From assembly GCA_022843705.1 (NCBI GenBank), contig JALHND010000020.1, positions 1 to 33,615 of the forward strand: DNA of 33,615 nucleotides, read 5' to 3'. This DNA is from Burkholderiales bacterium. GTDB lineage: Bacteria > Pseudomonadota > Gammaproteobacteria > Burkholderiales > SG8-41. A program made the position numbers and the translations under genes. The notes beneath the pieces are model-generated. The model ran no database searches. It was not told the origin of the DNA and was given only the letters and a program-made list of their open reading frames with translations. Position 1 is the stretch's first letter; every line of letters begins with the position of its first letter. This document shows positions 1-33,615 of this stretch, piece by piece.

Positions 1-1
1 G

Positions 2-187
2 CCTATCATTGCAACCCTGAGCAAGGCGGCACTCGATTCGCTGGCCCAGCCCGATGTCATCAAGCGCCTCAATGCTTCCGGCGTCGACGTCAATCCCGGC
101 GGCCCCGAGGATTTCCGCAAGCTGATCGAAACGGAAATTCCGAAGTGGGCAAAAGTGGTCAAGGATTCGGGCGCCCGGGCTGACTGA
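2..187 (+). CDS. 3' end of a TTT/Bug-family tripartite tricarboxylate transporter substrate-binding protein (partial, truncated by window edge)
   Basis: Open frame from base 2 translating PIIATLSKAALDSLAQPDVIKRLNASGVDVNPGGPEDFRKLIETEIPKWAKVVKDSGARAD*; the 'F..I..E...W..VV..SG' ending is typical of Bug receptors. Confidence 0.8.
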   Translation, partial: PIIATLSKAALDSLAQPDVIKRLNASGVDVNPGGPEDFRKLIETEIPKWAKVVKDSGARAD

Positions 188-215
188 GCACAGGCCGGCC
201 ACGAACGCTTGACAC

Positions 216-243
216 CGTCATTCCGGCGCAAGCCGGAATGACG
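216..243. repeat. 12-bp perfect inverted repeat with GCAA loop (REP-like palindrome / possible terminator stem)
   Basis: CGTCATTCCGGC-GCAA-GCCGGAATGACG, located between two convergent genes. Confidence 0.75.
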
Positions 244-249
244 GGCAAA

Positions 250-1221
250 TCAGCCGATCCTGACGACGATCTTGCCCACCATGCCGCTGGTATCCATGCG
301 TTCCTTCGCGGCGGGCAGCTCGTCGAAGGAGTACACCTTGTCCACCAGCGGCACGATGCGGCCATCAACCAGCGCCGGCAGCACATCGCGCTTGAAACCG
401 GCCGCGGCCTCGGCCTTGCCCGCGGCAGGCAGGTGGGCATTGGACACGCCGAAGATCTCCAGTCGCCAGGCATGCACGGCACTGAGGTCGATCTCCGCCT
501 TGAACACGTTGTCGACATAACCCACGGTCGCCAGCCGTCCGCGGAAACCCAGGGTGCGCAGGCACTCGGCAAACACCGAACCGCCAACGCCGTTGATCAC
601 CAGGTCAACACCCTTGCCGCCGGTCAGCTCGCGCACCTGCGCGGCAAAATCAGGTTTGCGCGTGGCAATCCCGACATCGAGACCGACAGCCTTCAGCTGG
701 TCAAGTTTCTGCTGCGAGCCGGAGGTGCCGATGGCACGCGCTCCGATCAGTTTTGCGAGATGGATGCTGGCAACGCCGGCGCCGGAGGACGCGCCCATGA
801 TCAGCATGGTCTCGCCCTTCTGCAGTTTGCCGAACTGGTAAATCATTTCCCAGGCCGTGATGTAGCTCACCGGCACCGCGGCCGCCTGCTCCCAGGACAG
901 GCGCTCCGGCTTGATCATGATCTGCGTCGCATCCATCAGCGCGTATTCGGCAAAACCGCCGCGCACACGGCCGAACACCGCGTCACCCGCCCTGACGCCG
1001 GTCACGCCTGCACCGATGGCATGGACAATGCCCGAGGCCTCGTTGCCGCCGAGTTTCTCCGGGCCGCCGTGCACCACGCCGCCGACGAACATCTCGCCGC
1101 GGTTGAGTGCCGAGGCCTGCACCTTGATCACGATCTCGCCGGCCTTGGGCTCAGGCTGCGGCACGTCGCGGTATTCAAGGGTGTTCTTGTGGTCCTTGGT
1201 GACGATCCAGCAGGATTTCAT
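250..1221 (-). CDS. Zinc-type/MDR alcohol dehydrogenase family, quinone-oxidoreductase-like
   Basis: MKSCWIVTKDHKNTLEYRDVPQPEPKAGEIVIKVQASALNRGE...IMGASSGAGVASIHLAKLIGARAIGT; MDR fold with nucleotide-binding motif. Start chosen at MKSC (track ORF begins at 1245). Confidence 0.85.
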   Translation of the reverse strand: MKSCWIVTKDHKNTLEYRDVPQPEPKAGEIVIKVQASALNRGEMFVGGVVHGGPEKLGGNEASGIVHAIGAGVTGVRAGDAVFGRVRGGFAEYALMDATQIMIKPERLSWEQAAAVPVSYITAWEMIYQFGKLQKGETMLIMGASSGAGVASIHLAKLIGARAIGTSGSQQKLDQLKAVGLDVGIATRKPDFAAQVRELTGGKGVDLVINGVGGSVFAECLRTLGFRGRLATVGYVDNVFKAEIDLSAVHAWRLEIFGVSNAHLPAAGKAEAAAGFKRDVLPALVDGRIVPLVDKVYSFDELPAAKERMDTSGMVGKIVVRIG

Positions 1222-1254
1222 AAAATATCCAATATAATCAATCACTTACAATAA

Positions 1255-1278
1255 CAACGGCGGCCGCGGCCGCCGTTG
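1255..1278 (-). terminator. 24-bp perfect GC-rich palindrome downstream of the 1305-2297 receptor gene; putative terminator
   Basis: CAACGGCGGCCG|CGGCCGCCGTTG, followed on the minus strand by TTATTGTAAG. Confidence 0.5.
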
Positions 1279-1304
1279 CACGATGCTGCGGCAGAGCGCA
1301 GAGT

Positions 1305-2297
1305 TTACTGTGCGCTGGTCTCGCGCACGATCGGGCCCCAGCGCTGCAATTCCTTCTGGATGAACTGGGTCGCACGTTCCGGCGAAGAGTTGGTCACCGG
1401 CTCGGCGCCGGCCTTGCGCAGGAAATCCTGCATCTCGGCATTCGCCAGCACTTTCTGGTTGGCCTGATGCAGCACGTCGACCACCGGCTTCGGCGTGCCC
1501 GGCGCGAGGAAAATCGCGTTGAAGGCCTGCACCACCAGGTCCGGCATGCCGGCCTCAGCGGCGGTGGGCACGTCAGGCACCGCCTTCAGCCGCTCCTCGG
1601 AGCAGATGGCCAGCATGCGCAGCCGCCCCTGCTTGTGGTACTCGAGCGGCGCCGGGCTGATCGTCGGCGTGTACATCGGGATATGACCGGCGATGAGGTC
1701 GGTCAGGCCGGGGCCCGCACCCTTGTACGGCACGTGCACGATGTTGAGGTCGCCGTTGAGTTTCTTGAACAGCTCTCCGGTGAGATGGGTGATGCTGCCG
1801 GTGCCGGCGGAGCCGAAGGACAGCTTGCCCGGGTTGCGTTTCGCGAAGGCGATCAGTTCCTTCAGGTTCTTCACCGGCAACGAGGGATGCACTGCGACGC
1901 CGGTGGGCACCAGCGTGATGATGCCCAAGGCGGTGAAATCCTTCAGCGGGTCATAACCGAGCTTCGGGTTGCCGAGGGGGCTCAGCACATGGGTGGTGGT
2001 GTTGGCGATCAGCAGCGTGTAGCCGTCGGGTTTCGAGCGCGCGACTTCCGAGGCGCCGATTGCACCCGAGGCGCCGGCGCGGTTCTCGACGATCACGTTC
2101 TGCCCCAGCGCCTTCGACAGATCCTGCGCCCAGCGCCGGCCGATGATGTCATTGACGCCGCCGGGCGCAAAAGGCACCACCAGGCGCAGCGTGCGCTCGG
2201 GAAATTTGCCCTGGGCATGCACGGCCACGGGCGCGAACTGCGCGACAACCAGCGCCAGCACGGCAAGGCCTCCGGAAAAAAGGGTGCGTGCAATCAT
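1305..2297 (-). CDS. TTT/Bug-family substrate-binding protein with Sec signal peptide
   Basis: MIARTLFSGGLAVLALVVAQFAPVAVHAQGKFPERTLRLVVPFAPGGVNDIIGRRWAQ...; GAGGAGAACA Shine-Dalgarno just upstream of the ATG at 2297. Confidence 0.9.
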   Translation of the reverse strand: MIARTLFSGGLAVLALVVAQFAPVAVHAQGKFPERTLRLVVPFAPGGVNDIIGRRWAQDLSKALGQNVIVENRAGASGAIGASEVARSKPDGYTLLIANTTTHVLSPLGNPKLGYDPLKDFTALGIITLVPTGVAVHPSLPVKNLKELIAFAKRNPGKLSFGSAGTGSITHLTGELFKKLNGDLNIVHVPYKGAGPGLTDLIAGHIPMYTPTISPAPLEYHKQGRLRMLAICSEERLKAVPDVPTAAEAGMPDLVVQAFNAIFLAPGTPKPVVDVLHQANQKVLANAEMQDFLRKAGAEPVTNSSPERATQFIQKELQRWGPIVRETSAQ

Positions 2298-2437
2298 TGC
2301 TGTTCTCCTCGATTCTGTTTTGATTTGCCACGGAACGGCGGAGAAATCCGCCAGAGCGGGTTTCATGCTAATTGTTATCCGGCACAGCCGCAACCCGCGG
2401 CACTCAGCGCGCGCACGCGTTCAGAAGCGTTCAAAAC

Positions 2438-5400
2438 TCAATCAGGCGCGTAATTCCACTCGCGCCATCCGCCCAGCAGCGGAAAATAAAGCCCCAGCCT
2501 GATGCGCCGTTCACCGCCGGCGCGAAGCATCCGCGCATAACGCTCGAGCTGGCCGCGGTATCGTTCGCGTTCGTTGTCGAGGAAGGCTTCGACATCGGCG
2601 CCCTCATGCACGCTGGTCTTGTAATCAATGATCCAGCGCACGCCCCCGGCATCGACGAAACTGCGGTCGATCACGATGCTGGCGAGCTGGCCGCCACTGA
2701 CACCGGTCAGGCGCCATTCCGAGCGCGCCTGTTCCTGCCGGCCGAGTATCCAGCGGCCCCGCTCGTCGGCAACGCAGTTGACCAGCGCCCGTGTCGCCCG
2801 CGCGGCCGCGCCTTCGATCTCTCCGTCGCCCACACCCTTGGCCGCAAGCGCAGTGCGTATCGCCGGCATCAGCGACTCGATGCGGCGCTCGTCCCAACCC
2901 GCCGCACCATCCTCGGCAATGCGCTGCAGCCAGCGATGCACCACCGTGCCGACATGGCGGGCGGTCTCGCCGGCCCAGGAAAACTCCAGCGCATCCTGCG
3001 CGCGCACAGAATCCGCCGGCGCATCCCATTGCACTGCCGCCGGCGCTGCCGGCAGCACCCAGCCGGCAGGCAAGCGGTGCAGCGCCTGGTCGATGGCCGC
3101 GGCGCCCGCCGGCAAGGCTTCCTGCGGCCGGTGATCGCGTGCCACAGCTTCGAATGCCGGAGCCACGACCGGCCACAGCTTCCCGAGCAGGGACTGGGAG
3201 GACGGCGAAGCGATGACTGTCGCGCCTTCATCGTCAAGCTTCGCCTTGACGTTGCCGAACAGGTGCAGGCGCTGCCGGGCACGGGTCGCCGCAACGTAGA
3301 GCAGGCGACCGTCCTCGAGATGCTGCTTGTGCGCATGAAGGCGCCTGATCCAGTCGTAGATCGGATCGCTGTCCTCTTCCGAGGCGTGGATCGGTGCCAG
3401 CAGCAGCGCTTCGCCGCCCTCGGCCCCGGGCTGCTCCGCCCACAGGAACAGTTTCTTGTCGTCGCCGCGCGGCGCGCGTGCAAGTCCCGGCAGGATCACC
3501 ACGTCGAACTCGAGGCCCTTCGACTTGTGGATGGTCATGATCTGCAGGCCATCGCCGGCCGCCGGATCGGGAGCCGCATAAAGATTGTCGAGCCCCTGCT
3601 CGAAAGCCCCGCGGTCCGGCAATTCACCGGCATCCTCGTGTCTGTCGAGGTAACGGAAATAGGTTTCGGCATCTTCAAGGGCTGATGCGCTGTCGACGCA
3701 GGCAGGTCCCCCGAGCGCATACCAGGCGCCCGCCACCTGCTCGCGCAGCGGTTTGCGCGCGCGATGTCCGATGCATTCCGCGAGCACCCCGCGCACCCGC
3801 AGCACACGCCCGCGGCCATCCGCGGAAAGATTGGCGATGCGGGCGTCATCACACAACGCATCCCACAGGGCTGCCGGCTTCGTATCGGCAGCGAGCACAT
3901 GCAGGTCCGCCAGCGTCAGCCCGCACCAGGGCGCGCGCAGCACCGCAAGCCAGGCCACCCGGTCGGCGGGATGCGCCAGCGCGCGCGTCAGCGCAAGCAG
4001 ATCCTGCACCACCGGACGCTGGCCCAGCGGTTCGATGTCGATGGCGCGGAAACGCAACCCGGCCGCCTTCAGCTGCGGAACGATGTGCCGCAGATGGCCG
4101 CGGCTGCGCACCAGTATTGCCACCGAGACAGCGGGATTGTCCCGGCGCGCATCCGCCACGAGGCCGGCCACGCGCCGCGCCTCTTCCAGGCCATCATCAC
4201 CGACCAGGGAATGAACGGTGACCGCCGCACCCTGAAGCGCCTCACGCACTGCAGTCGATGCCGTATACGGCACGGCGCCCGAAGCAATGTCTTCGACCCC
4301 CGACATGACCTGCACGAATGCGGCATTGACCCAGTCGACGATGCCGGCCTGCGAACGGAAATTCGAGGCCAGCGACACCGGATGCAGGGTGATGCCGCCG
4401 ATGCCTTCCCTGCGCGCACGCAGGAAAAGACCGACCTCGGCCTCGCGAAAACGGTAGATCGACTGCATCGGATCGCCGACGGCAAACAGCGTGCGGCCGT
4501 CGCCGTCACTCCAGCCGGCCATCAGGCGGGCCACCAGCTCGTTCTGGCTGATCGAGGTGTCCTGAAACTCGTCGATCAGCAGGTGGCGGATGCGGTAATC
4601 AAGCGCCAGCGCAAGATCGGTGGGTTCTTCTTCGCCGCCCAGCGCCCGCAACGCGCCCTGCGCGACCTCGGTGAAATCGACCTGGCGCCGCGACTGGAAC
4701 ACCAGCTTGAGCTGTGCCACGGCATAGTGCAGCAGGCGCAGGATCGCGCCCAGCGCCTGCCACTGGCCATCGCTGTACCGCTCCGGCGGCAGGCGGCGCA
4801 TGTCGTCCAGGGCTTCACGCGCGCCGGAACCCGCATCCAGTTGCGCGAACAGTGCCAGTGCGCGCTCCTTCCACGGCTGACCCTCCTTGCCTGCGGGAAA
4901 CCCCTCATTTTTCGTCAGCTTTGAACGCCACTCTGCTTTTTCCTTCAGCAGAAACGCGTTGGCCAGGATTTCCCAGCCATCGTTATCCGGAACAAACGGT
5001 CCCTGCCCGAGATTGCCGAGCACATAATCCGCCACGGCCTGCAGTTCGGCACCCGCGGCCGCAGGCAACACCGCATGCAGCCGCTGCAGCGCCCCCAGGC
5101 GCGCATGCCGCAACGCGGATTCCAGTGTTTCCCGGTCGGGACTTTGCGCGCGGCGTATCCACTGGTCGCGCCGCGCCAGCATGTCCGCCAGCAGGCCCTC
5201 GACGCGCGACACGTCGTTGTCGAGGTGCGCCAGCAGGCTTTCAACGTCGCCGGCCACCGCCGCGTCCTCTTCGACCAGCGCGAGCGTGGCCCGTGCCGCT
5301 TCAAGGTAAAGCTGCGATGCGTCCTCGACGCTGTCAGGCTGCGCGCCGAATCTCGACAGCAGCGGCATCTGTCGCGTCAGTCCCGCGCACAACGCATCGA

Positions 5401-5761
5401 TGGTCTGGATGCGCAGCCGCGATGGGTTTTCAGAAAGCTGCCAGCCCAGTGCCCGGTCGCGGCGCAGCGCTGCCCCGGCGAGTTCAAGAGTCAGTGCTTC
5501 GTGCGGTGATTCCGGTTCGCGACCCGACTCTGCATCGTTCAGCGCCTGCAGCACCCGTTCACGCATTTCCCCGGCCGCCTTGCGGGTGAAGGTGACGGCA
5601 ATGATTTCCTCGGCATGGTCAACCGTCGACAGCAGCCTGAGATAACGCTGGATCAGCAGCTCGGTCTTGCCGGAGCCGGCGGGTGCCTGAACGATGAACG
5701 AACGTTGCGGGTCCAGCGCTGCACGCCGCCGGGCCTGGTCCGTAACCTGCATCGCCGTCAT
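2438..5761 (-). CDS. addA: UvrD/AddA-type ATP-dependent helicase-nuclease
   Basis: Walker A APAGSGKT, DEFQDT motif II, NFRSQ motif, MTIHKSKGLEFDVV, C-terminal nuclease motif IIDYKTS; ATG at 5759-5761 overlaps the addB stop. Confidence 0.9.
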   Translation of the reverse strand: MTAMQVTDQARRRAALDPQRSFIVQAPAGSGKTELLIQRYLRLLSTVDHAEEIIAVTFTRKAAGEMRERVLQALNDAESGREPESPHEALTLELAGAALRRDRALGWQLSENPSRLRIQTIDALCAGLTRQMPLLSRFGAQPDSVEDASQLYLEAARATLALVEEDAAVAGDVESLLAHLDNDVSRVEGLLADMLARRDQWIRRAQSPDRETLESALRHARLGALQRLHAVLPAAAGAELQAVADYVLGNLGQGPFVPDNDGWEILANAFLLKEKAEWRSKLTKNEGFPAGKEGQPWKERALALFAQLDAGSGAREALDDMRRLPPERYSDGQWQALGAILRLLHYAVAQLKLVFQSRRQVDFTEVAQGALRALGGEEEPTDLALALDYRIRHLLIDEFQDTSISQNELVARLMAGWSDGDGRTLFAVGDPMQSIYRFREAEVGLFLRARREGIGGITLHPVSLASNFRSQAGIVDWVNAAFVQVMSGVEDIASGAVPYTASTAVREALQGAAVTVHSLVGDDGLEEARRVAGLVADARRDNPAVSVAILVRSRGHLRHIVPQLKAAGLRFRAIDIEPLGQRPVVQDLLALTRALAHPADRVAWLAVLRAPWCGLTLADLHVLAADTKPAALWDALCDDARIANLSADGRGRVLRVRGVLAECIGHRARKPLREQVAGAWYALGGPACVDSASALEDAETYFRYLDRHEDAGELPDRGAFEQGLDNLYAAPDPAAGDGLQIMTIHKSKGLEFDVVILPGLARAPRGDDKKLFLWAEQPGAEGGEALLLAPIHASEEDSDPIYDWIRRLHAHKQHLEDGRLLYVAATRARQRLHLFGNVKAKLDDEGATVIASPSSQSLLGKLWPVVAPAFEAVARDHRPQEALPAGAAAIDQALHRLPAGWVLPAAPAAVQWDAPADSVRAQDALEFSWAGETARHVGTVVHRWLQRIAEDGAAGWDERRIESLMPAIRTALAAKGVGDGEIEGAAARATRALVNCVADERGRWILGRQEQARSEWRLTGVSGGQLASIVIDRSFVDAGGVRWIIDYKTSVHEGADVEAFLDNERERYRGQLERYARMLRAGGERRIRLGLYFPLLGGWREWNYAPD

Positions 5762-8466
5762 TCCGCCATCTCCTCGCCGGCCGTATCGGCGCTGCGTTCC
5801 CGGATGCGGCAAAACGGCCCGAGGTCACAGTACATGCAGGTCTGCGGCTGGCGTTTGGGATCCACCGTCGCCACGCCGGCGGCGAAGTGGATCGCCAGGC
5901 GCTCGAGTTCATCACGCCAGGCGGCCACCAGTTCAGTCCATCCACCATAAGGGACCCGCGCATCCGCAAGCGCCTTGACGCCGGGCAGCAGGTCTTCGTC
6001 ACGGGCAAGGCCCACATATCCCCGCCTGCCGGCGCGCACCCGGGCAAAAGCCACCGCGAGGGCCTCCGGCTCCGCGGTCACCAGGTAGAGCGGCAACTGC
6101 GGCTCTTCCGGCCGTTCGCCGAGCATCTGCCCGGCGGCGGCATTGCCCGTCTTGTAATCGATGATGATGCGGCGTCCGTCGGCGGTTTCGTCGACACGAT
6201 CAAGCCGCGCCCTGAGCTCCAGTCCGCCGATCTCCATGCTGCGTTTGTCTTCGACGGCAATCACCGCAAAGGGACTGCGCCGGCGATCCTCTTCCAGCCA
6301 GGCCCGGGCCAGGGCGACCAGCCGGCGCTTTTCGATTTCCGCAAAACGCCCGGACAGCACGGTCGGCCGGTCGCGCCGGATGCGCTCGACCGCACCTTCG
6401 GCCGCCGCGGCGAGCAACTCATCCAGCCGCCTGTCGTCAGCGGCCAGCAGCGTCGCACTGTCGCGCAGTTGCATCCAGGCCTGTGCCAGCACCCGGTGCA
6501 CCAGCGTGCCGCGCTCTGCGGCATCAAGACCGGAATGCGGTGCGTCCGGCGCCGCCGCATGCAGGCGATGACGGGCAAAGGCCCGGAACGGACAGGCCGC
6601 CTGGTCCTTCAGCAATCCGGTGCCGCCGCCGGCCACCGTGTTGCCGATCAACGCCGGCGCGGCATCATCGGCTTCGACCGCCATGACCCGGGCCGCGTGG
6701 ATTGCCGCGCCAAACTCGGGATAGGTGCCAATGTCCGGCAGCGCCTCCGCCACCGCCACGATCAGCGGGCTGGGCTGCAGTTCCCGGTCACCTTCGTGCA
6801 GCGGATGGCTCAGCACGACCTCGGGCGCCGCAGCGCACCAGCGCGCGGTCATGCGTCGCGCGGCAGCCAGCGCAGCATCGGCGGAACCCTGCGGCAAGCC
6901 GGCCGCCCGTTGCACCGTGAGCGGCAGGAAGGGATTGGGCCGGCAGGGCGGCGGCCATTGATCATCGCCGAGGCCCATCACCCACAGCGCATCGAAGCTC
7001 TGGCCCGACGCTTCCAGCACACCGAGAATCTGGATCGGCAGTTCCGGCGTCTCCGGCTGGAACAGCGTATCGGCCGCCATGCGTCGCAGCCGCGACAGCG
7101 CTTCGGCATAAGCCATGCGGGGCACCACGCGGTCCAGCGCGGCGAATGCGGCGACCGTGTCATGCCAGCGCTTCAGCGTCTGGTATTCAACCGAATCGAG
7201 CGCCCGCTCGCCGGGAAAGCCGGCAAGCGACAGCGCTTCCGAAATCGCGCGCGCCCAGGCCGAGGGAGCCTGCGCGCCGAACAGGCGGTCCTTGCGGAAA
7301 CGGCCCAGTGCCTCGAGCAGCCGCAGCAGCCGCGGACAGTCACCGCCATGGCCCGCGGCCATCACGCGCAGCCGTTCGAGTGTGGCCAGGGGCTCGGCGT
7401 GCCGGCGCAGCTCGACATCAAGGCCCGCGCGCGCCGTGCGCTCGGTCTCGCCGCCCGCGATGAACGGCGAGCGGATGATGCGGCTCGCGCGTTCGAATTC
7501 GATGTCGCGTCCGAGCAGTTGCAACAGTCCAAGCGCGGCATTGACCAGCGCATACGCGGAAAGCGGTTCACCGAGGGACAGGTTGAACGGCAACACGCCG
7601 TGGCGCGCGCCGGGCAGCGCGTAGTCCGGCGCCATCGCCGCACTGAACAGGCGCACGATCGCAGCGCGCCGCGCGGCAATATCCGGCACCACGATGCCGA
7701 TGCGCCTGCAGCCGGTCTCAAGGCGCGAACGCGCCCAGGCTGCAGCCATGCGGATTTCGCCCTCGGCATCCGTGCAGGGCACGCGCAGTACGGCTGCATC
7801 GACGTCATCCGGGCCGGACAGCGCGACCATGCAGCCCGCCTCGCGCAATCCGCCCAGGAATTCTTCCTGCTGCGGCGTAAAACTGTCGAAGCCGTAGGCA
7901 ATGACCTGCTGCGGCAGCGCAAGCTTGCGGCCCGTGATGAGCTGCAATACGTGATCGGCCAGCTCTACGGCGTCGAGTTGGCCGCCGCGGCGCAGGGCAC
8001 GCTCGTAGCGCGGCGCCCATTCGAGGAATGCCGACACATCCTCGTTCGGCACCGCGTCGCGCAGACCCCGGCGCAGCCGCCATGACACCATCTGCTGCCA
8101 GGCCTCGTGCGCAAACTTCGCGGCCTCGGTGACTGCGAGCAGCGATGAACCGGAATCCGAATCGCGCAGCAGCTGCTCCCACAGCGCGCGCGACTGCTCG
8201 GGCGCCAGCAGCAGGGATGGCACGGCAGAACCGGCATGTTGTGCCGCATCGGCGGCGCGTTCGATGAACCCGGCGAAGGAAATGATGTCGGGCGTATCCC
8301 ACAGCGCCAGATCCCGTTCGAGCTGGCGTGCCCCGGACTCCCGCAGCAGCGACTGCGCAAGCCGGCGATTGGGCGTGATGACGCAGACCTGCCCCGCCGG
8401 CTCGCGAATCACCCGTGCAAGGACTTCTTCAAGGGAGATGTTCGGAAATTCCGCGGCGGCAGGCAT
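5758..8466 (-). CDS. addB: AddB-like PD-(D/E)XK nuclease family protein (partner of AddA)
   Basis: C-terminal IIIDYKTGN nuclease motif and Cys motif ACPFRAF...CMYCDLGPFC typical of AddB/Cas4-type FeS nucleases; adjacent to and overlapping addA. Confidence 0.85.
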   Translation of the reverse strand: MPAAAEFPNISLEEVLARVIREPAGQVCVITPNRRLAQSLLRESGARQLERDLALWDTPDIISFAGFIERAADAAQHAGSAVPSLLLAPEQSRALWEQLLRDSDSGSSLLAVTEAAKFAHEAWQQMVSWRLRRGLRDAVPNEDVSAFLEWAPRYERALRRGGQLDAVELADHVLQLITGRKLALPQQVIAYGFDSFTPQQEEFLGGLREAGCMVALSGPDDVDAAVLRVPCTDAEGEIRMAAAWARSRLETGCRRIGIVVPDIAARRAAIVRLFSAAMAPDYALPGARHGVLPFNLSLGEPLSAYALVNAALGLLQLLGRDIEFERASRIIRSPFIAGGETERTARAGLDVELRRHAEPLATLERLRVMAAGHGGDCPRLLRLLEALGRFRKDRLFGAQAPSAWARAISEALSLAGFPGERALDSVEYQTLKRWHDTVAAFAALDRVVPRMAYAEALSRLRRMAADTLFQPETPELPIQILGVLEASGQSFDALWVMGLGDDQWPPPCRPNPFLPLTVQRAAGLPQGSADAALAAARRMTARWCAAAPEVVLSHPLHEGDRELQPSPLIVAVAEALPDIGTYPEFGAAIHAARVMAVEADDAAPALIGNTVAGGGTGLLKDQAACPFRAFARHRLHAAAPDAPHSGLDAAERGTLVHRVLAQAWMQLRDSATLLAADDRRLDELLAAAAEGAVERIRRDRPTVLSGRFAEIEKRRLVALARAWLEEDRRRSPFAVIAVEDKRSMEIGGLELRARLDRVDETADGRRIIIDYKTGNAAAGQMLGERPEEPQLPLYLVTAEPEALAVAFARVRAGRRGYVGLARDEDLLPGVKALADARVPYGGWTELVAAWRDELERLAIHFAAGVATVDPKRQPQTCMYCDLGPFCRIRERSADTAGEEMAE

Positions 8467-8515
8467 GGGCAGGAATGATAAACCCGCCGCCGCGAGGGCG
8501 CCTTGCGCGCCGGGA

Positions 8516-8839
8516 CTACTTCTCGATCAGCTGTTTCTTGTCCTTGACCTTGGCCCATTCATCTGCGTCCGCGGGCGCGTCCTTTTTCTCGATGATCGGT
8601 TTCCAGGTCTTGGCCAGTTCGGCGTTCAGCGCGATGAATTCCTGCTGGTTGTCAGGCACGTCATCCTCGGCAAAAATGGCCTCCACCGGGCATTCAGCCA
8701 CGCACAGCGTGCAATCGATGCACTCGTCCGGGTCGATGACGAGCATGTTCGGCCCCTCGCGGAAACAGTCCACCGGGCAGACATCGACGCAATCTGAGTA
8801 TTTGCACTTGATGCAGGACTCGGTCACTACGTAAGTCAT
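8516..8839 (-). CDS. fdxA: 7Fe-type ferredoxin FdxA
   Basis: [56 protein letters not shown]; diagnostic cysteine spacing. Confidence 0.95.
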
Positions 8840-9037
8840 GGAAATTCCTGGAATTCTGAAAATGAACGGCGCCACCTTGAAAAGGCGGCAAACGGCCGCA
8901 TTTTAGCAGATGCTGCGAGGCAATAAGCGGCGCGCGCCGCCGCTTCCCAATGGCCGGGAATTTGGATAGCATGGTGCCATCCATTCTTCGCCGCGGCCCC
9001 GTGGCGACCCCATTTTCAATTCAAAAGGCAGGACCCC

Positions 9038-9364
9038 ATGAGTGAGCATATCCATCACGTGACGGATGATTCTTTTGACCCCGAGGTACTGCAGTCCGCG
9101 ACCCCGGTGCTGGTCGATTACTGGGCGGAATGGTGCGGCCCGTGCAAGATGATCGCGCCGATACTCGACGAGGTTGCCCGGGAGTACTCCGGCAAACTCA
9201 AGGTTGCCAAACTCAACATCGACGAAAACCAGGCGACGCCGCCGAAATACGGCATCCGCGGCATTCCGACGCTGATGCTTTTCAAGAACGGGTCGGTCGA
9301 GGCCACCAAGGTCGGCGCGCTGTCAAAATCGCAGCTGACCGCGTTTATTGACAGTCATATCTGA
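9038..9364 (+). CDS. trxA: Thioredoxin
   Basis: [22 protein letters not shown]...[14 protein letters not shown]; located directly upstream of rho, as in many proteobacteria. Confidence 0.96.
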
Positions 9365-9446
9365 ACGCTATAACCTTCCGCCAGCGCCTGACCACATAGC
9401 CGCTCACGGCACCCAATAAAGAGAGCCCGGCAGGCGCCGGCGAAGT

Positions 9447-9522
9447 CCCAGCATCCCGGCAACACCCGCTGTCCTTCCCGCTTCACCCCCTCTTAATCCC
9501 CGTCTTTTCCCGCGATCAGCGC
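9447..9522 (+). promoter_or_regulatory. C-rich, G-poor leader: putative rut site for Rho autoregulation
   Basis: Hand count of 9461-9510: 25 C and 4 G in 50 nt, immediately 5' of rho. Confidence 0.45.
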
Positions 9523-9531
9523 CCGAAGTCC

Positions 9532-10791
9532 ATGCACCTATCCGATCTGAAAAATCTGCACGTCGGCGAACTCGTCGACATGGCCGTCAAGAATGAAATC
9601 GACGGCGCCAACCGGCTGCGCAAGCAGGAACTGATTTTCGCGCTGCTCAAGAACCAGGCGAAAAAAGGGGAATCGATCTACGGCGGCGGCACGCTGGAAG
9701 TGCTGCCTGACGGTTTCGGCTTTCTGCGCTCTCCCGACACTTCGTACTTGGCGGGCACCGACGACATCTATGTTTCACCCTCCCAGATCCGCCGCTTCAA
9801 TCTCCACACCGGCGACACCATCGAAGGCGAAATCCGCACGCCGAAGGAAGGCGAACGCTACTTCGCGCTGGTCAAGGTCGACAAGGTCAATGACGACTCG
9901 CCCGAGAACTCGAAGCACAAGATCCTGTTCGAGAACCTGACGCCGTACCATCCGACCGAACACCTCAAGCTTGAACGCGACATCAAGGCCGAGGAAAATT
10001 TTACCGGCCGCATCATCGACATCATCGCCCCCATCGGCAAGGGTCAGCGCGGCCTGATCGTGTCGCCGCCCAAGGCCGGCAAGACCGTGCTGATGCAGCA
10101 CATTGCCCATGCCATCACCGCAAACCATCCCGAAGTCGTGCTGATCGTGCTGCTGATCGACGAACGGCCGGAGGAGGTGACCGAGATGCAGCGTTCGGTC
10201 AAGGGCGAAGTGCTGTCCTCGACTTTCGACGAGCCGGCCAGCCGGCATGTGCAGGTTGCCGAAATGGTGATCGAGAAGGCCAAACGCCTGGTTGAACACA
10301 AGAAGGACGTGGTGATCCTGCTCGACTCGATCACCCGCCTCGCCCGCGCCTACAACACCGTCGTGCCGGCATCCGGCAAGGTGCTGACCGGCGGCGTCGA
10401 TGCCAACGCGCTGCAGCGCCCGAAGCGTTTCTTCGGCGCCGCGCGCAATGTCGAGGAGGGCGGCAGCCTGACCATCCTCGCCACCGCGCTGATCGACACC
10501 GGATCACGCATGGATGACGTGATCTACGAGGAATTCAAGGGCACCGGCAACATGGAAATCCATCTTGACCGCCGGATGTACGAAAAGCGCATTTTCCCGG
10601 CGATCAACGTCAACCGCTCCGGCACCCGCCGCGAGGAACTGCTGGTGCCGAAGGACGTACTGCAGAAAATCTGGGTGCTGCGCAAACTGCTGTACCCGAT
10701 GGACGAACTCGAAGCCACCGAGTTCCTGCTCGACAAGGTGCGCGCCACCAAGAGCAACGCGGACTTCTTCGACTCGATGCGTCGCGGCTGA
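9532..10791 (+). CDS. rho: Transcription termination factor Rho
   Basis: [18 protein letters not shown]...[21 protein letters not shown]...[13 protein letters not shown]...[22 protein letters not shown]. Confidence 0.98.
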
Positions 10792-10974
10792 CGCCGGCCA
10801 TTCCGCCCTGCCCGTTCCATCAAGACCGGCCACAGGCGGCACAACAGCCCCCGGGACAAGCCAGAACGGAATTTTGTAGCCTTGCCGGCTGTTAGCATGG
10901 CCTGACAACCGTACACCGGCCGCAGGACGCCCCCCCTCGGGGCTGCCGACGGCCCGGCCAGGAAGGAGCCCGAA

Positions 10975-11400
10975 ATGACCCGATACCTTCTGCCAGCGCT
11001 CTTGCTGCTCGCCGGATGTGCACAACTGCCGCCACCACCGGGGGACGCCGAAGCCAAGCGTTTTGACGCCGTTGCCGACAGGGCAGTCATCTATGTCGTC
11101 CGGCACCCCCTGGACCGCCGTTTTGTCGCCCCGATACAGCTGAACGAACAGATGCTGGGATCCACCTACGCCGGCACCTACATGCGCCTGGTGGTGCCCG
11201 GCGGCAGATACCTGATCAGCGGCTACGCGGTGGACATCGGACAGATCCGCCTGGACACGACTCCGGGACAAATCTACTTCGTCAGCCAGAGCACCTGGGG
11301 GTTTGATTCACTGCAAGGCTCCATCTTCCAGCGGGTCGACGCCGCAACCGGACAATCGATGGTACTCAGCGGGACCTTGACCAGCGAATACGTCCGCTGA
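10975..11400 (+). CDS. Putative lipoprotein, DUF2846-like
   Basis: Lipobox LLLLAGCAQ; AVIYVVRHP...GTYMRLVVPGGRYLI pattern; GGAAGGAG SD upstream. Confidence 0.7.
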   Translation: MTRYLLPALLLLAGCAQLPPPPGDAEAKRFDAVADRAVIYVVRHPLDRRFVAPIQLNEQMLGSTYAGTYMRLVVPGGRYLISGYAVDIGQIRLDTTPGQIYFVSQSTWGFDSLQGSIFQRVDAATGQSMVLSGTLTSEYVR

Positions 11401-11410
11401 GTTGCAGCTC

Positions 11411-11439
11411 TTGCCCTTGGCAGTCGAATCAACGATAAT
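11411..11439 (+). promoter_or_regulatory. Putative sigma70 promoter for rpmE
   Basis: TTGCCC-N17-GATAAT upstream of the ATG at 11485. Confidence 0.55.
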
Positions 11440-11484
11440 TACGGGTTTCCCGCTTCGTTCGGGCACTCAGTTCAGGATATCGCG

Positions 11485-11718
11485 ATGAAAGCCGATGCAC
11501 ACCCGGAATACCGTGAAATTTCAATCACTTGCAGCTGCGGCAACAAGTGGCAGACGCGCTCGACCATGGGCAAGGATCTGAGCGTCGAGGTCTGCTCGGA
11601 ATGCCATCCGTTCTACACCGGCAAACAGAAGACGCTGGATACCGCCGGTCGCATCGAGAAATTCAACCAGAAATACGGCAAAAAGACGCCGGCCAGCCCC
11701 AAGGCCCCCGCAGCCTGA
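11485..11718 (+). CDS. rpmE: 50S ribosomal protein L31 (Zn-binding C+ type)
   Basis: [49 protein letters not shown]. Confidence 0.96.
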
Positions 11719-11738
11719 TGTCGTTGATATGATTCAAA

Positions 11739-11770
11739 CAAGGGCAGCCTCGCGGCTGCCCTTGTTTTTT
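11739..11770 (+). terminator. Rho-independent terminator of rpmE
   Basis: CAAGGGCAGCC-TCGC-GGCTGCCCTTG followed by TTTTTTG. Confidence 0.9.
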
Positions 11771-11822
11771 GTAATGCGGTTTTGCAGACTGCATCCCCCA
11801 GAATAAAAAATCAGGAGCCTCC

Positions 11823-12881
11823 ATGAAATCGTTTCGCATCGCCGTGATCCCGGGAGACGGCATCGGCAAGGAAGTCATGCCCGAAGGCCTGCGTGTGCTC
11901 GAAGCCGTGGGACGCAAATTCGATATCCGGTTCAAGTTCGATGAGCTCGACTGGAGCTGTGATTACCACGCCAAACACGGCCGCATGATGCCGGAGGACG
12001 GCCTCCAGCAGCTGGAAAAACACGACGCGGTGTATTTCGGGGCGGTCGGCTGGCCGGCCATGCTGCCCGACCATGTGTCGCTGTGGGGGCTGCTGATCCC
12101 CTTCCGCCGCGGCTACGACCAGTACGTCAACCTGCGCCCGGTACGCCTGATGCCCGGCATGAAATGCCCGCTGGCTGACCGCAAGCCCGGCGACATCGAC
12201 TTCTGGGTCGTCCGCGAAAACAGCGAAGGTGAATACTCCTCGGTGGGCGGACGCATGTTCGGCGGCACCGACCGCGAGTTTGTCACTCAACAGGCCATCT
12301 TCTCGCGCCAGGGCGTCGATCGCATCCTCAAGTTCGCCTACGAACTCGCGAAAAAACGCCCGAAGAAACACCTGACCTCGGCGACCAAGTCCAACGGCAT
12401 CTCGATCTCGATGCCCTACTGGGACGAACGCGTGAAGGAAATGGCAGCAAAGTACCCGGACGTGAAGACCGACCAGTACCACATCGACATCCTGACCGCG
12501 CATTTCGTGATGCACCCGGACTGGTTCGACGTCGTGGTCGCCTCCAACCTCTTCGGCGACATCCTCTCCGACCTCGGACCTGCGGCGACCGGTACCATCG
12601 GCATTGCCCCCTCGGCCAACATGAACCCGGAAAAGAAATTCCCCTCGCTGTTCGAGCCGGTGCACGGCTCGGCACCCGACATCTACGGCAAAAAAATTGC
12701 CAATCCGGTCGGCATGATCTGGGCAGGCGCGATGATGCTCGACCATCTGGGATGCGAGGAAGCCGGCGCCGCCGTGGTCAAGGCCATCGAGACCGCGCTG
12801 CTTGAAGGTCCGAAAACTCCGGATCTCGGCGGCAAGGCGACAACCGCCGACCTAGGCAAGGCCGTCGCAGACGCGATCTAG
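11823..12881 (+). CDS. Tartrate dehydrogenase / D-malate / isopropylmalate-type dehydrogenase
   Basis: IAVIPGDGIGKEVMPEGLRVLE...VVRENSEGEYSSVGG...SNLFGDILSDLGPAATGTIGIAPSANMNP; AGGAGCCTCC SD. Confidence 0.88.
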   Translation: MKSFRIAVIPGDGIGKEVMPEGLRVLEAVGRKFDIRFKFDELDWSCDYHAKHGRMMPEDGLQQLEKHDAVYFGAVGWPAMLPDHVSLWGLLIPFRRGYDQYVNLRPVRLMPGMKCPLADRKPGDIDFWVVRENSEGEYSSVGGRMFGGTDREFVTQQAIFSRQGVDRILKFAYELAKKRPKKHLTSATKSNGISISMPYWDERVKEMAAKYPDVKTDQYHIDILTAHFVMHPDWFDVVVASNLFGDILSDLGPAATGTIGIAPSANMNPEKKFPSLFEPVHGSAPDIYGKKIANPVGMIWAGAMMLDHLGCEEAGAAVVKAIETALLEGPKTPDLGGKATTADLGKAVADAI

Positions 12882-12887
12882 TCCGGT

Positions 12888-14489
12888 TCAGTACGCGGCC
12901 ACCGCGCCATTGCTGCGCGGGTCGGCACCGCCCTCAAGAATGCCGTCGGCGCGCCGGATGATCATACCGGCATGGCCGACGGTTTCGTCGTACGCACCGA
13001 TGATCTCGACATCGTGTCCGCGCTGGGCAAGTTCACGCACCACGGCGGCATCAAAACGCGACTCCAGCTTAAGTGTCTCGCTGGCTTGACCCCAGGTGCG
13101 GCCCAGCAGCCAGCGCGGAGCGCTGACCGCGGCCTGCACCGGCATGCCATGTTCGATCGCCCGCGTGAACAACGCACACTGCGTCTGCGGCTGGCCATCG
13201 CCGCCCATGGTGCCGTATACGACCGTGCGCCCGTCATTCAGCCGCGCCAGTGCCGGATTGAGTGTGTGGAAAGGCTTGCGCCCCGGTTCCAGCGCATTGA
13301 GCGCGGCACCATCCAGCGAAAAACTGCAGCCGCGGTTCTGCCAGTTGACACCGCTGCCCGGCAGCACAATGCCGGAACCGAACTCGTGGTAGATGCTCTG
13401 GATGAAGGACACCGCGCGGCCTGCGCCATCGATCACGCCCATCCATACCGTGTCGCCGGCCTGCGTGCGGCCGCCCCACGGCGCGGCATGTCGGCGGTCG
13501 ACCTGCAGTGCAAGAAGGCGCACATGCTCCGGCGTCAACAGGGTTTGTGCCGGCGCTTTCATGTAGCGCGGATCGGTCAGCTGCGCGTCGCGCACGCGGA
13601 ACGCCATCTTCGTCGCTTCCACACAAAGGTGCACGTAATCCGCACTGCCTTGCGGCACGCTGCGGATATCAAGCGCGTCTAGGATGCCGAGGATCAGCAG
13701 CGAAACCACCCCCTGCGTCGGCGGCGTCATGTTGTACAGGGTGCCTGCGCTGTGGGCCAGTTGCAGCGGATCGACCAGTTGCGCCCGGTGCACCGCAAGG
13801 TCACGCGCGGTCAGCGGGCTGTCGACCCGCGCCAGGTCCCCGGCCATGGATTGCGCGAGTTCACCGTGATAGAAATCGCCGGTGCCGGCCACTGCGATAC
13901 GCTCGAGTGTGTCTGCCAACCGGGTCTGGAAAAACCGGCTGCCTGCCGGTGGCACGTCCCCGGCATCAAGAAAGGTCTCGGCAAAACCAGGTTGCGCACC
14001 AAGTTCGCCCAGCTTCGCCGCCGTCAGCGCAGACTGGCTGGCCGTGACGGGAATGCCGTCGCGGGCATAGGTGACGGCATCGGCGAGCAACCGTGTCAGC
14101 GGCAGGCGGCCGCCCAGCGCCTGCCGGGAAAGGCGGTGCGCGGCACCCCAGCCGGAAACCGTGCCGGCAACGGTATTTGCGGCAACACCGCCGCGCGGCG
14201 GTATGGTCCGTGTCAGACCGCGCTCGGCATACCAGGCCCGTGACGCCCGCTGCGCGGCGGCACCGCAGGCATCAATCGCCCCAGGCGCCTCCCCGGGCAC
14301 GTGCAGCAGCCAGAAGCTGTCGCCGCCAATCGAGTTCATGTGCGGATACACCACCGCGATGGTTGCCGCGGCAGCGATCATCGCCTCGATGGCGTTGCCA
14401 CCTTCACGCAGCACGGCGAGCGCGGACTGCGCAGCCGCTGCGTGGGGCGCAACGGCCATGCCGCGTGTGGCGCATGTCGAGTGGATCAT
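12888..14489 (-). CDS. Gamma-glutamyltransferase (Ntn-hydrolase) family protein, no evident signal peptide
   Basis: MAVAPHAAAAQSALAVLREGGNAIEAMIAAAATIAVVYPHMNSIGGD...GDTVWMGVIDGAGRAVSFIQSIYHEFGSG. Confidence 0.87.
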   Translation of the reverse strand: MIHSTCATRGMAVAPHAAAAQSALAVLREGGNAIEAMIAAAATIAVVYPHMNSIGGDSFWLLHVPGEAPGAIDACGAAAQRASRAWYAERGLTRTIPPRGGVAANTVAGTVSGWGAAHRLSRQALGGRLPLTRLLADAVTYARDGIPVTASQSALTAAKLGELGAQPGFAETFLDAGDVPPAGSRFFQTRLADTLERIAVAGTGDFYHGELAQSMAGDLARVDSPLTARDLAVHRAQLVDPLQLAHSAGTLYNMTPPTQGVVSLLILGILDALDIRSVPQGSADYVHLCVEATKMAFRVRDAQLTDPRYMKAPAQTLLTPEHVRLLALQVDRRHAAPWGGRTQAGDTVWMGVIDGAGRAVSFIQSIYHEFGSGIVLPGSGVNWQNRGCSFSLDGAALNALEPGRKPFHTLNPALARLNDGRTVVYGTMGGDGQPQTQCALFTRAIEHGMPVQAAVSAPRWLLGRTWGQASETLKLESRFDAAVVRELAQRGHDVEIIGAYDETVGHAGMIIRRADGILEGGADPRSNGAVAAY

Positions 14490-14522
14490 TCTCCGGTCCC
14501 CCGCGCTCGCGCCGTCAAGCCG

Positions 14523-15848
14523 CTACCAGCCGATGACCTTCGGCAGCCACAGCGCCAGCTGCGGAAACAGGAATACCAGCAGCACCGCCAGCAACTGCAT
14601 GGCCACGAAGGGAATGACACCCATGTACATATGGCGCGTCGTCACTTCAGGCGGCGCAACACCACGCAGGAAAAACAGCGCCCATCCGAAAGGCGGCGTC
14701 AGGAAGGAGGTCTGCATGGTGATGCAGATCAGCATGCCCAGCCAGACCAGGTCCACGCCCTGTTGCGCGAATATCGGCAAAAACAGCGGCACCGCGATGT
14801 AGCTGATCTCGATCCATTCAATGAAGAAGCCAAGCACAAAAATCAGCAGTATCAGGAACAGGATGTCAGCATTGACGCCGCCCGGCAGGAACTCGAACAG
14901 GTCGTTGATCAGGTCCTCGCCATGAAGTCCGCGGAACGAGAGCGCAAAAACCTGGGCGCAGATCAGGATGAACATCATCATCGCGGTGATCTTGGCCGTC
15001 GACTGGCAGGTTTCGCGCAGCACGTTGAAGGAAAAACGGCCGGCAAAAGCCGTCACCAGAATGGCGCCCAACGCGCCCATCGATGCCGCCTCGGTGGGGG
15101 CTGCAACACCGCCGATGATCGAGCCCAGCACCGCCATCACCAGCAGCACCGGCGGCACCACCACCTTGAAGAATCTCGTCCACAGATCGCGCCGCGAAAC
15201 CGCATCACGCTCCTCCACCGGTAACGGCGGCACCAGTTCGGGCTTCACCATGCCGATCACGATGATGTACGTGCAATAGATCGCAGCCAGCAGCATGCCG
15301 GGCACGACGGCCGCCGCAAACAGCGTGCCCACCGACAGCTGGAGGATGTCGGCCAGCAGGATCAGGATCAGGCTCGGTGGAATGATCTGCCCCAGGGTGC
15401 CGGATGCGCAGATGGCGCCGCAGGCGATTCCCGGATGGTAACCACGCTTGAGCAGCGTCGGCAGCGTCAGCAGGCCCAGCGTGATTACGGTCGCACCGAC
15501 GATTCCGGTGGTCGCGCCCATCAGCACGCCGACGGCAATGATGCCGATGGCCATGCCGCCGCGCAGGCCGCCGGCAAGATGCCCGACCACGTCCAGCAGG
15601 TCATCGGCCAGACGGGACTTCTCCAGCATCACGCCCATGAACACGAACAGCGGAATCGCCAGCCACTGGTAATTGGCAACGACACCGTAGATGCGCGCCG
15701 GCAACAGGTTGAACAGATCGAAACCGAAACCGAGCGCACCGAACACGAAACCGGTCGTAGCCAGCGTCAGCGCCACCGGCACGCCCAGCATCAGCAGGCC
15801 GAAAAAACCGGCCAGCATCAGCAGCACGAGAACTTCGCTGCCGCTCAT
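14523..15848 (-). CDS. dctM: TRAP transporter large permease (DctM)
   Basis: VALTLATTGFVFG...ATTGIVGATVITLGLLTLPTLLKRGYHPGIACGAICASGTLGQIIPPSLILI; ATG overlaps dctQ stop (ATGA). Confidence 0.9.
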   Translation of the reverse strand: MSGSEVLVLLMLAGFFGLLMLGVPVALTLATTGFVFGALGFGFDLFNLLPARIYGVVANYQWLAIPLFVFMGVMLEKSRLADDLLDVVGHLAGGLRGGMAIGIIAVGVLMGATTGIVGATVITLGLLTLPTLLKRGYHPGIACGAICASGTLGQIIPPSLILILLADILQLSVGTLFAAAVVPGMLLAAIYCTYIIVIGMVKPELVPPLPVEERDAVSRRDLWTRFFKVVVPPVLLVMAVLGSIIGGVAAPTEAASMGALGAILVTAFAGRFSFNVLRETCQSTAKITAMMMFILICAQVFALSFRGLHGEDLINDLFEFLPGGVNADILFLILLIFVLGFFIEWIEISYIAVPLFLPIFAQQGVDLVWLGMLICITMQTSFLTPPFGWALFFLRGVAPPEVTTRHMYMGVIPFVAMQLLAVLLVFLFPQLALWLPKVIGW

Positions 15849-16351
15849 TGGCGGAGGGCCTTGAGTTTTTCGACCGCGCCCAGCGCAAGTGCGAAGGATT
15901 GCAGGATCAGGAACAGGAATCCCAGTGGAATCAATGCCTTGAGGGCCCACCGGTAAGGCAGGCCACCGGGATCCGAGGACTGCTCTCCGACGACCCAGGA
16001 CTGCTGCACGTATTTAACCGACAGCGCGATGATGACCAGGGAGATCGCCATCGACAGCACCGCAGACAGCAAGTCCACGTAAAGCTTCTTGCGCGGCGAG
16101 AAGTTCGCATACAGCACATCCACCCGTACGTGCTCGCCGTGCAACAGCGCGTAACTCATGCCGAACAGGATCAGCGGCGCAAGCAGGTGCCACTCCAGCT
16201 CCTGGGCCCACACCGATCCGTAGCTGAACAGATAACGCAGCAGCACGTTGGTCGCCATCAGCACGACAATCACCAGCACGAGCCACGAGGTGGCCCGGCC
16301 GGTGAGGTCGGTGAAACGCTCGATGCGCGCGCGCAATCCGGAGCCGGACAT
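15845..16351 (-). CDS. dctQ: TRAP transporter small permease (DctQ)
   Basis: Four-TM small protein, VLRYLFSYGSVWAQELEWHLLAPLILFGMSYALLHGEHVRVDVLY, between dctP and dctM. Confidence 0.88.
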   Translation of the reverse strand: MSGSGLRARIERFTDLTGRATSWLVLVIVVLMATNVLLRYLFSYGSVWAQELEWHLLAPLILFGMSYALLHGEHVRVDVLYANFSPRKKLYVDLLSAVLSMAISLVIIALSVKYVQQSWVVGEQSSDPGGLPYRWALKALIPLGFLFLILQSFALALGAVEKLKALRQ

Positions 16352-16354
16352 GGA

Positions 16355-17452
16355 TCAGCCGCGGATCTTGTTGTGGTAGACAGTCTCGCTGTAACCCGCC
16401 CAGGCGTCGTACTTGGCCTTGTACGCCATGTACGAGTTGTGCACTTTCTTCACCAGCGGATCCTTGGCCACGGCCTCGGCCAGCACCTTGTTCGTCGTGT
16501 CGCGCAGGGCCTTGACCACCGGATCCGGCAGCGAGCGGGCAATGACCTTCTGGTTCTTGACCAGGTCTTCCATGGCCTCGGCATTGGTCCGCTGGCACCA
16601 GGCTTCGCTGATCACGTTGCAGGCTGCAGCCGCGTTTTCAACGACAGCCTGCAGATCCTTCGGCAGCTTTTCCCAGGCGGCCTTGTTGATCAGCAGTTCG
16701 GACACCGTCGCCGTCTCGTGCCAGCCGGTGGTGTAGTAGTAACGCGCGGCCTTCTGCAATCCGAGGCGGCGATCCTGGTACGGACCGACAAACTCGGCGG
16801 CATCGATCACCCCGCGCTCCAGCGCCGGGAAGATTTCGCCGCCCGGCAGCAGTTTGACGTCAACGCCCAGCGCCGCGTAGACCTTGCCGGCCAGACCGGG
16901 GATGCGCATCTTCAGCCCCTTGAAATCGGCCACCGACTTGATTTCCTTCTTGAACCAGCCGGTCATCTGCACCCCGGTGTTGCCGCAGGGCATCGCCACC
17001 ATGCCGAAAGGCGCGTATACCTCGTTCCACAGCTGCTGTCCGCCGCCATCGTAGAGCCAGCCGTTCATGCCCTGGAAATTCAGGCCGAAAGGCACTGCAG
17101 TGAAATACTGCGCGGCGAAAGTCTTGCCGGTCCAGAAATAGCTGTTGGCATGGTTCATCTCCACCGTGCCGGCACGCACCGCATCAAATCCCTCAAGCGC
17201 GGGGATCAGTTCGCCCGCGCCGAATACCTGGATTTTCAGCCGTCCGCCGGACATCGCGTCGATGCGCCGGGCGAGGTCGACTGCGCTGCCGGGACCGTCC
17301 ATGTAGAACGGTGCGCCCTTGGGATAGGCGCTGGTCATTTTCCAGGTGAAGGTCTGTGACGACTGGGCCCGGGCGATCATCGGAAAACCGGTGATCGCGG
17401 CACCGGTGGCGGCAGCTCCGCCGGCGAGGAATTTCCTGCGGTTGTTTTTCAT
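16355..17452 (-). CDS. dctP: TRAP transporter substrate-binding protein, TakP (2-oxoacid)-like, Tat signal
   Basis: MKNNRRKFLAGGAAATGAA Tat-like signal; FTWKMTSAYPKG...FGAGELIPALEGFDAVRAGTVEM...GNTGVQMTGWFKKEI...GLKMRIPGLAGKV...ERGVIDAAEFVGPYQDRRLGL...YYYTTGWHE resembles TakP. Confidence 0.88.
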   Translation of the reverse strand: MKNNRRKFLAGGAAATGAAITGFPMIARAQSSQTFTWKMTSAYPKGAPFYMDGPGSAVDLARRIDAMSGGRLKIQVFGAGELIPALEGFDAVRAGTVEMNHANSYFWTGKTFAAQYFTAVPFGLNFQGMNGWLYDGGGQQLWNEVYAPFGMVAMPCGNTGVQMTGWFKKEIKSVADFKGLKMRIPGLAGKVYAALGVDVKLLPGGEIFPALERGVIDAAEFVGPYQDRRLGLQKAARYYYTTGWHETATVSELLINKAAWEKLPKDLQAVVENAAAACNVISEAWCQRTNAEAMEDLVKNQKVIARSLPDPVVKALRDTTNKVLAEAVAKDPLVKKVHNSYMAYKAKYDAWAGYSETVYHNKIRG

Positions 17453-17463
17453 GAACATGCTCC

Positions 17464-17516
17464 TGTGAAAAAAATGAAACGGGATGAGGCGGCGCGGACA
17501 ACGGCCGCTCATCCCG
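17464..17516 (-). terminator. Hairpin plus T-tract between cynS and dctP (intrinsic terminator / attenuator candidate)
   Basis: Minus strand CGGGATGAG...CTCATCCCG outer 9-bp stem with 4-bp inner stem (one bulge), followed by TTTCATTTTTTTCAC. Confidence 0.65.
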
Positions 17517-17541
17517 AAAAACCGGACCGGTGCCGGTGCTC

Positions 17542-18042
17542 TCAGTAGGTTTTGTACGACAGGTACTTGCCGCTCATCACGATCTTCACGCGGTCGCCGT
17601 TGGGGTCGGGCTCGCGCTTGAGGTCCATCCTGAAGTCGATCGCGCTCATGATGCCGTCGCCGAATTCCTCATGGATCAGTTCCTTGAACGTGGTGCCGTA
17701 GACATTGACCAGCTCGTAGAAGCGGTAGATCAGCGGATCGGTGGGCACCGCCGTCGGCAGTGAACCCTTGTACGGCACCTGCTGCAGCAACAGCACCGCG
17801 TACGGCGGCAGTCCGAGCAGCTTGCCGGCAGCCTCGGCCTGCGCCTTGGTCATCTGCATCTGGCCGAGCAGAGCGGCAGTTGTCCACTCCTTGCTGGCGC
17901 CGACGGCCTTGGCAATCTTCGCCCAGGACAGGCCTTTCTTCAGCCTCGACTCGACCACCATCTCGGTGACATCGGTGCGTTTCATCGGCCGGCTCATGCT
18001 GGCGGCAGCCAGCAGTGCCTCGGGTGCATCATTCTTCTTCAC
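17542..18042 (-). CDS. cynS: Cyanate hydratase (cyanase), GTG start
   Basis: AALLGQMQ...PPYAVLLLQQVPYKGSLPTAVPTDPLIYRFYELVNVYGTTFKELIHEEFGDGIMSAIDFRMDLKR; catalytic Arg/Glu/Ser context (YRFYE...SAI) conserved; AAGGAG-AATCCC-GTG. Confidence 0.95.
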   Translation of the reverse strand: MKKNDAPEALLAAASMSRPMKRTDVTEMVVESRLKKGLSWAKIAKAVGASKEWTTAALLGQMQMTKAQAEAAGKLLGLPPYAVLLLQQVPYKGSLPTAVPTDPLIYRFYELVNVYGTTFKELIHEEFGDGIMSAIDFRMDLKREPDPNGDRVKIVMSGKYLSYKTY

Positions 18043-18090
18043 GGGATTCTCCTTTTAGTCTGATTCGGGTTGAACATGCGGTGCGGCAGC

Positions 18091-18990
18091 CTATTTCACG
18101 GCCACCAATGGTTTGCCTGCCGGCGACGCGGCGGCCTCGGCCGGATCCAGGCCCGGCGTCACCAGCGGCGGATGCCTCGGGTCGTGGTTTACGGCATCTC
18201 CGGCAAAGGCCTTCGAGCGGTCCACCAGGAAGTCGATCAGGTGGTTGCGGATGCGGTAGTAATGAGGATGCTTGTGCAGGTCATGGCGCGTGCGGCTGCG
18301 CGGCATCGTGTTGACCACGATCTCGGCAATCTTGGCGTACGGGCCATTGGTCATCAGCACGATCTTGTCCGCCAGCAGGATGGCCTCGTCGACATCATGG
18401 GTGATCATGAACACGGTCTGCCGGGTTTCGGCGCAGATGCGCAGCACCTCCTCCTGCAGCACGCCGCGGGTCAGGGCGTCGAGGGCCGAAAACGGCTCGT
18501 CCATCAGCAGCATCTTGGGCTGGATCGACAGCGCACGCGCAATGCCGACACGCTGCTTCATGCCGCCCGACAATTCCGCAGGGCGCTTCTTTTCCGACCC
18601 CGTCAGGTTGACCAGGTCGATGTACTGCTGGCAGTGCGCGCGGACCTTGTCCTTGTCCCATTCGGGCCAGCGCGAGGATACGGCGAAGGCGATGTTGCCC
18701 ATCACCGTCAGCCAGGGCATCAGCGCATGGCTCTGGAAAATCACCGCGCGGTCGAGGCTGGGGCCATTGACCTCGCGCCCGCCGACGAACACGTAACCGG
18801 AAGAGGTCTGGTCCAGCCCGGAGAGCACATTGAGGATCGTGGTTTTGCCGCAGCCGGAATGGCCGATCAGGCAGACAAATTCACCGGGATCGACGGAAAA
18901 ATGCAGGTTCTCGAACACCGTGGTTTCGGTGCCGTCACGGCCGGTGAATTTTTTGCTGATGCCTTCGATGCGGATCAGGGGCTCGGTCAT
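18091..18990 (-). CDS. cynD: Nitrate/cyanate-type ABC transporter ATP-binding protein
   Basis: IGHSGCGKTTILNVLSGLD Walker A, LSGGMKQRVGIARALSIQPKMLLMDEPFSALD signature/Walker B; located next to cynS. Confidence 0.85.
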   Translation of the reverse strand: MTEPLIRIEGISKKFTGRDGTETTVFENLHFSVDPGEFVCLIGHSGCGKTTILNVLSGLDQTSSGYVFVGGREVNGPSLDRAVIFQSHALMPWLTVMGNIAFAVSSRWPEWDKDKVRAHCQQYIDLVNLTGSEKKRPAELSGGMKQRVGIARALSIQPKMLLMDEPFSALDALTRGVLQEEVLRICAETRQTVFMITHDVDEAILLADKIVLMTNGPYAKIAEIVVNTMPRSRTRHDLHKHPHYYRIRNHLIDFLVDRSKAFAGDAVNHDPRHPPLVTPGLDPAEAAASPAGKPLVAVK

Positions 18991-18999
18991 GTTCACTCC

Positions 19000-19842
19000 C
19001 TATTCCGGAAACGTGACGAGTTTCGTCAGCTTCGCCATCATCAGGTCGAGCAGCATGCCGACCACGCCGATGGCCAGTATCGCCGTCATGATGTTGGTGA
19101 TCGACAGGTTGTTCCACTCATTCCAAACGAAGTAACCGATGCCGGTGCCGCCGACCAGCATTTCCGCGGCAACGATCACCAGCCAGGCAATACTGATGGA
19201 AATGCGCATGCCGGTCATGATCGTCGGCGCGGCGGCCGGCAGGATCACCCGGAAGGCGGTGCGGAACGACCCGACCTCCAGCGTGCGCGCAACGTTCAGC
19301 CACTCACGGCGCACGCTGGCAACGCCAAACGCGGTATTGATCAGCATTGGCCACACCGAGCAGATGAAAATCACGAAAATCGCCGAAACCGCACTGTCCT
19401 TCAGCGTGAACAGCGCCAGCGGCATCCACGCCAGCGGCGAGATCGGCTTCAGCACCTGGATGAACGGATCCAGCGCGCGGTACACCGTCGGCGACATGCC
19501 GATCAGGAAGCCCAGCGGCACCGCGACCAGCGCCGCCAGCAGGTAACCGGCCAGCACGCGGCCGATCGAATAACCGAGCTGGATGCCGATGCCCTTGTCA
19601 TTGGGCCCGCGGTCGTAGAACGGATCACTCAGGTGCTCCCCGATCTTCCTGCCGAAATCCGCCGGGGACGGGAATGCCGACTTCTGCCCGGTAGCCGCCG
19701 CCGCGCCGACCAGCGCGGCATACTCCGAATCCACCGTCTGCGCCGCCGTTTTGGGCAGGGTCAGCGCATGCCACACGCCGATCATCCCCAGCAGGATCAG
19801 CAGCGACAGCAGCGGCGCCCCCCAGCTTTTCAGTCGGCTCAT
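19000..19842 (-). CDS. cynB: Nitrate/cyanate-type ABC transporter permease
   Basis: NrtB/SsuC-like permease: VPLGFLIGMSPTVYRALDPFIQVLKPISPLAWMPLALFTLKDS...ILPAAAPTIMTGMRISISIAWLVIVAAEML. Confidence 0.85.
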   Translation of the reverse strand: MSRLKSWGAPLLSLLILLGMIGVWHALTLPKTAAQTVDSEYAALVGAAAATGQKSAFPSPADFGRKIGEHLSDPFYDRGPNDKGIGIQLGYSIGRVLAGYLLAALVAVPLGFLIGMSPTVYRALDPFIQVLKPISPLAWMPLALFTLKDSAVSAIFVIFICSVWPMLINTAFGVASVRREWLNVARTLEVGSFRTAFRVILPAAAPTIMTGMRISISIAWLVIVAAEMLVGGTGIGYFVWNEWNNLSITNIMTAILAIGVVGMLLDLMMAKLTKLVTFPE

Positions 19843-19870
19843 CGCCATCCCCTTTCGCGCCTCACCGGCC

Positions 19871-21235
19871 TCAACGCTTGATCGCGAAACTGGCGAGATA
19901 GGCATCCGGCTTGGCCGGGTCGAACTCCTTGCCCATCACGCTGAATTTCTTGGTCGTGGTGGTCGGCGGCTTCATGCCGACCTCCTTCATCAGCCTCATC
20001 GCATCGGTGGCGAGGAACACTTCGCGTGCGACCTTGGCGTAATCGACGTCACCCTTCAACTGGCCCCATCGTTTCATCTGGGTCATGATCCAGATCGCAA
20101 AGGAATGCCAGGGGAAGGGGTCGAAATCGATGCGGTTCGGATCCTTGCGCACGTTGCCCAGACCGTCGGCAAACGTCCCGGTGAGCACCTGCTCGACCAC
20201 GGTCACCGGCTGGTTCAGATAATTCGCCGGGGCAATGGCCTCCGCGATCTGCTTGCGGTTTTCCTGTTTAGACGCAAACGCCGTGGCTTCCATGATCGCC
20301 TTCAGCAGCGCGCGGTAGGTATTCGGCATCTTGGTCACAAACTCCCTGCTCGCCGCAAACGCGCAGCAGGGATGCCCCGCCCAGATGTCCTTGGTCAGCG
20401 TGTGGATGTAACCGACTCCGTCGTACACCGCGCGCTGGTTGACCGGATCCGACGCGAGGAAACCGTCGATGTTGTCGGCGCGCAAGTTGGCCACCATCTC
20501 GGGTGGCGGCACCGAGCGGATCTGCACGTCCCTGTCCGGATCCAGGCCGTGTTCGGCAAGGAAATAACGCAGCAGGTAGTTGTGCATCGAATAATCGAAG
20601 GGCACTGCGAACTTGAAACCCTTCCATGATTTCGGGTCGCGCTTGTCCTTGTGTTTGATCGCCAGCGTGATCGCCTGGCCGTTGATGTTCTCCACCGCAG
20701 GCATGGTGTACGGAATCGGGCTGGACCCCACGCCCAGCGATATCGCCAGCGGCATCGGCGAGAGCATGTGCGCGGCGTCGTATTCCTTGTTCAGGGTCTT
20801 GTCGCGGATCACTGCCCAGCCGGCGGTCTTGACCACGTCGACGTTCAGACCCTGGCGCGCATAAAAGCCCATCGGCTGCGACATGATGATCGGTGTGGCG
20901 CAGGTGATGGGAATGAAACCGACCTTGAGTGAGGTTTTTTCCAGGTTGCCGCTCTGCGCAAAAGCCTCTTTCGCCATGCCCAGCGGGAAAAACGTGGAAA
21001 TCGCCGCCATTGCGGTGCTGGCACCCACTGCATTGAGGAAGCGCCGCCGCGTTGCATCGTGGGGAAACAGCGCGCGCATCACCGCCGCCTCGACGACGCG
21101 ATTGCCCAGCGCTTCGCTGTCCGCCGTCCGGGATGCCAGGTCAGCCTGATGCGCGGCTTCGTCCGTGTGCCGGCCGCAGGAGCAGCCGCGGGTCAGGGAC
21201 GTGCTGGCGTCGAAGGGATCCTTGAATGCAGACAT
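19871..21235 (-). CDS. cynA: NrtA/CynA-family ABC substrate-binding protein with Cys-containing N-terminal extension and Tat signal
   Basis: MSAFKDPFDASTSLTRGCSCGRH...ATRRRFLNAVGASTAMAAIS...VGFIPITCATPIIMSQPMGFYARQGLNV...; first gene of cynABDS-like order. Confidence 0.85.
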   Translation of the reverse strand: MSAFKDPFDASTSLTRGCSCGRHTDEAAHQADLASRTADSEALGNRVVEAAVMRALFPHDATRRRFLNAVGASTAMAAISTFFPLGMAKEAFAQSGNLEKTSLKVGFIPITCATPIIMSQPMGFYARQGLNVDVVKTAGWAVIRDKTLNKEYDAAHMLSPMPLAISLGVGSSPIPYTMPAVENINGQAITLAIKHKDKRDPKSWKGFKFAVPFDYSMHNYLLRYFLAEHGLDPDRDVQIRSVPPPEMVANLRADNIDGFLASDPVNQRAVYDGVGYIHTLTKDIWAGHPCCAFAASREFVTKMPNTYRALLKAIMEATAFASKQENRKQIAEAIAPANYLNQPVTVVEQVLTGTFADGLGNVRKDPNRIDFDPFPWHSFAIWIMTQMKRWGQLKGDVDYAKVAREVFLATDAMRLMKEVGMKPPTTTTKKFSVMGKEFDPAKPDAYLASFAIKR

Positions 21236-21276
21236 GGTCGGTTCTCCTTGAAGGGTGTTTTTCCGTCTTCCCTTAT

Positions 21277-21292
21277 TGCAGCAAGCGTGCCA
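21277..21292 (-). promoter_or_regulatory. Putative sigma54 (RpoN) -24/-12 promoter of the cyn operon
   Basis: Minus strand TGGCACG-CTTG-CTGCA versus consensus TGGCACG-N4-TTGCW; GG/GC spacing exact; about 42 nt upstream of the cynA start. Confidence 0.65.
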
Positions 21293-21411
21293 ACCTCCGC
21301 CAGCGCCGGAAAATTGTCTGCAACCGCATGTTTAACAATGAAAATTTCATCTGTCACGGAAATCGCCGCAGCGTCATGGAAGCCGCAATAGGATCGGAAA
21401 CAGTGCGCAGC

Positions 21412-21428
21412 GCGCCACGTTACGGTGC
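21412..21428. promoter_or_regulatory. NtrC-like dyad (enhancer candidate)
   Basis: GCGCC-ACGTTAC-GGTGC; one mismatch to GCACC-N7-GGTGC, about 120-150 bp upstream of the sigma54-like promoter. Confidence 0.4.
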
Positions 21429-21532
21429 GCATTCGCACTCCCGCGGCGCATTACGCACCATCCCGGCGCGCCTCGTCGTGTTGCGCCCGCGGATGCGATA
21501 ATCCGCAGCCATAACAACAACGAGTGTCCAAC

Positions 21533-23149
21533 GTGAGCATTACGCTGCGCCCCCTGTTGATCGCCCTCCTCTGCCTGGCCTGGTTGCTGCCCGGGCTGGT
21601 AGCCCACGATCCCTGGAAACCCGACGAGGCCTACACCTTCGGTGTGGTATACGAAATCCTGAAGGGCGGCAGCTGGGTGATTCCGCAGATTGCCGGCGAG
21701 ACCTTCCTCGAAAAACCGCCGCTGTTTCATCTGACGGCCGCAGCCAGCGCCTGGCTGTTTTCCCCGATCCTGCCGCTGCACGACGGTGCGCGGCTGGTGG
21801 CGGGACTGTGGATCGGATTGGCGCTGCTGTTCAGCGCACTCGCATCACGCGAACTGAACGGCCCGCGCCACGGCCTCACCGCAGTGCTGCTCCTGCTCGG
21901 CTGCCTCGGACTGGTCGTGCGCGGGCACCAGCTGATTGTCGACGTCGCCGCGCTGGCCGGATTTGCGATGGCCTACTACGGCGCCGCACTGGCGCTGCGC
22001 CGCGCCGCGCCCGGCGGCTTCTGGCTGGGCACCGCCTGCGGCCTGGTCTTCATGACCCAGGGCATCCCCGAAGCCGTGATCATCGTGGTCATCGCCCTGC
22101 TGCTGCCGGTGGCCGCCCGGCCGTGGCGCAAACCGCACCATGTCGTGACACTGGCGGTCGCCGCCGCAGCTGCGCTGCCCTGGCTGCTGCTGTGGCCCTT
22201 GCTGCTGCTGCAACGTGATCCCGCCCTCTTCGCCGCCTGGCTGCAAGGCGCAAATCTCGCCCGTTTTTTCGGCACCCGCGACATGCTGGCCGGCCTCGCC
22301 TACTATCTGCGCACCCTGCCCTGGTACGCCTTTCCGGTATGGCCCCTGGCCCTGTGGGCCCTGTGGCGTGCCCGCCGCGGCGGACAGATCGGCTCACCGG
22401 CCATCATGCTGCCCGCGCTCGGTTTCACAGTGACGCTGCTGATGCTCGGCAGCGCGGCGGAATCGCGCGAGCTCTATGCCCTGCCGATGCTGGTGCCACT
22501 GGCACTGCTGGCGGTTCCCGGCGTCGACCCCTTGCGGCGCGGCGCGGCCAATGGCTGGTACTGGTTCAGCGTGATGGCTTTCACCTTCTTCATCGCCGTC
22601 GGCTGGTTCTACTGGGGCGCACTGGAACTCGGAACCCCGGCACGGCTGCATGCCCATTTGCACACCATACGCCCCGGCTATGATTTTGGTTTCGGGGCAC
22701 TGCCGTTCATGCTCGGCCTGGCCTACACCGCCGCCTGGTTCACGCTGGTCGCAAAACTGCCGCGCAGTCCGGAACGGCCGCTGGCCATCTGGGCCGGCGG
22801 CCTCACCGCGGTCTGGGCATTGCTTGCCACGCTGTTCATCGGCTGGGTCGATACCACCAAAAGCTACCGCTCGGTGATCAACGACATGCAACGCGCAATG
22901 CCGGCCCAGTACCGCTGCCTGGCCAGCCGCGATCTCGGTGAAGCACAGCGCGCGATGCTGCATTATTTTGCGGACATCCGCTCCGAGCGGCTGGAATCAA
23001 GGCCGCAGTCCGCCTGCGACCTGCTGCTGGTCCAGGGCCTGCCGCTGGACGAAACCGTGCTGCCGCCGGAATGGAAAAAAATCTGGGAAGGACACCGTCC
23101 CGGTGACAAGGACGAGCGCCTGCGGCTGTACCGCCGGCAGCAGAATTGA
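21533..23149 (+). CDS. Glycosyltransferase family 39 / ArnT-like membrane protein
   Basis: DPWKPDEAYTFGVVYEILKGGSWVIPQIAGETFLEKPPLFHLTAA; many TM helices. GTG start at 21533 (or 21524). Confidence 0.8.
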   Translation: MSITLRPLLIALLCLAWLLPGLVAHDPWKPDEAYTFGVVYEILKGGSWVIPQIAGETFLEKPPLFHLTAAASAWLFSPILPLHDGARLVAGLWIGLALLFSALASRELNGPRHGLTAVLLLLGCLGLVVRGHQLIVDVAALAGFAMAYYGAALALRRAAPGGFWLGTACGLVFMTQGIPEAVIIVVIALLLPVAARPWRKPHHVVTLAVAAAAALPWLLLWPLLLLQRDPALFAAWLQGANLARFFGTRDMLAGLAYYLRTLPWYAFPVWPLALWALWRARRGGQIGSPAIMLPALGFTVTLLMLGSAAESRELYALPMLVPLALLAVPGVDPLRRGAANGWYWFSVMAFTFFIAVGWFYWGALELGTPARLHAHLHTIRPGYDFGFGALPFMLGLAYTAAWFTLVAKLPRSPERPLAIWAGGLTAVWALLATLFIGWVDTTKSYRSVINDMQRAMPAQYRCLASRDLGEAQRAMLHYFADIRSERLESRPQSACDLLLVQGLPLDETVLPPEWKKIWEGHRPGDKDERLRLYRRQQN

Positions 23150-23159
23150 TGAACGGCGG

Positions 23160-24029
23160 ATGAGCGATACCCTGCAGCGTTTCCTTTTCGAGCACGCGCC
23201 GATCCGCGGCGAATTCGTGCAGCTCGCGGCCACCTGGCAGGCCGTCACCGGACGCCACGACTACCCGCCGCCGCTGCGCCGCGCGCTCGGCGAACTGATG
23301 GCCGCCGGCGCGCTGCTCGCCGCCACGCTCAAGTTCGACGGCCGGCTGCTGCTGCAGATGCATGGTGACGGGCCGGTGAAACTGGTGGTCGTCGAATGCG
23401 GCGCCGGCCACGCCATGCGTGCCACTGCAAAATGGGAAGGCGAAGTCCCCGACGGACCACTGCGCGCCCTGCTCGGCAACGGGCGCTTTGCCATCAGCCT
23501 CCTGCCGGATTCCGGGCAGCAGGGTTACCAGGGCGTGGTCGACCTTGATGCCGACAGCATTGCCGCCGCCTTCGAGCACTACATGGCCACCTCCGAGCAG
23601 ATCGAAACCCGTCTCTGGCTCGCCTGCGACGACAGCCGCGCCGCCGGCCTGCTGATCCAGAAACTGCCGGAACAGAAGACGGCGGATGCCGACGCCTGGC
23701 CGCGCATCGGCCACCTTGCCGCCACAGTGCAGCCGCAGGAACTGCTGACACTCGCGCCGCAGACCCTTCTGCGCCGCCTGTTTCACGAGGAAGACCTGCG
23801 CGTGTTCGAACCGAAACCGGTGTATTTCCGCTGCTCCTGTTCGCCGGAACGCGTGGCCGGCATGCTGCGCATGCTCGGACGGGATGAAGTACACAGCGTG
23901 ATCGCCGAACGCGGCGAAGTCGAGGTGCGCTGCGAGTTCTGCAACCGGCGCTACACCTTTGATGCCGTCGACAGTGAACAGATCTTTGCCGCCGCATCCC
24001 CGACTCCGGCAGACCCCACCCGGCACTGA
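23160..24029 (+). CDS. hslO: Hsp33 redox-regulated chaperone
   Basis: MSDTLQRFLFEHAPIRGEFVQL...; C-terminal Zn motif CSCSPERV...CEFCNRRYTFD. Confidence 0.93.
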   Translation: MSDTLQRFLFEHAPIRGEFVQLAATWQAVTGRHDYPPPLRRALGELMAAGALLAATLKFDGRLLLQMHGDGPVKLVVVECGAGHAMRATAKWEGEVPDGPLRALLGNGRFAISLLPDSGQQGYQGVVDLDADSIAAAFEHYMATSEQIETRLWLACDDSRAAGLLIQKLPEQKTADADAWPRIGHLAATVQPQELLTLAPQTLLRRLFHEEDLRVFEPKPVYFRCSCSPERVAGMLRMLGRDEVHSVIAERGEVEVRCEFCNRRYTFDAVDSEQIFAAASPTPADPTRH

Positions 24030-24126
24030 TCGGGATGCCGCATCGCGGCATCGCCTCGACACTGTCATGGGTCGGGCGTAAACTTTGTCCTCCCCCTGAT
24101 TGCCCGCCCCGCACTTTGGCAATTTA

Positions 24127-24140
24127 TTGTTTAAAATCAA
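24127..24140. promoter_or_regulatory. FNR/ANR-box-like dyad
   Basis: TTGTT-TAAA-ATCAA, one mismatch to TTGAT-N4-ATCAA, in an AT-rich promoter region before the thiolase. Confidence 0.25.
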
Positions 24141-24158
24141 TGACTTACGGAGAATCTC

Positions 24159-25349
24159 ATGGTAAATGGACGCGAAGTGGTCGTATTGAGCGGCGTGCGT
24201 ACGGCGATTGGTGATTACGGCGGCGCATTAAAAGATGTCGCGCCCACCGAACTCGCCGGGCAGGTGGTCAAGGAAGCCGTCAACCGTGCCAAGCTCGATC
24301 CGAAACAGGTCGGACAGCTGGTGTTCGGCAACGTGATCCACGGCGAAGCGAAAGACATGTATTTCTCGCGTGTCGCCTGCATCAAGGGCGGATTGCCGCA
24401 GGAAACCACCGCACTCACCGTCAACCGCCTCTGCGGCAGCGGCCTGCAGGCGATTGTCTCCGCGGCGCAGGGCATCATGCTCGGCGACTGCGATGCCGCC
24501 GTCGGCGGCGGCGCCGAATCGATGAGCCGCGGCGGTTACCTGATGCCCAGCCTGCGCTGGGGCCAGCGCATGAGCGACGGCAATGTCATCGACATGATGG
24601 TCGGCGCGCTGACCGACCCCTTCGACACCGTGCACATGGGCATCACCGCGGAAAATATCGCCGCGCAATGGAAGATCGGCCGCGAGCAGCAGGATGAATT
24701 CGCCGTCGAGAGCCATCGCCGCGCGCTGAACGCCATCGACAAGGGGTATTTCAAGGACCAGATCCTGCCGGTCGAACTGAAGACGCGCAAAGGCACGACA
24801 CTGTTCGACAAGGACGAACATCCCCGCGCCGACGTCACCCTTGAAGGTCTCGCCAAGCTGCGCGCGGTGTTCAAGAAGGAAGGCGGCTCGGTCACCGCCG
24901 GCAACGCCTCGGGCATCAACGACGGCGCCGCCGCCGTGGTGATGATGGAAAAGGAAGCCGCGAAGAAGGCCGGCCTCAAGCCGATGGCGCGGCTGGTGTC
25001 ATACGGCCTGGCCGGCGTCGACCCCAAGATCATGGGCATCGGCCCGGTGCCGGCGGTGCAGAACGCGCTCAGACGCGCCGGGCTCAAGATCGAGGACATG
25101 GATGTCATCGAATCGAACGAGGCCTTCGCGGTACAGGCGCTGGCGGTGTCCTGCGACCTGAAACTGGACCCCAAAAAAACCAATCCCAACGGCGGCGCAG
25201 TGGGCCTCGGCCATCCGATCGGCGCCACCGGTGCGATCCTTACCGTCAAGGCGCTGTATGAACTGCAGCGCACCGGCGGCAAATACGCGCTGGTGACCAT
25301 GTGCATCGGCGGCGGCCAGGGTATCGCTGCGGTGTTCGAACGCCTGTAA
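24159..25349 (+). CDS. bktB: Beta-ketothiolase / acetyl-CoA acyltransferase (BktB-like)
   Basis: REVVVLSGVRTAIGDYGGALKDVAPTEL...TVNRLCGSGLQAIVSAAQ...NPNGGAVGLGHPIGATGA...CIGGGQGIA. Confidence 0.9.
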   Translation: MVNGREVVVLSGVRTAIGDYGGALKDVAPTELAGQVVKEAVNRAKLDPKQVGQLVFGNVIHGEAKDMYFSRVACIKGGLPQETTALTVNRLCGSGLQAIVSAAQGIMLGDCDAAVGGGAESMSRGGYLMPSLRWGQRMSDGNVIDMMVGALTDPFDTVHMGITAENIAAQWKIGREQQDEFAVESHRRALNAIDKGYFKDQILPVELKTRKGTTLFDKDEHPRADVTLEGLAKLRAVFKKEGGSVTAGNASGINDGAAAVVMMEKEAAKKAGLKPMARLVSYGLAGVDPKIMGIGPVPAVQNALRRAGLKIEDMDVIESNEAFAVQALAVSCDLKLDPKKTNPNGGAVGLGHPIGATGAILTVKALYELQRTGGKYALVTMCIGGGQGIAAVFERL

Positions 25350-25365
25350 ACGAGACTTCCGTCAC

Positions 25366-25393
25366 AAAAACGCCGCTTCAAGCGGCGTTTTTT
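25366..25393 (+). terminator. Rho-independent terminator of the thiolase gene
   Basis: AAAAACGCCGCTTCAAGCGGCGTTTTTTG. Confidence 0.9.
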
Positions 25394-25511
25394 GTCTGGG
25401 CCCCTGCATCGCGGCCGCCGGACGTGACTTTGCCGTGCTGCAGTATTAAGGTGTCCGGGAGAAACAGGCAAAGAAAACAAGTCCATACAGGACACAATCG
25501 AGGAACGCACC

Positions 25512-25610
25512 ATGCGCAGGCTGCGGATACATCCGGTGATGGATACTCTCCCGGATCCCTTCTGCGGATCTGCGGCATTTCCGCGCCTGTATCCCGGCGG
25601 CCAGCCATGA
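25512..25610 (+). CDS. 32-aa upstream ORF (putative leader peptide) overlapping the EAL gene start by ATGA
   Basis: AGGA-N7-ATG; MRRLRIHPVMDTLPDPFCGSAAFPRLYPGGQP*; TGA 25608-25610 overlaps ATG 25607-25609. Confidence 0.45.
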   Translation: MRRLRIHPVMDTLPDPFCGSAAFPRLYPGGQP

Positions 25611-28369
25611 ACGCGCGCACCCCGGATACCGAACGCCGTGCCACCCGGCTGCTGGTCGGCCAGAAAAACATCCTCGAAGGCATCGTCGCCGGCCGGCCGC
25701 TGCCCGGGCTGCTGGAGGACATCTGCCGGCTGGTTGAATCCGAATCGGATCACATGCTGTGCTCGGTGCTGCTGCTCGACGAGGACGGCAAACGCATCCG
25801 CCACGGCGCCGCGCCGAGCCTGCCGCCCGCATTCGTGCAGGCCATCGACGGCGCGGAGATCGGCCCGAGTGCCGGCTCCTGCGGCACCGCCGCCTGGCAC
25901 GGCGAAGCCGTCATCGTCGAAAACATCGCCACCGACCCGCTGTGGGACGGTTACCGCCAGCTTGCAGCGCCTTACGGACTGCGCGCCTGCTGGTCAACGC
26001 CGGTGTTCGATCCGGCGCGGCGCGTGCTCGGCACCTTCGCCATTTATTACCGCGAACCGCGCAGCCCCGCACCGGAACATGCGGCATTGATCGAAATGGC
26101 GACACAGACCGCGGCCATCGCCATCGAGCACTGTAGGACCAGCGAAAAGCTCCAGCTCAGCAACGAACGCTTCCTGCTCGCTTCCCGCGCCACCAACGAC
26201 GCGGTCTGGGACTGGGACTTCGGGAAAAACACGCTGTGGTGGAGCGAAGGCATCACATCCCTCTTCGGTTACCCGGTGGTGGAACTGGAGCCGGGCCCGG
26301 AATCCTGGACACTGCGCCTGCATCCGGAGGACGCGGAGCGCGTCACCGCGGAATTCCATGCCGTCGTCGATGACCCGAAAATGCAGTTCTGGTCGGCCGA
26401 ATACCGTTTCCGCCGTCGCGACGGCAGCTATGCCGAGGTCTTTGACCGCGGCTATGTCATCCGCAACGGCGCGGGGCGCACCATCCGCATGATCGGCGCC
26501 ATGCAGGACATCACCGGACGCAAGCTGGCCGAGGAGCGCATCAAGCGCCAGAACCGCGTCTACGCCGTGCTCTCCAGCATCAACTCACTGATCGTGCGGG
26601 TGCGCGACCGCCAGACGCTGCTCGACGAGGCCTGCCGCATTGCCGCCGAGCAGGGCGGCTTCGGCATGGTCTGGATCGGCTTCCTCGACCGTGCCACCAG
26701 CAGCGTCCAGCCCGTCGCCTGGGCGGGCTTCGATGCCGACGAGACCTGGGGTTCAACCACGGCCTCGGCCCGCGACGATGCCGAGGGTCAGGGCGTGACG
26801 GGGCGCGCAATCCGCAGCGGCCAGCCGCAAATCGTCAACGACATCACCGCCGACACCCGCTCCGCCAGCAAACGCCGGCGTACCGCGGTGGCGCGGGGCT
26901 TCCGCTCGGTCATCGCGCTGCCGCTGGTCGTCGACGGCGAAGTCGTCGGCAATTTCTCGCTCTACGCGCGGGAACCGGATTTCTTCGACGACGAGGAAGT
27001 GAAGCTGCTTACCGATCTTGCCGGCGACATCTCCTTCGCCCTGCAATACCTGGCAAAGGAGGAAAAGGCCAACTACCTCGCCTACTACGACCTCGTCACC
27101 GGCCTGCCCAACCGCACGCTGTTCATGGAACACCTGAACCACGCGATGCATGCCGCCGGCAACAACTCCGGCAAGCTGGTCCTGGTGATCGGCGACATCC
27201 AGCGTTTCCGCGCCATCAACGAGACCCTGGGGCATGCCGCCGGCGACGAAACGCTGAAGCAGATCGCATACCTGCTGCGGAAAATGATCCGCAATCCGGA
27301 GAACCTCGCGCGCATTTCGGCCGACTGCTTCGCGACCTTCCTGCCCGACGTGCGCGAACTGTCCGAAGTTGCGCACCGCATCGAGAGTCTCGCCGCCGCC
27401 GCACTGCACACGCCGATCACGGTGGCCGGCCGCGAACTCACCATCGCCTTCACCATCGGCGCCGCGGTGTTCCCGGGGGACGGCGCCGATGCAGGCGCGC
27501 TGTTCCGCAACGCGGAAGCGGCGCTGCATGCCGCCAAGTCTGCGGGACAGCGTTACATGTTCTACGCGCCGGAGATGAACGCCCGCGTCGCCGAATCGCT
27601 GCATCTGGAAAACCGCCTGCGCCGCGCGCTGGATCTCGGCCAGTTCGTGCTGCATTACCAGCCCAAGTTCGAGGTCTGCACGCGGGCCCTCACCGGACTT
27701 GAGGCGTTGATCCGCTGGCAGGATCCGGAGCTCGGCCTGGTGCCCCCGGGCAGGTTCATTCCGCTGATGGAGGAAACCGGATTGATCCTCGATGTCGGAC
27801 AGTGGGCGCTGCAGCGCGCCATCGAAGACCACTGCCGCTGGTCCGCGCGCGGACTGCGTCCGCCGCGCGTTGCGGTCAACGTGTCCTCGATCCAGCTGCG
27901 GCAGCGCGATTTCGTCGACATCGTCGAACGCGCGGTCTCCGGCTTCGCGGACGGCAGCGTCGCACTCGACCTCGAAATCACCGAAAGCGTGATCATGGAG
28001 AACATGGAGGAAATGACGCGCAAGCTGCAGTCCGTCCATGCGCTCGGCCTGCGCATCGCGATGGACGATTTCGGCACCGGCTACTCGTCGTTGAGCTGTA
28101 TCGCCCAGCTGCCGATCCACACGCTGAAGATCGACCGCTCCTTCGTCATCGAAATGGCGCGCAGCGACTATCACCGCAACATCGTCACCATGATCATCCA
28201 GCTCGCGCATGCATTGCGCCTGGACGTTGTCGCCGAAGGTGTCGATGCCGAGGAGCAGGTGCGGATACTCGACCGGCTGGGCTGCGACAGCATGCAGGGT
28301 TACCTGCTCAGCGAACCGCTGCCTCCGGCGGAAATCGAGACACTGCTGCGCAGGGCCGGCGCGGACTGA
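25607..28369 (+). CDS. GAF-PAS-GAF-GGDEF(degenerate)-EAL signalling protein, probable c-di-GMP phosphodiesterase
   Basis: GAF-like SCGTAAWHGEAVIVENIATDPLW; PAS DAVWDWDFGKNTLWWSEGITSLFGY; second GAF; GGDEF region with SADCF; EAL motifs GLEALIRW, VNVSSIQ, LEITES, AMDDFGTGYSSL, LKIDRSFV, AEGVDAEEQ, MQGYLLSEPL. Confidence 0.93.
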   Translation: MNARTPDTERRATRLLVGQKNILEGIVAGRPLPGLLEDICRLVESESDHMLCSVLLLDEDGKRIRHGAAPSLPPAFVQAIDGAEIGPSAGSCGTAAWHGEAVIVENIATDPLWDGYRQLAAPYGLRACWSTPVFDPARRVLGTFAIYYREPRSPAPEHAALIEMATQTAAIAIEHCRTSEKLQLSNERFLLASRATNDAVWDWDFGKNTLWWSEGITSLFGYPVVELEPGPESWTLRLHPEDAERVTAEFHAVVDDPKMQFWSAEYRFRRRDGSYAEVFDRGYVIRNGAGRTIRMIGAMQDITGRKLAEERIKRQNRVYAVLSSINSLIVRVRDRQTLLDEACRIAAEQGGFGMVWIGFLDRATSSVQPVAWAGFDADETWGSTTASARDDAEGQGVTGRAIRSGQPQIVNDITADTRSASKRRRTAVARGFRSVIALPLVVDGEVVGNFSLYAREPDFFDDEEVKLLTDLAGDISFALQYLAKEEKANYLAYYDLVTGLPNRTLFMEHLNHAMHAAGNNSGKLVLVIGDIQRFRAINETLGHAAGDETLKQIAYLLRKMIRNPENLARISADCFATFLPDVRELSEVAHRIESLAAAALHTPITVAGRELTIAFTIGAAVFPGDGADAGALFRNAEAALHAAKSAGQRYMFYAPEMNARVAESLHLENRLRRALDLGQFVLHYQPKFEVCTRALTGLEALIRWQDPELGLVPPGRFIPLMEETGLILDVGQWALQRAIEDHCRWSARGLRPPRVAVNVSSIQLRQRDFVDIVERAVSGFADGSVALDLEITESVIMENMEEMTRKLQSVHALGLRIAMDDFGTGYSSLSCIAQLPIHTLKIDRSFVIEMARSDYHRNIVTMIIQLAHALRLDVVAEGVDAEEQVRILDRLGCDSMQGYLLSEPLPPAEIETLLRRAGAD

Positions 28370-28482
28370 ACGCAATATCCCGAGACGCGGGTATGGACAA
28401 AAGCCCGCCTGCTCCGCATCATAGAAGCCCCTGCAAAATGCAGCCGTCGTTTCCAAAACAAATCCGAAGGAGGAGCTTCAAG

Positions 28483-29454
28483 ATGCACACCCTGAAACTG
28501 CTGGCAGCCATGGTCGTGCCGGCACTGCTCGCCGCCCCCCTGGCCCAGGCCCAATCGTCCAAATTCCCGGAAAAACCGGTCCGCCTGATCATCGGCAGCG
28601 CCCCCGGCTCGGGACCTGACATCATTTCGCGCCTGCTCGCCGACCGGCTCTATGAAACCTGGAAACAGCGCGTTGTCGTCGATGCCCGCCCCGGCGCCGC
28701 CGGCGCCATCAGCGCCGACCTGACGCTCGGAGCGGTGCCCGACGGCTACACCTGGATGATGCTGACTTCGCAGCTGTTCGTCGCCTCCGAAGTGCTGGCC
28801 GACATCAAATTCGACCTCCAGCGCGATTTCCAGTCGGTGGCGCTGATCGGCGTGACGCCCTTCGTGCTGCTCGCCAACAACCAGCTGCCGGCCAAATCGC
28901 TGAAGGAACTGATCGACCTGGCGAAAAAATCACCGGGCAAGATTCGTTACGGCTCGGCCGGCACCGGCGCCTCCGAACACCTGTCCGGCGTGCTGCTGAA
29001 CCACCTGACCGGCACCAACATGCTGCATGTGCCGTACAAGGGCGTTGCGCAGGCCATCACCGACGCACTCGCCAACGAGGTGCAGATCACCTATGCCGTG
29101 CTGCCCGCCGCGAATCCCCATATCCAGGCCGGACGCCTGCGCCCGCTCGGCGTGACCACCGCGAAACGCGCCGCGCTGATTCCGGATGTGCCGGCCATCG
29201 GTGAAGTGGTTCCCGGTTACTCGATGAACGCCTGGTACAGCATCGTCGCCCCGGTCAAGGCGCCGGCGGCGATCATGAACAGGGTGAGCAAGGAAATCGT
29301 CACCGCGGTCCGCGAGCCGGCATTCGGCGAAAAACTCAAGGGCCTGGGCCTTGAAGTCGTCGGCGGCGACCGCGCGGCACTCGATAACTGGCGGCGCGAC
29401 GAGAAGAAACGCATCGTCGAGCTGGTCAAGATTTCAGGTGCAAAACAGAAATGA
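28483..29454 (+). CDS. TTT/Bug-family substrate-binding protein
   Basis: MHTLKLLAAMVVPALLAAPLAQAQSSKFPEKPVRLIIGSAPGSGPDIISRLLADRL...VPYKGVAQAITDALANEVQ; GGAGGAG SD. Confidence 0.9.
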   Translation: MHTLKLLAAMVVPALLAAPLAQAQSSKFPEKPVRLIIGSAPGSGPDIISRLLADRLYETWKQRVVVDARPGAAGAISADLTLGAVPDGYTWMMLTSQLFVASEVLADIKFDLQRDFQSVALIGVTPFVLLANNQLPAKSLKELIDLAKKSPGKIRYGSAGTGASEHLSGVLLNHLTGTNMLHVPYKGVAQAITDALANEVQITYAVLPAANPHIQAGRLRPLGVTTAKRAALIPDVPAIGEVVPGYSMNAWYSIVAPVKAPAAIMNRVSKEIVTAVREPAFGEKLKGLGLEVVGGDRAALDNWRRDEKKRIVELVKISGAKQK

Positions 29455-29475
29455 CCGGCTGCTGACAACCGGCAC

Positions 29476-29503
29476 AACGCCGCGCCCAGCGCGGCGTTTT
29501 TTT
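29476..29503 (+). terminator. Rho-independent terminator
   Basis: AACGCCGCGC-CCA-GCGCGGCGTT followed by TTTTT. Confidence 0.9.
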
Positions 29504-29526
29504 GTCACCGCACACCGCACACACCC

Positions 29527-30312
29527 ATGATCCGCCTGCTGCTGATGCTGCTGCTCGTGACCGCGGGCGCCTCCGCCCGGAGCAGCGACCTGGTGGACGC
29601 CGCAGGCGGCGAACTGCCGGTGATCCTGACCGCGCCTCACGGCGGCCTCGAGAACGTGCCGGGCTGCAGTGAGCGGCACCCCGCCGGCACGCGTTTCGTC
29701 AACCGGCCCGACGCCGGCACTGACCGCCTGGCGCGTGCCATCGCCGACGAACTGAAACGCCTCACCGGCAGGGCCCCGTACCTGGTGATCGCGCGTTTCC
29801 ACCGCAAGTACATCGATGCCAACCGCCGCGCGGAAGAAGCCTACGGCGATCCCGGCTGCGCCGCGGCGTACGAGGCCTACCACGCGGCGGTCCGCGGCCA
29901 TCTGGCCGGACTGCGCGCGAAATTTCCCCATGCGATGCTGTTCGACATCCACGGCCAGACCGCTTTCCGCGACTCGATCCTCCGCGGCACCCGCCACGGC
30001 AGCACCGTGCAGGCCCTGCTCGCCCGCGCCGGCGCGCCGGCAATCACGGGGCCGGACAGCGTGTTCGGCCGTTTCGCGGCGATGGGTTACAAGATCGTTC
30101 CTGGCAACGAAGACGCACCCACTGACCGCGTCGAAGCCAAAAACTACGCCGGAGGCCACACCGTCGATCTCTACGGCAGCCACCGCGCGCAGGGCATCGA
30201 TGCAATGCAGCTCGAATTCGGCCGCGACCTGCGTGACGGCGCAAGGCTGGAGCAGACGGCAAAAGACACCGCGCAGGCAATCGCGGCGTTTTACGAACGT
30301 TTCCTCAAGTAG
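29527..30312 (+). CDS. N-formylglutamate amidohydrolase-like protein with predicted signal peptide
   Basis: MIRLLLMLLLVTAGASARSS signal; LTAPHGG, ARFHRKYIDANR, LFDIHGQ motifs of the family. Confidence 0.75.
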   Translation: MIRLLLMLLLVTAGASARSSDLVDAAGGELPVILTAPHGGLENVPGCSERHPAGTRFVNRPDAGTDRLARAIADELKRLTGRAPYLVIARFHRKYIDANRRAEEAYGDPGCAAAYEAYHAAVRGHLAGLRAKFPHAMLFDIHGQTAFRDSILRGTRHGSTVQALLARAGAPAITGPDSVFGRFAAMGYKIVPGNEDAPTDRVEAKNYAGGHTVDLYGSHRAQGIDAMQLEFGRDLRDGARLEQTAKDTAQAIAAFYERFLK

Positions 30313-31144
30313 TCCCGCGCTGCACCGCGGCAACCGTACCGCCCGCCGCAAAATTCCTCGGCGCGATGCCCAGCGCGCGACGGAACATCGTCGAAAAGGC
30401 CCCCGGGCTTTCGTAACCGAGGTCGATCGCGACGGTGGTCACCGGCACGCCGGCGGCCAGCCTGCGGATCGATTCCAGCAGGCGCGCCTGCTGTTTCCAG
30501 CGCGCAAAGGTGATGCCGGTTTCACGCAGGAAACGCCGGTAGAGGGTGCGTGCGCTGGTCTGCATCGCGCCGGCGTCGCTGGCGCTGGGCCGCCGCGTTG
30601 AAAGATCGGCGAGGATGCGTTCGCACAACTGCATCAGGTCCGCGCTCTCCGGCAGCGGCAGGTCCAGCGCACAGGGCGGCAGGCGGCGGATCTCGGCGAC
30701 CAGCAGCTGCATCAGCAGGCCGTCGGCACCGCTCGCATCGTAGTCCCCGGGCAATGCCGCCGCACGCACGATCAGCTCGCGGGCAAGCGGCGTCACTTCC
30801 AGCACCACGCAGACCGCGGGCATCGCCGCCGCAGCGCCTTCATCAAGATAGAGGCTGCGCATCTCGACGGCGCCATACATCTGGATTTCATGCACCGTGC
30901 GCGCCGGCAGCCAAAGCGCCCGCGACGGCGGCACGATCCAGGCATGGCGCGCGCTGCGCACCCGCATCGTGCCGGCAACGGCGAAGGCAAACTGGGCGCG
31001 GGTATGCCAGTGCGGCCGGATGTGGTGGCCGGAGGGGTAAGCGGTGCGGCGCATCACCAGCGGCCGTGTCAGGTCGCCGACGACCGGATGCTCCAGGGCA
31101 GTCGGCGTCTCGCGATCGTGTCGGCGGGGGTGGTGTTTGTCCAT
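30305..31144 (-). CDS. AraC-family transcriptional regulator with N-terminal cupin domain
   Basis: HIRPHWHTRAQFAFAVAGTMRVRS cupin; C-terminal SARTLYRRFLRETGITFARWKQQARLLESIRRLAAGVPVTTVAIDLGYESPGAFSTMFRRALG HTH. Confidence 0.92.
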   Translation of the reverse strand: MDKHHPRRHDRETPTALEHPVVGDLTRPLVMRRTAYPSGHHIRPHWHTRAQFAFAVAGTMRVRSARHAWIVPPSRALWLPARTVHEIQMYGAVEMRSLYLDEGAAAAMPAVCVVLEVTPLARELIVRAAALPGDYDASGADGLLMQLLVAEIRRLPPCALDLPLPESADLMQLCERILADLSTRRPSASDAGAMQTSARTLYRRFLRETGITFARWKQQARLLESIRRLAAGVPVTTVAIDLGYESPGAFSTMFRRALGIAPRNFAAGGTVAAVQRGTT

Positions 31145-31209
31145 TTTGAGAAAGTTTCAGGCAAATATTCGAAAGACAGACGATTCCGACTCTAGCAGAA
31201 TCCGCCCTC

Positions 31210-32427
31210 ATGACAACCGCCACCGAAACCGCCACCCCGCCCGCCGGCTTTCCGGCCATCGTGCGCCTGCTGCTGAACACCGGCCATGCCATCGACCACA
31301 TGTTCCTGCTGATCTTCGCCACCGCGGTGGCGACGATCGCCATCGAGTTCGGCTACGACAACTGGACCGACCTGATGCCCTACAGTGTCGGCGCCTTCGC
31401 GCTGTTCGGGCTCGGCGCCCTGCCCGCCGGCCGACTCGGCGACCTCTGGGGCCGGCGCAGCATGATGATCATCTTCTTCATCGGCATGGGCCTGTCGGCG
31501 ATGCTGGTGGCACTGACCCAGAATGCATGGCAGCTGGCCGCGGCACTGACGCTGATGGGTGCCTTCGCCGCGATCTACCACCCGGTGGGCATCCCGATGC
31601 TGGTGCAGAACGTGCCCAACCCCGGCGCGGTGATCGGACTCAACGGACTGGCCGGCAATCTCGGCATCGCAGTCGCGGCGCTGGTCACCGGCTTTCTCGT
31701 CAAGTGGATCGGCTGGCGCGCCGCCTTCGTGATCCCCGGGCTGGTGTCGATCGCCTGCGGCATCGTGTTCGCGATGACCTGCCCGAAGGAAACCGAGGCG
31801 CCGGCAAAGCGCAAGGGCGGCAAGGCCAAGGTCACACTGACGCCCGAGATGCTGATGCGCGCCTTCCTGGTGATGACCTCGGCCGCCGCGGTCAGCACCA
31901 TCCTGTTCAACTTCACCACCAACGGCAACGCACAACTGCTCACCGAGGGTTTCCGCGGCGTCATCGAAGACCCCGCGGTGATCGGCACGCTGCTGGCCGT
32001 GATTTACACCATCGCCTCATTCGCCCAGATCGTCGTCGGCCGCCTGATCGACCGCGTGCCGTTCAAGCCGCTGCAACTGTGGATCTCGATCATCCAGATT
32101 CCGCTGCTGATCTGGGCCGCGCATACCCAGGACTGGTGGCTGTTCGCAGCGCTGCTGGCGGTGATGGTGTTCGTGTTCGGCGCGATTCCCTTCACCGACG
32201 CGATGATCGTGCGTTATGTCGATGACCGCCTGCGCTCGCGCGTGGCCGGCATGCGCCTCACCGTGGCCTTCGGTTTCAGTTCGCTGGCGGTGTGGATCCT
32301 CGGGCCGATGGTCAAGAACATCGGCTTCGCCAACGCACTGTGGATCATGGCCGGCATCGCCGCGCTGAAGGCCGCCATCGTCTGGCTGCTGCCCGACGAG
32401 CCCGCGTCCGAACCCGTAAAAAACTGA
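31210..32427 (+). CDS. MFS transporter
   Basis: 12-TM-like protein with GRLGDLWGRRSMMIIFF (MFS motif A), divergent from the AraC gene. Confidence 0.9.
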   Translation: MTTATETATPPAGFPAIVRLLLNTGHAIDHMFLLIFATAVATIAIEFGYDNWTDLMPYSVGAFALFGLGALPAGRLGDLWGRRSMMIIFFIGMGLSAMLVALTQNAWQLAAALTLMGAFAAIYHPVGIPMLVQNVPNPGAVIGLNGLAGNLGIAVAALVTGFLVKWIGWRAAFVIPGLVSIACGIVFAMTCPKETEAPAKRKGGKAKVTLTPEMLMRAFLVMTSAAAVSTILFNFTTNGNAQLLTEGFRGVIEDPAVIGTLLAVIYTIASFAQIVVGRLIDRVPFKPLQLWISIIQIPLLIWAAHTQDWWLFAALLAVMVFVFGAIPFTDAMIVRYVDDRLRSRVAGMRLTVAFGFSSLAVWILGPMVKNIGFANALWIMAGIAALKAAIVWLLPDEPASEPVKN

Positions 32428-32508
32428 GCCGGCCTGCGCTGCCGCATTCCGCAGTGATACATTTCGCTGAAAATTTACAAATTTATCAATAAAATCAAAT
32501 ATTTATAT

Positions 32509-33261
32509 ATGGACTGGCTCGACATCACCCTGCTCACCCTCGCCGCCTTCGGCACTTCCGCACTGACCGCCGTGGCCGGCGCCGGTGGCGGCACCATCCT
32601 GATTGCTCTGATGCTGCTGTTCATGCCGCCGGCCGCGGCAATTCCCGCCCACGGCGTGGTGCAGCTCGCCTCCAACACCTGGCGCGTATGGCTGTTCCGC
32701 AGGCATATGGCCTGGCCGCTGATCATCCGCTTCAGCCTGCTGCTGCCGCTGGGCGTGTGGCTGGGACTGGAAATGTTCCAGGGCATGTCCAAGGAAGTAG
32801 TGCAGATCCTGATCGGCTTCTTCGTGCTGCTGACGCTGTTCCTGCGTCACCTCAAGCGCTTCGCGCCGAAGGAGTTTCCGCTGTGGGCCTTCATCCCGCT
32901 GGGCTTCGTCACCGGCGCGCTGAACATGATCGTCGGCGTCATCGCGCCGGTGCTCGGCGCGCTGATCATCCGCAAGGACCTGAAGAAGGAGGATGTCGTC
33001 GGCACGCTGGGCTTCTTCGGATTCATCGGCAACCTGTTCAAGATCGCCGCCTTCACGATGATCGGCTTCAGCTTTGCCGAATACGGCCTGCTGCTGGTGC
33101 TGATGACGGTCGCCGTGGTTGTCGGCACCTCCTTCGGCAAGAAAGTGCTGACCGGATTCAACGAGAAAACCTTCCTGATCGTGTTCAACACCATGCTGAT
33201 CGCGTTGGCGCTGAAACTGATCGTGATTGACGGACTTAGGGCTATTTTGGCTGGTGGTTAA
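32509..33261 (+). CDS. TSUP-family (TauE/SafE-type) membrane transporter
   Basis: TAVAGAGGGTILIALMLLFMPPAAAIPAHGVVQLASNTWR...GFVTGALNMIVGVIAPVLGALII. Confidence 0.88.
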   Translation: MDWLDITLLTLAAFGTSALTAVAGAGGGTILIALMLLFMPPAAAIPAHGVVQLASNTWRVWLFRRHMAWPLIIRFSLLLPLGVWLGLEMFQGMSKEVVQILIGFFVLLTLFLRHLKRFAPKEFPLWAFIPLGFVTGALNMIVGVIAPVLGALIIRKDLKKEDVVGTLGFFGFIGNLFKIAAFTMIGFSFAEYGLLLVLMTVAVVVGTSFGKKVLTGFNEKTFLIVFNTMLIALALKLIVIDGLRAILAGG

Positions 33262-33430
33262 CCGTTGTTGGCAGCAGAAAGGCACGGTTAACTGGGGCTA
33301 AAAGACCGCTATGTGGACCTTTTTGGCGGGTTAGCGGCCACTTCCTGTATCATCCGGGGTCCCGCCTGTGGCGCCGTGGCCCAGTGCCCGCGCCTCACCC
33401 ACAGACTGCAATCCGACAAGGAGCTTTCAG

Positions 33431-33615
33431 ATGCAAGCAATCCTGGATTATTTGGCCAACGGTGGCGAGCGCCTCGACTCCGAGATCGCCACCGCGACAG
33501 GTCTTTCGCTGGCGACCGTGCGCGCCCGCGTGGCTGACCTGCATGCCAAGGGTGCCGTGATGACCTGCCGCTCGATCCGTTACAAGGACGGCAAGGAAAT
33601 CGAGGCCGTGCTCTG
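33431..33615 (+). CDS. Start of a small winged-helix-like protein (partial, runs off window)
   Basis: AAGGAG SD; MQAILDYLANGGERLDSEIATATGLSLATVRARVADLHAKGAVMTCRSIRYKDGKEIEAVL..., HTH-like pattern. Confidence 0.6.
   Translation, partial: MQAILDYLANGGERLDSEIATATGLSLATVRARVADLHAKGAVMTCRSIRYKDGKEIEAVL

Follow-up and report, generated by a model that had tools for sequence, protein, structure and literature searches.

A sigma54 promoter core and an NtrC-like upstream array at the cynABDS operon of a Burkholderiales bacterium

Promoters that use sigma54 require an enhancer-binding protein (EBP) for activation. The window studied here, a 33,615-nucleotide stretch of a Burkholderiales genome, carries a cynABDS operon with a sigma54-like site ahead of cynA, and no divergent cynF adjoins cynA in the window. 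In the cynFABDS system of Pseudomonas pseudoalcaligenes CECT5344, CynF is encoded divergently to cynA and is essential, and cyanate induces the operon (PMC6627978). Which protein, then, activates the promoter here? Sequence comparison makes it very likely that the promoter is driven by NtrC together with IHF, with no dedicated cyanate sensor.

The operon and its sigma54 core

The four genes lie on the minus strand: cynA (19871..21235), encoding a CmpA/NrtA-type (NMT1_2) substrate-binding protein; cynB (19000..19905), a permease over the TIGR01183 cut-off, whose true start is probably an ATG near 19848 or 19842; cynD (18091..18996), an ATPase over the TIGR01184 cut-off; and cynS (17542..18042), a cyanase over the cut-offs of NF002773 and TIGR00673. 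The permease and ATPase exceed cut-offs for nitrate transporters and the cyanase exceeds its own; the transporter is named Cyn because it is linked to cynS. Downstream of cynS, in the same orientation (12888-17512), come a DctP/DctQ/DctM TRAP transporter and a gamma-glutamyltransferase-like gene, which many relatives retain there. They may be part of the same nitrogen-controlled unit as cynABDS, and could possibly be served by the same sigma54 promoter. Another sigma54-like site, TGGCACGATTGCTGCT (L130:546-561; genome contig C32:22545-22560), is found 3' of a gamma-glutamyltransferase-like reading frame, ~50 nt ahead of a gene for a TctC-type binding protein.

The -24/-12 core upstream of cynA, TGGCACGCTTGCTGCA (21277..21292, minus strand), was defined by pattern match and by conservation in orthologues. 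Its layout, TGGCACG-CTTG-CTGCA, has one mismatch to TGGCACGNNNNTTGCW with exact GG-N10-GC spacing, and 41 nt separate its 3' end from the cynA ATG at 21235, with a predicted +1 at 21266. An earlier note on this DNA had described the same element, and on rescan its sequence, minus strand, coordinates (21292..21277), single mismatch and GG-GC spacing are all correct; its distance of ~42 nt to the CynA start and its transcription start near 21267 agree closely with our values.

Such a site could be a chance match, with cynA transcribed from another promoter, and loose matches do occur at chance frequency in both the window and the genome. Allowing two mismatches or fewer, the window has 7 matches (8.4 expected); allowing one or none, a genome scan with TGGCACGNNNNNTGCA gives 90 matches, compared to 102 for a reversed control. 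We rejected genome-wide pattern counting as proof because the reversed pattern is at least as frequent. The cynA-proximal core is the sole one-mismatch match in the window, and it outscored 200 of 200 mononucleotide shuffles of the 250 nt upstream of cynA. A -24/-12 element is present in most of 80 cynA orthologues retrieved from genome contigs of Beta- and Alphaproteobacteria, mostly 30-60 nt before the start codon; absence of this conservation is what the earlier note had named as counting against its reading. Across the 12 nearest promoters the columns TGGCAC and TTGCTGCAAT are invariant, and the rest of the stretch has diverged. We accept the site because it is conserved in orthologues, motif counts alone being insufficient when loose matches are at chance level. 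Judged by this conservation, it is a real sigma54 promoter core of cynABDS. A chance origin is very improbable, given an element that holds a fixed place across two proteobacterial classes, co-occurs with the NtrC-like array described below, and is absent jointly with that array where another regulator sits upstream. RpoN itself is encoded in one copy.

Candidate activators and the upstream array

The genome assembly (247 contigs, 92% complete) encodes three full EBPs: NtrC, a GlrR-type protein, and a PilR/AtoC-type protein accompanied by a kinase. NtrC is encoded with NtrB, over curated cut-offs (TIGR01818, NF008293), and both IhfA and IhfB are present. Inspection of gene neighborhoods found no EBP beside cynA at any window-clade locus. 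A divergent CynF-type EBP lies ~0.2-2 kb upstream of cynA in 16 Alphaproteobacteria-type loci; the neighborhoods of the window and its relatives have none, in agreement with the earlier note, which had seen no cynF next to the operon.

Three NtrC-like dyads precede the core on the minus strand: CGCACCGTAACGTGGCG (21413..21429, centered at -155, 10.1 bits), TGCGCCGCGGGAGTGCG (21434..21450, -176, 6.6 bits) and CGCGCCGGGATGGTGCG (21454..21470, -196, 12.1 bits), spaced 20-21 bp. The scores come from a position weight matrix (PWM) built on 41 dyads of torF-glnK-amtB promoters of the same family, none from cyn, with training sites chosen by their likeness to the known NtrC consensus. The torF-glnK-amtB promoter of this genome serves as an internal control, having a sigma54 core and the dyads TGCACCAACATGGTGTA and CGCACTTAATTGGTGCA, and those of relatives are alike. 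Singly the window dyads are modest (in shuffling tests the best one reaches p 0.03); the triple score beats 100 of 100 shuffles. With a plain consensus, the NtrC dyad score gave a clear group signal (9.83 versus 8.17, sd 0.20) with weak single-locus p-values, which the family-trained PWM resolved.

Scored against dinucleotide shuffles, with the caveat that related sequences are not independent, the upstream regions of the 12 window-clade loci reach z-values of 9.2 for the best site, 19.2 for a spaced pair and 25.8 for a triple (20-21 bp apart). A second betaproteobacterial group gives 8.6 (site) and 16.8 (pair), and other betaproteobacterial loci with a sigma54 site give 9.1 and 11.8. The corresponding values are -1.6 and -1.9 at CynF loci, and 0 and -0.3 at loci without a sigma54 site. 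By this measure every CynF-less betaproteobacterial cynA promoter that has a sigma54 site (29/29) carries NtrC-like sites, and CynF loci do not. When 655 sigma54-like sites over 810 kb (both strands) were considered, strong upstream NtrC pairs were seen almost only at cynA promoters. Dyad centers in relatives lie at positions similar to those of the window or are shifted by ~1 helical turn. We also considered whether the arrays serve the divergent arnT-like gene; this is disfavored because they hold their position relative to the sigma54 core even though the upstream neighbor is not always the same gene or equally far away.

Could another EBP act here? GlrR-type and PilR/AtoC-type regulators are both encoded and either might in principle drive a sigma54-dependent promoter, but the conserved sites ahead of the core resemble those that NtrC has at same-family glnK promoters, and NtrC suits a nitrogen-source operon; we regard control by one of these two as very unlikely, if less so than a chance core. 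An unlinked CynF orthologue, marginally less improbable, would follow the published activator of the homologous CECT5344 operon, and an assembly at 92% leaves room for one. Against this, no CynF turned up in the genome that holds the window: when it and 14 more from the genus were searched for CynF, the AAA matches were to other EBPs, and the PAS matches were separate, in kinases. CynF loci also carry their own upstream signature: TTCGT/ACGAA words at 2.76 per region (0.31 expected), often as ACGA-N4-TCGT. This repeat, defined in the present analysis from 17 CynF loci and not a published motif, is not enriched at NtrC-type loci and was not found upstream of the window cynA. NtrC-type loci instead have TGCAC/CGCAC half-sites (4.1-4.3, versus 0.9 expected), compared to 0.47 at CynF loci. 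The analogy to CECT5344 drawn in the earlier note therefore holds for the sigma54 promoter and fails for the activator, as no CynF was found in the genome and the conserved sites upstream are of the NtrC kind, unlike the CynF-locus repeat. Arrays of ACGA-N4-TCGT-type repeats ~100-190 nt before cynA, in L055, L058, L060, L066 and other CynF loci, are a candidate CynF operator.

Between array and core lies an IHF-like site, AAACATGCGGTTG (21321..21333, minus strand, centered at about -61), a near match to WATCARNNNNTTR; neither it nor the array figured in the earlier note. Throughout the window clade a AAACARNNNNTTG-like element, likewise a near match to WATCARNNNNTTR, is conserved at -60 to -62; matches such as AATCAGGTTGTTG are seen in some second-group promoters at ~-73 and in most of the torF promoters at -50. 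We treat these putative IHF sites as supporting evidence only for the promoter architecture.

In favor of control by NtrC and IHF stand a conserved sigma54 core, a conserved array that resembles the NtrC sites known from this family, and genes for RpoN, NtrB, NtrC, IhfA and IhfB in a 92% complete genome where CynF was not found. Under nitrogen limitation, NtrB would phosphorylate NtrC, which would bind the dyads of the array (155-196 bp upstream); IHF would bend the DNA at ~-61, and NtrC would loop onto the RNA polymerase-sigma54 complex, opening the promoter at ~21266. Since this scheme has no dedicated cyanate sensor, the operon would be expected to track nitrogen status.

Other modes of control at cynA

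In close relatives the operon is under different regulators. At five loci (L032, L037, L042, L043 and L053) a PAS histidine kinase and a LuxR-type response regulator lie directly upstream of cynA (L032:4997-6876), and both the sigma54 site and the NtrC array are absent; a short inverted repeat (GTAGTAGCACTACTAC in L032) is found between the LuxR-type gene and cynA. Over its PAS domain the kinase shares 46-50% identity with CynF, a level clearly exceeding that of the other PAS matches found in the genus. These loci fall inside the NtrC-type group on a quick CynA tree, which has SH-aLRT support only and some long branches; starred branches require the kinase label to change five times or more. 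One operon thus comes with three modes of control, and since close relatives use different regulators for the same genes, rewiring of the switch seems to have happened repeatedly.

Two further arrangements were observed. At L063 (6166-6978) and similar loci (L057, L062, L064, L065, L067, L074, L079, L080, L082, L091, L094, L098 and L104) the gene immediately ahead of cynA, and codirectional with it, is of DJ-1/PfpI type, with no sigma54 site before cynA; no convincing sigma54 or NtrC sites were found ahead of the DJ-1/PfpI-type gene in Methyloversatilis-type loci. Five alphaproteobacterial loci with a sigma54 site and no adjacent CynF (L069, L092, L102, L103 and L107) have TGCC-N9-GGCA-type dyads upstream of cynA, possibly an alphaproteobacterial NtrC variant.

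We lean toward a picture in which the cyanate operon has switched repeatedly among CynF, which combines PAS and EBP, with sigma54 and ACGA-N4-TCGT repeats, an NtrC array with sigma54 and no cyanate sensor, and a PAS kinase with a LuxR-type regulator and no sigma54. The PAS domain common to CynF and the kinase would then act as a sensor, perhaps of cyanate, and the NtrC mode would lack it.

Comparison with known systems

The window shares with CECT5344 cynFABDS the cynABDS order and the sigma54 promoter ahead of cynA; there CynF is essential and cyanate induces, whereas here CynF was not found and NtrC-like sites lie upstream. It resembles glnK-amtB-type NtrC promoters in its sigma54 core, tandem GCAC-N7-GTGC-type upstream dyads and intervening IHF-like site, but compared to torF-glnK-amtB the cynA dyads, at their 20-21 bp spacing, are farther upstream (-155 to -196 versus about -97 to -128). 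The PAS kinase/LuxR-type loci of close relatives have the same operon and an arnT-like upstream neighbor, and lack the sigma54 site and array that the window has. Cyanobacterial cynABDS is also under global nitrogen control, there exerted by NtcA (cited in PMC13421787 from Harano et al. 1997). NtcA is an unrelated sigma70-type activator, unlike the sigma54 and NtrC proposed here. We found no report of NtrC control of a proteobacterial cyn operon in the open-access literature searched, and where sigma54 regulons have been surveyed, cyanate lyase is named solely among the enriched COGs (PMC12316311). The promoter type is already known; the NtrC array and the regulator swap at cyn appear undescribed in that literature.

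The cyn promoters would offer a clean example from nature of how enhancers are swapped at a sigma54 promoter, in which the core is kept and the upstream sites vary with the activator; they also yield a predicted operator for CynF and a PAS domain that is a candidate sensor. If the repeated switching is real, cyanate use in the NtrC mode would be a nitrogen-starvation response only. The prediction is that in some bacteria any shortage of nitrogen, with no sensing of cyanate, is enough for cyanase and its transporter to be made.
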